Of a stretch of 58,485 nucleotides of DNA, positions 1-58,485 are shown in pieces. The translations under genes and the position numbers were made by a program. Position 1 is the stretch's first letter. Each line of letters begins with the position of its first letter. The notes under the pieces were generated by a model. It did no database searches, was not told where the DNA came from, and worked only from the letters and a program-made list of their open reading frames with translations. Source of the stretch: Mariprofundus ferrooxydans PV-1 (GTDB taxonomy: Bacteria; Pseudomonadota; Zetaproteobacteria; Mariprofundales; Mariprofundaceae); the NCBI RefSeq assembly GCF_000153765.1, contig NZ_DS022294.1, positions 1,086,678 to 1,145,162 of the forward strand, in the 5' to 3' direction.

Positions 1-665
1 TGTACCTGTTGCAGGCTGATAGCCGGATCAACCAGCCAGCCGGTACGCACCTGCAGATCCATCTGCTGCTGCTGCTCCCGGTTAGTTTTCAGCTCATTCT
101 GCGCCTTGCGCATCAGCGCCAGCTCATTGCTGAGCGCATCAATGGTGGTCATCAGGCGATCGATTTCAGCCTTGCCTACACTGCTGCTTTCAACAGCAGG
201 CGGCGGCGTCACTTCCGCAGCAGGTTCAACCGGTTGACTCTGCGCCTGCTCCACTTGCTGATCGGCAGCAGACTGATCCGAAGTTGAGCCATCGGAGGGG
301 GTTACGGGCAACACAAAGGAACCGGACTCATGCGTGATTGCCGTTGCCGATTCATCCGGCACAACGGCAGACGATTCCGCCTGTGGCTCAGTAACAGAAT
401 GAGAATCAACCGATGCCGGATGCAAAGTGCTCAACGACGCCTTCACCTTATCAAACAGCGGTTGCAACTTGCCGCCCGCCGCCAGAGAAGCGAAGACCAG
501 CGCAATCACAACAAACAGCAACACCAGTATGCGGGTGGCCAGGCCTGTTTTACGCTGCGCGCCCTCTTCAGCCTCAGGCTGCGGCTCATTCCCGCCAGCA
601 CTGTCGGCGATGACAGCCTCTATCGCTGCATCATTCGTTTCGGATACCGGTTTGTTCTCGCTCAT
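1..665 (-). CDS. Membrane-anchored coiled-coil protein, HemX-like (partial, C-terminus beyond the left edge)
   Basis: ATG at 665, six bases after the hemB stop; the frame stays open for 221 codons to the window edge, so only the N-terminal part is seen. A short acidic cytoplasmic tail is followed by one hydrophobic segment (about residues 43-64), a Pro/Ser/Glu-rich linker, and a probable coiled coil from about residue 175. This architecture, directly behind hemD and hemB, matches HemX-type proteins (annotated as uroporphyrinogen-III C-methyltransferase-like), which are thought to scaffold haem synthesis enzymes at the membrane. The assignment rests on architecture and context, not on a conserved motif, so another mitofilin-like membrane protein is possible. 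Confidence 0.6.
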   Translation of the reverse strand, partial: MSENKPVSETNDAAIEAVIADSAGGNEPQPEAEEGAQRKTGLATRILVLLFVVIALVFASLAAGGKLQPLFDKVKASLSTLHPASVDSHSVTEPQAESSAVVPDESATAITHESGSFVLPVTPSDGSTSDQSAADQQVEQAQSQPVEPAAEVTPPPAVESSSVGKAEIDRLMTTIDALSNELALMRKAQNELKTNREQQQQMDLQVRTGWLVDPAISLQQV

Positions 666-671
666 GATTGC

Positions 672-1655
672 TTAACTATCGTTCAGCCAGCGTGCCACGT
701 CCAGTGCGTGATATGAAAGAATCAGATCCGCACCTGCACGCTTGAAGCTGAGCATGGTTTCCAGCACCACGCGCTTTTCATCAATCCAGCCCTTTTCGGC
801 AGCCGCCTTCACCATCGCATATTCACCCGACACATTATAGACAGCCATCGGCAACAGCGTGGCATCTTTCACTTCGCGGATAATATCCATATAGGCCAGC
901 GCCGGCTTAACCATCAGGAAGTCGGCCCCCTCTTCGGCATCCAGGAGCGCCTCCTTGATCGCTTCGCGCCGGTTACCCGGGTCCATCTGATAGGTAGCAC
1001 GATCGCCGAATGCGGGCGTGGAGTCGGCGGCATCACGGAACGGGCCGAAGTAACCGGAGGCATATTTCACGGCATAGGACATGATAGGTACATTGGTAAA
1101 CCCGGCCTCATCCAGCGCCTGACGAATGGCAGCGATCATACCGTCCATCATGCCGGATGGGGCAATGATATCGATACCGGCTTCGGCGTAGGAGACCGCC
1201 TCCTTCTGCAGGTTGGCCAGCGTGGCATCATTATCCACATCCTGGCCGTGCAATACACCGCAGTGGCCGTGATCGGTATATTCACAGCAACAGGTATCGG
1301 CAATCACGCACATATCCGGGCAGGCCGCCTTGGCCGCGCGAATTGCCTGCTGCACGATGCCATTGGCATCCCAGCCCGATGAGCCGATCGCATCTTTTGT
1401 CGCCGGAATACCGAACAGGATCACACCCGGAATACCCAGCGCCTCAACCTCACGTACGGCATCGCCCACCATTGATACCGGAATGCGCGATACGCCCGGC
1501 ATGCTGCCGACGGCGACCGGTGCATCGATGGTTTCATCGACAAACAGCGGGTAAATAAAATCCGAAGGCGACAGCGTGGTTTCACGCACCATCCGCCGTA
1601 TCACCGGCGTACTGCGCAAGCGGCGAGGGCGGATAATCAGATCGGGCAAGGACAT
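672..1655 (-). CDS. hemB: Delta-aminolevulinic acid dehydratase (porphobilinogen synthase)
   Basis: Condenses two 5-aminolevulinate molecules to porphobilinogen, the second common step of haem and sirohaem synthesis, in the cytoplasm. The 327-residue length is normal. Visible signatures are the cysteine-rich metal site ([17 protein letters not shown]), typical of zinc-dependent enzymes, and two Schiff-base lysines, in [12 protein letters not shown] and in [13 protein letters not shown] at 1655 has an AGGAG seven bases upstream, in the 12-base gap after hemD, so hemD-hemB and the HemX-like gene read as one operon. Confidence 0.97.
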
Positions 1656-1667
1656 GGGTTTCTCCTG

Positions 1668-2459
1668 TCATTCATGGGTATAAGATGATCTATCTGTAGC
1701 AAAATGGTCGCTCAAAACATCGAGCATTGCCTCAAAACTAGCGCTTTTGGCAACAAGCTGCACGTGCAGCCCTCCGCACATCGCCGCCGCCGCCATTTTC
1801 TGGCTGATGGCAACACTCACCGGGCGCGCCGCAAGTGTTGCATCGCCGACACGCTGAAGATAGTGCAGGCAGGCTCTGGCACTGCCGAGCAATACGGCAT
1901 CCACCTCTCCGTCGCGCAGCATGGCAATCACATCCGAGGCATCGTCATGCGGACAGATCGTACGGTAGGCAGCCACCGTCTCCACCTCAATACCGCGCTC
2001 CGTCAGCGCCTCTGCCAATGCCTCGCGTCCCTCTTCGGCGCGAAAGAACAGCAGCCTCTCGGGCAAACCCGATTGCAGATATGCATCCACAAGCCCGTCC
2101 TGCGAGGCCGTTTCCGGTACGATATCCGTGCGGATGCCATGCTGGTTCAGGCAGTCGGCTGTTTGGTTCCCCACCGCCGCCACGCGCATCGGTGCAAACA
2201 ATGCTGCTGCATCCATGCCGTGGCTCCCCAGTGCATCCACCACGCTGCTGACGCCATTACAGCTGGTAAACAGCACATCGCTAAAGCGCTCCAGCTTCGC
2301 GATCGCCTGCATAATCGTATCCGGCATCGATTCAACCGCCAGACAGGGGAAAGCTACGGGAACCGCACCGCGACGACGCACCATTTCGGCAAGCGCCGGA
2401 AGCTGGGCGGCCGCGCGCGTGAGCAGGATACGCCGACCGGCGAGTGGCTGTGAAGACAT
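1668..2459 (-). CDS. hemD: Uroporphyrinogen-III synthase
   Basis: Closes and inverts ring D of hydroxymethylbilane to give uroporphyrinogen III. The protein begins GRRILLTRAAAQ and carries the family's two-lobed Rossmann-like layout, including FTSCNGVSSVVDAL and a late LLGSARACLHYL segment. The family is poorly conserved, but the fit and the hemB neighbour are convincing. The frame is open to a GTG at 2528; I prefer ATG at 2459 because the extra 23 residues have no family counterpart, although neither start has a clear ribosome-binding site. The usual partner hemC is not in the window. Confidence 0.88.
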   Translation of the reverse strand: MSSQPLAGRRILLTRAAAQLPALAEMVRRRGAVPVAFPCLAVESMPDTIMQAIAKLERFSDVLFTSCNGVSSVVDALGSHGMDAAALFAPMRVAAVGNQTADCLNQHGIRTDIVPETASQDGLVDAYLQSGLPERLLFFRAEEGREALAEALTERGIEVETVAAYRTICPHDDASDVIAMLRDGEVDAVLLGSARACLHYLQRVGDATLAARPVSVAISQKMAAAAMCGGLHVQLVAKSASFEAMLDVLSDHFATDRSSYTHE

Positions 2460-2769
2460 GAGCCAATCATGCAACAAGAGGCAATAAACAGCCAGATCCC
2501 GATATGCAAACGCAGGAACGACCCGCACCCATCTGACCCACAGTCAGGCGGCTGGCCAGAGTCAAAAAGCCTCTCATTTCAACGCCTACTATCGGTCATG
2601 GGCCTAAAGCTGTAGCATGTCCGGAATTAGTGACTCACGTTCCTTGTTTTTCCTTTCTGATATCCAACACCATTTTTAATAAATGCACGCGGGTATTTGC
2701 AGAAACGCTATCAATCGAAAAGCAGAGCACGCGCAGCCGGGTTAGCCGTTGGCACTCAAGGAGCGACAA
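2460..2769. other. Divergent intergenic region between hemD and the small barrel protein
   Basis: No gene or stable RNA is visible. The stretch 2640-2690 is AT-rich and probably holds the promoters of the plus-strand gene. The hemD promoter should also lie here. No clean -35/-10 pair could be chosen by eye. Confidence 0.4.
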
Positions 2770-3099
2770 ATGCAACAAACTGTATATTCAAAAGATCTGC
2801 TTGTATTAAGGGATGGTCAGGCGCTATCCGGCAAGGTGATTAAAAACGAGTTTAAAATGAGGACGGCATTTGGCGATGTCACTGTAAAAAAAGATAATAT
2901 CATCCACATCCACTTCATGCGTCCCGACGGCACAGGCTTCCCGCCTACCGATGAAATCCGAACCAATACCGGCGACGACATAAGAGGCCAGTTGATACAG
3001 GCACAAACCATCTCATTTGTATTAGCCGAGGATAATCAGACAGAACGGGTTCCCAAAGACAACATCAACACCCTGCTGTTTCTGGGCTCCCAGGACTAA
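2770..3099 (+). CDS. Small protein with two repeated beta-barrel-like units, unknown function
   Basis: I do not recognise a named family. The 109-residue product shows an internal duplication: residues about 10-50 (LRDGQALSGKV, then V-K-K-D-N-I-I-H-I) resemble residues about 63-105 (NTGDDIRGQL, then V-P-K-D-N-I-N-T-L). Each unit looks like a small Sm-like or SH3-like strand bundle. No signal peptide or membrane segment is present, so it is probably cytoplasmic. The frame extends to a TTG at 2749, but ATG 2770 is preceded by AAGGAG (2758-2763) at ideal spacing and is the better start. It stands alone and is followed by a strong terminator. Confidence 0.75.
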   Translation: MQQTVYSKDLLVLRDGQALSGKVIKNEFKMRTAFGDVTVKKDNIIHIHFMRPDGTGFPPTDEIRTNTGDDIRGQLIQAQTISFVLAEDNQTERVPKDNINTLLFLGSQD

Positions 3100-3174
3100 A
3101 ACAACGCCCCGCCACCACCGGCCGGTAAATACCGCTTGCGCCGGCGGCAACAGGCTCAGCCTACCCACTCTGTC

Positions 3175-3211
3175 AAAGCCCTCTGCGAAAGCAGGGGGCT
3201 TTTTCTTTTTT
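3175..3211 (+). terminator. Rho-independent terminator
   Basis: Stem AAAGCCCTCTGC (3175-3186), GAAA loop, partner GCAGGGGGCTTTT, then a T-rich tail with one interrupting C. It ends the transcript of the small barrel protein. Confidence 0.9.
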
Positions 3212-3261
3212 CATCATGGTTGTAAGCTGTGTAGGTCAATTCCGGTAAGGATCTGTGACGC

Positions 3262-3378
3262 ATGAAGGTGGATTCCCGGAGGGAAGTCGATAAAGTCCTG
3301 TCTCTGACGCTCTTCGGAGGGCATACCATGGCACAGATTGAAATCGCTACCTCGCATAGCCCCGTGGCCGTTCCGTGA
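3262..3378 (+). CDS. 38-residue ORF overlapping the start of the sensor kinase (possible leader peptide)
   Basis: ATG at 3262 with a TAAGGA 10-11 bases upstream opens a 38-codon frame. An internal in-frame ATG at 3328 has GGAGG (3316-3320) at good spacing. The TGA stop (3376-3378) overlaps the GTG start of the downstream histidine kinase (GTGA, 3375-3378), and the kinase has no convincing ribosome-binding site of its own. That arrangement is typical of translational coupling. The peptide is not hydrophobic and has no recognisable domain. It could be a coupling or leader peptide, or the sequence could be fortuitous. Confidence 0.5.
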   Translation: MKVDSRREVDKVLSLTLFGGHTMAQIEIATSHSPVAVP

Positions 3379-5540
3379 GCATACCGGAGACAGGGTTAAT
3401 CAGACGTTTTGCCCTGATTTACCTCGGCTGTGCAATCGTGCTGAGTGTCATCCTGTTCACCGTTGCCCGATACGATGATCATGCACGCCTGGCACAGCTT
3501 GCGGCAAGCGAATTGCGTTATGTCGGTGTGGCCCGCGTGCGAGCTGAAAAGGACTTCGAGCCGGCCGAGGGCGATATTCACATCATCGCGAATATGGACG
3601 ATCTGCGTCAATATGTGGAAAACGGCGATCCGCTACACCGGGAGAAGGTGGAGCAGTATTTCATGCTGCTTGCCCAGGGCAGGCAGCACTACTATCAGAT
3701 ACGTTATCTCGATGCCGACGGGCGGGAAAAGATCCGCATCAATTTCAAGGATGGCAAAGGCGTTGTTGTCCCGCGCGAAGAGTTGCAGGACAAGTCGGCA
3801 TACTACTATTTTCATGATGCGAAGCAGCTTGTGCGCAACAAAATCTATGTTTCCCCGCTGGATCTGAATGTCGAGCATGATCGGGTGGAGATTCCCTACA
3901 GGCCGGTAGTCCGCTTTGCAGCCCCGGTGTTCGACAGTGCGGGCCACAAGCGAGGCCTGGTGGTGCTGAATTATATCGCCGATGAAATGTTGAAACATTT
4001 CCACGAGGCAATGCTGAGCAGTGAAGCCGGAAGCGGCATGCTGCTCAATAGCGAGGGCTACTGGCTGAGCAGTCCGAATCCCCGGGATGAATGGGGCTTT
4101 ATGCTCGGCAAGCCGGATCGGACCTTCGGGCATGATTATCCCGAGGCGTGGCGCCGTATCTCAACGACCGATACGGGCACGCTGCTGACCGCCAGAGGCC
4201 TGTTTACATTCGCCACTGCTCACCCCTTGCTGGATGATGCCCATGCATTCCCGGGCTCTCCGGGATGGACCGTGACCGGAGGAGAGTCTCACAGCGGGCT
4301 CGGATACAACTGGAAGATCGTATCGTTTATACCCACGGCTGCGCTCTCGGCCGGGGCTTTCTACAACAAACCCGTTGGCAGGGTGCTGATCGTCTCCGCC
4401 TATCTGCTGCTGGCTCTGGTCATCCTGGGCATCGTGCTTGTCGCAGCAAAACAAAAAAAGGCCGAAGAAGCGATCAGGCTGATGGCCTTGTTGCTGGAGT
4501 TGGCTCCCGGACCTGTGATGCGGATTGATCGCAGTGGAACCATTTGCCTGGCGAACACGGCAAGCAAACACCTTTATGGCATCGATGAGGTTGAGGGGAT
4601 GTCCATCTTCTCGGCCATTCCCGCTCTGGCGCGCGAGGAGTTCGAAGATATGTTTGGCGCCGCCGAGAAGATCGTCCAGGTGGAGGAAAAACTGGGCGAT
4701 GCAAACTACTTCTTTGTGCTGAAAAGCGGCCCAAAGCGGAAATATGTGTTCGCCTACGGGACGGATATCTCACTGATCAAGCTGCTTGAGGAGCAGGTGC
4801 GGCATGCCCAGAAGATGGAGGTGGTGGGACAGCTTGCCAGCGGTGTCGCACATGATTTTAACACCCTGCTCGGCGTGATTCTGGGGTATAGCGAAATGCT
4901 CAGGGAGACGTTGCCGGAAGACAGTGTCAACCGCGCCAATATCGAGGCGATCATGAATGCCGGCGGACGTGCCAAGGCCCTGGTGATCCAGTTGATGGAT
5001 TTCAGCAGGCTGGGTACGACCGAGCAGGAGACGATATCACTTGCATCGCTGCTACAAGATAGCATCAGTCTGCTCAAACCCTCCCTGCCGGAATGGATCT
5101 CCATCCGGCAGGATATCCAGGAAAATACCGGCATGATTGAGGCTAATGCCATGCAAATCGGCCAGGTCATCATGAATCTTTGCATGAACGCTGCCGACGC
5201 CATCGGCGATACTGCGGGCGAGCTGCGGATCAGTTTGATGGAGACCGAGGTGGATGACAGCATGGCATCTGCCCATATGGTCGAACCGGGCACCTACCTG
5301 CAGTTAAGCATCGCGGATAATGGCAGCGGGATGGATGAGGCAACGATGCAACACCTGTTCGAGCCCTTTTTCACCACCAAGGATATCGGCAGCGGGACAG
5401 GTTTGGGCCTTGCAGTGGTCCACGGTATCATCAAGAGTCACGGCGGGTTTGTCACCGTGGAAAGCGAGCCGGGAACAGGTAGCAGCTTTCATGTTTACCT
5501 GCCGAAGGTGATGGAATCACAGGTAAGAAACGGGGATTAG
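3375..5540 (+). CDS. Membrane sensor histidine kinase (double-Cache sensor, PAS, HisKA, HATPase)
   Basis: A 721-residue hybrid-free sensor kinase. TM1 lies at about residues 11-27, a periplasmic region of about 300 residues with dCache character follows, and TM2 is at about 335-360. A PAS domain (about 365-470) comes next, then a HisKA domain with the phospho-acceptor in GVAHDFNTLLG (His 493) and a HATPase_c domain with NLCMNAADA (N box), DNGSGM (G1), and GSGTGLGLAVV (G2). AHDFNTLL is typical of kinases paired with stand-alone receivers, and such a receiver follows 63 bases downstream. The start is a GTG overlapping the stop of a short upstream ORF. The ligand cannot be read from sequence. 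Confidence 0.93.
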   Translation: MSIPETGLIRRFALIYLGCAIVLSVILFTVARYDDHARLAQLAASELRYVGVARVRAEKDFEPAEGDIHIIANMDDLRQYVENGDPLHREKVEQYFMLLAQGRQHYYQIRYLDADGREKIRINFKDGKGVVVPREELQDKSAYYYFHDAKQLVRNKIYVSPLDLNVEHDRVEIPYRPVVRFAAPVFDSAGHKRGLVVLNYIADEMLKHFHEAMLSSEAGSGMLLNSEGYWLSSPNPRDEWGFMLGKPDRTFGHDYPEAWRRISTTDTGTLLTARGLFTFATAHPLLDDAHAFPGSPGWTVTGGESHSGLGYNWKIVSFIPTAALSAGAFYNKPVGRVLIVSAYLLLALVILGIVLVAAKQKKAEEAIRLMALLLELAPGPVMRIDRSGTICLANTASKHLYGIDEVEGMSIFSAIPALAREEFEDMFGAAEKIVQVEEKLGDANYFFVLKSGPKRKYVFAYGTDISLIKLLEEQVRHAQKMEVVGQLASGVAHDFNTLLGVILGYSEMLRETLPEDSVNRANIEAIMNAGGRAKALVIQLMDFSRLGTTEQETISLASLLQDSISLLKPSLPEWISIRQDIQENTGMIEANAMQIGQVIMNLCMNAADAIGDTAGELRISLMETEVDDSMASAHMVEPGTYLQLSIADNGSGMDEATMQHLFEPFFTTKDIGSGTGLGLAVVHGIIKSHGGFVTVESEPGTGSSFHVYLPKVMESQVRNGD

Positions 5541-5603
5541 TAGTTGTATGATGTTTTGCCGTTTCTGCCGATCAATATATCAAGATTGAACGGGGCGAAT
5601 TGA

Positions 5604-5984
5604 ATGGCACGCATACTGATCATTGATGACGAAGCACTGTTCCGAAAAATGCTGCGACAGATGCTGGAAATGGCCGGCTATGAGGTATTGGAGGCGGCCA
5701 ATGGTGAGCATGGAATAGCCATGTTCACGGCACAGCCGACGGATCTGGTCATTACTGATATTTTTATGCCGGAGAAAGAGGGTATTTCGACCATTCAGGA
5801 TCTAAGGCGGGATTACCCGAACCTGAAAATCATGGCTGTCACCGGCGGCGGCTACAAGCGCCGCGGTTTCGAATACCTGCAGTTCGCGGACAAGGTCGGT
5901 GCCGATTGCGTCCTCAGAAAACCCTTCGAGCGTCAGGAGTTGCTCGACGCAGTTCAGCAGCTACTAACACCAGGAGCCCATTAA
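5604..5984 (+). CDS. Single-domain response regulator (CheY-like)
   Basis: A 126-residue receiver domain with no output domain. The acidic pocket IIDDE near residues 6-10, the phospho-acceptor Asp 52 in ITDIFMPEKEG, the conserved Thr in AVTGGG and the Lys in LRKPFER are all present. It is co-directional with the sensor kinase and most likely its cognate phospho-acceptor, acting by protein contact or as a phosphorelay intermediate. The GGGYKRRGFEYL segment (about residues 83-94) follows the conserved Thr. Confidence 0.93.
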   Translation: MARILIIDDEALFRKMLRQMLEMAGYEVLEAANGEHGIAMFTAQPTDLVITDIFMPEKEGISTIQDLRRDYPNLKIMAVTGGGYKRRGFEYLQFADKVGADCVLRKPFERQELLDAVQQLLTPGAH

Positions 5985-6204
5985 GCAGCATAGAAATGCG
6001 GTCATCAGGGCCTGCAGAGCTACAGTCACACCCACCGGATACTGATACAAGCCTTCACAGATCGCCTGCCTGGTGCGATAGCGCACAGACTTAGATGGGG
6101 TGAGTCACTAACATAGAGCGGGTCAAAGCGAGTCCTCACGTCACGCCGTCGTATTCAAGCGCGGTCACAGCAATCAGGGCTCCGGGCAAAAGGATGGTTC
6201 AAAC

Positions 6205-6645
6205 ATGAAACGATTTCTTATCGCATCGGCTCTCGCCGTTGCAACCGCAGCCACTCCGGCACTGGCTGCCGACGTCGGCGTCTCGGTCAGTATCGGCCAG
6301 CCCGGCTTCTATGGCCAACTCGATATAGGCGGTTTTCCGCCGCCACGCGTGATCTATCGTCAACCGATCATTGTCGAGCGGGCTCCCGCAAACCGCCCTC
6401 CCGTCTATCTGCGCGTACCTCGGAATCAAATCAAACATTGGAGCAAGTACTGCCACAGATACAACGCCTGCGGCGAACGGGTCTATTTTGTGCACGACGA
6501 CTGGTACGAGCGCGACTATGTCCCGCGCTATCAGGAAAAGCACCACAGGAAAGAGAGAGACCATGACAATCGCCGGGATGATCGCCGCGGCGATCATGAC
6601 AACGGCCACCATGACAAGGACCGTGGCCACGGCCGCGATCACTAA
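6205..6645 (+). CDS. Secreted protein with a His/Asp/Arg-rich C-terminal tail
   Basis: Signal peptide at residues 1-21 (ends TPALAA). The mature N-terminal part has the pattern SVSIGQPGFYGQLDIGGFPPP and a cysteine pair in KYCHRYNACG, which I recognise as a recurrent family of small periplasmic proteins without known function. From about residue 110 the chain is almost only His, Asp, Arg, Lys, Glu and Asn (for example HHRKERDHDNRRDD, GHHDKDRGHGRDH). Such tails bind divalent metals, so a periplasmic metal-buffer role is a reasonable inference. No operon partner is evident. Confidence 0.8.
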   Translation: MKRFLIASALAVATAATPALAADVGVSVSIGQPGFYGQLDIGGFPPPRVIYRQPIIVERAPANRPPVYLRVPRNQIKHWSKYCHRYNACGERVYFVHDDWYERDYVPRYQEKHHRKERDHDNRRDDRRGDHDNGHHDKDRGHGRDH

Positions 6646-6684
6646 GAGCAAGGTTAGCCTGCCAGCAACCTGCTCTCACAGAAG

Positions 6685-6713
6685 AAGCCGCCTCTAACCG
6701 GGGCGACTTTTTT
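6685..6713 (+). terminator. Probable rho-independent terminator
   Basis: An AAGCCGCC arm (6685-6692 approximately) pairs with GGGGCGACTT, with one mismatch, and a T run follows. It lies 40 bases after the His-rich secreted protein gene. Confidence 0.55.
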
Positions 6714-6868
6714 AATGTGAAACATGGACCCGCTTTGGCAGCCACTCCCGTGGTTTTCGGCTCAGCTATCTGGCAGTTCAATGGAAATTCAACTATAAAC
6801 ATCTACCCATGCAATGAGCTTCCCAGGGGCATGATGAGTTTGAGGCTGATCGGGAAAAGGAGCGCACA

Positions 6869-7639
6869 ATGTTCAGAACATATATATTCGGCTTTATCGC
6901 TTCACTCATGCTCCTCGCTCCCCAAATGAGCATGGCCGAGATCGCCGATGCACACAGTCCGGCTGAGGAAAACGCGCAAAGCCTGTTGGCCGCCTTTGCA
7001 TCCTACACAGACTTGCGCCTGCTCTCGATCCGGCAAAGTCTGGAGATTCTGGCATCCACAACCGAGGCGAAATCGTTAAAGTGGAAAACAATGGAGCCGC
7101 TGTTGCGCGGATATCAAGAATCGGATGATGGCCTGATTGTCTGGTTTGTCCGCCCCGACGGCACATACTTCACCGTCGATAAGGGAAAGGTTGCGAAGAC
7201 GCTGAGCGACCGCAGCTATTTCCCTCCCCTCATGTCCGGACAGATAATTGACGGAGAACTGGTTGTCAGCAAAAGCACCGGGAAACGCTCCACCGTAATC
7301 GCGGTACCTGTGATGAAAGGAGGCAAGGTAGTCGGTGCGATCGGCGCTTCGGTTTTCCTCGAAAAGCTTGCCGATCAAGTGAGTACCACGCTGGCGTTGC
7401 CGGCTAACATCTCCTTTTTTGCCCTCGCCCCGAGTGGCCTGACCGCCCTGCACAAAAAGACCAACCGGGAATTTCTCGATCCGCGCGATCTGGGAAGCCC
7501 AACGCTCAAGAAGGCCGCGAGCGAGATGCTGACGCATCAAGCAGGCGTCACCTCCTACATGTTTGACAATGTCACCAAGAAAGCAGTTTACCGGAGTTCT
7601 CCGCTGACCCAATGGAAGTTTGCCATCGTCTTCCAGTAA
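6869..7639 (+). CDS. Secreted stand-alone double-Cache domain protein
   Basis: Signal peptide at about residues 1-23 (MLLAPQMSMA), then roughly 230 residues of dCache_1-type sensor fold, seen in LIVWFVRPDGTYFTVDKGKV, a DRSYFPPLMSG loop, VIAVPVMKGGKVVGAIGASV and the closing WKFAIVFQ. There is no transmembrane anchor or signalling domain after it, so it is a periplasmic ligand-binding protein rather than a receptor. ATG 6869 has AAGGAG just upstream. It might present a small molecule to a membrane sensor, but no such link is visible here. Confidence 0.8.
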   Translation: MFRTYIFGFIASLMLLAPQMSMAEIADAHSPAEENAQSLLAAFASYTDLRLLSIRQSLEILASTTEAKSLKWKTMEPLLRGYQESDDGLIVWFVRPDGTYFTVDKGKVAKTLSDRSYFPPLMSGQIIDGELVVSKSTGKRSTVIAVPVMKGGKVVGAIGASVFLEKLADQVSTTLALPANISFFALAPSGLTALHKKTNREFLDPRDLGSPTLKKAASEMLTHQAGVTSYMFDNVTKKAVYRSSPLTQWKFAIVFQ

Positions 7640-7742
7640 ATATAGGGGGCTCCTCTGGAGGTCTTGGAAAACTAAAAAGTATAGGCATGAGACCCTATTG
7701 GTGCATTTCTAGAATTGGCTCCGAACATACAAACTAGTACTG

Positions 7743-8567
7743 TCAAAATATAGTCCTCTTCTTTGCGCTCTCAGTTGCCCCCATCGACCCATTCCCATAA
7801 CAGATTATGCTTGAACCAGTTGGCTGCTCTGGCCAACATTCTGGGGGCAATTTCTTTAAATCTAGTGGTAATTCGACAACGTCATCAATTGATGCATTTC
7901 TATATCGAGAGAGCTTCTGCAAATTTGGGAATGTATAATTAATGGGATTGTCCCAGACGACAAAGAAGGCAATTGGATAGAATTTCATAAGCCAAAAATA
8001 TGCCTGTCCCTCACAACCTAAATCTTTCAGTACAGCATCACGAATTAATATCTGCCTTTTATAGGGGTAGACCCAATAATAAATATTTATGAATGAAGGT
8101 AGGTTGAGTTTTGGGTCAAGAATATAGCTCTTAATTTCTTCTGTATGCGGGCCTTTTTGATATCGATTTACCCCTACGCTGCATAGGTGGCCAATTATTG
8201 CCCGCATGACTCGTTGTGGTTTAACGGCGATGCTAAGGGTTGATGGAAGGGCAAGTAGAGTAAGGCTATTTAGGATTTTGTGAGTTTGATCTGTAAACTT
8301 TTTAAAGTCCTTGTCATAACTTTCTCCAAGAACCCTGCCATTACAGCGTTTACAAATAGTCCTGTACTTAACTCCGCCCTGAGATGAGCGCCCCCTTTGT
8401 TTCTTTTGAGGGTGCTCTACAGCCAGCAAGTCAATTAAGTTAAACATATCAACCTGTTTAATCCTTACAGAGCCTTTAGGTGGAATATGGTCTTGCGTTA
8501 ATTCACCAATTTCACCACAAATATTGCACTGCCCATGACGGTTTCCATATGTTCGAATCAATCCCAT
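7743..8567 (-). CDS. HNH-endonuclease-like protein, AT-rich orphan gene
   Basis: A 274-residue protein whose first 80 residues hold an HNH-like zinc site: C14-x2-C17, then QDH (Asp 26, His 27) in TQDHIPPKG, then C72-x2-C75-Asn 76 in ICKRCNGR. The remaining 190 residues match no domain I know. The gene and its flanks are clearly more AT-rich than their neighbours and it has no operon partner, so horizontal acquisition is likely. HNH proteins of this kind occur as solitary nucleases and in defence islands. No further defence gene is seen here. Confidence 0.7.
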   Translation of the reverse strand: MGLIRTYGNRHGQCNICGEIGELTQDHIPPKGSVRIKQVDMFNLIDLLAVEHPQKKQRGRSSQGGVKYRTICKRCNGRVLGESYDKDFKKFTDQTHKILNSLTLLALPSTLSIAVKPQRVMRAIIGHLCSVGVNRYQKGPHTEEIKSYILDPKLNLPSFINIYYWVYPYKRQILIRDAVLKDLGCEGQAYFWLMKFYPIAFFVVWDNPINYTFPNLQKLSRYRNASIDDVVELPLDLKKLPPECWPEQPTGSSIICYGNGSMGATESAKKRTIF

Positions 8568-8690
8568 GTAAAATCACCTTACTCTAATCTGCACCTAGAA
8601 GAATAGAGAACGTGGAAGCAATTAAGTCTAAGCGAGTTTGGTCGAATCGCGTCACTAACTGCAAAATTAGTGCAGCGGTTGCGCAGGCTA

Positions 8691-9425
8691 CTACTGCGCA
8701 GGGTAATCAATGAACGGGACCTCGATTTCACCGCTGACGATGACGGTGATTTTGTTCTCGCCGGCGGAGAGGGCCGGCTGCGCGTTATCGGCCGAGGCCT
8801 TGGCCATCATCGCCATTTCGGCGCGGTAGATACGCGGTTGCGGAGCCTGGCCGCTGGTATTGAGACGGATGATACGGAAACTCTCCGCGTCCAGCCCTTT
8901 GGCCATACCGGCTGCCTTGCTGCGGAAGTTGGCAATGGCCTGTCGGCGCAGTGACTCCATCGCCTGTTTGGATATGGCATCGCTGACACGGAAGTTGAGG
9001 TTTGAGAGGTGCGCGCCGGCAGATTCAATCGCATCCAACCACTTCGGCACCGCTTTCAGGTTCGTCGTGCTGATCTGACCGCTCTGGGTCATCTGCCAGC
9101 CGACACGTACGCGCGGACTGTTCTTCACATACTTCCAGACCGGCTGCATGTTGCGGCTCAGCGTTTTCAGCTTCACATCTGTTTCCTGCTTCAAACGCTG
9201 TTCGATCGCACCACTGACCTTGTTGACGTAGCTGCGCACAGCATCCGCATCCTTGCCCTGCTTCTCCACCCTGAAAGAAACAATCACTTCATCATTGGGC
9301 AGCACCATCTCCGCGCTGGCCGAGAGATTGATACGCGTACCTTCCGGAAAATATTCAGCATCATCCTGAGCCCGTGCCAACATAGGCGTTAACAGCAGGA
9401 GAACGGACATCAATAAATAACGCAT
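8691..9425 (-). CDS. SIMPL-domain (DUF541) periplasmic protein
   Basis: A 244-residue protein with a signal peptide (residues 1-19, ending ARA) and the DUF541/SIMPL pattern: INLSASAEMVLPNDEVIVSF near the start, LNFRVSDAISKQAMESLRRQAIANFRSKA in the middle (typical helix of the family) and a final VIVSGEIEVPF strand. Members such as E. coli YggE are periplasmic or outer-membrane-associated and linked to oxidative stress tolerance. Biochemical function is unknown. It follows the RuBisCO operon on the same strand after 80 bases and may or may not be co-transcribed. Confidence 0.85.
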   Translation of the reverse strand: MRYLLMSVLLLLTPMLARAQDDAEYFPEGTRINLSASAEMVLPNDEVIVSFRVEKQGKDADAVRSYVNKVSGAIEQRLKQETDVKLKTLSRNMQPVWKYVKNSPRVRVGWQMTQSGQISTTNLKAVPKWLDAIESAGAHLSNLNFRVSDAISKQAMESLRRQAIANFRSKAAGMAKGLDAESFRIIRLNTSGQAPQPRIYRAEMAMMAKASADNAQPALSAGENKITVIVSGEIEVPFIDYPAQ

Positions 9426-9505
9426 GACGCCATTATGGATGTGATTGTGCCGGCCCGCAAGTTGGCGGTCAGATCACTGCTGTCGATAATATGATTAAGA
9501 GAGGC

Positions 9506-9802
9506 TCAGCAGTCGGCTTCCCAGCCGGCTGCCTTTGCCTTCTCCACAGCCTCGCCGTGAATGCGCATGAAGCGCTGGCGGATATCCTCCGGCAGATTGC
9601 CGACAAGAAAGCCGTATTTTTCCCACTCGGCATCCACCTTAATCCAAAGGCTTTCGATTCCCTGTCCCAGCCAGCCTTCGCAGGTTTCGCTCTCGGGGAT
9701 CAGGCCGAATACGCGGGCATCGCGGATAATCTTGCCGATATCCGTCATGCCGCCATTTAGATCATTATCCATACCGACGTACTTTTTCGATGGTTCTGAC
9801 AT
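9506..9802 (-). CDS. Small conserved protein, last gene of the RuBisCO operon (possible CbbN)
   Basis: A 98-residue soluble protein with no catalytic motif that I recognise, rich in Gly, Glu and Trp (MTDIGKIIRDARVFGLIP, ESETCEGWLGQGIESLWIKV). Its ribosome-binding site (TAAGGAG) overlaps the cbbO stop codon, so it is co-translated with cbbO. In Nitrosomonas europaea the operon is described as cbbLSQON, with cbbN of unknown function. Homology with this gene is a guess from position. It could be a helper of the CbbQO activase or a RuBisCO-associated factor. Confidence 0.75.
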   Translation of the reverse strand: MSEPSKKYVGMDNDLNGGMTDIGKIIRDARVFGLIPESETCEGWLGQGIESLWIKVDAEWEKYGFLVGNLPEDIRQRFMRIHGEAVEKAKAAGWEADC

Positions 9803-9812
9803 CCCTATCTCC

Positions 9813-12149
9813 TTAGCTCGTCAGACTGGCGAACAGAGTCGGCAGCTTTTCGGGCAAGCGGTCGACATGGTCGACAACCGTGTAATTGTTGGCACCGAAG
9901 ATACGTTTCACGTAGGCATCGGCATTCGCATCCAGCGTGAGACAGTAGCTCATCACCCCTCTGGTGTGCAGCTCCTCGACAGCCTTGCGCGTATCATGGC
10001 GCAGATGTTGCGGATCACGCTCATCAATATCCGCAGGTTCACCGTCGGTAACGATCAGCAGCAGCTTGCGCCGCTCAGGCTGCCTGAGCAGATGCTCGCC
10101 TGCATGGCGCATCGCTGCTCCCATGCGGGTGGAGAGTCCGCCCTTCATGCCGGCTAACCGCGCTTTTGCCTCATCGCCGAAGGTCTGGTTAAAGTCCTTG
10201 AAGCGGAAATACTGAACATCATGACGCCCATCGGAGGCAAAGCCGTGGATAGCAAACGGATCACCAATACCGTTGATCGCTGTAGCGACCAGCGTGGCTG
10301 CCTCTCTGGTCAACTCCAGCACGGTTTTCTCGGAGCCCTCCACCATCTCATTGGTGGACTCCGACAAATCAAGCAGCACCGTGACCGCCAGATCGCGGTT
10401 TTTGATCACATTGCGCATCGTGATGCGCGGGTTGGGCTGCTCACCCATGCGGATGGCGATCATCGCATCGACTGCTGCATTCAGATCAATCTCGTCGCCG
10501 TCTTCCATATTGCGTACCCGCTGCACACCCTCGGGTGAGAGCAGATCGATAATCTGCTTGATGCGGTGCGCTACAGGCTTGTATTCGACAAGGATCTTCT
10601 CCACCGTTTCCGGGTCACCCTTGGTCGGTCGACGCTCATATACCGTGGCCCAGTCGGGGCGAAACAGCTGCACCTGATAGTCCCACTCCTGATAATGGAA
10701 CGGATCGGAGACAGGCTCCCTGCCCCACATCCGGTTAAAACTGGTAGTTGCCTCACCGGCATCCTCGTAAGGGAAGAACTCGGTCGCGCAGATCCACACC
10801 TCCTGGGCATCGTCGCCGGCCAACTCGCAATCGACCTCATTGGCCATCTCGACGGCCGAAACATAGCGACGCACCTGACGTTGACTGGCCGGAATATACT
10901 CCAGCCCGTGCTCGGCAAAATTAAATGCCTCAAACTCCCAGACAAAACGGTTATCGTCACGGTAGGGAATGCGGATCGACTGCAGTATGCGCAGGCTCGG
11001 CACCTGTTTGCGCTGCACAAACAGATGGTAGAGATCCATGCCCAGGTGCCAGGAAAAACTATTATCGAGTTTTTTCAGCTCGATACCATCATGAAATTTT
11101 GAAGCCAGAAACTCCAGCTCCTCGTCGTCGCAACTGATGCTGCTGTCGAGCAGCATGTGGGCAAAGTGCTCCAGAGTCACAATACTCTCATGCTCCACCG
11201 CAGCACTGTATTCAGCGGCAAACAGGCGGCCCCATAACTGTTTCAGGCCGGGAAAGTCCTGCATGGCGCAATACTCGACGCGTGCATCCTCAATCAGGGC
11301 GATAAAAAACATCTGCGCCTGTGAGAGCTCCTCTGCGGAGATTGCCGAACGGGTATAGTGCATATGTGCGGCCAGATGTGCCGCCTGAGCACGATAAAGC
11401 TCCACGCCGGAAACATCACCAACATCATCCAGCGCATCGGGCAGGTGCATGACATGGTGTTCGATATAGGGTTTGAAACCTTCATGATCGGCAGCTGCAG
11501 GACGCAGAAAGAAGTCACGTCCCCACAGCGCACGCAGGTAGAAATTCAGCTTGCGCTGGGTATCGATAAACAGCGTGCCGCGCCGCTCCTGTTGCAGCAT
11601 CTTTTTACTGTCGGATGTCTCCAGCGCGAAATATTTCACCAGGTTCTGCAGATCGCGCCGGTAGGCCTCGGCGCCGAAGTTGGCCCAGCGCCTGAGACCG
11701 GAAAGCGTCAGCTTGGAGAGCAGCTCATCAATATTGGCCAGCATCGGGCGCAGACCGCGCGATGCCTTGGCCGAGATCTGATGCACCAGCGTCAGATAGC
11801 CGCGCAACAATTCCGGATCCCCGAGGCGTCTGGCGGCAGCAGGCAGAGAGGAGAACATCAGTGAGATCACCTCACCCGATGTCATTGAGGAGAGCTTCAT
11901 CGCTGCATGGATACAGTCGCCAATCACATCCTCGCCGCACTCCTTCACAACCTGCGGCATCTCCTGCAGATAGGAGGCAACCAGATCCGTACCACGGCCG
12001 AGCTTGTATAGCCCGCTACCGCCTTCCAGATACTCCTGCAGGCCGGCCGGCGACATGATGCGCGCCGCATCCTGAAGGCTCGATTCGAGTACCTCCTTCA
12101 GCTGCGGTGAGGCTTCGGCAAACTGCTCTCTGTAATCATCCAGATTCAT
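9813..12149 (-). CDS. cbbO: RuBisCO activase adaptor subunit CbbO (vWA domain)
   Basis: A 778-residue protein. The C-terminal von Willebrand A domain spans about residues 590-775 and keeps the full MIDAS site: Asp 594-x-Ser 596-x-Ser 598 (DLSES), Thr 674 in GGLSTRMG and Asp 702 in VTDGEP. The long N-terminal part is helical. In characterised systems CbbO bridges the AAA+ CbbQ hexamer to inhibited form I RuBisCO, which is then remodelled to release tight-binding sugar phosphates. It begins 9 bases after the cbbQ stop. No good Shine-Dalgarno is seen, so translation is probably coupled to cbbQ. Confidence 0.95.
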   Translation of the reverse strand: MNLDDYREQFAEASPQLKEVLESSLQDAARIMSPAGLQEYLEGGSGLYKLGRGTDLVASYLQEMPQVVKECGEDVIGDCIHAAMKLSSMTSGEVISLMFSSLPAAARRLGDPELLRGYLTLVHQISAKASRGLRPMLANIDELLSKLTLSGLRRWANFGAEAYRRDLQNLVKYFALETSDSKKMLQQERRGTLFIDTQRKLNFYLRALWGRDFFLRPAAADHEGFKPYIEHHVMHLPDALDDVGDVSGVELYRAQAAHLAAHMHYTRSAISAEELSQAQMFFIALIEDARVEYCAMQDFPGLKQLWGRLFAAEYSAAVEHESIVTLEHFAHMLLDSSISCDDEELEFLASKFHDGIELKKLDNSFSWHLGMDLYHLFVQRKQVPSLRILQSIRIPYRDDNRFVWEFEAFNFAEHGLEYIPASQRQVRRYVSAVEMANEVDCELAGDDAQEVWICATEFFPYEDAGEATTSFNRMWGREPVSDPFHYQEWDYQVQLFRPDWATVYERRPTKGDPETVEKILVEYKPVAHRIKQIIDLLSPEGVQRVRNMEDGDEIDLNAAVDAMIAIRMGEQPNPRITMRNVIKNRDLAVTVLLDLSESTNEMVEGSEKTVLELTREAATLVATAINGIGDPFAIHGFASDGRHDVQYFRFKDFNQTFGDEAKARLAGMKGGLSTRMGAAMRHAGEHLLRQPERRKLLLIVTDGEPADIDERDPQHLRHDTRKAVEELHTRGVMSYCLTLDANADAYVKRIFGANNYTVVDHVDRLPEKLPTLFASLTS

Positions 12150-12158
12150 GACAGATGC

Positions 12159-12971
12159 TTATTCAACAAAAAATGTCTGCACTGCAGCTTCAAGTGTCTC
12201 GTACATATCCGGATCGTCGGTCAGCGGCGTCACCAGCGTCATCATGCAGGCAGCCATCGGTTCAACGCCTTCGGCGATCATATTGCCCGCATAGACCAGC
12301 AGACGGGTGGAGATACCCTCGTCCAGACCGTGTCCCTTGAGATTTCTGGCGCGTTGGGCGATCTGCACCAGCTTGACCGCAATTTCACTCTCCACGCCGG
12401 CTTCTCTGGCGACAATATCGGCCTCTGTCTCCGCTTGCGGGTAATCGAAATTGAGCGCACCGAAGCGCTGCTTGGTGGACTGCTTCAGATCCTTCATCAG
12501 GCTCTGATAACCGGGATTATAGGAGATCACCAACTGGAAATCGGGATGCGCTTCAATCAGCTCGCCCTTCTTGTCCAAAGGCAATGTGCGACGATGATCG
12601 GTCAGAGGATGAATCACCACGGTCGTGTCCTGACGCGCCTCAACCACCTCATCGAGGTAGCAGATCGCACCGATACGGGCCGCCGTGGTCAGCGGGCCGT
12701 CCTGCCATTTGGTACCATCCTTATCGAGCAGGAAACGCCCGACAAGGTCGGAGGCGGTCATATCTTCATTACAGGCTACGGTAATCAGCGGCCGGCCGAG
12801 CTTCCAGGCCATGTACTCTACAAAACGGGACTTACCGCAACCGGTCGGCCCCTTGAGCATCATAGGCAGACGACGGGCGTATGCCGCATTATAGAGTTCC
12901 ACCTCATTGCCAACCGGCCGGTAGAAAGGCTCGGCTTTTACCCTGTATTGATCGGTATTCATCTCGCTCAT
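12159..12971 (-). CDS. cbbQ: RuBisCO activase AAA+ ATPase CbbQ (MoxR family)
   Basis: A 270-residue AAA+ protein with Walker A GPTGCGKS (residues 41-48), Walker [11 protein letters not shown] (about 103-112) and a sensor-1 Asn in VISYNPGY. It forms the ATP-driven ring of the CbbQO activase that reactivates form I RuBisCO. It is separated from cbbS by 130 bases that contain a strong stem-loop, but is otherwise in the same operon. ATG 12971 has AGAGGA about nine bases upstream. Confidence 0.97.
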
Positions 12972-13049
12972 CTCATCTTTCCTCTGCTGTTCGCATTGTG
13001 GTCATATTAATTACTTCTCACTCCGGCCAGGGGCCGCAGCGATAGCAGC

Positions 13050-13087
13050 GGAGCGGGCACCAGAAACCGTGTTCTGCCACCCGCTCC
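13050..13087 (-). promoter_or_regulatory. Stem-loop in the cbbS-cbbQ intercistronic gap
   Basis: An 8-bp perfect outer stem GGAGCGGG/CCCGCTCC, a short internal loop, then an inner 5-bp stem CAGAA/TTCTG around a six-base loop. No T run follows, so it is not a simple terminator. It could stabilise the cbbLS message 3' end or attenuate read-through, which would give more RuBisCO than activase. Confidence 0.6.
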
Positions 13088-13101
13088 TGCCACCTTGTGT
13101 G

Positions 13102-13458
13102 TTACACCGGCTTGCCGCGGAAAATGACCATCTCGGCCCCTTTCGACTGGGCAAAGTTGTCGTAGCCAACCAGACGCACATGGTTGTTCGGATGCGCCTT
13201 ATGGCAGGCCTCGGCTTCGCCGAGAATCCGATCCACGTCGGTCTCACCGAATAACGGCAGCTTCCACATATACCAGTAGTGGTCGAAGGCGCTTTCCGGT
13301 TCGGTGTGCTCGACAGCCGGGTTCCAGCCGCGGCTGACGATATACTCCACCTGCTTACGAATGCGATCGGCATCCATCTCCGGCAGGTAGGAGAAGGTTT
13401 CGAATTTACGGCTTGAGACATCGCTCAGGCTGGATGGGTAATCTTGCATTTCACTCAT
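13102..13458 (-). CDS. cbbS: RuBisCO small subunit, form I
   Basis: A 118-residue small subunit that caps the L8 core to form L8S8. It has the family pattern [20 protein letters not shown], a central [13 protein letters not shown] and the late [15 protein letters not shown] and IFRGKPV. ATG 13458 has GAGGAA seven bases upstream. It lies 124 bases after cbbL with a small hairpin in between. Confidence 0.97.
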
Positions 13459-13543
13459 GATTCAGTTCCTCATCTTGGGTATTGGTTTTTTGTTCACTAT
13501 TCAATAAATCGCAAAACAGGGGCAGGACCATATCGGCCTTGGA

Positions 13544-13566
13544 GGGGCGCCCTACAGTCCCGCCCC
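13544..13566 (-). promoter_or_regulatory. Stem-loop between cbbL and cbbS
   Basis: A perfect 6-bp GC stem (GGGGCG/CGCCCC) around an 11-base loop, 18 bases beyond the cbbL stop. It lacks a T tail. It may be an mRNA stability or processing element. Confidence 0.45.
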
Positions 13567-13582
13567 ATTCGCGACAAAGGGG

Positions 13583-15004
13583 TTACTTGTGGGCCACGTC
13601 GAGCTTGTCCACGGTGTCGAATTCGAACTTGATCTCTTTCCATGTTTCCATCGCAATCTTCAGCTCCGGACTGCTCTCGGCGGCTGTGGTCAGAATATCC
13701 TTGCCCTCTTTTTCCAGAGCACGGCCCTGATTTCGCGCTTCCACACATGCCTCAACCGCTACACGGTTGGCTGCAGCACCTGCAGCATTGCCCCATGGGT
13801 GACCCAGAGTACCGCCGCCGAACTGAAGGACAGAATCATCGCCGAAAATGTTGACCAGTGCCGGCATATGCCAAACATGGATACCACCGGAAGCCACCGG
13901 CAATACGCCTGGCATCGAGCCCCAATCCTGATCAAACATGATACCGCGTGAGCGATCTTCCTTAACGAAGGAGTCGCGCATCAGGTCGATCCAGCCCAGT
14001 GTTGCATCGCGATCGCCCTCAAGCTTGCCCACCACAGTACCGGAGTGCAGGTGGTCGCCGCCGGAGAGGCGCAGCATCTTGGTCAACACGCGGAAGTGAA
14101 TACCATGGCGCGGGTTGCGGTCGAGTACGGCATGCATGGCACGGTGAATATGCAGCAACATACCATTATCACGACACCACTGAGCCAGGCCGGTATTCGC
14201 CGTGAAGCCGCCGGTCAGATAATCGTGCATGATAATCGGTGCGCCCAGTTCCTTGGCGTATTCCGCACGCTTGTACATCTCTTCCGGAGTCGGAGCGGTC
14301 ACGTTCAGGTAGTGCCCCTTGCGCTCGCCGGTCTCAGCTTCCGCCTTGTGGATAGCCTCCATTACAAAGTCGAAACGCTGACGCCAGCGCATGAACGGCT
14401 GTGAGTTGACGTTTTCGTCATCCTTGGTGAAGTCCAGACCGCCGCGCAGACCTTCATAACAGGCACGGCCATAGTTTTTCGCCGAGAGGCCCAACTTGGG
14501 CTTGATGGTACAGCCAAGCAGCGGCCGTCCGTATTTGTTCATCTTGTCGCGCTCAACCTGGATACCGTGTGGCGGGCCATTACATGTCATAACATAGGCC
14601 AGCGGAATACGGACATCTTCCAGTCGCAGCGCACGTACAGCCTTAAAGCCGAACACGTTACCGACCAGCGAAGTAAGCACGTTTACCACCGAGCCCTCTT
14701 CAAACAGGTCGATCGGGTAAGCGATAAAGGCATAGAATGCTTCATCATCGCCAGGCACGTCCTCAATGGCATAGGCACGACCCTTGTAGTAATCCAGATC
14801 TGTCAACAGATCAGTCCATACAGTCGTCCATGTGCCGGTAGAAGATTCGGCTGCCACAGCTGCCGCCGCCTCCTCTCGCGGCACACCCGCCTGCGGGGTA
14901 ATCTTGAAGCAGGCGAGAAAATCGGTATCTTTGAGCTTGTACTCAGGCATCCAGTATGTTTCGCGATAATCCTTCACACCCGCCTGATAAGTTTTTACTG
15001 CCAT
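13583..15004 (-). CDS. cbbL: RuBisCO large subunit, form IA
   Basis: Carboxylates ribulose 1,5-bisphosphate in the Calvin cycle. The 473-residue chain is full length for form I. Lys 168 and Lys 170 in TIKPKLGLS, carbamylated Lys 194 followed by Asp-Asp-Glu ([13 protein letters not shown]), His 287 in HIHRAMHAV and loop-6 Lys 327 in VGKLEGDR are all present. The sequence type ([18 protein letters not shown]) and the cbbQO neighbours, with no carboxysome genes, indicate the IAq branch. ATG 15004 has AGGAG six bases upstream. Divergent cbbR suggests LysR-type control. Confidence 0.99.
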
Positions 15005-15179
15005 AATTTATCTCCTGTTGGGATAGTAACCCGGTGGGGGTTGGCCTGATTCCGCTCATCTCCGCCGCATTACCTTGATGGGTGAATTCTAGGTCGCACT
15101 TGATATAAATAATAATTAATAGATATAATGATATCCATTTACTATTGTTAATGCATAAAAACACGACAGGATGTGACAT
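15005..15179. promoter_or_regulatory. Divergent cbbL/cbbR promoter region with candidate CbbR site
   Basis: A 175-base intergenic region, very AT-rich between 15098 and 15150. TTA-N7-TAA at 15116-15128 fits the LysR/CbbR TNA-N7-TNA pattern, but the AT-rich context makes such matches easy by chance. The cbb promoter presumably overlaps it. Confidence 0.5.
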
Positions 15180-16091
15180 ATGATTAAAGCCACCCTGCAA
15201 CAACTGCGTCTGTTTGAAGCTGTCGCCCGTTTCGGCAGCTTCACCCGCGCTGCCGAAGCCATTCACCTGACCCAGCCGGCGATCTCCATCCAGGTTAAAA
15301 GACTGGAGGAGACACTCGGAGCGCCCCTGTTCGAGCAGATGGGCAAGAAGATCTATCTCACCGCCGCCGGCAAGGAGCTTTATGCAACATGTCGGCATGT
15401 ATTCGACAGTCTGGGTACATTCGAGGGTAAACTGGATGAACTGCGTGGCGAAGTTGCCGGTCCGCTCAATCTGGCTGCTGTAACCACCGCCAAATATTTT
15501 CTACCCCACTATCTGGGCGCCTTCCTGCGCCGCTACCCGAAAGTACTGCCTCAACTCAAGGTGAGTAACCGGGCACGCATTACCGAACGGATGGAAGCAA
15601 ATGAGGATGATATCTATATCCTGGCCACACTGCCGGAACGCATTGATATTGAAGTCCACCCCTTCCTCAAGGATGAACTGGTTGTCTTTGCCCATCCGAA
15701 ACACCCGCTGGCGAATAAAAAGAAGATCCCGCCGGAGCTGTTACTCGGTGAGCGTATTATTTCACGGGAAGCCGGCTCGGGTATCCGCATGACGTTTGAA
15801 CGACTACTGGCTGAGAGGGGTGTAACGCTGGAGCCCTATATGGAGCTGGGCAGCGGTGAGGCCATCAAACAGGCAGTGATGTCCGGCATCGGCATTGCCA
15901 CACTCTCCACATTCAGCCTGAAACTGGAGCTGGAAACCGGACGTCTGGTGGTGCTGGATGTGGAGGGCATGCCGATCAGACGCAACTGGTACGCGGTACA
16001 CAGGCGCGGCAAGCACCTGACCCCCTCGGCTTTGAAATTTATCGAGTTTTTGCAAACTGCGGACATATCCGTGCTGAGCGAACATCTGTGA
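15180..16091 (+). CDS. cbbR: LysR-type regulator of the cbb operon
   Basis: A 303-residue LysR protein with an N-terminal winged HTH (LRLFEAVARFGSFTRAAEAI, then HLTQPAISIQVKRLEETLG) and a type-2 periplasmic-binding-like effector domain from about residue 90. Divergent transcription from cbbL is the classical cbbR position. CbbR proteins sense Calvin-cycle metabolites such as RuBP or NADPH; the effector here is unknown. ATG 15180 has AGGA nine bases upstream. Confidence 0.93.
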   Translation: MIKATLQQLRLFEAVARFGSFTRAAEAIHLTQPAISIQVKRLEETLGAPLFEQMGKKIYLTAAGKELYATCRHVFDSLGTFEGKLDELRGEVAGPLNLAAVTTAKYFLPHYLGAFLRRYPKVLPQLKVSNRARITERMEANEDDIYILATLPERIDIEVHPFLKDELVVFAHPKHPLANKKKIPPELLLGERIISREAGSGIRMTFERLLAERGVTLEPYMELGSGEAIKQAVMSGIGIATLSTFSLKLELETGRLVVLDVEGMPIRRNWYAVHRRGKHLTPSALKFIEFLQTADISVLSEHL

Positions 16092-16187
16092 TACAGCGCC
16101 GGCCCACAACGTGGGGCCTGCCTTTTCAGCATGATTTCATCTTGATGATGAGAATAAACCACGCTGTATAACGATGGAGAGGTAAAC

Positions 16188-16730
16188 ATGAGAAAGCTAT
16201 CAACATATATCGGCATATTGATGATCATGAGCCTTGCCAGCGGCTGCGCACCGAAGGTACGCAGCGAATTTGACAAGACATTTAATTTTGCCGGATTGAA
16301 ACACTACGCCCTGATGCCAAGCGTTTCCTCGCAAACAGGCAAGCTGCCGACCGGTCCGAAAGTCGATCAGCGCATGCAGCAGATCCTGCATGATACTCTG
16401 GCGGCAAAAGGCTACAGCCGGTCAGACACGCCGGATTTTTATCTGCGTTACCGACTGATCTCAAAACTGCGGATCAGCCGTGGTCCCGGTTTCAACCTGG
16501 GCTACCTCGGCGGTAATATGGGAATGGGCATGTACCGCAGCCGGTTCCCGGAAAAATATGAAACGGCCGGCCTGACGATCAGCATCTATGATGACAAGGA
16601 TAATCTGCTATGGCGCGGCGCTGCTGAAAAAGAGTGGAATACGCATAACAAGGACCCCCTCTATACCGACGGGTTGATGGTAAAGCTGGTGACGGCAGTG
16701 TTGGATAAATTTCCGCCGAAAAACAAATAA
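16188..16730 (+). CDS. DUF4136-type lipoprotein
   Basis: A 180-residue lipoprotein precursor with lipobox LASGC (Cys at about residue 20). The mature part has the DUF4136 layout: SEFDKTFNFAGLKHYALMP near the start, a DTPDFYLRYRL strand, a Gly-rich loop, and LTISIYDDKDNLLWRGAAEKEW near the end. These are outer-envelope lipoproteins of unknown function. GGAGAGG precedes the ATG, and the stop overlaps the next start by one base (TAATG). Confidence 0.8.
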   Translation: MRKLSTYIGILMIMSLASGCAPKVRSEFDKTFNFAGLKHYALMPSVSSQTGKLPTGPKVDQRMQQILHDTLAAKGYSRSDTPDFYLRYRLISKLRISRGPGFNLGYLGGNMGMGMYRSRFPEKYETAGLTISIYDDKDNLLWRGAAEKEWNTHNKDPLYTDGLMVKLVTAVLDKFPPKNK

Positions 16731-17344
16731 TGCGCTACCCCAGCACACATCAAACCATCTACCCGCAACTGCTGGGCGGAATATTTGTCCTGTTTTTCAT
16801 CTGGATGGCCATCGCACCGGTTTCCCGCGATGTATGGCTGGCTGAAGCGATACCGGTCATGCTCGTCTTTGCAGCCTTAACCGCAGGCTTTCGCAGCTTC
16901 CGTTTCAGCTCCACAGCCTACACGCTGATGGCCGTATGGCTGTTCTGGCACACCGTTGGCGGCCACTATACGTTTGCCCATGTTCCCTTCGGCTGGGTTA
17001 CCGACCATTTCGGTTTCCAGCGCAATAATTTTGATCGCATCGGTCACTTCAGCGTCGGCTTCTATGCCTATGCCATGGCCGAGTGGTTGCTGAGAAAGCG
17101 TTATTGCGGTCCGGTTCTGGCCACGATTTTCAGTATCCTGCTCATCATGAGTGTGGCGGCCGGCTATGAAATCGTCGAGTGGTGGTATGCCGTAGCCGAT
17201 GGCGGCGATGCCGGTATCGAATTTCTCGGCTCGCAAGGCGACATCTGGGATGCACAGAAGGATATGCTCGCCGATACGCTGGGGGCGATCACAGCCATGC
17301 TGCTGTTCTGGATCGTCCGGCCACACCTGCACAGGCAGGCTTAG
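16730..17344 (+). CDS. DUF2238 integral membrane protein (YjdF-like)
   Basis: A 204-residue inner-membrane protein with about six hydrophobic segments. The family signature is visible: VGGHYTFAHVPFG, NNFDRIGHFSVGF, GYEIVEWW and GDIWDAQKDMLADTLGA, with many conserved polar residues inside the membrane portion. Function is unknown. It is translationally coupled to the preceding lipoprotein through a TAATG overlap. Confidence 0.88.
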   Translation: MRYPSTHQTIYPQLLGGIFVLFFIWMAIAPVSRDVWLAEAIPVMLVFAALTAGFRSFRFSSTAYTLMAVWLFWHTVGGHYTFAHVPFGWVTDHFGFQRNNFDRIGHFSVGFYAYAMAEWLLRKRYCGPVLATIFSILLIMSVAAGYEIVEWWYAVADGGDAGIEFLGSQGDIWDAQKDMLADTLGAITAMLLFWIVRPHLHRQA

Positions 17345-17440
17345 TATCCCTTCGCACAGCAGGGCCTGTTGCTTGCATGCTGCGACTGCGACGGTAAGCT
17401 AAGCGGGCGTCATTCTTATGGCCAACCGGAGGGCAAGCAC

Positions 17441-17773
17441 ATGATCGAAGGCTCCTGCCTGCGCATATATCTGACCGAATCGAGTAAAATCGACGGCAAA
17501 CCGGCGATGGAAGCGATTCTGATCCTCTGTCGTGAAGCAGGGCTGGCCGGTGTCTCGGTCATACGCGGCATCGAAGGAGTGGGCGAAGGCGGCATTCACT
17601 CCGCCTCTTTTCTGGCTCTCTCCAACGACCTGCCACTGCTGGTTGAAGCGATCGACACGACCGCACGTATTGAGCAGGCGCTGGAGATGATGCGCCCCCA
17701 TCTGGCCCACTGCCTGGTCGCTTACTGGCCGGTATCCCTGATGCGTACGGAGTATTTACATAGACATGATTGA
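17441..17773 (+). CDS. DUF190 protein (PII-like fold)
   Basis: A 110-residue protein of the DUF190 family, which has a GlnB/PII-like ferredoxin fold. Key pattern: LRIYLTESSKIDGKPAMEAILILCREAGLAGVSVIRGIEGVG, then a C-terminal strand ending in a variable tail. ATG 17441 with GGAGGG upstream is the natural start; the frame is open to 17369, but the extra residues are cysteine-rich and unlike the family. The last eight bases overlap the start of the Crp-type regulator, so the two are made together. Confidence 0.88.
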   Translation: MIEGSCLRIYLTESSKIDGKPAMEAILILCREAGLAGVSVIRGIEGVGEGGIHSASFLALSNDLPLLVEAIDTTARIEQALEMMRPHLAHCLVAYWPVSLMRTEYLHRHD

Positions 17774-18449
17774 ACTACTGCGAAAAGTCCCCCTGTTTTC
17801 CGAACTCAATGAAGGCGAGCTTGCCTCCATTGCCAAGCTGGCGTCGAGCATTGACGTGCAGAAGAAGAATATCGTCGTGCAGGAGTTCGCCCCGGGCGAT
17901 TCGATGTATGTCATACTCAGTGGTGAAGTCAAAATATCCACCTACTCGGTTGACGGGCGGGAAGTGGTACTGGCCCTGCTCGGCAAAGGCTCATTCTTCG
18001 GTGAAATGTCTCTGCTGGATGAACAACCCCGCTCGGCTACCGTAACCACCATGACCGACGCGAAGCTCGCCCATATCCGCAGACGTGATCTGGTACCGCT
18101 GCTGATGGAGCGCCCTGCCATCACACTGAAACTGCTGTCGGAAATCACCTCGCGACTGCGCCGCACCAGTCGCGTGCTCGAGCGCATCAGCAGCATGGAT
18201 GTGCCACACCGGCTCTATGCCTATATCGTGGACCACTGCCACCGCTTCGGACAGCCGAAAAGCGATGGCCGCTACAGCACCGTACTGCCAACGCACCAGC
18301 TGCTGGCAGATCAACTCTCGACCAGCCGTGAAACCATTTCACGCGCCATCAGCACACTGAAAAAAGAGGGTATCCTGCTGCAGGGAGACGGCCGCGGTAA
18401 GATGAGCGTGGATGTTGATGCCCTGGAAGAGCGCATCGACGATTTTTAA
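17766..18449 (+). CDS. Crp/Fnr-family transcriptional regulator
   Basis: A 227-residue regulator with an N-terminal cyclic-nucleotide-binding fold (about 1-120; phosphate-binding-cassette region GSFFGEMSLLDEQPRSATV), a dimerisation helix and a C-terminal winged HTH (LPTHQLLADQLSTSRETISRAISTLKKEGIL). The FNR iron-sulfur cysteines are absent. The RSA segment is like the cAMP site of Crp, so a nucleotide effector is possible. It overlaps the DUF190 gene by eight bases, an unusual partner. Confidence 0.93.
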   Translation: MIELLRKVPLFSELNEGELASIAKLASSIDVQKKNIVVQEFAPGDSMYVILSGEVKISTYSVDGREVVLALLGKGSFFGEMSLLDEQPRSATVTTMTDAKLAHIRRRDLVPLLMERPAITLKLLSEITSRLRRTSRVLERISSMDVPHRLYAYIVDHCHRFGQPKSDGRYSTVLPTHQLLADQLSTSRETISRAISTLKKEGILLQGDGRGKMSVDVDALEERIDDF

Positions 18450-18455
18450 ATCGTC
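18438..18455 (+). terminator. Palindrome spanning the stop codon of the Crp-type gene
   Basis: A perfect inverted repeat GACGATTT-TT-AAATCGTC includes the TAA stop. The U-rich tail is lacking, so it is at most a weak terminator or a stability hairpin in a convergent gene gap. Confidence 0.35.
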
Positions 18456-18497
18456 AGGGGCCTGCTCACACTGGTGATGGTGTCGATTCGTTACAGT

Positions 18498-19343
18498 TTA
18501 AAACGAGATCTGCACCGCGTAACCGGTTTGATCGATACGCGCGGCCAGCCGCTCCATCCACTCCTGATCCAGCGCTGAGAGGTGCACCGCCTCCGGCTGC
18601 ATCGAGGCTCTGGCCAACCCGTAAAGCAACACCCCCTGCACAGGCACGCCGACTATTTTCAGCGCGCGCAGGAAATCAAGATACGCCACCACCTCATGCT
18701 CGGATGGTGGCATACCGTCCCAGGCAGCCATACAGGTCTGAATCCAGCTCGGACAGAGCCGGGCCGTTGTTTCCACCTGATGAAACAGTCGCTCAGGCGT
18801 CAGCGATACTCCGTTGATACGCTTGATACCGGCAGCGGTGGCACTGTCCACCTTGACCCACACCTCGCCATGATGCGCGGCCATCTGCAACAACCCCTGC
18901 TGTACACCCGGCTTGTCGGCATAGGAGCCATTGCTGATCAGTCGCAGCGGTATATCCAGATCCTGCGCCTGCATCATTGCCACAACCACATCAACAACGG
19001 CGGCAAAGTCGCGACAGCCGGTCGGCTCGCCATTACCGGATATCGCAATATCGCATAACCGGCGACAATCGGCAGGTACACGCTGCTGCATAAATTCACC
19101 GTGCATGACCTCTTTCAGCATCGCTTCGAGTTCCGTTTGCAACAGCGCCAGATCAATGGCGGGCGCCGCACCGCGCACCAGATCCGGCACCTGACAATAA
19201 GCGCAGTGCCAGTCACAGGCATTGTTCGGATTCAGGTTAATGCCGATGGATACGCCGCCGGCCCGACGCGAAACGACAGGGTACACATAGGTCATACCGG
19301 CAGCATTCCGATCATGGTTGGATGTATTGAGTTGCTGCGTCAT
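18498..19343 (-). CDS. Radical SAM protein (COG0731-like)
   Basis: A cluster-binding triad C43-x3-C47-x2-C50 (NNACDWHCAYC) is followed by the GNGEPT element that contacts SAM and by later barrel strands. No SPASM or auxiliary cluster cysteines are evident. Substrate unknown. The frame is open upstream to 19397, but ATG 19343 sits one base after the stop of a small upstream ORF (TGAGATG), which strongly suggests coupling. The family contains wyosine-like and maturase-like members; neither can be chosen here. Confidence 0.8.
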   Translation of the reverse strand: MTQQLNTSNHDRNAAGMTYVYPVVSRRAGGVSIGINLNPNNACDWHCAYCQVPDLVRGAAPAIDLALLQTELEAMLKEVMHGEFMQQRVPADCRRLCDIAISGNGEPTGCRDFAAVVDVVVAMMQAQDLDIPLRLISNGSYADKPGVQQGLLQMAAHHGEVWVKVDSATAAGIKRINGVSLTPERLFHQVETTARLCPSWIQTCMAAWDGMPPSEHEVVAYLDFLRALKIVGVPVQGVLLYGLARASMQPEAVHLSALDQEWMERLAARIDQTGYAVQISF

Positions 19344-19344
19344 C

Positions 19345-19644
19345 TCAGACAAACAGATCGATCGCGCGACCACCTGTGGCAAGTGCAGATGAGGCATTCT
19401 GGCCGCGATGCGTATAGGTCAGAGGAGGCTCTTTCGCCGAATCCTGATAGGCCGCACTACTACTGCGCAACTCATTGCGCAGCCCGGCACCGCCGCCGGC
19501 TTCGGAGGACCTACTCACCGGCGTGATATCAATGACCGGATTCGTAAATTGCGTAACGACCTGCTGCGGTGATATCAGCGGCGGTACAGCTACCGCAGGA
19601 GGGTAGCTGTCGAAGCGCATGACAAAACCCAACGTTACAGACAT
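19345..19644 (-). CDS. Small protein of unknown function, coupled to the radical SAM gene
   Basis: A 99-codon ORF, possibly starting at the internal Met 9 (MRFDSYPPAVAVPP). It is Pro/Ser/Ala-rich, lacks cysteine, and ends with YTHRGQNAS and GGRAIDLFV. I have no named family. The one-base gap to the radical SAM start is the main evidence that it is real. It could be an accessory peptide or substrate of that enzyme, or an unrelated small protein. Confidence 0.55.
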   Translation of the reverse strand: MSVTLGFVMRFDSYPPAVAVPPLISPQQVVTQFTNPVIDITPVSRSSEAGGGAGLRNELRSSSAAYQDSAKEPPLTYTHRGQNASSALATGGRAIDLFV

Positions 19645-19687
19645 TGATCCAATTTAACCGAGAGCGCCTTTTTGTTCAATTCAGTCA

Positions 19688-20965
19688 TCACTGTGCCACG
19701 CTGCACATGGCTGAGGTCACCTGCCGCAAATCTGCTTCGGAGATGACAAACGGCGGCATCGTATAGAGCAGGCGCCCGAAAGGCCTGAGCCACACCCCGC
19801 GCGCAATCAGCGCCTCCTGCACGCGTCCCATATCCATCGGCTCGCGCATCTCAATCACGCCGATCGCGCCTTTCACGCGCACATCGGCCACGCGAGTGCT
19901 CTCCCGACAGGGAGCCAGCTCAAGTTGCAACTGCTGCTCGATCTTTGCCACCCGTTGCTGCCACGGCGTGGCCAGCAACAGATCGAGGCTGGCCAGTGCC
20001 ACGGCACAGGCCAGCGGATTAGCCATAAAGGTAGGCCCGTGCATCAGCACACCGCTGCCGTCGGCATGAATCCCCTCGCACACCGCTGCCGTGCACAACA
20101 CCGCCGCCAGTGTCATATAGCCGCCGGTCAGCGCCTTGCCGACGCACATGATATCCGGCGTGACCTGCGCCTGTTCACAGGCAAACATCGTACCGGTACG
20201 GCCGAAACCGGTGGCAATCTCATCGACAATCAGCAGTACATTACAGGCATCGCACAAACGGCGCACCTGACGCAGAAACTCCGGCGCATAAAAACGCATG
20301 CCGCCGGCCCCCTGCACGATGGGCTCAAGAATCACCGCCGCTATTTCGTTATGGTGTGCCTCAATCAATGAACGAAACGACGCGATCTGCTGCTCATCCC
20401 ATGCTTCATCGGAGGCCGCACCCGGTGCATCGGCAAAAAAGTGTTGGGGCAGCTGATCGGCAAAGAGATGATGCATGCCGGACACCGGGTCGCAGACAGC
20501 CATCGCTCCGAATGTATCACCATGATAGCCGTGCCGTATGGTCAACAGCCTGGATTTACCGCTTCGCCCCTGTGCCTGCCAGTACTGCAGCGCCATCTTG
20601 ATTGCCACTTCAACCGATACCGAACCGGAATCGGCGAAGAAGACGTGCTGCATGCCGGGCGGTGCAATGCCCAGCAACCGCTCGGCCAGCAGTGCCGCCG
20701 GTGCATGCGTCAGGCCACCGAACATCACGTGCGCCATGCTGCCCAGTTGCTGCCCGATCGCGGCATTGAGCTCCGGTACATTGTAGCCGTGAATCGCACA
20801 CCACCATGAAGCCATGCCATCAATCACCCGGCGTCCGTCCTCGAATGTCAGGCGCACGCCCTCAGCGCTTTTAACCGCATAGACCGGCGCAGGATCAAGC
20901 ATCGAAGCATAGGGGTGCCAGACATGCGCCTGCTCAAACGCCTGCCAGTCCGGTTGCGTCGTCAT
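19688..20965 (-). CDS. bioA: Adenosylmethionine-8-amino-7-oxononanoate aminotransferase
   Basis: A PLP enzyme of biotin synthesis that transfers an amino group from SAM to KAPA to form DAPA. The 425 residues are normal. Signatures: WHPYASM near the start, GMASWWCAIHGYN, FADSGSVSVEVAIKMALQYW, the PLP Asp in LLIVDEIATGFGRTG, the Schiff-base Lys in CVGKALTGGY and HGPTFMANPLAC. It overlaps holA by four bases (ATGA). Other bio genes are not in the window. Confidence 0.97.
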   Translation of the reverse strand: MTTQPDWQAFEQAHVWHPYASMLDPAPVYAVKSAEGVRLTFEDGRRVIDGMASWWCAIHGYNVPELNAAIGQQLGSMAHVMFGGLTHAPAALLAERLLGIAPPGMQHVFFADSGSVSVEVAIKMALQYWQAQGRSGKSRLLTIRHGYHGDTFGAMAVCDPVSGMHHLFADQLPQHFFADAPGAASDEAWDEQQIASFRSLIEAHHNEIAAVILEPIVQGAGGMRFYAPEFLRQVRRLCDACNVLLIVDEIATGFGRTGTMFACEQAQVTPDIMCVGKALTGGYMTLAAVLCTAAVCEGIHADGSGVLMHGPTFMANPLACAVALASLDLLLATPWQQRVAKIEQQLQLELAPCRESTRVADVRVKGAIGVIEMREPMDMGRVQEALIARGVWLRPFGRLLYTMPPFVISEADLRQVTSAMCSVAQ

Positions 20966-21951
20966 ACGCCCAGCCTCTTTGCGCCCACCAGATCCAGCGT
21001 CAGTCGCTCCATCACCACCGACTTATCTTCCAGCGATGCACCCTTGATCAACTTCTCCGCATCGCTGATGCGCCTGACCGCCGCCGATAACTCCGCCCCG
21101 CGCCAGCAGCGGACCTCGCCACCGACTCTGTTGCGCGCATCGCCAAACACCTTGGCCGCCTGCAGCGGATTACGATCATGCTGCGACTGATACCAGCGAT
21201 ACATCAGCAACTGCTGCATACGCGTGCCCAGCCATGATAGCATCTGAACTTCAGCCACCTGCTGCTCGGCAAGCAGCCTGCGAGCCAGGCTCAACGCATG
21301 TGGCTCACGCATGGCAACAGCATGACACCACTCCTCCAGCGCACCGGGCGCACGCTCACCCAGCAGCTCGCCGACCACGTCCATGCCCAACAGTGCGCCC
21401 TCGCCGCCATCGTAGCAGCCCAGCCGCGCAATCAGCTGGCGCGCCGCCTGACGCATGCCGCACAGTCGCTCGCCCATCCACTGCACCGTCTCCGGTGCCA
21501 GTTGCAGGCCCGCCCTGCTCACCTCTTCGCCCAGCCAGCGAGTGAACCCGGCCACATCCGGCAGTGCGAACTCGCACTGGGGCAGTACCGTTTCCGCTTT
21601 CATTTTTTTATGCAGTGCCTTGCGCCATTCGATCCCCGGCGCACAGATAATCAGCCGGTTGCCGGGCGCCACCGAGCGGCTCATCTTCAGCAGATGCTCT
21701 GTCTGTTTCGGATTGGCCGACTGGGCGTTGCGCACCAGCGCATAGCAGTACGTGGGACCAAACAGGCCTCTGTTGCGCGAGGCAGTTTCAATACGCGCCA
21801 GCTCGGTTACATCGACACGCAGGCGTGTAGCTTCCGGATCGCCATCGGCAAGCAGCAACTCGGCCGCTTCCACCAGCGCATCCTGATCTTCGCCATGCAG
21901 ATAATAACACGAGTGTTCTGCCGGCAGCAGACGTGCCGGATTCAACCGCAT
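20962..21951 (-). CDS. holA: DNA polymerase III, delta subunit
   Basis: The 329-residue delta subunit of the clamp loader, which opens the beta clamp. The sequence has the diverged AAA+ layout: CYYLHGEDQDALVEAAELL near the start, NRGLFGPTYCYALVRNAQS, and a C-terminal alpha-helical collar (AKVFGDARNRVGG). Location between lptE and bioA in a leuS-lptE-holA string is the common order in proteobacteria and confirms the call. Confidence 0.93.
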   Translation of the reverse strand: MRLNPARLLPAEHSCYYLHGEDQDALVEAAELLLADGDPEATRLRVDVTELARIETASRNRGLFGPTYCYALVRNAQSANPKQTEHLLKMSRSVAPGNRLIICAPGIEWRKALHKKMKAETVLPQCEFALPDVAGFTRWLGEEVSRAGLQLAPETVQWMGERLCGMRQAARQLIARLGCYDGGEGALLGMDVVGELLGERAPGALEEWCHAVAMREPHALSLARRLLAEQQVAEVQMLSWLGTRMQQLLMYRWYQSQHDRNPLQAAKVFGDARNRVGGEVRCWRGAELSAAVRRISDAEKLIKGASLEDKSVVMERLTLDLVGAKRLGV

Positions 21952-21967
21952 GCGGAGTTATCCCGCA

Positions 21968-22471
21968 TCAGAAGCCGGAACGGACGCGCCCCACCGCATC
22001 CGACACCCACTGCTTCTGCAAATCATTCAGCAACCGCGTACGCGACGCATCAATACTGGCAGGCCCGCCGGAGATATAGATATCGCCCTGACGCTGAATC
22101 AAGCCGCTCTGCCACAACATTTTACCGTCCACCTCAAGCATCAGTGCTCCGGAGAAGGTCATGCGGTACTGTGTGGCAATACCCGTCACGTCATAGGCCA
22201 GAGGCACGAAGGCGACCGGCGAAATCCGCACATGCAGTAGCGCATGATGCGCCGCATCATGCACCTGCCCGGCAGCCACCAACTCGTAACGCTCCGATCT
22301 CAGCCGCTGACGCAACATGTCGAGCTGCAATTGATCGGCATTGCCGACAATGGAAAGCGTTCGCACATCGGCAGGGATTGCGCCTGTGCCGCCGCCATGA
22401 CCGACCAGATGATAACCGCAGGAGGTCAGCATCAGCAGTACCGCCATAGTGGCAAAGCCGCGAGCGATCAT
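21968..22471 (-). CDS. lptE: LPS-assembly lipoprotein LptE
   Basis: Plug subunit of the outer-membrane LPS translocon LptDE. ATG 22471 overlaps the leuS stop (ATGA). The signal peptide ends in the lipobox LLMLTSCGYHLVG, the hallmark CGYHL start of mature LptE. The middle has the LRSERYELV and ALLHVRISP segments. The frame is also open further upstream into leuS, but the extra 25 residues would precede the signal peptide. Shows that the cell makes LPS. Confidence 0.93.
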   Translation of the reverse strand: MIARGFATMAVLLMLTSCGYHLVGHGGGTGAIPADVRTLSIVGNADQLQLDMLRQRLRSERYELVAAGQVHDAAHHALLHVRISPVAFVPLAYDVTGIATQYRMTFSGALMLEVDGKMLWQSGLIQRQGDIYISGGPASIDASRTRLLNDLQKQWVSDAVGRVRSGF

Positions 22472-24924
22472 GCCGGTTTGACCACAATATTCAGCAAACG
22501 ACCGGGCACCAGAATCACCTTGACGATCTGCATACCGTCCAGCCACTTATGGATCGCAAAATCGGCCTGTGCCGCCGCCAGCGCTTCATCCTGACCTGCA
22601 TCCTTGGCAATCGTGATCTCTCCACGTTTTTTACCCTGAACCTGCACCACCAGCGTAATCTCATCCTGCTCAAGCGCCGCCTGATCGGCTACCGGCCAGT
22701 CAGCCAGCACGGCCACCTGTTTCATGCCCAACATCTCACCCATTTCACAGGCGAAATGGGGTACGAATGGCGCCAGCATGATGGCCAGCACTTCCACACC
22801 CTCGCGATAGGCCGCCTTGCCGCCCGGTCCAGCAGGTTTAAAATCCTGCAATGCATTGGCCAGCTCCATCTGGGCCGCAATCGCCACATTAAAGGCAAAA
22901 CCATGCTCAAAGGCATGCGTCACGCGCTCAATGGTCGTATGTATTGTGCGGCGCATCAGCTTCACGGCTGCCGCATCCTCATCCCCGTCAGCCGCCGCAT
23001 CGACCCTTTCCAGCAAACGCCAGACGCGCTTGAGAAAACGATGCCCGCCCTCAACGCCGGCATCATGCCACTCCAGCTCTTTCTCGGGTGGCGCAGCAAA
23101 CAGCGTGAACAAACGGGCGGTATCGGCGCCGAAGCGTTCGATGATCGCCTTTGGATCAACCGTATTGCCCTTGGATTTGGACATTTTGGTACCGTCCTTG
23201 AGCACCATGCCTTGCGTCAGCAGATTTTTAAACGGCTCGTCCCCTCCCTGCCCGGAAGTGAACAGGCCGGCATCGCGCATCAACTTGTGATAAAAGCGTG
23301 CATAAAGCAGGTGCAGCACGGCATGTTCAACGCCGCCGATATACTGATCCACCGGTGCCCAGCGCTGCATGGCTGCGGCATCCACCATCGCCTCTCCGTT
23401 GCGCGGACTGGTGTAGCGGTTCATGTACCACGATGACTCCATGAAGGTATCGAACGTATCGAGCTCACGCACCGCCGCTTTACCGCACTGCGGGCAGTCG
23501 GCATGTTTGAAGCTCTCGCATTCAGTCAGCGGCGAAGCCCCGCCTGTCGGCTGCAGGTCGGTCGGTAGCACAACCGGCAACTGATCATCCGGCACCGGCA
23601 CCGCACCGCAATCTGCGCAGTGAATCACCGGAATCGGCGCGCCCCAGTAGCGCTGGCGGGAGACCAGCCAGTCGCGCAAACGGTATTGCACCCGCTCGGC
23701 TCCCTTACCATTCTCGGCCAGCCACTCAATGATCGCCGTTTTTGCATCGGCTGAGGCCATGCCGTCAAACTGGCCGGAGTTGATCAACACACCCGCCTCG
23801 GTAAAGGCCGCTGTCTCTATATCCCAGTCACCGTCAACCGGGGCAATCACCTGTCTGATCGAAAGGCCATATTTGCGGGCAAAATCGTAGTCGCGCACGT
23901 CATGCGCCGGCACGCTCATCACCGCGCCCGTGCCGTATCCCATCAGTACGAAATTGGCCACCCAGACAGGCACAGACTCACCGCTAATCGGGTGGATGGC
24001 ATGAAAGCCGGTCGCCATGCCCTTCTTTTCCATCGTTTCGACATCGGCTTCCTTGGTCGATATTTTACTGCACTCATCCAGAAACAGTGCCAGTTCCGGG
24101 TTGCTTTCAGCCGCCTGCTTCGCCAGCGGATGACCGGCCGCCACAGCCATATAGGTCACACCCATCAGCGTATCGGGACGTGTGGTAAAGATATCCAGCG
24201 TATCGCCCGAGCCTTCTATACCGAAGGAGACTTCGGCACCCGTTGATTTGCCGATCCAGTTGCGCTGCATACCCACCACTTTCTCGGGCCAGCCGGACAG
24301 GCTATCGAGGTCTGCCAGCAGCTCTTCGGCATAGTCGGTAATGCGGATAAACCACTGTTTCAGATTCTTGCGGATCACCGGCGTATCGCAGCGCCAGCAG
24401 ACGCCATCCACCACCTGCTCGTTAGCCAGCACCGTGTGACACGGATCGCACCAGTTCACTTCGGCATCCTGCTGATAGGCCAGGCCTTTCTGCATCAACC
24501 GGGTAAACATCCACTGCTCCCAGCGATAGTAATCGGGATGGCAGGTCGCAATTTCACGCGACCAGTCATAGGAGAGCCCCAGGCGCTTGAGCTGAACGCG
24601 CATCTGGTCGATATTGGCATAGGTCCACTCGGCCGGCGGACGATTGTGCTTGATGGCGGCATTTTCTGCCGGCAGACCGAAGGCATCCCAGCCAATCGGG
24701 TGCAGCACATTATAGCCCTTCATGCGCTTATAACGCGCCACAGCATCACCCAGGCAGTAGTTACGCACATGACCCATATGCAGATTTCCCGATGGGTAAG
24801 GAAACATCACCAGACAGTAATAGGGTTCCCTCGAATCATCATTGAGGGCTGAATCCATATCGGATTCGGCCCATCGCTGCTGCCATTTGGCTTCAATGTT
24901 CTGTGCTTCATAACGTCCGGACAC
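22468..24924 (-). CDS. leuS: Leucyl-tRNA synthetase
   Basis: A class I aminoacyl-tRNA synthetase of 818 residues. The HIGH-type motif is GNLHMGHVRN near residue 48 and the KMSKS motif is KMSKSKGN. An editing domain lies between them (TRPDTLMGVTYMAVA) and a zinc-type cysteine set is seen in CADCGAVPVPD. The likely start is a GTG at 24924 with GAGGAG ten bases upstream. First gene of the leuS-lptE-holA-bioA chain. Confidence 0.98.
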   Translation of the reverse strand: MSGRYEAQNIEAKWQQRWAESDMDSALNDDSREPYYCLVMFPYPSGNLHMGHVRNYCLGDAVARYKRMKGYNVLHPIGWDAFGLPAENAAIKHNRPPAEWTYANIDQMRVQLKRLGLSYDWSREIATCHPDYYRWEQWMFTRLMQKGLAYQQDAEVNWCDPCHTVLANEQVVDGVCWRCDTPVIRKNLKQWFIRITDYAEELLADLDSLSGWPEKVVGMQRNWIGKSTGAEVSFGIEGSGDTLDIFTTRPDTLMGVTYMAVAAGHPLAKQAAESNPELALFLDECSKISTKEADVETMEKKGMATGFHAIHPISGESVPVWVANFVLMGYGTGAVMSVPAHDVRDYDFARKYGLSIRQVIAPVDGDWDIETAAFTEAGVLINSGQFDGMASADAKTAIIEWLAENGKGAERVQYRLRDWLVSRQRYWGAPIPVIHCADCGAVPVPDDQLPVVLPTDLQPTGGASPLTECESFKHADCPQCGKAAVRELDTFDTFMESSWYMNRYTSPRNGEAMVDAAAMQRWAPVDQYIGGVEHAVLHLLYARFYHKLMRDAGLFTSGQGGDEPFKNLLTQGMVLKDGTKMSKSKGNTVDPKAIIERFGADTARLFTLFAAPPEKELEWHDAGVEGGHRFLKRVWRLLERVDAAADGDEDAAAVKLMRRTIHTTIERVTHAFEHGFAFNVAIAAQMELANALQDFKPAGPGGKAAYREGVEVLAIMLAPFVPHFACEMGEMLGMKQVAVLADWPVADQAALEQDEITLVVQVQGKKRGEITIAKDAGQDEALAAAQADFAIHKWLDGMQIVKVILVPGRLLNIVVKPA

Positions 24925-25069
24925 TGGCTAAAACTCCTCATTGCAAGCGTGTCCGTTCATGCAATTTATCAAAACCAAATGCTTTCTTAGTCGACAAATG
25001 CCTTACGGACACTTAAGCGCCGGATGATGAGGCCATCCCGAGCGAAAGAAAAGGCCTTACGCCTGTTAG

Positions 25070-27889
25070 TCAGCGCCTGCGAATCACAATCAGCTCAACA
25101 ATATGTGCCTGTTGATGATTCCATACAGCAAGGCTTTGCGGATTACCCAACGGATTGATCATGATCTCCAGCTGCCGCAGACACTGGAATTCATGTCGAC
25201 GGGGAAACAGGCGCATGACCACATTCGGCTTCAATACATCGGCAACAATAGCCGTATCAACACGAAAACCAATCCAGATCAATCCTTGCTGCAACAGGGC
25301 GGAAAACAGGTTGGCAGCATCCATATCTGTTGCGTGCTCCGGACAGGGCAGTACATCCAGCGCCATCGGCACGCCTGCATCCAATTCGCCTCTCATCAGA
25401 CTGTCGAGCAGATAGCGCAGAGAGCGATGCATGTCATATACTTCCGGAGACGAGGATGTATACATCAGGTAGGATGTATGCGCAGCATAGGTGCCATAGA
25501 ACTCCATCGGCACCACTACATTCACATCCATATCCAGCTGAAAACGATCCAGCTCCTTCTGCAGCATACGCGCCTGATTACGCGTATCGACAATGGCAAA
25601 CATCTCCGGCCGGCATCCCTCCTCTTCAGCCAGAGAAAAGGTATGTGACAACACCGAGGCCACCATGGCATGCGGTTTTTTCACGACATGAGCAGGTCGG
25701 GATACAATCACCTTGTCTGCACTGCGTACATGCTCGCGCAGTGACTCCATACGTGAAAAGTCCCAACGCCTGATATCGACGGATATCCGCTGCTCCGCCC
25801 CCTCCATATCACTGATACGGCCCTGTACATAATCCCTGGTATCGAGGTGTTCTTCCTTGCTCATGTCATCAAGCAGGGTCACATGGATCGTTTCAAATGA
25901 GCCTAACAGGCGCTTGAGCATCAGCGGCAGCGCGCCAACCCAGCCAACAGCCAGCAGGCGCAGATTCCGCCGCCGCGGCAACAGTGCCGGAACAGAGCCT
26001 GCATCAGGCACGGCCGGCCGTTCGACATTATCCATGTTCAGGCAGTATTCGAACTCACCATAGAGGGTGGCATGATCCACCGCCACGCCCAGCACTGACG
26101 TCACCCGCACATCCGAGCTCAATGCCGTCAGTGGATGCACCTGCAGATCAATATCCGCCACGGCAATCAGAACAACCCCTCGCTCAAAGCAGCGGCGCAT
26201 CATCTCGGTAACCCTGATTGCTTGCGCGTTATCGATAAAAAACCACTCTCCCGACCTTTGGGCGATGCACCCTTTCCACTCCACCACATGCATGCCCGAT
26301 TCATCTTCGCGTTCGGGAATCATCAGGCGGGAAAGCACCTGATCAACATCCTGATATAGCAGTACATTGCGAATCAGGTTGGCACGCATATCCGGTTCGG
26401 AAATCAGCACGGTCGGCTTATTATAATAGCCTGCCTTGTCCCAGCCGACCTGCAACATATGACCGTAGGATTTTAGCCGCGGCTGCACCATGCCCATCAC
26501 CGTATAGGAAACCGCTATATCGGGATTGGCCTGACGGATTGCCAGCAACGAAAACAAATTTTGCGACAACTCTTCAGCAGCACTGAGCGTGTCGTCCGTA
26601 CAGACCAGCGCCTGCCTGGCCGAGCCCAGATTCACCCGCTCCATGGAGTCCGCATCTTCGGTATCACCCCAGCGAAATGTTACCCAGCTTTCCAGCTCTT
26701 CGGGTCGTTTGTTTGTTTCTCCGAGGAACACCAGCTTCAGGCTGGTAAAGCGCTGATCAGACAGCAGCTTCAGCTTTTCAATGATAAACGGCGAAGCACT
26801 GTTCCAGCCGATCATTACCAGATGGTTGGCGATCATCAGCCTTTCATTCCGCAGTTTGGCCATCAGGCCGGAAATAATACTGGAGCCAATACCGATAAAG
26901 AAAGATAGTATAAACATACCCAGCACTACACTAAACACCGAAAACAGCGCCAGATTGCCATCACCCAGCGGGTCACTCACCAGATTGCCTGCCGCCATCA
27001 GCGTGCGAAAGGAAAACCATATCTGCACAAACAGATTATCATCCATCGCCGAGCGCAAGCCATCCTGTGAAAAGTCGAAACCGGTCATCGTGTAATGGCC
27101 CACCACCCCGCCTGTAATCGACAGCATGGCCAGCAACAGAATCACCAGTACAATCTCCTGAGTGTAATCACCTTCCCGGAATACCTTGCCCAGATTGCGC
27201 AGGATCACCATCCATGGTCTGAGCAGCCGCACCAGCCTGACCCCTCGGAGTGCATTTCCGTACGGGATTGAAGTCAGGCCCGGCACCATCACGATGGTTG
27301 CCAGCACATCGACCCCCCAGAATCCCCACTCGACGAGGCGATCCCGCCGGGTTGCAAATGTCATATTTCTGAGCAGAACAAGGCGGATGATCACTTCCAC
27401 GGAAAAATAGATGACAATCCCCCACAGCATCTGCCCTTCAACAAAGAAGGAAAGCATCACTACCAGTGAGATAAACATGCCATAACCGGGCGAAAACATC
27501 AGGCTTTGCATGTCGATATAACGGAATAGTCGCAGCACGCGCAGTAGGTATAGTGCCCTAAGGAAGCGTGCAGCAGCCCCCTCCTCACCCAATATCATTT
27601 GCACATCGAATGCCGTCGCCAGAATTGACAGCAACGCAAGCATGTCAAAAAACAGGAACAGCATGTCAAGTTTCAGGTCCAGCGATGACTTATACGGGTT
27701 GGTTTTGCGTTTAAAGCGCATCAGGCCGGCACGCAATACCAGCTCGCCGATAAACAAAATACTCAAGACAATGGCGATCGCCTGATTACGGGTAAAGGAG
27801 AGCAGAATCAACAACAGCATCAACAACCCATAGCGATGATGCGACATCACCCATTCGGCATAATAATAGAAGCCTGTTCTTTTGCTCAT
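25070..27889 (-). CDS. Ion channel with two voltage-sensor-like modules, one pore and CASTOR/POLLUX-type RCK domains
   Basis: From ATG 27889 (GGAGG five bases upstream; open upstream to 27937) the product is 939 residues. About ten hydrophobic helices precede the cytoplasmic part. Two S4-like helices carry arginine every third residue: R108, R111, R117, R120, R123 and R215, R218, R221, R224. Each is preceded by helices with acidic S2/S3 residues (E49, D75, D82; E165, D194). A single S5-pore-S6 unit follows (about 244-342) with filter-like MAAGNLVSD, close to the CASTOR/POLLUX-type AGN filter. Residues 350-939 hold two RCK/Rossmann-like units beginning NHLVMIGWNSASPF and LRLLAVGWVGALP. Probably a cation channel gated by voltage and a cytoplasmic ligand. 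Confidence 0.82.
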   Translation of the reverse strand: MSKRTGFYYYAEWVMSHHRYGLLMLLLILLSFTRNQAIAIVLSILFIGELVLRAGLMRFKRKTNPYKSSLDLKLDMLFLFFDMLALLSILATAFDVQMILGEEGAAARFLRALYLLRVLRLFRYIDMQSLMFSPGYGMFISLVVMLSFFVEGQMLWGIVIYFSVEVIIRLVLLRNMTFATRRDRLVEWGFWGVDVLATIVMVPGLTSIPYGNALRGVRLVRLLRPWMVILRNLGKVFREGDYTQEIVLVILLLAMLSITGGVVGHYTMTGFDFSQDGLRSAMDDNLFVQIWFSFRTLMAAGNLVSDPLGDGNLALFSVFSVVLGMFILSFFIGIGSSIISGLMAKLRNERLMIANHLVMIGWNSASPFIIEKLKLLSDQRFTSLKLVFLGETNKRPEELESWVTFRWGDTEDADSMERVNLGSARQALVCTDDTLSAAEELSQNLFSLLAIRQANPDIAVSYTVMGMVQPRLKSYGHMLQVGWDKAGYYNKPTVLISEPDMRANLIRNVLLYQDVDQVLSRLMIPEREDESGMHVVEWKGCIAQRSGEWFFIDNAQAIRVTEMMRRCFERGVVLIAVADIDLQVHPLTALSSDVRVTSVLGVAVDHATLYGEFEYCLNMDNVERPAVPDAGSVPALLPRRRNLRLLAVGWVGALPLMLKRLLGSFETIHVTLLDDMSKEEHLDTRDYVQGRISDMEGAEQRISVDIRRWDFSRMESLREHVRSADKVIVSRPAHVVKKPHAMVASVLSHTFSLAEEEGCRPEMFAIVDTRNQARMLQKELDRFQLDMDVNVVVPMEFYGTYAAHTSYLMYTSSSPEVYDMHRSLRYLLDSLMRGELDAGVPMALDVLPCPEHATDMDAANLFSALLQQGLIWIGFRVDTAIVADVLKPNVVMRLFPRRHEFQCLRQLEIMINPLGNPQSLAVWNHQQAHIVELIVIRRR

Positions 27890-27990
27890 ATCCCCCTCCG
27901 GCAAAGCCACAGGCAGCGCGAGCAAGCTCCGCGCCAATGCGTCCGGTTATACCTCCGCTTCAAATCCAGTTTTTCGAGCTGGCCCGATCA

Positions 27991-28020
27991 TTGCTTTCAC
28001 ATTTTCGCATGCTGTATATA
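27991..28020 (+). promoter_or_regulatory. Candidate sigma-70 promoter
   Basis: TTGCTT (27991-27996), 18-base spacer, TATATA (28015-28020), 20 bases before the lipoprotein start. Judged by eye only. Confidence 0.4.
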
Positions 28021-28039
28021 ACTGCAACGGAGTGATGCC

Positions 28040-28780
28040 ATGAAACAACTCAACCGATACCGACGCGTATTGCTGCCGTCGTTGCTACTCATCCTGAGCG
28101 GCTGCGTCACAGCTCAGGACGCCATGGACTCCGACCCGACCGGTGTACTAAAGGCTTTTGCCACAAAAGCGACGGCTACACCGGCAGATCTGATGAATGA
28201 CCGCATGCTGCACGCAGATCAGGCCAGTGACCGAATAAAGGCCAGAAACAGCCTGATCAGTGAATTCATTGAAGACTCAAACCTGGTATGCAACCACCGA
28301 CTTGCCGGCCTGTCCAAACAGATTAAACGCTGGTCGCTGGAATCACACCACCGGGACAAGCTGGCGGCCTTATTGACTGACGGCATGGCACGAAGAACAT
28401 TGGACTACATCAATCCCGATATGGTTCTTGATCAACCCGCTATTGCCGCAGAGCCGAAACAACAACTGGTTGAAGCCATGATCGCCGTCATCACAAAACA
28501 GCGTGAGGCCATTCGAACCACAATGCTGGCGCGCGAAGAGATGGATATTCATCGTTATACACTTAAACAGGCTCTGCAAGATGTGTACACTTACCATCTG
28601 ACATGTTCAGCCGAACTCGGGCTCTCCGGTGTGATCCATAATGCTTCACCGCACATGACACCTGAAGCAAAAAAAGCAACAATCGATTCCCTGATCCAAT
28701 TGCGTCAAACCCTGATCCAGCAAGGAATCAGCACACGCGCAGTACAGAAAAAAATCGATGCCGTGATCATGGCGGATTAA
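28040..28780 (+). CDS. Putative lipoprotein, unknown function
   Basis: A 246-residue protein with an N-terminal signal and lipobox ILSGC (Cys at about residue 22). The mature part is predominantly helical with no recognised domain. Two further cysteines (NLVCNHR and HLTCSAE) could form a disulfide. It is transcribed divergently from the ion-channel gene from a 150-base gap and has no clear operon partner. Confidence 0.7.
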   Translation: MKQLNRYRRVLLPSLLLILSGCVTAQDAMDSDPTGVLKAFATKATATPADLMNDRMLHADQASDRIKARNSLISEFIEDSNLVCNHRLAGLSKQIKRWSLESHHRDKLAALLTDGMARRTLDYINPDMVLDQPAIAAEPKQQLVEAMIAVITKQREAIRTTMLAREEMDIHRYTLKQALQDVYTYHLTCSAELGLSGVIHNASPHMTPEAKKATIDSLIQLRQTLIQQGISTRAVQKKIDAVIMAD

Positions 28781-28924
28781 TCGACGAGGGCAGGTACGCA
28801 ACAGCACGTACGCATAGTCCGTGTGGATATCGCTCTCCCCGTTTCAATTGACCCTGAACGATGATTGGCTGAATCGTAGTTGGCACGCTATGCTGGCTGA
28901 TATTCTAAGCTCGGGGAGGATTCT

Positions 28925-29164
28925 ATGAACCTGGTTATTTTTCTTCTGATAGGTGCGGTTGCCGGCTGGATTGCAGGCAACCTGACCAAAGGTGGCGGCT
29001 TCGGCCTGATCGGTAATATGGCTATCGGTGTCATCGGCGCCTTTATAGGCAAATTCGTGTTCGGGTTTCTCGGGTTTTCCTTTGCCGGAGCCGTCGGCAC
29101 CCTGATGGCGGCGATACTCGGAGCTGTCATCCTGATATTTATCGTCGGACTGATTAAACGTTAG
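28925..29164 (+). CDS. GlsB/YeaQ/YmgE-family small membrane protein
   Basis: A 79-residue Gly/Ala-rich inner-membrane protein with three hydrophobic segments: GAVAGWIAGNLTKGGGFG, MAIGVIGAFIGKFVFG and LGAVILIFIVGLIKR. This is the transglycosylase-associated family, commonly stress-induced in proteobacteria; its molecular function is unsettled. GGGGAGG ahead of the ATG supports the start. Confidence 0.92.
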   Translation: MNLVIFLLIGAVAGWIAGNLTKGGGFGLIGNMAIGVIGAFIGKFVFGFLGFSFAGAVGTLMAAILGAVILIFIVGLIKR

Positions 29165-29276
29165 CTGATACTATGCAAGAGCGAACTCCTTGTCATAACC
29201 TACAACAGAACATGATCGGAATGATGCGTGAACCCCTGTCATACATCAGACATCAACACATTCTGCAGGAAACGCG

Positions 29277-29870
29277 ATGAATGCACGCATCACACAGTTA
29301 ATTGATCAAATCAAACAACTGGAAGAGGAACTAACCAACGAGGTCCAGCAACATGAGGATACGCTGCTGTTTCAACTCAAGGGCAAGAGGGTGGAGTTTG
29401 AGAAAAGTATCAGGCAGGCCCATCGCCGGTTAAAAACCAATGTCTGGGTCTGGTTGGTGGGCGTTCGCCCCATCAATATTATTACCGCTCCGATTATCTA
29501 CAGCATGATTATACCATTACTGATCGTGGATCTGACCATAAGCTTCTATCAGATCAGCTGTTTCCCCATCTACAAAATCACCCGGGTCCGACGTAGCGAT
29601 TATATCGTATTCGACCGCCAGCACCTGGCCTACCTGAATATTTTTGAAAAATTTCATTGTCTTTACTGCAGCTATGCCAACGGACTGGTTGCCTATGTTC
29701 AGGAGATTCTGGCCAGAACCGAGCTCTATTTTTGCCCGATCAAACACGCACATAAATTGCTCGCGACCCACAGGCACTATCGCCGCTTCATGAGCTATGG
29801 CGATGCTGATAACTACCCCGACAGACTCGAAGCCTTGCGCAAAAGTCTGGATGAAAAAGCTGACAGGTAG
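29277..29870 (+). CDS. Conserved membrane protein, unknown function
   Basis: A 197-residue protein. The N-terminal 60 residues are charged and probably coiled coil (IKQLEEELTNEVQQHEDTL). One strongly hydrophobic region at about residues 70-105 makes one or two membrane passes. The soluble end has the conserved-looking pattern FEKFHCLYCSYANGLVAYV and ARTELYFCPIKHA, with a Cys-x2-Cys pair that could bind metal. I recall this pattern from a widespread family without known function. Confidence 0.78.
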   Translation: MNARITQLIDQIKQLEEELTNEVQQHEDTLLFQLKGKRVEFEKSIRQAHRRLKTNVWVWLVGVRPINIITAPIIYSMIIPLLIVDLTISFYQISCFPIYKITRVRRSDYIVFDRQHLAYLNIFEKFHCLYCSYANGLVAYVQEILARTELYFCPIKHAHKLLATHRHYRRFMSYGDADNYPDRLEALRKSLDEKADR

Positions 29871-30228
29871 AGCCGCGGGTAAGACACAACAAGCCTCGGG
29901 ATTGAACGGTATATCTGCTGACAAACAGAGGCAGGTATTTCCACTCGTTCATCGGTCACCGATAAGCCGGTAGCCAGCCTGTTTTCCTTCACAAGCAACT
30001 CCGGAAACCGATCGTTTACGGCAAGATAAACATCCTCATCGACATCGTCACAGTATGCGAAAAAGCCGGACATGACGGGTCCGACTGACTTGCAGCCCGT
30101 AGACATGGCATCGGATGTGCTAGCACTGCGGAGCAACCCCGGCTGATGCCATATACGTACTGCGCCACACCGATACGCAGTACATCAGGCGTCGGATAAA
30201 ACCGGATGCAGGGAAGGGAACACGATCA
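29871..30228. other. Intergenic region with an inverted repeat before the GGDEF-EAL gene
   Basis: A 358-base region. A perfect 8-bp inverted repeat, GTACTGCG at 30157-30164 and CGCAGTAC at 30176-30183 with an 11-base spacer, lies 45 bases before the start codon and could be an operator or RNA hairpin. A 107-codon minus-strand frame (29813-30136) exists but has no ribosome-binding site and overlaps the preceding gene, so I do not annotate it. Confidence 0.5.
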
Positions 30229-31965
30229 ATGACGACAGAACATATCGCCGATCTCTGCGTGCAGGAGCAAACGCAGGACATTATCGTCTACCACAAGATC
30301 GTGCATCTGGCGCAGCAGCTTGGCATGCCCGAACAGCGAGCCGAACAGCTTGCTGCTTCCGTATCAATTCACAACCGACAGCATCCGGCTGCATCAATAG
30401 CTTGTGACATCGAGAGCGGGCCAGACGGGTACAGGCTGGTCATTTCATCCGGAACATGGCGGGAGCTGGCAAGTCTGCCTGCAGCCCCCGATGCAGCACT
30501 CATCAGGGAGGAGCAGGCATCACTACCGGATATGTCTCTCTCCACCTTATTACAACTGATGCAGACCAGGCACGACGACCTGCAACGGCAGCGTAATTCA
30601 CTGATACAGGAAGTAGATCGTCTGTCGGCCAAGCTACAGCACAATTGCAGAGAGATGGAATACCAGTCCAGACACGACACCCTGACAGGACTGGCCAACA
30701 GACCGATGCTGGCAGAGCGGGCCATGCATGCTTTCCAGATTGCCCGCCGTCAGGCCTTCAAGTGTTGTTTGGTGTTGATGGACCTGAAAAAATTCAAACA
30801 AATCAACGATGCTCTGGGGCAGCAGGTCGGTGACCTGCTGCTGCAGGCAGTGGCCAGTCGCTTCAAGCAGGCCGTGCGCTCCTCCGATACGCTGGCCAGG
30901 GTCGGCGGCAATGAATTTGCCGTGCTGCTGCTCAATAACGACATTGAGCAGGCGGAAATCGTCGCCGAAAAACTGCATCATGCGCTGAATCCATCATTTG
31001 AGATGCAGGGGCATATATTGAACATCGACGTCAGTATCGGCATCGCTGAATTTCCGACTCACGGCGAGGACATCGCGGATCTGATGCAGCGCGCCAACGC
31101 GGCAATGCATCATGCAAAAAACAACAAGATGGACACAATGGTTTATCAGTCACTGCTGGATGAACACAGCCTGGAGCGGCTCTCTCTGTTCAACGAACTG
31201 AATGAGGCCATTACGACCGGAACACTGGAGCTCTATTATCAGCCGCAGGTAGTGACCCATGGTGAAGGCATCCCGTCGCTGGAGGCTCTGATTCGCTGGC
31301 CGCATCCGGTCAAAGGCATGGTCTTTCCCGACAGGTTTATTCCGATGGCCGAGGATTCCGGACTGATTATCCCGATGACATGGTGGGTGCTTGAGTCTGC
31401 CATGGAACAGTGTGCCGCATGGCATCGGGCCGGCTTGCCTGTAACGGTGGCTGTCAACTTCTCCGCCCACTGTCTGCAAGAGGACGATATCGTGCAGCGT
31501 ATTGCCGACTGCATCAAACGACACAACCTGCCGGATCATTCACTGGTACTGGAAATCACCGAAAGCATGATTATGGCCGACCCCCATCAGGCCTCCACGG
31601 TACTGCTGGAGATCGACAAGTTGAAGGTCGATGTATCCATTGATGATTTCGGCACAGGTCACTCATCACTGGCCTACCTCAAGCACCTGCTGGTGGATGA
31701 ATTGAAAATCGACCGCTCCTTTGTCATGGGCATGCACGAACATAAAAATGATGAGGTGATTGTACGCACAGTCATCAGCATGGCCCACAATATGGGCCTG
31801 CGCGTTGTCGCCGAAGGCGTGGAAACCCGACGGGACTGGGATGCGCTGACAGCCATGAACTGTGATCGTATTCAGGGCTATTTTATCAGCCGGCCGCTGC
31901 CGGTAGAGCAAATCACCCGCTGGCTGGAAGCCTTTGTCCGGGACGGGTTGCAACCGGATGAATAG
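30229..31965 (+). CDS. GGDEF-EAL protein, probable c-di-GMP phosphodiesterase
   Basis: A 578-residue soluble protein. An N-terminal regulatory region (about 1-140, with a coiled coil at the end) precedes a GGDEF domain whose signature is GGNEF (residues 226-230) and whose upstream metal motif is MDLKKFKQIND. The Asp to Asn change at the catalytic position predicts no cyclase activity. The EAL domain is intact: E352-A-L, the NFS segment, EITES, DDFGTG, the Lys in DELKIDRS and AEGVET. A phosphodiesterase with a degenerate, possibly GTP-binding, GGDEF regulatory domain is most likely. Confidence 0.93.
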   Translation: MTTEHIADLCVQEQTQDIIVYHKIVHLAQQLGMPEQRAEQLAASVSIHNRQHPAASIACDIESGPDGYRLVISSGTWRELASLPAAPDAALIREEQASLPDMSLSTLLQLMQTRHDDLQRQRNSLIQEVDRLSAKLQHNCREMEYQSRHDTLTGLANRPMLAERAMHAFQIARRQAFKCCLVLMDLKKFKQINDALGQQVGDLLLQAVASRFKQAVRSSDTLARVGGNEFAVLLLNNDIEQAEIVAEKLHHALNPSFEMQGHILNIDVSIGIAEFPTHGEDIADLMQRANAAMHHAKNNKMDTMVYQSLLDEHSLERLSLFNELNEAITTGTLELYYQPQVVTHGEGIPSLEALIRWPHPVKGMVFPDRFIPMAEDSGLIIPMTWWVLESAMEQCAAWHRAGLPVTVAVNFSAHCLQEDDIVQRIADCIKRHNLPDHSLVLEITESMIMADPHQASTVLLEIDKLKVDVSIDDFGTGHSSLAYLKHLLVDELKIDRSFVMGMHEHKNDEVIVRTVISMAHNMGLRVVAEGVETRRDWDALTAMNCDRIQGYFISRPLPVEQITRWLEAFVRDGLQPDE

Positions 31966-31996
31966 CATACAATAGTGGATGCATGGCAGAGGCCAT

Positions 31997-32998
31997 TCAC
32001 TTATCACCCTGAAATAACCGGCTCAAACCCTCTGATTGAGAAGGCAGGGGAGCCTCCCGATCCAACATCCATACCAGAACATCGCGCCAAACCACTTCCG
32101 CCTGCAGATCGCGCAGCAGCATGTGGTAACCGTTGCTGTAGAACTGCAAGCGTACTGCCCTGCCCGCACCGACCACCGGAGCAAAGGCATCCAGCACGGC
32201 CGCCCGGGGAATCACCTGATCCTTTTCGCCGTACAGGATCAGTGCCGGCGAGGTCAGCTTCGGCACGACTTCCGAGGCCTCCTGCATCAGGTTGACCAAC
32301 CCGTAAATCGTATCGACACGCGTCTCCTTGATCACCAACGGGTCGCGGCCCAGAGCGATCAGCATCGCCCGGTTATCGGATGCAACCACGCCGAGGGATG
32401 AGCCGGTAAAGCGTTTCCACGGAATCGTGTATGCGGCCAGCCTCAGTCCCCACTGCTGCCAGATCGGCATGGCGTGCCAGCCCCACACGGCCGGTGCAGA
32501 GAGAATCACACCATCCACACGCACCGATGTCTCAGCCAACGCCTCAAGAACAACTGCCGCCCCCATGCTCTCTCCCAGCAGATAGACAGGCACTCCCGCA
32601 TGCCTCTGCCGGATCAGAGCGACAAAGGCGTTCAGATCCAGGGCAAAAGCCTGCCTGCCCGGCCAGTAACCATGATTCAGCGAGGCCCCGAATCCGCGTT
32701 GATCATAGGCATACACAGCTATGCCGCGCCTCGACCACCAGGTTGCTGCAGGCTCGATAAAGTGCGAATAATCATTGAACCCGTGCAGGGCAATGATCAC
32801 CGCCCGGGGTGCACCTGTCGGTAACCAGCGCTGCACAGGCAGCCGGGTGCCGTCAAAGGAGACAAACTGCCCGGCGATCAGACTCGGCGTAACATGCAGT
32901 TTCTCCGGCGGGATAAACTTCGGTGCACAGCCACACAGCACCCCCAGCAGCAGCAAGGCAGAACATAGCGACAAGGTACGCGACAACAGCAGCTTCAT
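31997..32998 (-). CDS. Alpha/beta hydrolase lipoprotein (lysophospholipase/monoacylglycerol-lipase-like)
   Basis: From ATG 32998 the signal peptide carries a lipobox (GVLCGCAPK). The mature enzyme has the hydrolase fold: oxyanion region ALHGFNDYSHF, AYDQRGFGAS, nucleophile elbow LGESMGAA (Ser), acid in LYGEKDQVIP (Asp) and a late His in SNGYHMLLRD. The frame is open to 33058, but the extra 20 residues precede the signal peptide. Probably an envelope-anchored esterase acting on lipids. Substrate unknown. Confidence 0.85.
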   Translation of the reverse strand: MKLLLSRTLSLCSALLLLGVLCGCAPKFIPPEKLHVTPSLIAGQFVSFDGTRLPVQRWLPTGAPRAVIIALHGFNDYSHFIEPAATWWSRRGIAVYAYDQRGFGASLNHGYWPGRQAFALDLNAFVALIRQRHAGVPVYLLGESMGAAVVLEALAETSVRVDGVILSAPAVWGWHAMPIWQQWGLRLAAYTIPWKRFTGSSLGVVASDNRAMLIALGRDPLVIKETRVDTIYGLVNLMQEASEVVPKLTSPALILYGEKDQVIPRAAVLDAFAPVVGAGRAVRLQFYSNGYHMLLRDLQAEVVWRDVLVWMLDREAPLPSQSEGLSRLFQGDK

Positions 32999-33194
32999 GC
33001 CCCGCAATCTATGGGTCGCCAGCGCCCCTGCCAACTTCACCCATAGGCAACGCAACAATGTCTGCTATGCTCGCGCTTTCCCACTCTCGGACTTGTGGTG
33101 ATCGCAGCAAGCAGACACAGCTTGCCGGGTAGCACTGGTCCGACAGACTCCCGGGAGGAGAGAACCATGCCAAACAGTGTTGGAGCAAAACGAA

Positions 33195-33860
33195 ATGCAT
33201 GTCCGTGATGCACTGCAACAACGACAATCCACCCGCGCCTTTCTGGACAAGCCGGTTGATCAGACCCTGATCGAGCAGCTGCTGAATATGGCACGCCATG
33301 CCCCGTCCGGTGCCAATACCCAGCCGTGGCAGGTAGCCGTCGTAACCGGCGAAACGAAGCGCGCACTGCAAGAGCAAATCCTTCAGCGCTTTCACAGTGG
33401 CGAACAGGCCCACATGGATTACCACTACTACCCCCGACAATGGCAGCAACCGTATCAGGCACGTCGGCGGGAGTGTGGACTGCAGCTGTACAACGCGCTG
33501 GATATTGACCGGGAGGACAAACAGCGGCGGCTGGATCAATGGGCCGCTAACTACCGAGCCTTTGATGCGCCCGTCTGCCTGTTCTTCTTTCTCGATGCCT
33601 CCATGGAAGCCGGTGCATGGCTGGACGCCGGCATGTTTATCCAGTCACTGATGCTTGCCGCCACTGAGGAGGGGGTAGCCAGCTGTGCGCAGGCGGCACT
33701 GGCCGAATATCCGGACATCGTCAAAACTGCGCTCGGCTATCCTGATGACAGCATCCTGCTCTGCGGCATGGCGCTGGGTTATGCCGATACGGACGCACCG
33801 GCAAACAATTATCGCACCCCGCGTGCAGATATGCATACTTTCGCCCACTTTTTTAATTGA
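33195..33860 (+). CDS. Nitroreductase-family FMN oxidoreductase
   Basis: A protein of about 221 residues with the FMN-binding start DALQQRQSTRAFLDKPV, ARHAPSGANTQPWQVAVVTG and a late GVASCAQAALAEYP, as in NfnB/RdxA-type nitroreductases. It may reduce nitro compounds or quinones using NAD(P)H. A GTG at 33177 extends the frame, but ATG 33195 has GGAG nine bases upstream and begins at the usual point. purN follows after 11 bases and is probably co-transcribed. Confidence 0.88.
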   Translation: MHVRDALQQRQSTRAFLDKPVDQTLIEQLLNMARHAPSGANTQPWQVAVVTGETKRALQEQILQRFHSGEQAHMDYHYYPRQWQQPYQARRRECGLQLYNALDIDREDKQRRLDQWAANYRAFDAPVCLFFFLDASMEAGAWLDAGMFIQSLMLAATEEGVASCAQAALAEYPDIVKTALGYPDDSILLCGMALGYADTDAPANNYRTPRADMHTFAHFFN

Positions 33861-33871
33861 AGGATGTGCGA

Positions 33872-34489
33872 ATGAGTCACCGATCTATCGTAGTTATGGC
33901 CTCCGGTCGCGGTAGCAATCTGGCTGTTATCCTGGATGCTATCGCATCCGGAGTCTGCCCGGCTGATATACGAATGGTCATATCCGATAAGGCAGGTGCA
34001 GGTGCATTGACTATCGCACGCCAGGCCGGCATCAATGAAGTGCTGCATATCAATCCGAAAGATTATGCTGATCGGGCGGCCTATGACAGCGCCTGTGGCG
34101 ATGCCATTGAACGGAGCGGATCTCACTGGATTGTTCTGGCCGGATATATGCGCATCCTCTCCGCAGCCTTTGTGCAACGCTTTGCCGGTCGCATTATCAA
34201 TATCCATCCTGCCCTGCTGCCATCCTTTGCCGGTGCTGACGGCGTAGGTGATGCGCTTGCTTATGGCGTCAAAGTCAGCGGTTGCACCGTTCACCTGGTA
34301 AATGAGGTCGTCGATGGCGGAGCGATTCTGGCCCAGTCCGTCGTACCGGTACTGGATGATGATGACCGGGAGAGCCTGCATGCCCGCATCCAGCAGGAGG
34401 AACACCGTCTCTATCCGGCGACGCTGAAACGTATCGTCGAAGAGGGTTTCCGGCTCGATGGCCGGCGGGTGATCTGGCACAAACCCTGA
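33872..34489 (+). CDS. purN: Phosphoribosylglycinamide formyltransferase
   Basis: Transfers a formyl group from 10-formyl-THF to GAR in purine synthesis. Catalytic Asn 110, His 112 and Asp 148 (NIHPALLPSFAG and VVDGGAI) and the phosphate loop MASGRGSNLA are present. The frame reaches a TTG at 33857, but AAGGA seven bases ahead of ATG 33872 fixes the start. The usual purM partner is not here. Confidence 0.95.
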   Translation: MSHRSIVVMASGRGSNLAVILDAIASGVCPADIRMVISDKAGAGALTIARQAGINEVLHINPKDYADRAAYDSACGDAIERSGSHWIVLAGYMRILSAAFVQRFAGRIINIHPALLPSFAGADGVGDALAYGVKVSGCTVHLVNEVVDGGAILAQSVVPVLDDDDRESLHARIQQEEHRLYPATLKRIVEEGFRLDGRRVIWHKP

Positions 34490-34613
34490 ATCCGTCACAT
34501 ACCCGACCTGCTATTGTGCGTCAGGTCACATCGGCCGGCCCCCTGATACATAGCTTCCACCCCATAAAAACAGGGAACGGGCCGGAGGTTTAACCGGCTT
34601 CAGGGAGCTTTAA

Positions 34614-35417
34614 ATGCGGTATTGGTACGATAGAGAGTGGTTCACCGGCAAGATGATCATGCGACTTGCAGCAGGTCTGCTGCTCATGATGCAGGGCGCC
34701 TGTGCCACCCACACCTCCCATCTGACGATGGATCGCAACACGCAAAAATCGGTCAGGGTGATCGGCTTGCCGCAGATCCAGGTCAACAAGCAAATTGATA
34801 TCCGCCAGGAAAACCCTGTTTACGCCATTATCGGTATCAGTGCAAAAATGGTGCAGCAACTCGCCCGCCAGGCCAAACGCATCCAGTATCAGGATGAAAA
34901 CCCTGCCCTGTTGCAGCAGTGCCTGAACCAGATGCGTGCGGGGATAAAACAACGACTGCGCAAGCAGGGCTATATCGTCAAAGACCTGGATATGACCTAC
35001 TGGCAGGCGCTCTCCGGTTACCGCAAAAACGACAAGCGCGTTGAGGGCGTGGATGCACTGCTGAGAATTGATATCAAACAGTTCGGCTATTTTTCCGGCT
35101 CGCCCTTCAAGCCCTACCGTCCGGGCATGGTGATGGTCGCCGACCTGGTCTCGACCGATGACCGAAAGACTCTGGCATCAAATGTATATAACGTTGGCTT
35201 TGACCGCGAGGATGTCTCACTGTTGTCATTCCGCGTGGATTATGCGACCAGTGTATATGTAGCTGATGATCAATATTTTTATAAGAATTTCGACACTCTG
35301 CTGTCAAAAGCCAAACAGAGCGCCGGAGGCCTGAAGTTCGTGGCGCGGGTCGCCGCAGAGAGCGTAGCCGGCGACCTGAAGAAAAGAGATAACGGTTACC
35401 TGATGGTTAAACGCTGA
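34614..35417 (+). CDS. Putative lipoprotein or exported protein, unknown function
   Basis: A 267-residue protein with an N-terminal hydrophobic signal (RLAAGLLLMMQGAC) whose Cys at about residue 32 fits a lipobox. GGGAG precedes ATG 34614, although a start at Met 14 or 16 would give a more usual signal peptide. The mature part is mixed alpha/beta (VRVIGLPQIQVNKQI, LRIDIKQFGYFSG, ATSVYVADDQYFYKNFDTLL). No family recognised. Alone between purN and the kinase pair. Confidence 0.68.
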   Translation: MRYWYDREWFTGKMIMRLAAGLLLMMQGACATHTSHLTMDRNTQKSVRVIGLPQIQVNKQIDIRQENPVYAIIGISAKMVQQLARQAKRIQYQDENPALLQQCLNQMRAGIKQRLRKQGYIVKDLDMTYWQALSGYRKNDKRVEGVDALLRIDIKQFGYFSGSPFKPYRPGMVMVADLVSTDDRKTLASNVYNVGFDREDVSLLSFRVDYATSVYVADDQYFYKNFDTLLSKAKQSAGGLKFVARVAAESVAGDLKKRDNGYLMVKR

Positions 35418-35441
35418 TCAGCACCTGTATCAGCTGCACAT

Positions 35442-36953
35442 TCACGCTTTTGCAGCATCCATCACATCACTGACCCGCTGCTGGTGGGCCGTTTCAGCCC
35501 TATGCAGCGGCAGGCGAACAAAAAAGGATGAGCCCTCCCCCTGCTTGCTCTGCACCCAGATATCACCTTCATGGGCATCAACAATTCGCTTGCAGATTGC
35601 CAGACCCAGCCCGGCTCCCTCACCGTCTTTCCGGCAACGGGCATCATCGGCACGGAAAAAACGGTCGAACAGCGCCCCTTGTTGCTCCTCGGCAATACCC
35701 GGTCCTTCATCACGCACGCAGATAATGACTGACTCTTTCACGGCTGTCGCCGACAGATAGATGGCTGAGTGCTCCGGTGCATGTTTAAATGCATTGGAGA
35801 GGAGATTCATCATTGTGCGTTCAATCTGGGTGGCATCGCCCATGATCTCCAGGTCATCCTCGATATCCATCTCCAGCGCGACATGCTGACTATCAAACAG
35901 AATCAGATGTTGCTGACCAACCTCCTGCAACAATAGCGACAGATCGACCGGCGTCTGGACCAGTTCAAGTTGCCCCGCATCGGCACGCGCCAGCGTCAGC
36001 AGATCGTTCACAATACGCTGGATGCGGTCGATCGTACCCAGCTGCTGGCGCAGGATTTGCTGATATTCGCCTTCGCTGCGCGGGTGTCTCAGGGCCACCT
36101 CGATCTCGCCCTTGAGGATGGTAAGCGGCAAGCGCAACTCATGCGATGCATCGGCAGTAAAGCGCTTTTGTGCCATAAAGCTTGTTTCCAGGTCGGCAAA
36201 CATCTTGTTAAGCACCCGTACCAGCAAACCAATCTCTTTCTCCTGGGCGCGTGAAGTCAGACGTCGCGACAGGTCGCCGGCAGCCACTGCACGGGCAATA
36301 CGGGTAATTTCCTGAATCGGATCAAGTGCCCGCTTGGCCATATAATAACCGGCTCCGGCACTGATCAGGATAGAGATCGCGCCGAGTATGCCGCCGATCA
36401 GATACATCAGATTGAATACCGAGCGGATATCGGACGTGCTGTGACCGAGCAGCAGCGATGCAATAATGCGGTTATCCCGGTAGATCGGAAACGCAATGAC
36501 ACGGACATTGGCTTTGTTCAGCAGCGATTCGGTTGAGGCAAATGCCGGTCTACCGCTGCGAAAGGAGATACCCAGCGCCCGGCTGATATCATTGCCGCCG
36601 CGATCAATCAGGGAGCGATCGGAGCGAAACAGCTCCAGGCCGTTGGCGCTGATCAGCTGGATCGCGCCGGCATAATGATCGGCGAAGTTGCTCATATGAG
36701 CCGACCAGAAATAGCTGGATGTATCTTCCAGGCTACTGGCCAGCGAGGTGGCCTGATTGGTCAGCTCCTCATCCACCTCGTTGTACACGCGATTGGAGAG
36801 TGCTGTATAGAGCAGCAGACCGGCAAACAACAGAATGCCCAGCTCCAGCGACACATACATCAGCGCCAACCGTCCGCGGAAGGTGCGAAACATGTTGGAT
36901 CGCACCCTGTTAAGGATGCCTAAAGGATTAATACTCAGTGCCAATCGGCTCAA
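35442..36953 (-). CDS. Sensor histidine kinase (HAMP-type)
   Basis: A 503-residue membrane kinase. TM1 is at about 30-52, a periplasmic domain of about 125 residues follows, TM2 is at about 180-205, then HAMP (about 206-258), HisKA with His 271 in FTADASHELRLPLT and HATPase with NLLSNAFKHAP, DEGPGI and GAGLGLAICK. The H-box reads HELRLPLT where most kinases have HELRTPLT; the Thr to Leu change may lower phosphatase activity. ATG 36953 overlaps the regulator stop by four bases. The ligand is unknown. Confidence 0.95.
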   Translation of the reverse strand: MSRLALSINPLGILNRVRSNMFRTFRGRLALMYVSLELGILLFAGLLLYTALSNRVYNEVDEELTNQATSLASSLEDTSSYFWSAHMSNFADHYAGAIQLISANGLELFRSDRSLIDRGGNDISRALGISFRSGRPAFASTESLLNKANVRVIAFPIYRDNRIIASLLLGHSTSDIRSVFNLMYLIGGILGAISILISAGAGYYMAKRALDPIQEITRIARAVAAGDLSRRLTSRAQEKEIGLLVRVLNKMFADLETSFMAQKRFTADASHELRLPLTILKGEIEVALRHPRSEGEYQQILRQQLGTIDRIQRIVNDLLTLARADAGQLELVQTPVDLSLLLQEVGQQHLILFDSQHVALEMDIEDDLEIMGDATQIERTMMNLLSNAFKHAPEHSAIYLSATAVKESVIICVRDEGPGIAEEQQGALFDRFFRADDARCRKDGEGAGLGLAICKRIVDAHEGDIWVQSKQGEGSSFFVRLPLHRAETAHQQRVSDVMDAAKA

Positions 36954-37633
36954 GCTGGCGGCGTATCGTCTGTCAGCAGATAGCCCTGCCCGCGCAGTGT
37001 GTGCAACAGCGACACATCAAACCCCTTGTCGATCTTTGAGCGCAAATGGCTGATATAGACATCAATCACATTGCTCTCCGGGTCAAAGTTCATATCCCAG
37101 ACATGCTCGCCGATCAGGGTGCGTGAAAGTACCTTGCCGGGATTGCGCATCAGGTACTCAAGCAGGGCGTACTCCTTGGTCGTCAGGCGAATGGAGCTGC
37201 CCTGACGACTGACACGGCGACTGATCGGGTCCAGCTCCAGATCTGCCACTTTCAGAACCGGCGACTTACTCTCCGACTTGCGGCGCAACAGTGCCCGCAC
37301 GCGAGCCAGCAGCTCCTCAAATGCAAACGGCTTGGCCAGATAATCATCGGCTCCGGCATCCAGTCCGCGCACCTTGTCTTCCACCGAATCACGGGCCGTT
37401 AACATCAGCACCGGCGTGGATACGCCACTGGCACGCAACTCGCGACAAACCACCAGACCATTCTTCTTGGGCAGCATCAAATCGAGAATAATCAGGTCAT
37501 AATCATTGACCTCAGCCAAAAATTCGCCGTCTTCGCCGTCATAGGATATATCGACAGCATGGCCCTCTTCCTTCAGCCCTTTCTGAATAAAATGCGCAAC
37601 ACGCTCTTCGTCTTCAACCACCAGAATCTTCAT
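36950..37633 (-). CDS. OmpR/PhoB-family response regulator
   Basis: About 227 residues from ATG 37633 (MKILVVEDEERV); the frame also allows ATG 37657. Receiver acidic residues Glu-Asp-Glu near the start, phospho-acceptor Asp in IILDLMLPKKNG (residue 51 from this start), Thr in MLTARD and Lys in YLAKPF. The C-terminal winged helix has LTTKEYALLEYLM and IDVYISHLRSKID. Cognate regulator of the downstream overlapping kinase, similar in layout to metal- or stress-responsive pairs. Confidence 0.96.
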   Translation of the reverse strand: MKILVVEDEERVAHFIQKGLKEEGHAVDISYDGEDGEFLAEVNDYDLIILDLMLPKKNGLVVCRELRASGVSTPVLMLTARDSVEDKVRGLDAGADDYLAKPFAFEELLARVRALLRRKSESKSPVLKVADLELDPISRRVSRQGSSIRLTTKEYALLEYLMRNPGKVLSRTLIGEHVWDMNFDPESNVIDVYISHLRSKIDKGFDVSLLHTLRGQGYLLTDDTPPA

Positions 37634-37695
37634 GCGGCTTAGTGTAGCATTCGACATGCCGTTTCGTGAAGCGGGAATATCAGGCAGGGGGTGGA

Positions 37696-38274
37696 ATGAT
37701 GGATTACAGCATAGTCAGCAAGAAGCCGTTATACCGCGGTTTTTTCTCCATGGACGAGTGGGAGGTTACACATGAGCGCTTCGATGGCGGCCAACAAACC
37801 GTACTACGCGAGAATATGGAGCGCGGCGATGCAGCGGCCATGCTGCTCTATGATCCGCACACCGATCAGGTACTGCTGCTGGAGCAGTTTCGTATCGGCC
37901 CTGTGGCTCGGCGGGATAACCCGTGGCTGATCGAGATCGTCGCCGGCATCGTCGATGATGGCGAAAGCGTTGAGCAGGCCATCATCCGGGAAGCGCACGA
38001 AGAGGCGGGATTTGCGCCTTACCAGACAACCTGGCTGGGCCGTTACTATACAACCCCGGGCGCCTGCTCCGAGCGCATTGACCTCTATCTCGGACTGGTG
38101 GACAGTCAGGCGCCGGTCGGTGAGGGCGGCGGCATCGCCGATGAACATGAGGATATCCGCAGCTTCTGGGTATCAAAAGATGAGGCGCTGCAGATGCTGG
38201 CCGACGGGCGCATCGCTTCCGGCGCGCCGATGCTGGCACTGATGCTCGCCTTCGGTTGGAAAGGCGTGGTGTAA
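37696..38274 (+). CDS. nudF: ADP-ribose pyrophosphatase (Nudix hydrolase)
   Basis: A Nudix box is complete: G-x5-E-x7-REAHEEAG in the segment starting GIVDDGESVEQ. The N-terminal LYRGFFSMDEWEVTHERF and the VLLLEQFRIGP lead are typical of NudF, which hydrolyses ADP-ribose to AMP and ribose 5-phosphate. The frame starts further upstream (37666), but AGGGGG just ahead of the ATG-ATG pair at 37696/37699 gives the better start. Confidence 0.9.
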   Translation: MMDYSIVSKKPLYRGFFSMDEWEVTHERFDGGQQTVLRENMERGDAAAMLLYDPHTDQVLLLEQFRIGPVARRDNPWLIEIVAGIVDDGESVEQAIIREAHEEAGFAPYQTTWLGRYYTTPGACSERIDLYLGLVDSQAPVGEGGGIADEHEDIRSFWVSKDEALQMLADGRIASGAPMLALMLAFGWKGVV

Positions 38275-38365
38275 AACAGATTTTTCGTCATTACCGTACA
38301 ATGCTTTATTATATAAGACGCGCTTTTGACTTGGTCTGCACAGGCTGCGCGATTAGCGTGCCGCG

Positions 38366-39712
38366 ATGACTGACACATCCACTCCCACCATCACTATTAT
38401 CGGTGCAGGTCTGGCCGGCTCGGAAGCTGCCTGGCAGCTGGCCCGGCGCGGCATTCGCGTGCGCCTGCATGAGATGCGCCCGACCACGATGACCCCGGCA
38501 CATAAAACAGGAAACTGCGCGGAGCTGGTATGTTCCAATACATTCCGCGCCGATCATCTGGAAAACGCCGTCGGCCTGCTGCACGAAGAGATGCGTCGCA
38601 TGGATTCGCTGATTATGCGCTGCGGCGACGAGGCACGCATCCCGGCCGGTACGGCGCTGGCGGTGGATCGCGAGCAGTTTTCCGCACTGGTCACTGCCGC
38701 ACTGACGGCCGAGCCGCTGATCGAAATCGTCCCCGGCGAAGTCACCGATATCCCACCCGAAGGCCTGGTACTCATCGCCTCAGGCCCGCTGACATCCGAC
38801 ACGCTCTATGACCGGATTCAGAATCTCACCGGTGAGGACCGGCTCTGCTTTTTCGATGCCATTGCACCTGTCGTTGATGCCGAATCGGTCAATATGAAGA
38901 TCGCCTACTGGAAAAACCGCTACGATAAAAATGTGGCGGAGGGCGAGGCCGGTGATTACCTCAACTGCCCGATGAACGAGGCCCAGTACAAAGCATTTGT
39001 TGCCGAACTGGTCTCAGCCGAAAAAGTCGCATTCAAGGGCTTTGAAGACATCCCGTTTTTCGAAGGCTGTATGCCGATTGAGGAGATGGCCGAGCGCGGG
39101 GAAGACACGCCCCGCTTCGGACCGATGAAGCCGGTCGGGCTCGATCACCCGGTCAGCGGCGAAAAGGCCTATGCCGTGGTGCAGCTGCGCCGCGACAACC
39201 GCATGGGCAGCCTGCTCAATATGGTCGGTTTCCAGACCAAGATGACTTATGGCGAGCAGAAGCGTGTATTCACCATGATCCCGGGACTGGAGCAGGCCGA
39301 GTTTTTCCGCCTCGGCTCACTACATCGCAACACCTTTATCAAGTCACCCGCCCTGCTGGATAACACACTGCGGCTGAAAAAAGAGCCGCGGATTCTGTTC
39401 GCCGGCCAGATTACCGGCGTGGAAGGCTATGTGGAATCTGCCAGCATGGGATTGATGGCCGGTCGTTTCCTGGCAGCCATGGCGCATGGCGAAGAGCCGG
39501 AAGCACCACCTGCCGACACCGCTCACGGTGCACTGCTGGCGCATATCTCACAGACGCGGGTTGAGGATTTTCAACCGATGAATATCAATTTCGGCCTGCT
39601 GCCGCCGGGCAAAAAACGCGACGGCAAACGCCGCTTTTCACGCGCGGAGCGTCGCCGTTCAGTTTCCGACAAAGCACTGGCGGTACTGGATGTGTGGCTG
39701 AAAAAGTCATAA
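38366..39712 (+). CDS. trmFO: Methylene-THF-dependent tRNA (uracil-54-C5) methyltransferase
   Basis: An FAD/NADH-dependent flavoprotein that makes m5U54 in tRNA T loops from methylenetetrahydrofolate. Length 448 is normal. Hallmarks: dinucleotide fold [61 protein letters not shown] (split over residues about 233-257) and the C-terminal [18 protein letters not shown]. The enzyme occurs in several phyla but gammaproteobacteria usually use TrmA instead, so its presence helps place the organism. Confidence 0.97.
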
Positions 39713-39747
39713 CTCGCCGGTGAAGCAATCGCCGGTTCTTGCCGATT

Positions 39748-40467
39748 TCAGATCAGGCGGGGATGCAACTCTGAGGCTATATCGGTCAGCTGCTGCTTGA
39801 GCCAGGCCGGACCGGGCCGGTGATGCTGCTCAAACGAGCGTCTCTCCAGCTCTCTTAAGACCGGAATCAGTACATCCAACTGGCGCGGCAGATAGGTCAG
39901 CATCGCCTGCAATACCTGCTGCCGGATCTCCCACTGCAGCCGGCCGGCACTGCTATGCAGGATATTGAGCAGTGCATCATCATCCGAGGGCGGGGCCAGC
40001 ACACACTGCTCCATGGCCAGCAAGCGTGAAGAGAGCTCCGGCGGCAGTGCCGTCACATCACCGCGCCATGCCAGCGTCACAGCCCGTTGCTGATCGCGCC
40101 CCCGTTCCAGGCAGTGAAACAGGGCCTGGGCAACAGGCACGGCAAGCACTCCGGGCTGCACATCCAGCATCCACATCGAGCTGCCCTCCAGCTCACGCAT
40201 CCACTGCTCAACCAGTTGCCATGCCGGCAGATCCGACAGGGCCGATACCTCCAGCAGCGCGATATTATCGCTTTCACGTGCCAGCGTGCGCAGCAGATGT
40301 GTTTTGCCGGCCGGATCCAGTGAGCGCAACCACAATGAACCGCCATGCACACACCATAAAGCCATACGATCACAGGCTTCATCAACGCCGTCATGACGAA
40401 TCCAGTCGCCGTAGTCATAACGCTCCGGCAGGCTCAAAGCCAGCCGCATCTGGGACTGTACCGGCAT
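39748..40467 (-). CDS. hda: DnaA-related regulator Hda (DnaA N-terminal AAA-like)
   Basis: From ATG 40467 the product is 239 residues, starting MPVQSQMRLAL, which is close to the QLxLxL clamp-binding motif of Hda. The AAA-like core keeps DPAGKTHLLRTLA, but the first P-loop Gly is replaced (SLDPAGKT), so nucleotide binding may be weak. The C-terminal helices (LTYLPRQLDVLIPVLRELER) match DnaA domain III. Its start overlaps the pgsA stop (TGATG). In E. coli Hda with the beta clamp triggers DnaA-ATP hydrolysis. Confidence 0.82.
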   Translation of the reverse strand: MPVQSQMRLALSLPERYDYGDWIRHDGVDEACDRMALWCVHGGSLWLRSLDPAGKTHLLRTLARESDNIALLEVSALSDLPAWQLVEQWMRELEGSSMWMLDVQPGVLAVPVAQALFHCLERGRDQQRAVTLAWRGDVTALPPELSSRLLAMEQCVLAPPSDDDALLNILHSSAGRLQWEIRQQVLQAMLTYLPRQLDVLIPVLRELERRSFEQHHRPGPAWLKQQLTDIASELHPRLI

Positions 40468-41033
40468 CAGCGGTTTTCCGCGTGAACGGCTTTGCGCATC
40501 CACAGCACCATATACTGGATACCGGAGATGCAAGTGAAGGCAAACGTCAACCAGACAACTGTCTGCAGGATCATCGCCCCGGGCGTCTGCCAGGCCATAT
40601 TGGCCAGCACGCACAGCACCAGCATAATTTGCAGGAATGTAGTGATTTTTGAGGTAAACAACGGCGTCATTTCCAGCTTATGCGTTACCATTTCATAGGC
40701 CGTCGCACCAAGCACGATGACCATATCGCGAAAGACCACTGCCAGAAACAGATAGGTCGGTATATGCGCCAGAAAATAGAGTGCGACGATGGTGCTGATC
40801 AGCATCAGCTTGTCGGCCAGCGGATCCATAAAAGCGCCGACCGTGCTGCGCTGGTTGAACATGCGCGCAATCGCGCCATCAAGCATGTCGGTGATACCCG
40901 CAACCCCCATCAACAACAGCGCAAAGGCAGGTTCCCCCTCCAGCATCGCATAAACAATGAATGGCGTGATAATGATACGCGCCAGCGTCAGAATATTGGG
41001 AATATTGAGTATGCGATCCTGCTTCTGCTTCAC
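40467..41033 (-). CDS. pgsA: CDP-diacylglycerol-glycerol-3-phosphate 3-phosphatidyltransferase
   Basis: An inner-membrane enzyme of phosphatidylglycerol synthesis. The CDP-alcohol motif is intact: DGAIAR, then GAFMDPLADK. There are about six hydrophobic segments over 188 residues. Starts with NIPNILTLARIIITPF. Overlaps the stop of the DUF2066 gene (ATGA) and is followed by hda. Confidence 0.93.
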   Translation of the reverse strand: MKQKQDRILNIPNILTLARIIITPFIVYAMLEGEPAFALLLMGVAGITDMLDGAIARMFNQRSTVGAFMDPLADKLMLISTIVALYFLAHIPTYLFLAVVFRDMVIVLGATAYEMVTHKLEMTPLFTSKITTFLQIMLVLCVLANMAWQTPGAMILQTVVWLTFAFTCISGIQYMVLWMRKAVHAENR

Positions 41034-42031
41034 CGGGCAGGCATCTCCCGGGCAACCCAGCCCTCAATCGTCGGCGTCAGTGTCATGCCGCGATGGGCAA
41101 ACCAGTCACGCAACCAAAGATCGTCCGCCCCCTTCAGATGCAAACGATATTGCTGCCCGTCGCGATTCACCTGCCGGAGAGAGAGATCAAGGATGCGCGG
41201 ATTCTGGCGCAGATCCTGCTCAAACAGAATCTGTTCAGGCAGGGATGCATGGCGCTCCACTTTCAACAGCAGGTAACCCTCCGCAACCGGTGGCCTCGCG
41301 CTCGCTGCGACTTCGCCACCTGTCTCTACATGCTGTTGCGGAAGCGTGACAGCAGGCGCGGCAGCTTCTGTCTGTTCCACATAGGCATCACGCGCCTTAA
41401 GCAGTACTTCCTCCAGCCACGGCCGCAACTGCAGGACCGGATCACCGGAAGCCAGACGTCGCGTTTCGGCATATTCGCCCAGACGAGTGCCACCACGCAC
41501 GCTCAGACTGACCTGACTACTATCCAGCCAGCGCCAGTCCAGCACCAACGCCGGAGCGGCGCTGTTGACGACATAACCCAGCTGAGCCGACTCTCCCTGA
41601 ACCATGTCGTGCAGCCGGGCCGCCGACTCGGGCATGCTCCGGCCTGCTGCATTCTGCAGGTTGATTGTCACGTTCCATGCAGGAGGCTCGGCAATATAGG
41701 GAATATGATGATCTTTCAGCCAGGAGAATACGCGCCGGGGCTGAAAAATTATCATAATGCCGGCATCACCCGGCGTTGCACGTTGCAGAAAACGCAGACC
41801 CTTTACAGTCGGAATATCACGCTGCGCCTGTTTCGGCACAATACGAGCCCATAGACGGGGCAGTGCCATATCCGCAGCCTGTGCGATATTCGATCGCAGA
41901 AAATCCAGCGTAATACCCTTCGCCTCATCAGGCGCTACCAGAATCTGCATCCGCGCATCAGTTGCCGCCAGCGCCGGTTGTACCAGTAGCAACAGCGCTG
42001 CAAAACACGCTCCGGATATCAGGCGATACAT
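41030..42031 (-). CDS. DUF2066-type exported protein
   Basis: A 333-residue protein with a cleavable signal peptide (ends QPALAA). Middle and late segments (GIMIIFQPRRVFSWLKDHHIPY, split over residues about 92-113; VVNSAAPALVLDWRW; LRDWFAHRGMTLTP) match the layout of DUF2066 proteins, which sit next to hda or purM in many proteobacteria. Function unknown; periplasmic location likely. Overlaps sspB by one base (TAATG). Confidence 0.75.
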   Translation of the reverse strand: MYRLISGACFAALLLLVQPALAATDARMQILVAPDEAKGITLDFLRSNIAQAADMALPRLWARIVPKQAQRDIPTVKGLRFLQRATPGDAGIMIIFQPRRVFSWLKDHHIPYIAEPPAWNVTINLQNAAGRSMPESAARLHDMVQGESAQLGYVVNSAAPALVLDWRWLDSSQVSLSVRGGTRLGEYAETRRLASGDPVLQLRPWLEEVLLKARDAYVEQTEAAAPAVTLPQQHVETGGEVAASARPPVAEGYLLLKVERHASLPEQILFEQDLRQNPRILDLSLRQVNRDGQQYRLHLKGADDLWLRDWFAHRGMTLTPTIEGWVAREMPAR

Positions 42032-42546
42032 TATTTCACCACACGCAGATGACTGACTTTTCGTTCACGCGGCTCATCATCTGTATCAGTACCGGCACCA
42101 CCATCGATCACCGTCATCGGCGATGCTGTAGCTTCGTTGTTATTTGCCTCTGTCTGCCCGACCAGCTCCTCGCTCTCACCATCCGCCATACCGCGTGCAG
42201 CCTCCACCATGCTTTTGATCATTTCCGGCACACTGTCTTCCCAGATGATTCCCTGCTCCAACTCGCCTTCCGGCTGATAGGCAGCCCAAATCGTATGCAT
42301 CGGGATTCGGCAGGGGAAAACCTGGCCGGAAAACGAAAAGTCTGAATCCAGACGGTCATCCCTGATATGGATTTGCTGCGGCATGCGCAGACTCAGTACC
42401 AAACGCAGCGCGGGATCACCTTTCAGGTTATCCGGCACAATCACATCGTCGCCGGTAGCATCCACGACAACGTAAATGCGTCCGTAGCGGTTGAAGTACT
42501 CTCGCAGTTCCCTGGCCTTAGCCGCATCAGCAAAGCTCAGACTCAT
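42031..42546 (-). CDS. sspB: ClpXP adaptor SspB
   Basis: Delivers ssrA-tagged proteins to ClpXP. The 171-residue chain has the folded substrate-binding domain (REYFNRYGRIYVVVDATG, NLKGDPALRLVLSLRMP, SFSGQVFPCRIPMHTIWAAY split), then an acidic flexible linker and the C-terminal ClpX-docking tail HLRVVK (residues 166-171), nearly the same as in E. coli. First gene of the sspB-DUF2066-pgsA-hda chain, upstream of which lies rnpB on the same strand. Confidence 0.94.
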   Translation of the reverse strand: MSLSFADAAKARELREYFNRYGRIYVVVDATGDDVIVPDNLKGDPALRLVLSLRMPQQIHIRDDRLDSDFSFSGQVFPCRIPMHTIWAAYQPEGELEQGIIWEDSVPEMIKSMVEAARGMADGESEELVGQTEANNNEATASPMTVIDGGAGTDTDDEPRERKVSHLRVVK

Positions 42547-42656
42547 GACATGACCTGCTCATCATATTTGTGGTGGTATCGCCCAAATGTATCAATATGC
42601 AAGATAAGACCCCCGGTGCAGCCCAAGGCTAACGGCAAAGGGCAGGAAGATAAAAT

Positions 42657-43016
<360 letters not shown>

Positions 43017-43023
43017 ACTGCGC

Positions 43024-43029
43024 AGTGTA
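43024..43029 (-). promoter_or_regulatory. Probable -10 box of rnpB
   Basis: TACACT on the minus strand, seven bases ahead of the predicted RNA 5' end. A convincing -35 box is not seen. A 12-base palindrome CACTGCGCAGTG (43016-43027) overlaps the box and the first base of the RNA. Confidence 0.45.
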
Positions 43030-43158
43030 GGAACTTTCTTGCATAAACGCACTGTACTTGTTTTTGGCCGGACTTTATCCGCCTTCGCGCGGGCGCAATC
43101 GCGCCGAATACTGACTATTCCGCTTGCGTCACTGTCAGCGTGATCTAGCCTCTGGCCT

Positions 43159-45225
43159 ATGACAACTCTCTCCCCACCCGACAACCCGCTTATCCAGAGC
43201 ATCAGCACTGAACTACCGCTGTTTGACAAAATCAAGCCGGAACATGTGCTACCGGCGCTGGCACATGCACTGAGCGAAGCACGTCAACAGGTGGTAACCC
43301 TGACGACACAGACAGATCCGACATGGACGAACCTGATGCAGCCGCTGGAGGCCATGGATGAGATGCTCGGGCGGGTATGGGGGCCGGTCACCCATCTTAA
43401 TGCCGTCTGTGATTCGGACGAGATGCGATCCGTTTATCAGCAGGGCGTGGCGCAAATGTCGGAATGGCATACGGAGCTGGCCCAGAATGAGCTGCTCTAC
43501 GCAGCCATGCGCAAGATCCATGAGCGCCCTGATTTCGCCATGCTCAGCCGCGAACGCCAGCAGGTCCTGGAGCATGCATTGCGCGACTTCCGCCTCTCCG
43601 GTGCAGAGCTGGAAGGCGAGTCCAGAACACGTTTCAAGAGCATCATGCTGCGCCTCTCCGAGCTCTCCACCACATTCAGTCAGCATGTGATGGATGCAAC
43701 CCAGGCTTTCGAGTTGCATCTCACCGACACAGCCGATATCGCAGGCCTGCCGGAATCGGTAGCTGCAGCGGCGGCTCAGCGTGCCGAACAGCAAGGCAAG
43801 GATGGCTGGTTAATCACGCTGGATGCGCCCTCCTACATTCCGTTCATGCAATATGCCGAGAACAGCGGCTTGCGCCAACAGATCTATACCGCATATGTAA
43901 CCCGCGCATCGGCAGGTGAATTAGATAACGGCCCGCTCATCCGTGAAACGCTGTCGCTCAAGGCGGAGGCTGCGACGCTGCTCGGATTCAATAACTACGG
44001 GGAATACTCACTGGCCACAAAAATGGCTGGCAGCGTGAAGGAGGTCACTGCATTCCTGCGCGAACTGGCGGAAAAATCTAAAGCCTTCGCCAGACAGGAT
44101 CTGGAAGCCCTGCAGGATTTTGCCGAGGATGAACTCGGCCTGAGCGAGCTCAAGGCGTGGGATATTGCATTTGTCTCCGAGCGGCTGCGCCTGAAGACGT
44201 TTGCCGTATCACAGGAGGAGCTGAAGCCCTACTTTCCCGAGCAGAGTGTGATCAACGGCATGTTCGGCCTGGTTGAGAGGCTCTACGGCATTGCCATTCG
44301 CCCCAATGAGTCGGTGCCACGCTGGCATGCGAATGTACACTACTATGAGCTGTTCGACACCGACAATCAGCAGATCGCCGCCTTCTATCTCGATCCCTAT
44401 GCGCGAGCGCACAAACGCGGCGGCGCATGGATGGATGAGTGTGTCACCCGCTGGCAGCGACCGGATGGGCAACTACAACTGCCGGTAGCTTATCTCGTAT
44501 GCAACTTCGATGCCCCGGTCGGCGATAAACCGGCATTGTGGACGCATGATGAGGTAACCACGCTGTTCCACGAATTCGGCCACGGCCTGCATCATATGCT
44601 GACGAAGGTTTCGGAGCTGGGCGTATCGGGCATCCGCGGCGTCCCGTGGGATGCGGTCGAGTTGCCCAGCCAGTTTATGGAGAACTTCTGCTGGGAAAAA
44701 GAGGTGGTTGACCTCTTCGCCCGTCACTATGAAACAGGGGAAACGATGCCGGATGCGCTGTTTAACCGCATGCTGGCAGCTAAAAACTTCCAGAGCGGCA
44801 TGCAGATGCTCAGGCAGGTGGAGTTTTCCCTGTTCGACATGCTGCTGCACAGCGACTTTGACCCGACAGGCGAGGAATCCGTGCATGATCTGATCGATCA
44901 GGTACGCGATGAGGTGGCAGTACTGAAACCTCCTGCATTCAACCGCTTTGAAAACAGCTTCTCACATATCTTTGCCGGCGGCTATGCGGCGGGTTACTAC
45001 TCCTACAAGTGGGCCGAACTGCTCTCCGCCGACGCATTTGCCGCCTTCGAGGAAGAGGGCATCCTCAACACCGCTACCGCCGCGCGCTTTCGCGGACATA
45101 TCCTCTCTATCGGCGGCAGCAGCAACATCATGGACGCATTTACCGCATTCCGCGGTCGCAAACCAACGGTCGAAGCGCTGCTGCGCCACTCCGGCCTGAC
45201 TGCACAAGGAGATTCACATGGATAA
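43159..45225 (+). CDS. prlC: Oligopeptidase A (M3 family zinc metallopeptidase)
   Basis: A cytoplasmic thimet-like oligopeptidase of 688 residues that degrades short peptides, including signal peptide fragments. The zinc motif HEFGH is at residues 471-475 with a downstream Glu in ENFCWEKEVV, and C-terminal AGYYSYKWAELLSADAFAAF is the family signature. The last eight bases overlap the start of a small membrane protein gene with its own ribosome-binding site inside prlC. Confidence 0.97.
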   Translation: MTTLSPPDNPLIQSISTELPLFDKIKPEHVLPALAHALSEARQQVVTLTTQTDPTWTNLMQPLEAMDEMLGRVWGPVTHLNAVCDSDEMRSVYQQGVAQMSEWHTELAQNELLYAAMRKIHERPDFAMLSRERQQVLEHALRDFRLSGAELEGESRTRFKSIMLRLSELSTTFSQHVMDATQAFELHLTDTADIAGLPESVAAAAAQRAEQQGKDGWLITLDAPSYIPFMQYAENSGLRQQIYTAYVTRASAGELDNGPLIRETLSLKAEAATLLGFNNYGEYSLATKMAGSVKEVTAFLRELAEKSKAFARQDLEALQDFAEDELGLSELKAWDIAFVSERLRLKTFAVSQEELKPYFPEQSVINGMFGLVERLYGIAIRPNESVPRWHANVHYYELFDTDNQQIAAFYLDPYARAHKRGGAWMDECVTRWQRPDGQLQLPVAYLVCNFDAPVGDKPALWTHDEVTTLFHEFGHGLHHMLTKVSELGVSGIRGVPWDAVELPSQFMENFCWEKEVVDLFARHYETGETMPDALFNRMLAAKNFQSGMQMLRQVEFSLFDMLLHSDFDPTGEESVHDLIDQVRDEVAVLKPPAFNRFENSFSHIFAGGYAAGYYSYKWAELLSADAFAAFEEEGILNTATAARFRGHILSIGGSSNIMDAFTAFRGRKPTVEALLRHSGLTAQGDSHG

Positions 45226-45385
45226 TCACGTCACCATCACCGATATCAGAATGCCGTTCCTGTCTATGGTGTTCTTCATGGTCAAGTGGGCTATCGCCTC
45301 GATCCCCGCCTTTTTCATTCTGTGGATCATCGGCTCTGTTCTGTTTGCCCTGCTCGGCCACTTGTTCACCCCGCAGCCGTTCTAA
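45218..45385 (+). CDS. 55-residue membrane protein overlapping prlC
   Basis: ATG 45218 with perfect AAGGAG at 45206-45211 (six-base spacing); stop at 45383-45385. The peptide has a polar start, then one long hydrophobic stretch (residues about 17-47, SIPAFFILWIIGSVLFALLG), so it is an inner-membrane protein with one or two passes. No family recognised. Ribosome site, coding overlap and clear membrane character support a real gene. Confidence 0.75.
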   Translation: MDNHVTITDIRMPFLSMVFFMVKWAIASIPAFFILWIIGSVLFALLGHLFTPQPF

Positions 45386-45474
45386 ATAGCCTCACAGAAC
45401 CAAATACAGCTGACAGCGCCGGCACGGCAGCGTTTCTGTAGCGGCATCTGCATCAGTGTGGATAATCCGCTTTT

Positions 45475-47295
<1,821 letters not shown>

Positions 47296-47638
47296 CTCTG
47301 CGCTCCGGTAACTGAGGCTCACACGACTAAAGGATGGCCCCTCATTTTTTCTACGCAAAAAGGATAGCGCTCCCCCTTCCCTTGCTTACGAGCCTCTCCT
47401 GTGAATGCGTTTTCTTAACGCCCCTTTCTCTTCCCGTTTCGGAATAGACACCCCGGCCCGCTTCCGCAAATCGCTTATGTCAGTTTTTTCGACCGACTGA
47501 ATTTGATATGCAGGACAACGGAGGTGCCTGCCATCGTCATGGCCACAGCATTACTGTGACCCTGCGGGCATGATACTTGCTTGTAATATTGTTCTTTTCA
47601 CTACACCATTGTTCTCTGATATTGCAAAAGGGATGAAT

Positions 47639-49054
47639 ATGCACCGAATGATACTGTTACTTACCGCTCTGCTGCTGCCCTCTGCGGCACTTGCATCTGC
47701 GGATGCCGTCCCCTCGACTGTGGACTTCACAACAACCTGGTTTGGCATATCAGCGCTGATTCTGTTTGTCTTTGCCTATGCTCTGGTGATTGGTGAAGAG
47801 GCGCTGAACCTGCGCAAGTCAAAGCCGGTCATGGTAGCCGCTGGCATCATCTGGGTGCTGGTTGCTCTCGCCTTTAATGCTCACGGTGATGTAACCAGTG
47901 CTCATTCGCTGGTTCAGCACAATATTCTGGAATATGCCGAACTATTGCTGTTCCTGCTTTCCGCCATGACCTATGTAAATACGATGGAAGAGCGCAATGT
48001 ATTTGCTGCACTCAGGGGCTACCTGGTCTCAAAGGGACTCTCGCTGAAGGCGATTTTCTGGCTGACAGGCATGCTGGCCTTCCTGATCTCTCCGATTGCC
48101 GACAATCTGACTACGGCACTGGTGATGGCTGCCGTTGTCATGGCCGTTGCCAGAGACAATACGAAATTCGTGACGCTTGGCTGTATCAACATTGTCGTTG
48201 CCGCCAATGCGGGCGGCGCGTTCAGTCCGTTTGGTGATATTACCACGCTGATGGTCTGGCAAAACGGCGCTGTTCAGTTTCAGGAATTTTTTGCGCTGTT
48301 TCTGCCATCACTGGTCAACTGGCTTGTACCTGCAGCCATCATGGTGATGTTCCTGCCTGACGCCATACCGGCCAGCGTCAGTGAAAAGGTGTTTGTGAAA
48401 CGAGGCGGCTTCATCATTATAGTCATGTTCCTGGCCACCATTGTTCTGGCGGTTCTGTTTCACAGCCTGCTCCATCTGCCGTCAATGCTCGGCATGATGA
48501 CCGGCCTCGGCTTTTTAAAGCTGTATGGCTACAAACTGAAGAGAGCCAGCATCGCCGAATACGATGACTCTTTTTCAGGAAAAACCCAGTTGGACGGATC
48601 ACCCGCGGCCGCACCATTTGACATCTACCACCAATTGCAACGTTCCGAATGGGATACGCTGATGTTTTTCTATGGCGTCATTCTCTGCGTGGGCGGGCTC
48701 GGTGCACTGGGTTACCTGAATCTCACCTCGCACCTGATGTATGATCAACTCGGCGCGAGCTGGGCGAATATCCTGGTCGGCATCATGTCAGCCATCGTTG
48801 ACAATATTCCGGTCATGTTTGCGGTGCTGAGTATGTCGCCGGATATGAGCGTGAACCAGTGGCTGCTGGTAACGCTGACAGCGGGTGTCGGCGGCTCTCT
48901 GCTCTCCATCGGCTCTGCTGCCGGTGTTGCCCTGATGGGGCAGGCGCGCGGCACCTATACCTTCTTTGAGCACCTGAAATGGAGCTGGGCCGTACTGCTC
49001 GGTTATATCTCCTCTATCGCAACCCATTACTGGCTGACCGGGATGGAATTTTAA
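47639..49054 (+). CDS. nhaD: Na+/H+ antiporter NhaD
   Basis: An inner-membrane sodium/proton antiporter of about 471 residues with 12 or more hydrophobic helices. NhaD-type cores are visible: HNILEYAELLLFLLSAMTYVN, SPIADNLTTALVMAAVV, NAGGAFSPFGDITTLMVW, SAIVDNIPVMFAVL and GGSLLSIGSAAGVALMG. A cleavable N-terminal signal (MHRMILLLTALLLPSAALAS) is usual in this family. ATG 47639 has AAGGG upstream; the frame is open to 47570. Fits a saline habitat. Confidence 0.95.
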   Translation: MHRMILLLTALLLPSAALASADAVPSTVDFTTTWFGISALILFVFAYALVIGEEALNLRKSKPVMVAAGIIWVLVALAFNAHGDVTSAHSLVQHNILEYAELLLFLLSAMTYVNTMEERNVFAALRGYLVSKGLSLKAIFWLTGMLAFLISPIADNLTTALVMAAVVMAVARDNTKFVTLGCINIVVAANAGGAFSPFGDITTLMVWQNGAVQFQEFFALFLPSLVNWLVPAAIMVMFLPDAIPASVSEKVFVKRGGFIIIVMFLATIVLAVLFHSLLHLPSMLGMMTGLGFLKLYGYKLKRASIAEYDDSFSGKTQLDGSPAAAPFDIYHQLQRSEWDTLMFFYGVILCVGGLGALGYLNLTSHLMYDQLGASWANILVGIMSAIVDNIPVMFAVLSMSPDMSVNQWLLVTLTAGVGGSLLSIGSAAGVALMGQARGTYTFFEHLKWSWAVLLGYISSIATHYWLTGMEF

Positions 49055-49165
49055 GGCGCCCATTGGTAAATGGCCTCTGCCGCCGCCAGGCAGGGCTTCC
49101 TTAACAAACCCGCCCGAGTGTATGATCTGCCGTACTACTGATCAGCTTTGCACAGGGGATTACAG

Positions 49166-49966
49166 ATGCCATTAGGCAATCCACAGAAACTCATCGGCCG
49201 CGCACTCTACATCGGACAACGACTGGACCTTAAGGCCCTGGAGCAGGCCCGACAGGTGGAAACCAGCCCGCTGATTGTCAGCGCAGGCAGCCACGGAGCA
49301 GCGGTGCTGTTCCGTTACGGCGTAGTCGTGCTATTCGGCATGAGCGCTATTGAGGAGATGTCCTTTCTCAAAGCCATGGAGCACTGCGTCACCGCCCCCT
49401 TTGAACATTACGAAGCTGAAGAGATCACCCTCTGCCTGACTTCCAGCATGCAGGAACATGCTGGCAATGACTGTATAACACTGGACGAATTCAACCTGCC
49501 TCGCCTGCAGATTGTGGCCAGCGTGCTGGCCAAGAGCGTGATCATGGCGCACTACGAGGCGGAGGTATCCAAGAGCTTCGACCGCATCGAGCCATTGGCT
49601 CACGATCTGCAGCATGGTGGCAGGTTTATGCACAAGGGACGCGAGCTGCTGGCCCATATCGGCGATGTACTGATGATTCAGGGACGCATGGTCGGACGCG
49701 TGGAGATCAGTGAAAAGCCTGAGCTGTTGTGGGATGAGCCCCAGTACGAACGGCTCTATCTGCGCATGGCCGAGGAGTATGAGCTGGCGGAGCGGCACAG
49801 GGCGCTGGAACGGAAGCTTGATCTGGTCTCCAAAACCGCCGAGACACTACTGGACCTGTTACAGAACAGACGCTCCCACCGCGTCGAATGGTATATCGTC
49901 ATCCTGATTGTTGTAGAGATTATGCTCACCGTTTACGAACTGTGGGTACGCCATATGCTAACATAG
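49166..49966 (+). CDS. RMD1/DUF155-family protein with C-terminal membrane anchor
   Basis: A 266-residue protein from ATG 49166 (AGGGG upstream; also open to TTG 49148). Patterns RYGVVVLFGMSAIEEMSFL, LDEFNLPRLQIVASVLAKSV, GDVLMIQGRMVGRVEISEKPELLWD and a C-terminal hydrophobic helix (YIVILIVVEIMLTVYELWV) are those of the DUF155/RMD1 family, which includes mitochondrial division/translation proteins in eukaryotes. Bacterial role unknown. Nothing in the neighbours points to one. Confidence 0.88.
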   Translation: MPLGNPQKLIGRALYIGQRLDLKALEQARQVETSPLIVSAGSHGAAVLFRYGVVVLFGMSAIEEMSFLKAMEHCVTAPFEHYEAEEITLCLTSSMQEHAGNDCITLDEFNLPRLQIVASVLAKSVIMAHYEAEVSKSFDRIEPLAHDLQHGGRFMHKGRELLAHIGDVLMIQGRMVGRVEISEKPELLWDEPQYERLYLRMAEEYELAERHRALERKLDLVSKTAETLLDLLQNRRSHRVEWYIVILIVVEIMLTVYELWVRHMLT

Positions 49967-50035
49967 GCTGGTTGCCCGCCTGATGCAGGTTGCCTGCGGA
50001 CGAGTCTTGATCCAGCATCTTTCGGGGTGAATAAA

Positions 50036-51133
50036 ATGGCATCTGTAACCACATCGGATTTGAGTGCCTTTGCTGTGGATTACCGGCAGGCACGTGCGGC
50101 ATTTTTAACTGCGGCAAAGCAGGCCGGCGCACACATCACCACCCATGATCACCCGCTGACAGGGCCGGAAGGTGAGGCGCTGGCGACGGATCTGGCATGG
50201 CTGGGAGATTCCGACGCCGAAACGGTGCTGGTACTGCTCTCAGCCACCCACGGCGTCGAAGGCTTTTGCGGCTCGGCCGCCCAGATCGATTTTCTCTCTC
50301 ATCATCTGTTGCCGGATAACGTCGCGGTATTGCTCGTGCATGCGATCAATCCGCACGGCTTTGCCTGGCTCAGGCGCGTCACTGAAGAGGGTGTCGACCT
50401 CAATCGCAACTACATCGATTTCTCTCACCTGTTGCCGGTCAATGAAGGTTACGATGAACTGGCAGATGCCATTGTACCTGCCTCGCTCGGTACAGCGACC
50501 ATACAGCAATGCGATCTGCGCCTGTCGACCTGGCGTGAAGCCCATGGCAAGCAGGCCTATGAGAGGGCACTCTCCGGCGGCCAGTATGACTATCCGCACG
50601 GCCTCTTTTACGGCGGCACCAAGCCCTGCTGGTCACGCATCACCAGTGAACGGATTATTGCCGACTTCCGGTTGAGCCGGCGCAAGCGCGTGGCACTGCT
50701 CGATTTTCATACCGGCATCGGCCCGTTCGGATATGGCGAGCCGATCTGCGATCATCCACCCGCTTCAACCGGTGTACGCCTGGCCAGAAACTGGTATGGC
50801 GATTCAGTCACGGAGCCGGCGCTCGGCACCTCAGTCTCGGTCGCCAAGCACGGTTTATCGGACTACGGCTGGATGCATCTTATCGGCGAACCGCTGGTAT
50901 TTATCGCTCTGGAATTCGGCACGTTCCCGTTCGAGCAGATGATGCAGGCACTGCGCGCCGATCACTGGCTGCATGCACAGCCCGACGTGGAGTGGCATGC
51001 CCCCCGCACCCGCGACATCAAGCAGGCCATTCGCAACCACTTCTACCCTGCCACACAAAAGTGGCAACGGATGGTGCTGGCGCGCAGTCGCGAATGTATA
51101 GAGCAGGCCCTTGCCGGGCTTGCCTGTAAATAA
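50036..51133 (+). CDS. DUF2817 putative carboxypeptidase (M14-like)
   Basis: About 365 residues. The zinc carboxypeptidase pattern of DUF2817: SATHGVEGFCGS (His, Glu), HAINPHGFAWLRRV, DLNRNYIDF, LLDFHTGIGPFG (His) and FIALEFGTFP (catalytic Glu). No signal peptide, so probably cytoplasmic. Possible role in peptide degradation. ATG 50036 is preferred over GTG 50027 because it has GGGGTG upstream. It converges on the ATP-grasp gene: its stop abuts the stop of that gene with no gap. Confidence 0.87.
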   Translation: MASVTTSDLSAFAVDYRQARAAFLTAAKQAGAHITTHDHPLTGPEGEALATDLAWLGDSDAETVLVLLSATHGVEGFCGSAAQIDFLSHHLLPDNVAVLLVHAINPHGFAWLRRVTEEGVDLNRNYIDFSHLLPVNEGYDELADAIVPASLGTATIQQCDLRLSTWREAHGKQAYERALSGGQYDYPHGLFYGGTKPCWSRITSERIIADFRLSRRKRVALLDFHTGIGPFGYGEPICDHPPASTGVRLARNWYGDSVTEPALGTSVSVAKHGLSDYGWMHLIGEPLVFIALEFGTFPFEQMMQALRADHWLHAQPDVEWHAPRTRDIKQAIRNHFYPATQKWQRMVLARSRECIEQALAGLACK

Positions 51134-52627
51134 TCACCCCGTGCGTATGGCCTCGATGCGGCGGATAAACTCGTTGATAATGGTGTCATAAAGCTCGCCC
51201 TTGAGTACTTTATCCTCAACACCGTGATCCAGGTTGGGGTTATCATTGATCTCGATAACGAATACGCCCCGCTCATTCTGCTTCAGATCAACGCCGTATA
51301 GCCCGTTACCGATCAGGGCGGCAGCCTTGAGTGCAAGATCAACCACCTCGGCCGGCGCATCCTCGACGCGCATCGTGGTGAAGCCGCCGGCAATCGTCGA
51401 GCCGTCCGCCTTATGATTGACGATCTGCCAGTGGCCGCGCGACTGTTTATACTGGCAGGCAAAGATGGGCTTGCCGGCCAGGATACCAATGCGCCAGTCA
51501 TACGAGGTGTACATAAACTCCTGGGCCAGAATGATGCGCGAGCGCGCGAACAGCGCTTTGGCCGCCTCCATCACCTTGCCGCGGTTGTCAGCTTTGAACA
51601 TACCGCGTGAAAAAGAGCCGTCCGGTATTTTCAGGATCATCGGATAGCCCAGCTGCTCTTCAAGTTGGCGCACAACCTGCTCATCAAAGCGCAGTCGATT
51701 GAGCGGGATGGTTTTGGGGGTCGGCAGATCTTTCGCCGACAAGCGCTCCCACATATAGACCTTGTTGGTACAGCGGATGATCGACTTCGGGTCATCCATG
51801 ACCGGCATCCCTTCTGCCTCGGCCTTGCGGGCAAAACGGAATGTGTGATTATCAATGGCCGTGGTTTCGCGCAACAGCAATGCATCGAATTCGGTCAAAC
51901 GGCTGAAATCCTTTTTCTGAATCAGTTCAACATCCACACGCAGGCCCTTGCCCGCCCGGATAAAGCGTTCCAGTGCCTCCATATCCGATGGCGGCAGCTG
52001 CTCGTTCGGGTTATAGAGGATGGCCAGATCATAAATCGCCGGCTTGCGACCGCCACTGCGTTTGCGTCGCGGTACCCGCGCATAACTGCGCAGACTGGCC
52101 TCGAAAAAATCGCCCAGAGTGGCCGTAACCTGATGCAAGCCCATAGGCCTGATCGAGCGGATCATCCGCCCCCTCTTCCCATGCCCCACGCTTAATTTCA
52201 ACAGTGGGTACCGGAAGAGATCGAACACTTCGGCAGCCAGCCTGCGAAAGCGCGGATCATCGCAGTGACCGAAAAAGATATACAGCTCGAATGACCCCTC
52301 CGGCGGCACGGCCAGACGTCTGATGATCTGCTCGAGCACGCGCTCCAGATCGGGCAGGGAGAAGGCATAGAGACTGCGGCGAGACAGGTCGACAATATCG
52401 GCGACAGTCGGCATCGGAATGTCATTGCGGGCCTCCGCCAACAACGAGCAGTAGTAGCCTCCACTCAGATATGTGTAGTGACGGCACAGGTTAATAATGC
52501 GCATCGGTCGCTTTTGCACGACTGACTGGCGGGTCAGGTAGTCATTGGCAGAAATGAGCTCCAGGCCTTCGATATCCCATTTCCAGTCTTTCAGGCGATC
52601 GACCACTACAGTATGACGGACTGACAT
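51134..52627 (-). CDS. RLAN/RimK-like ATP-grasp ligase
   Basis: A 497-residue protein. Residues about 1-170 form the RimK-like ATP-grasp N-terminal (RLAN) domain (LISANDYLTRQSVVQ, RIINLCRHYTYLSGGYYCSLL). The catalytic ATP-grasp follows from about residue 200, with MILKIPDGSFSRGMF (ATP Lys and glycine loop), ILAQEFMYTSYDWRIGIL and the metal site VIEINDNPNLDHG. Such enzymes form amide bonds, often adding an amino acid to a peptide or small molecule. Its start overlaps the stop of the GNAT-C39 gene (TAATG) with AAGGAG inside that gene, so the two act together. Substrate unknown. Confidence 0.9.
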   Translation of the reverse strand: MSVRHTVVVDRLKDWKWDIEGLELISANDYLTRQSVVQKRPMRIINLCRHYTYLSGGYYCSLLAEARNDIPMPTVADIVDLSRRSLYAFSLPDLERVLEQIIRRLAVPPEGSFELYIFFGHCDDPRFRRLAAEVFDLFRYPLLKLSVGHGKRGRMIRSIRPMGLHQVTATLGDFFEASLRSYARVPRRKRSGGRKPAIYDLAILYNPNEQLPPSDMEALERFIRAGKGLRVDVELIQKKDFSRLTEFDALLLRETTAIDNHTFRFARKAEAEGMPVMDDPKSIIRCTNKVYMWERLSAKDLPTPKTIPLNRLRFDEQVVRQLEEQLGYPMILKIPDGSFSRGMFKADNRGKVMEAAKALFARSRIILAQEFMYTSYDWRIGILAGKPIFACQYKQSRGHWQIVNHKADGSTIAGGFTTMRVEDAPAEVVDLALKAAALIGNGLYGVDLKQNERGVFVIEINDNPNLDHGVEDKVLKGELYDTIINEFIRRIEAIRTG

Positions 52628-53745
52628 TATGGCTCTCCTTTCGACAGCAGCAGTGTGGCATATTGACGGCGGGAGCCGTAGAAGCGCATGCGCTCAAATT
52701 CCTTGTGAGCAACCGGGATACCGAAGCATGTCGTTTCGGACTGCCCCTCCGCCGTATCCACATAGGGCTCGTGAATATAGATAAATCGCCTGTCGAAACC
52801 GCTGACTACCACCCAATGTGGTGACTTGTCGCCGGTAAGCCGGTAAGCGCTGATCAGCACCACCGGGATTGCGCCGCGCCGGAACTGCTGCTCCATCTCC
52901 GGCAGGGAGAGATGACGCTCATGCATCGGCACGCCGAGGCGGTGGATCTCCTGCAGAAAATCTTCCTGCACAATGCGAATTACCTCGCGCTTCTCTTCAT
53001 TACGTACCGAATCAATAAACATGACCGCATCACAGGGAGCAAACAGTTCGGCGTGCAGGCCGCGATGAAATGCCGACAACGCCAGACCATAAGGGCTACA
53101 ACCGCCATGACCGGAGGTCATAAAGATACTGGTAGCCTCACGCCATATTCTCAGCTCCAGACGTCGGGAAAGCTCCAACTGCGGATGCAGCGACTTCATG
53201 GCCATCATCAGGCTGGCCGGGCCGCAGGTAAACTCGAGCGTCTGGCCATAATAGGGCACAGGACTCAGATCCGGCGCCAGATTGGGCGCCAGCGGTTTTT
53301 CCATACGCAGCGCCGCCGCATGATCTTCATAATAGTCCGGAAACACATCAAAATCGCGATAGCCCAATCGATGATAGAGATCAATTGCGCCAGCATTATT
53401 GATGTGCACTTCCAGACGCATCGACACCACGCCGTGCTCCAGCGCATCCTGCTCGCATGCAGCAATCAGCGCGGCACCTGTGCCCTTGCCCCGGCCTTCG
53501 GGAGCCACAGCCAGCGAATAGAGTCGCGCCATAGAAGTATTCTGATGGAACAGCACCAGCACATAACCCTGCAGCTCGGCTTGCATATCAAATACAAATA
53601 GCGAGGCATGGCCTCGTGTCAGCAGATGACGAAAGCTGCGGGCGGAGAGACGATCGGTCGCAAAACAGCGTTGTTCAAGCGATACCAGCGCCGGAATATC
53701 GGCCAGCGTGGCAGCCCGGATCATGGCAGGAGATCGCTTATACAT
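52627..53745 (-). CDS. GNAT acetyltransferase fused to a C39-like cysteine peptidase
   Basis: A 372-residue fusion. N-terminal GNAT domain (about 8-150) with acetyl-CoA loop VAPEGRGKGTGAAL, close to RimI. C-terminal papain-like C39-type peptidase (about 165-370) with Cys 174 in EFTCGPASLMM, His 310 in SPHWVVVSG and Glu-Pro in IHEPYVD where most C39 have Asp-Pro. No transporter domains, so not a bacteriocin exporter. Start may be Met 8 (53724); neither has a clear ribosome site. Together with the ATP-grasp partner it looks like a peptide-modifying pair. Confidence 0.88.
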   Translation of the reverse strand: MYKRSPAMIRAATLADIPALVSLEQRCFATDRLSARSFRHLLTRGHASLFVFDMQAELQGYVLVLFHQNTSMARLYSLAVAPEGRGKGTGAALIAACEQDALEHGVVSMRLEVHINNAGAIDLYHRLGYRDFDVFPDYYEDHAAALRMEKPLAPNLAPDLSPVPYYGQTLEFTCGPASLMMAMKSLHPQLELSRRLELRIWREATSIFMTSGHGGCSPYGLALSAFHRGLHAELFAPCDAVMFIDSVRNEEKREVIRIVQEDFLQEIHRLGVPMHERHLSLPEMEQQFRRGAIPVVLISAYRLTGDKSPHWVVVSGFDRRFIYIHEPYVDTAEGQSETTCFGIPVAHKEFERMRFYGSRRQYATLLLSKGEP

Positions 53746-53802
53746 TGCATTGCCAGCAGGCTGAAACTGCGCAGCTCAGCCGTCAATCAGCAGTCGATGA
53801 GC

Positions 53803-53820
53803 CCCGGTATTGCGACCGGG
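53803..53820 (-). promoter_or_regulatory. Hairpin between the small peptide gene and the GNAT-C39 gene
   Basis: CCCGGT/ACCGGG stem with a six-base loop in the 130-base gap, without a T run. It could limit read-through into the enzyme genes. Confidence 0.4.
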
Positions 53821-53875
53821 CGCAGATGTAAGAATATGTGTGAAGTAATGATCTTCTTTCGGGCGGGATGTCCGA

Positions 53876-54058
53876 TTAACAGAGGGCTGCTTCCCGCTCC
53901 TGTGTACTGCTGATCGACGGCTCCGCCTCATCGTGCTGATCTTCGAAAGCAGAGATCCCCATCAGGAATGCCAGATCGGACATTGGAATGTGTGCGTTAC
54001 GCTCACTAATCCACTTCATCAGCTCAAAGCGCTCTGTCTTGGTCTCCAGTGTTGTCAT
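53876..54058 (-). CDS. 60-residue acidic peptide upstream of the GNAT-C39/ATP-grasp pair
   Basis: ATG 54058 with AAGGAG seven bases upstream gives a 60-residue product. The first 35 residues are amphipathic (ETKTERFELMKWISER, SDLAFLMGIS), and the rest is acidic and polar, ending EREAALC with a terminal cysteine. No hydrophobic signal or known domain. The size, the position and a leader-like first half make it a candidate substrate of the downstream peptidase/ligase, but no double-glycine cleavage site is present. It could equally be an unrelated small protein. Confidence 0.62.
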   Translation of the reverse strand: MTTLETKTERFELMKWISERNAHIPMSDLAFLMGISAFEDQHDEAEPSISSTQEREAALC

Positions 54059-54111
54059 TGTCTGCTCCTTAGCGACGGCTATCCGTCGCATCAGGCAACC
54101 TATATCCAAAT

Positions 54112-54151
54112 GCGTCAGTCACATGTCAGCTCAATGACATCTCTGTGACAG
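54112..54151 (-). promoter_or_regulatory. Four direct 7-mers with 11-bp period, PhoB-box-like, before the small peptide gene
   Basis: Reading the minus strand: CTGTCAC, four bases, ATGTCAT, four bases, CTGACAT, four bases, CTGACGC. The first pair fits the Pho box (CTGTCAT-N4-CTGTCAC) closely, the second pair less so. A GATATA element (54101-54106) lies five bases beyond the last copy. ATGTCA-N6-TGACAT inside it is also a perfect inverted repeat, so a dimeric repressor is an alternative reading. Confidence 0.5.
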
Positions 54152-54160
54152 ACTCTCTTC

Positions 54161-54793
54161 TCAGGTGCGGCCGAGAGGGTCAAACAGGGTGTTGCAGTGG
54201 CCGATCAGCGTCGATTCCAACGCTTCCCGCGACACATCCAGCCCCAACTTCTGCATGGAGGTCACCGGCTGATCCTGCATGCCGCAGGGCACAATGCCGG
54301 AAAAGTGCTTCAGATTCGGCCTGTGATTCAGGGCGATACCATGAAAGCTGATCCACTTGCGGCAGCGCACGCCAGCGGCAGCGATCTTCAGGCCGTTCAC
54401 CCATACGCCGATGCCGCGCGCATCCCGCTCCGCCTGCACGCCGAAATCCGCCAGCGTGCGGATCACCATCTCCTCCAGCCGCCAGACATGCCTGTGCAGG
54501 TCCGGCTCACGCCTTAAATCAGCAATAACATAACAGAGCAGCTGGCCCGGGCCATGATAGGTCACCTCACCGCCGCGACCGGTGGGATGCACGGCAATCT
54601 GATCCCCGTCCACATGCCGCATCAATATATCAGTTTCGCTGCCTGAGGTGCCGATGGTATAGACCGGCGGATGCTCGGTCAGAATCAGGCTCGGCGGCAC
54701 AGCTCCGGAGAGCACGGCAGCAACCAGTTGCTCCTGTTCGGCCACCGATTCCGGATACTCCTGTTGCTGATGACGAATCACATGCATCGCCAC
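54161..54793 (-). CDS. lipB: Octanoyl-[ACP]:protein N-octanoyltransferase
   Basis: Transfers octanoate from ACP to lipoyl domains, the first step of lipoate attachment. The 210-residue protein has GRGGEVTYHGPGQLLCYVI, Lys 136 in GLKIAAAGV and the catalytic Cys 170 in GIVPCGM. ATG at 54793 or the ATG at residue 3. lipA is not in the window. Confidence 0.96.
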   Translation of the reverse strand: MAMHVIRHQQQEYPESVAEQEQLVAAVLSGAVPPSLILTEHPPVYTIGTSGSETDILMRHVDGDQIAVHPTGRGGEVTYHGPGQLLCYVIADLRREPDLHRHVWRLEEMVIRTLADFGVQAERDARGIGVWVNGLKIAAAGVRCRKWISFHGIALNHRPNLKHFSGIVPCGMQDQPVTSMQKLGLDVSREALESTLIGHCNTLFDPLGRT

Positions 54794-55135
54794 ACTCTAT
54801 GCGGATCGTCTGGCCTGTGCATCCATACCGACCACAGCCTTCTGCAAAAAGCAGCTCAGGGCTGGAATAACGGTCTGTTTAGAACAATATCGTGACATAT
54901 ATAAAAGCAAGGCAGGCAGCCTGTATGTCGCCAGAGAGAACGGAAGAACCAACTACCGTTTCTGCTCCTGACGGCGGCCATATTCTGCCCAGCCCGCATG
55001 CATGGCCACATGCGTGTGCAGATAACCACATTAACGCACTCGCACAAGGGGTAAAACCTGCATGACAGCGGGGTTTGCCAGTCGCCGTGCATTGCCGCAT
55101 CATCCCGGCCGAATCCTGTTTTACCGGAGTTGTGC
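54794..55135. other. Divergent region between lipB and the M16 protease pair
   Basis: 342 bases. No RNA gene or repeat is evident. A 46-codon plus-strand frame (54925-55065) exists but its ribosome site is weak and it has no recognisable feature, so it is not called. The protease promoter must lie in the right-hand half. Confidence 0.4.
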
Positions 55136-56461
55136 ATGTCCATGAGAGTATTCACCCTGCTGATGTTACTCATCAGCATCCCGGTAGCGGCCACTGCTAC
55201 CGAACTGCAGGAAGCTACATTTAAGAACGGCGTCAAATTGATTGTAGAGGAAGACCACTCGGCACCTGTGGCGATGGTGCAGGTCTGGCTGAAGGTCGGC
55301 GGACGCGATGAAGTGCCCGGCAAGACAGGGCTGGCGCATGTGTTCGAACATATGATGTTCAAGGGCTCGAAAAAGCTGGCGGCGGGCGAATATTCCAAAC
55401 GTATCGCCGCCATGGGCGGTAATGATAATGCCTTCACCACCACCGATTATACCGCCTACTTTGAAACCGTACCCGCAGCCCGGGTCAATGAAGTGCTGGG
55501 TATGGAATCCGAGCGTTTCGCCAACCTGGCGCTGCGCGACAAGGACTTTCAGAAAGAGATTCGCGTTATTATGGAAGAGCGGCGCATGCGCACCGACGAT
55601 GATCCGAACAGCCATATGTTCGAAGAGCTCTCGGCCGTATCCCTGCGCCTGCACCCTTATCGCAACCCGGTCATCGGCTGGATGCAGGATTTAAAGAAGC
55701 TGACCATCCAGGATGTGCGCGCTTTTTATAAAAAACACTATGTGCCCGGCAACGCCACCGTCGTCGTCGTAGGCGATGTCGATTTTGATCAGGTCAAAAA
55801 AACCGTAGCCGCAACATTCGGTCGCATCAAGGCCCGTCCGGTCGGCACCCGCTTTAATCCGGTAGAGCCTGAACCGTACGGCCCCAAACGCATTGTGGTA
55901 AAACTGCCCGCACAGCTGCCTATGCTGGCGGTCACCATTCCGGTACCGGTCTGGCAGCCGGGCAAGAATGACAAGAGCGTGGCGGCTCTGGCTGTTGCCA
56001 CCCAGATTCTGTCAGGCGGGCGCAGTGCACGGCTGCAGCGTGAACTGGTTGACGAACAGCGCCGGGCCTTCTCGGCCGGAGCCGGCTATGACCCGTTCGG
56101 CATGGGGCTGGATTTGTGGTATGTCTACGGCATGCTCGGTCCGAAACAGACCACCGCCGCCTTTGAGAAATCGCTCTGGGCTCTGCTCGGCGATATGGCA
56201 ACGCACCCTGTTGCCGCAGCTCCGCTTGCCGCAGCCAAACGCAATATGATTGCCTCAGAGGTATTCGCCCAGGATTCACTCTACCTGCGGGCCAAGGAGA
56301 TCGGACGCATGGAGGTTTCCGGTATCGGAGCCGAGCATCGTGACGACTGGCTCAAGGCGATCAGCAATGTCACTGCGGCTGATGTGCAGGCCGCGGTAGC
56401 ACGCTGGCTGAAACGGGATCGCTCCACCACGGGCATTCTGGTTCCGGAGGTGAAATCATGA
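55136..56461 (+). CDS. M16 zinc peptidase, catalytic subunit
   Basis: An exported, pitrilysin-type protease of about 441 residues with a signal peptide ending ATATE. The inverted zinc motif HVFEH (His 68, Glu 71, His 72) is intact, followed by the third ligand region MEERRMRTDD. GGAG is seven bases before ATG 55136; the frame is open to a TTG at 55130. Overlaps the next gene by four bases (ATGA). Processing-peptidase-like pairs of this kind form one active and one inactive subunit. Confidence 0.93.
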   Translation: MSMRVFTLLMLLISIPVAATATELQEATFKNGVKLIVEEDHSAPVAMVQVWLKVGGRDEVPGKTGLAHVFEHMMFKGSKKLAAGEYSKRIAAMGGNDNAFTTTDYTAYFETVPAARVNEVLGMESERFANLALRDKDFQKEIRVIMEERRMRTDDDPNSHMFEELSAVSLRLHPYRNPVIGWMQDLKKLTIQDVRAFYKKHYVPGNATVVVVGDVDFDQVKKTVAATFGRIKARPVGTRFNPVEPEPYGPKRIVVKLPAQLPMLAVTIPVPVWQPGKNDKSVAALAVATQILSGGRSARLQRELVDEQRRAFSAGAGYDPFGMGLDLWYVYGMLGPKQTTAAFEKSLWALLGDMATHPVAAAPLAAAKRNMIASEVFAQDSLYLRAKEIGRMEVSGIGAEHRDDWLKAISNVTAADVQAAVARWLKRDRSTTGILVPEVKS

Positions 56462-57798
56462 AGCGCTATCTGATCCTGCCACTGTTACTCATACTCTCTT
56501 TCGTCCGTACTGCCGATGCCGTCCCACCCATTCAGGAGGCGCGCATGGACAACGGGCTGCGCGTGCTGCTGATGGAGGCGCACAACGTACCGATGGTTTC
56601 AATGCAGCTCTCTGTTGTGGCCGGTAGCCGCTTCGATGCACCGGGCAAGGCCGGCACGGCTTCCCTGCTGGCAGATATGCTGGGCGATCACACAGCCCGC
56701 CACAATCATCGGGCATGGGCCGATCTGCTTGATGCCGATGCCATCCATCTCGGCGCCGGTGCCGACCGTGATGGCTTGAGCCTCTCCCTGACCACGCTAA
56801 AAGAGGCTCTGAAGCCGGGGCTCGATGCCTTCGCCGAAGCACTGCTTATGCCCGGCTGGGATAAAAAACGATTCACTATCATACAGCAGGATTCCATCGC
56901 CGCAGCCCGCAAGGATCTTGAAGATCCGGGCGCACAGGCAGCCACGGCTGCGGCAACCCTGCTCTTCGGCAATCACCCCTACGGTCATCGCACCGGCGGC
57001 ACCGCCACCTCACTGGCCGCCATCAGCATCCCCGACCTGAAAACCCTGTACCGGCAACAGATCAAGCCGGAAGGCGCCGTGCTGGCAGTCAGTGGCGACA
57101 TCACCATGGCCGAGCTACTACCGCTGCTCAAAGCCCGACTGTCCGGCTGGCGTGGTAAGCCCGAGCACAGCCTGATGGATATTGCCACAGCACCTCCGGT
57201 GGCGGGAAAAAGTGTTGATGTGCAACTGCCGACCAGCCAGACACTGGTGCAATTGCTGCGTCAGGGTCCTGCCCGAAGCGATGCGCACTTTTTCCCCGAC
57301 TTTGTGCTCAATCATATTCTCGGCGGTGGCGGTTTTGCCTCACGCCTGATGGAAGAGGTGCGTGAAAAGCGCGGGTTGGTCTACGGCGTCTACTCCTACT
57401 TTATCCCGCTGGCGGCACCGGGTCCGTTTATTATCAGCCTGCAGACAAAAGGCGATCAGGCGGCGCAGGCCGAAGCAGTGGTACGCAAGGTCATGCAGGA
57501 GATGGCTTCAGGCGGTATCACCAAAGCACAACTACAGGCCAGCAAAGACAACCTCAGCGGCAGCTTCGCCCAGCGTATGGATTCCAATCGTGAGCGCGTA
57601 GGGCTGATTTCAATGATCGGCCTCTATAATCTACCGCTGGATTATCTGGCCACATGGACCGCGCATGTAAATGCAGTCACGCTGGCTCAGGTCAAGGCAC
57701 AGGCGGCACTTTATCTGAAACCGGCTGAATGGAACCGGGTTCGGGTCGGCGCCAATCTGGACGGCGCTACAGGCAAAAGTTCCGCGCACAGCAAATGA
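56458..57798 (+). CDS. M16-family protein, non-catalytic subunit
   Basis: 446 residues with a signal peptide (ends TADAV). Same fold as the upstream protease (ARMDNGLRVLLMEAH, VVAGSRFDAPGKAGTASLLADML) but the zinc motif is replaced by LLADML, so it is the inactive partner. A late GGGGFASRLMEEVREKRGLVYG is the conserved R/Y substrate-binding region. Overlaps the preceding and following genes by four bases each. Confidence 0.92.
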   Translation: MKRYLILPLLLILSFVRTADAVPPIQEARMDNGLRVLLMEAHNVPMVSMQLSVVAGSRFDAPGKAGTASLLADMLGDHTARHNHRAWADLLDADAIHLGAGADRDGLSLSLTTLKEALKPGLDAFAEALLMPGWDKKRFTIIQQDSIAAARKDLEDPGAQAATAAATLLFGNHPYGHRTGGTATSLAAISIPDLKTLYRQQIKPEGAVLAVSGDITMAELLPLLKARLSGWRGKPEHSLMDIATAPPVAGKSVDVQLPTSQTLVQLLRQGPARSDAHFFPDFVLNHILGGGGFASRLMEEVREKRGLVYGVYSYFIPLAAPGPFIISLQTKGDQAAQAEAVVRKVMQEMASGGITKAQLQASKDNLSGSFAQRMDSNRERVGLISMIGLYNLPLDYLATWTAHVNAVTLAQVKAQAALYLKPAEWNRVRVGANLDGATGKSSAHSK

Positions 57799-58334
57799 GA
57801 ATCACGGCCGGAGAGCTGCGCGGGCGGGGGCTGAGCGTACCCGATCTGCCCGGCTTGCGGCCCACGCCGGCCAAGGTGCGTCAGGCGCTGTTCAATATTC
57901 TGGCTGATGTGGACGGTATGCGTGTTCTTGATCTGTTCGCCGGCTCCGGCGTCATGGCACTGGAGTCACTCTCCCGCGGCGCGGCCTCGGTGATCTCCAT
58001 CGAGCAGCAGCGGCGTGCTACCCGCAACATGGAGCTGATCTGCGCCGAATGGCGCCTGAGCGATGCGTGGCAGATTTATACGAACGACGTGGAGCGGGCG
58101 CTAACGCAGCTCTCCGGTCAGCATTTTGACCTGATCTTTGCCGACCCGCCCTATAAACAGGGCTTCTGTGAACAACTGCCGCAGTGGCTGGATCAGAAAA
58201 AGATCGGCTGTGATCGGTTGGTCATTGAAGAGTCGGCCCGCGTCGAACCGCAATGGCCTGCCGGCTGGCTCTGCGAGCAGTCCCGCCGCTACGGCGACAC
58301 CACCCTGCACTTCCTCTCCCGCTCAGAAGTATAA
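57795..58334 (+). CDS. rsmD: 16S rRNA (guanine-966-N2)-methyltransferase
   Basis: A SAM-dependent methyltransferase of 179 residues from ATG 57795, which overlaps the M16 stop (ATGA). It starts MRITAGELRGRGL and has the class I motif VLDLFAGSGVMALESLSRGA and catalytic FADPPY. The frame is open upstream (57729) within the M16 gene, but that extension is not family-like. coaD, the usual neighbour, would lie outside the window. Confidence 0.95.
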   Translation: MRITAGELRGRGLSVPDLPGLRPTPAKVRQALFNILADVDGMRVLDLFAGSGVMALESLSRGAASVISIEQQRRATRNMELICAEWRLSDAWQIYTNDVERALTQLSGQHFDLIFADPPYKQGFCEQLPQWLDQKKIGCDRLVIEESARVEPQWPAGWLCEQSRRYGDTTLHFLSRSEV

Positions 58335-58485
58335 ATACGGCGATCCCACTGACTCTGTTCGGCCCATCCTGTTAGTCCGGGCCACAATCGGACATTCAGC
58401 TGTTCTTCAATCCAAACCAGCGCAAGTATCATCACAAATCCCTGCTATTTCTCCGCCAACGAACCAGGCTCCTGTTGCCACCAGA
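58335..58485. other. Right edge, no gene identified
   Basis: 151 bases after rsmD; only short open frames, none with supporting signals. Confidence 0.4.

Follow-up and report, generated by a model that had tools for sequence, protein, structure and literature searches.

The gene at positions 25070–27889 of the window (the whole 58,485-nucleotide stretch of the Mariprofundus ferrooxydans PV-1 genome that was analysed) encodes a channel homologue in which two complete voltage-sensor domains, VSD1 and VSD2, precede one pore module and two RCK domains. It probably belongs to a family of tetrameric cation channels of the Zetaproteobacteria, combining a duplicated VSD with a CASTOR/POLLUX-type core and tied to motility and taxis, within which the window copy has diverged.

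Two voltage-sensor domains ahead of a single pore

The reading frame lies on the minus strand, with its ATG at 27889 and its stop at 25070, and encodes 939 amino acids in the order VSD1 (S1–S4), VSD2 (S1–S4), S5-pore-S6 and two RCK domains. Homologues were collected in two alignments, A1 with 26 full-length proteins (37–82% identity) and A2 with 70 proteins, the latter including a second, longer class at 16–19% identity; close relatives of the window channel were found in MAGs of Zetaproteobacteria and Mariprofundales, one each. An AlphaFold2 monomer model with A2 as input alignment (mean pLDDT 84, pTM 0.82) showed transmembrane helices in a 4 + 4 + 2 arrangement, a single pore helix and an alpha/beta tail resembling RCK domains. 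Helices were placed at residues 18–31, 36–63, 70–93 and 103–121 in VSD1 and at 134–147, 153–175, 181–201 and 211–239 in VSD2, followed by S5 (242–267), the pore helix (286–298) and S6 (311–347), with alternating alpha/beta structure to residue 938. The initial annotation of this DNA, made without database searches, had proposed two complete voltage-sensor-like domains before a single pore; the ten transmembrane helices and one pore of the model, together with the conservation in the 70 homologues, confirm this layout. The features are:

25070..27889, minus strand: whole gene, for a 939-aa channel homologue with tandem VSDs, one pore and two RCK domains (open frame, full-length homologues at 38–82% identity, dN/dS)
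27527..27838, minus strand: VSD1 (residues 18–121), S1–S4 with F46xxE49, R53 and D82 (conservation, models, PDB profile matches to Kv1.3/KCNQ sensors)
27521..27583, minus strand: S4 of VSD1 (residues 103–123) with R108, R111, R117, R120 and R123 (kept in 66–70 of 70 homologues)
27173..27490, minus strand: VSD2 (residues 134–239), S1–S4 with F162xxE165, R169 and D194 (conservation, model, sub-threshold Pfam Ion_trans)
27173..27259, minus strand: S4 of VSD2 plus S4–S5 linker (residues 211–239) with R215, R218, R221 and R224 (R215 and R218 in 70/70)
26849..27166, minus strand: pore domain, S5-pore helix-S6 (residues 242–347; model helices, profile alignments to KvAP and bacterial CASTOR/POLLUX)
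26984..26995, minus strand: filter-like AAGN (residues 299–302; most paralogues, among them that of the same genome, have DPGN at the equivalent position)
26030..26842, minus strand: RCK1 (about residues 350–620), with a CASTOR-type 'NHxxxxGW' start (profile, model, structure comparison)
25076..25972, minus strand: RCK2 (about residues 640–938; profile, model, structure comparison)

Voltage-sensor domains carry, as standard charge-transfer features, an F-x-x-E motif in S2, an aspartate in S3 and an arginine at every third residue of S4. Gating-charge centres were present in both sensors, comprising F46/E49/D82 with five S4 arginines in VSD1 and F162/E165/D194 with four in VSD2. Within A2, residues F46, R53, D82, R108, R111 and R120 of VSD1 were invariant (70/70) and E49 (69/70), R117 (69/70) and R123 (66/70) nearly so; in VSD2, E165, R169, D194, R215 and R218 were invariant (70/70) and F162 was found in 50/70. 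The acidic S2 and S3 helices that had been noted ahead of each S4 (E49/D82 and E165/D194) are accordingly retained in nearly all 70 homologues. The arginine spacing described for both S4 helices, one at every third position, holds for that of VSD2 (S4b: R215, R218, R221, R224) but fails at one position in that of VSD1 (S4a), where Tyr114 forms a gap in the series R108, R111, R117, R120, R123. Chance spacing of the arginines is ruled out by their conservation over the 70 homologues.

VSD1 and VSD2 were homologous across S1–S3 (hhalign probability 97.6%) and thus derive from an internal duplication. The best PDB match of a VSD1-only profile was Kv1.3 (E 2.9e-4), with further matches to a Kv1.2 chimaera, KCNQ, Kv2.1 and HCN4 and an alignment spanning S2–S4; nearly all of its 49 PDB matches were voltage-gated channels, and the relation to NaChBac/Nav was weak by sequence. 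Pfam Ion_trans matched 13 of 38 isolated VSD1 sequences (best E 1.3e-4) and remained sub-threshold in the window copy. Folded alone, VSD1 formed a four-helix bundle (pLDDT 83, pTM 0.73), and both here and in the whole-protein model the first arginine helix was the transmembrane S4 of a four-helix domain. A topology with two voltage-sensor folds, on which the earlier proposal depended, is therefore supported by the models, the Kv profile matches and the homology between the two sensors.

Structure comparison of VSD1 was less decisive. VIA-align matched it to KCNQ2, VSD4 of NavAb-Nav1.7, Ci-VSP and the S1–S4 domain of TRPM8 at Z 8.8–10.5, the VSDs of KCNQ2, Nav and Ci-VSP scoring 8.8–9.8, with some Cys-loop receptors at similar Z, and Foldseek alone, with VSD1 as query, gave no significant match (best E 0.57). 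Since Z values of 8–10 lie in the range that unrelated helical bundles can reach by chance, the assignment of VSD1 as a putative voltage-sensor fold relies mainly on sequence as the stronger leg. A non-VSD helical hairpin is not favoured in view of the VSD1–VSD2 homology, the four-helix model and the Kv profile matches, although the Foldseek result was not significant and the VIA-align scores were middling. That both S4 helices respond to membrane potential is inferred, as no currents or voltage dependence were measured.

Gating ring, pore and filter

The cytoplasmic tail had been described as resembling the tandem RCK domains of CASTOR/POLLUX, which is borne out by both sequence profile and fold. 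Although phmmer with the single window protein found nothing useful in the PDB and profiles were needed for matches, the A1 profile retrieved CASTOR (6o6j, E 9.8e-4), DMI1 and BK; the CASTOR match was in register at the RCK1 start and at the C-terminal end, and the alignment with BK covered VSD2-S5-S6-RCK1. VIA-align of the model ranked the CASTOR gating ring 6o7a at the top (Z 28.8, 482 residues, rmsd 3.8 Å), followed by DMI1 (Z 25.6) and then Slo1 (Z 23.7), and with Foldseek the top ranks were taken by full-length Slo1 (7pxe, E 7e-17, whole-length) and the CASTOR ring.

Family databases were less informative. No NCBIfam family matched the window protein, and Pfam Ion_trans covered residues 158–339 at 24.3 bits, below the cut-off of 25. 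The Pfam domain Castor_Poll_mid (PF06241) was matched neither by the window protein nor by the other 25 members of A1, and a search of the window's own genome, likewise without a match, was uninformative, since the control set gave none either; the canonical bacterial CASTOR/POLLUX-like protein L087 (635-aa frame, in G377) scored 99.8 bits. For lack of a match of its own the family is not filed under Castor_Poll_mid; it is a relative of CASTOR/POLLUX with a core of the same kind, not a member. Control of the RCK ring by a cytoplasmic ligand, either an ion or a nucleotide, is inferred, and no ligand was measured.

The profile alignment of the pore domain reached KvAP 133–336, and the family pore also aligned with that of L087, where MDPGV corresponds to xDPGx in the family. 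The filter motif of the family consists of DPG and a variable next residue, often N, and its aspartate was present in 63 of the 70 A2 proteins (as DPG, once as DPA); the remaining seven, including the window copy, had AAGN. The filter-like AAGN singled out in the initial annotation is thus a true property of the window copy but particular to one subclade, with DPG elsewhere. The family aspartate corresponds to D265 of CASTOR, whose filter reads A-D265-S/A-G-N-H-A and whose currents were abolished by the D265N substitution (PMC6697748). The filter of the window clade is without the aspartate of the CASTOR/POLLUX type (ADS/AGNHA; DPG in bacteria). A K+-type TVGYG motif was absent from the family, and a K+ channel is rejected on this ground. 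Conduction of cations other than K+ via the DPG(N)-type filter is inferred; no current was measured.

Distribution, motility operons and the window copy

Two classes could be distinguished. Class I proteins have about 940–1000 residues and retain the four S4b arginines, and class II proteins, of about 1000–1700 residues, retain all VSD1 arginines but have lost R221 and R224 of S4b, which makes VSD1 the more conserved of the two sensors. The C-terminal extension of the class II relatives gave no convincing Pfam match. Related bacterial proteins with tandem sensors, for which the initial annotation had suggested a survey, were found in Zetaproteobacteria, with most of the key residues kept in the 70 homologues, even at 16–17% identity. 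Channel matches were obtained in 56 of 78 zetaproteobacterial genomes, and no tandem-sensor channel was found in about 320 other Pseudomonadota genomes, where the matches were a pore-RCK protein without VSDs in G377 and a weak single-VSD match in G330. The two phylum-wide Pseudomonadota samples probably drew the same genomes and are not independent. Within the samples searched the family is restricted to Zetaproteobacteria; other phyla were not searched in depth. None of the plasmids or viral contigs searched gave a match to the family, and a phage or plasmid origin is rejected on this basis.

The genome of M. ferrooxydans PV-1 encodes a class I paralogue (L103:8554-11406, minus strand; G000:C4:1372572-1375391) with 47% identity to the window copy and a TDPGN filter. 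It is located on one strand in the order fliF, fliG, fliH, fliI, fliJ-like, FlbB/MotE-like, channel, fliK, flgD, flgE, where the 150-aa fliJ-like gene was named by position and size. With 20 kb of context available, class I loci were found in a flagellar operon in 8/12 cases and in a cheY-cheA-cheW-MCP cluster in 2/12, and some class I copies lie outside motility operons. All eight class II loci (L115–L122, e.g. L117:7438-11037, minus strand) had an adjacent MCP gene and seven had cheY-cheA as well, in the order MCP-channel-cheY-cheA-cheW-cheB-cheR; in several, the channel stop overlaps the cheY start by 4 bases.

The presence of the channel also followed that of fliF. Among the 78 genomes, 51 had both and 19 neither, the eight discordant ones having fliF only (3) or the channel only (5; Fisher p 7.5e-11, uncorrected for phylogeny and counting incomplete MAGs). 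The joint pattern recurs inside several genera (14 genera of the same family) and therefore does not reflect one single loss. In one of the five channel-only genomes the channel is a 32-residue remnant with a stop codon (G073:C53:195-290), and no fliF was found in that genome. In G007 and G011, both complete, single-contig and from the same genus, fliF is present and a channel of either class is absent; the flagellum thus does not need the channel, and the two genomes are natural exceptions that lend themselves to comparison. Membership in these operons indicates a shared process and not the mode of channel action: the family belongs to motility, and a role in swimming is inferred. For bacteria, a voltage-gated channel in motility and chemotaxis is described for NaVBP of alkaliphilic Bacillus (Ito 2004, as cited in PMC4225499). 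The initial annotation had overlooked three points: that the family is linked to flagellar and chemotaxis operons, that within the samples searched it is confined to Zetaproteobacteria, and that the window copy has lost the filter aspartate.

Within the family the window copy is a derived paralogue; it lies outside the motility operons, and its filter has changed from DPG to AAG. The seven members of its AAGN clade were monophyletic (support 100) on a long branch of 0.8 changes per site, and no flagellar or chemotaxis neighbours of this clade were seen in the fetched flanks, which were short for some. The dN/dS of the window copy was 0.05–0.18 over all domains where it could be calculated, and 0.05–0.08 in the pore; the low values in every domain indicate purifying selection and rule out a pseudogene or decaying copy. 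Two neighbouring genes were compared across relatives:

22468..24924, minus strand: leuS, next gene downstream of the channel (synteny only in the two nearest relatives)
30229..31965, plus strand: GGDEF-EAL gene (a 48%-identical homologue directly flanks a channel paralogue in some relatives)

Homologues of the GGDEF-EAL gene lie directly beside a DPGN channel in G025 and G067, and the 48%-identical homologue adjoins a channel paralogue at L014/L050/L106. Cyclic di-GMP commonly controls motility, and these neighbours are a weak hint at c-di-GMP. A putative lipoprotein gene (28040–28780, plus strand) and a gene for a 197-aa protein without Pfam match (29277–29870, plus strand) keep their place next to the channel in the nearest relative (L021/L126). 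In G061, a DPGN and an AAGN channel are encoded head to tail (G061:C127:7302-10109 and 10309-13140; L127), an arrangement that would suit a heteromer. Elsewhere in the window, a RuBisCO large subunit gene (13583–15004, minus strand) fits an autotrophic iron oxidiser.

Proposed function and relation to known channels

The channel would assemble as a tetramer with two VSDs per subunit and thus eight per tetramer, a stoichiometry that is inferred. Both S4 helices would respond to membrane potential, with VSD2 coupled to the pore via a normal S4–S5 linker and VSD1 packed outside VSD2, where it may add charge or bias (from a monomer model, the place of VSD1 in the tetramer is unknown), and the RCK ring would add cytoplasmic ligand control. 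Because genes for its relatives form part of flagellar and chemotaxis operons, the family would most likely serve to couple the energised state of the membrane with flagellar motility and taxis, as energy sensing by microaerophilic iron oxidisers. As far as we know, the mechanism by which Zetaproteobacteria perform taxis along O2/Fe(II) gradients has not been established. A stronger version, in which two working sensors per pore subunit read membrane potential or proton motive force, together with a ligand signal, into swimming as an electrical branch of taxis, can be put forward only tentatively.

Having left the motility operons and exchanged DPG for AAG, the window copy probably has altered selectivity or acts as a regulatory partner subunit. 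It is rather doubtful that its clade as a whole consists of non-conducting or altered-pore regulatory subunits that co-assemble with the DPGN paralogue, the tandem VSDs sensing without a pore of their own. Such a role would agree with the loss of the filter aspartate in 7/7 clade members, neutralisation of the equivalent CASTOR D265 having left no current (PMC6697748), with the DPGN paralogue usually being carried by the same genomes (head to tail in G061), and with the long branch of the monophyletic clade. However, of all parts of the window copy the pore is under the tightest constraint, to a degree that a dead pore would not require, and D265 was probed only by a change to Asn, in a plant channel.

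A different objection concerns VSD1, which could be a true VSD fold without being a gating sensor, serving instead as an Hv1-like proton pathway or a structural or docking module, with VSD2 or the RCK ring alone gating the pore. VSDs occurring on their own are known to conduct protons or to drive enzymes (Hv1, Ci-VSP), and VSD1 is N-terminal to a complete 6TM unit, without a direct pore linker; yet it is VSD2 that loses R221 and R224 in class II, where the VSD1 arginines are kept, so that VSD2 appears as the dispensable sensor, and we consider this explanation unlikely. Another alternative, a CASTOR/Slo-like channel for ordinary osmotic or ionic homeostasis that is co-transcribed with motility genes by accident, would fit with bacterial RCK-regulated channels usually serving ion homeostasis and with the window copy and some class I copies being outside motility operons. 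It is very unlikely given that motility contexts of two separate kinds, one with the cheY overlaps, are found in two deeply diverged classes, and that in most lineages channel and fliF were lost jointly. A motility-linked channel family with a duplicated VSD remains the preferred reading, and the presence of DPGN and AAGN paralogues within one genome offers a natural filter-mutation experiment.

Compared to known systems, the family shares the gating-ring fold, the 'NHxxxxGW' start of RCK1 and a related filter with CASTOR/POLLUX/DMI1, which are plant nuclear Ca2+ channels, and with their bacterial relatives. It differs in having two full VSDs before the pore, whereas four transmembrane helices are predicted for CASTOR, the last two forming the pore, and canonical bacterial CASTOR/POLLUX proteins have pore helices only; the missing Castor_Poll_mid match and, in the window clade, the absent filter aspartate set it further apart. 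The order VSD-pore-RCK1-RCK2 is common to Slo1/BK and the family, but BK combines S0 and a single VSD with each pore and has a K+ filter; in the family a second complete VSD takes the place of S0. More than one VSD per polypeptide is found in two-pore channels (TPC) and four-domain Nav/Cav channels, where each VSD has a pore module; in the window channel two VSDs share a single one. To our knowledge, the known one-pore channels have one voltage sensor per pore module, and no channel in which two VSDs serve one pore module has been described. In NaVBP a single VSD is combined with a Nav filter, without an RCK ring.

No tandem or extra VSDs on one pore were found described in the full-text open literature (subscription papers were not covered), and nothing on point about Zetaproteobacteria channels was found in open full texts. 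NaVBP/NaChBac resembles the family as a voltage-sensor channel linked to bacterial motility (PMC4225499). With two conserved sensors per subunit, the family would provide a natural route to studying cooperation between sensors and to finding out if gating is possible for a sensor that lacks a direct S4–S5 linker. The operon and co-occurrence evidence makes it possible to test in Zetaproteobacteria, in concrete terms, whether membrane potential is linked to flagellar behaviour. The parts of the channel are of known kinds; as far as could be tested, their combination and its placement in motility operons are new.
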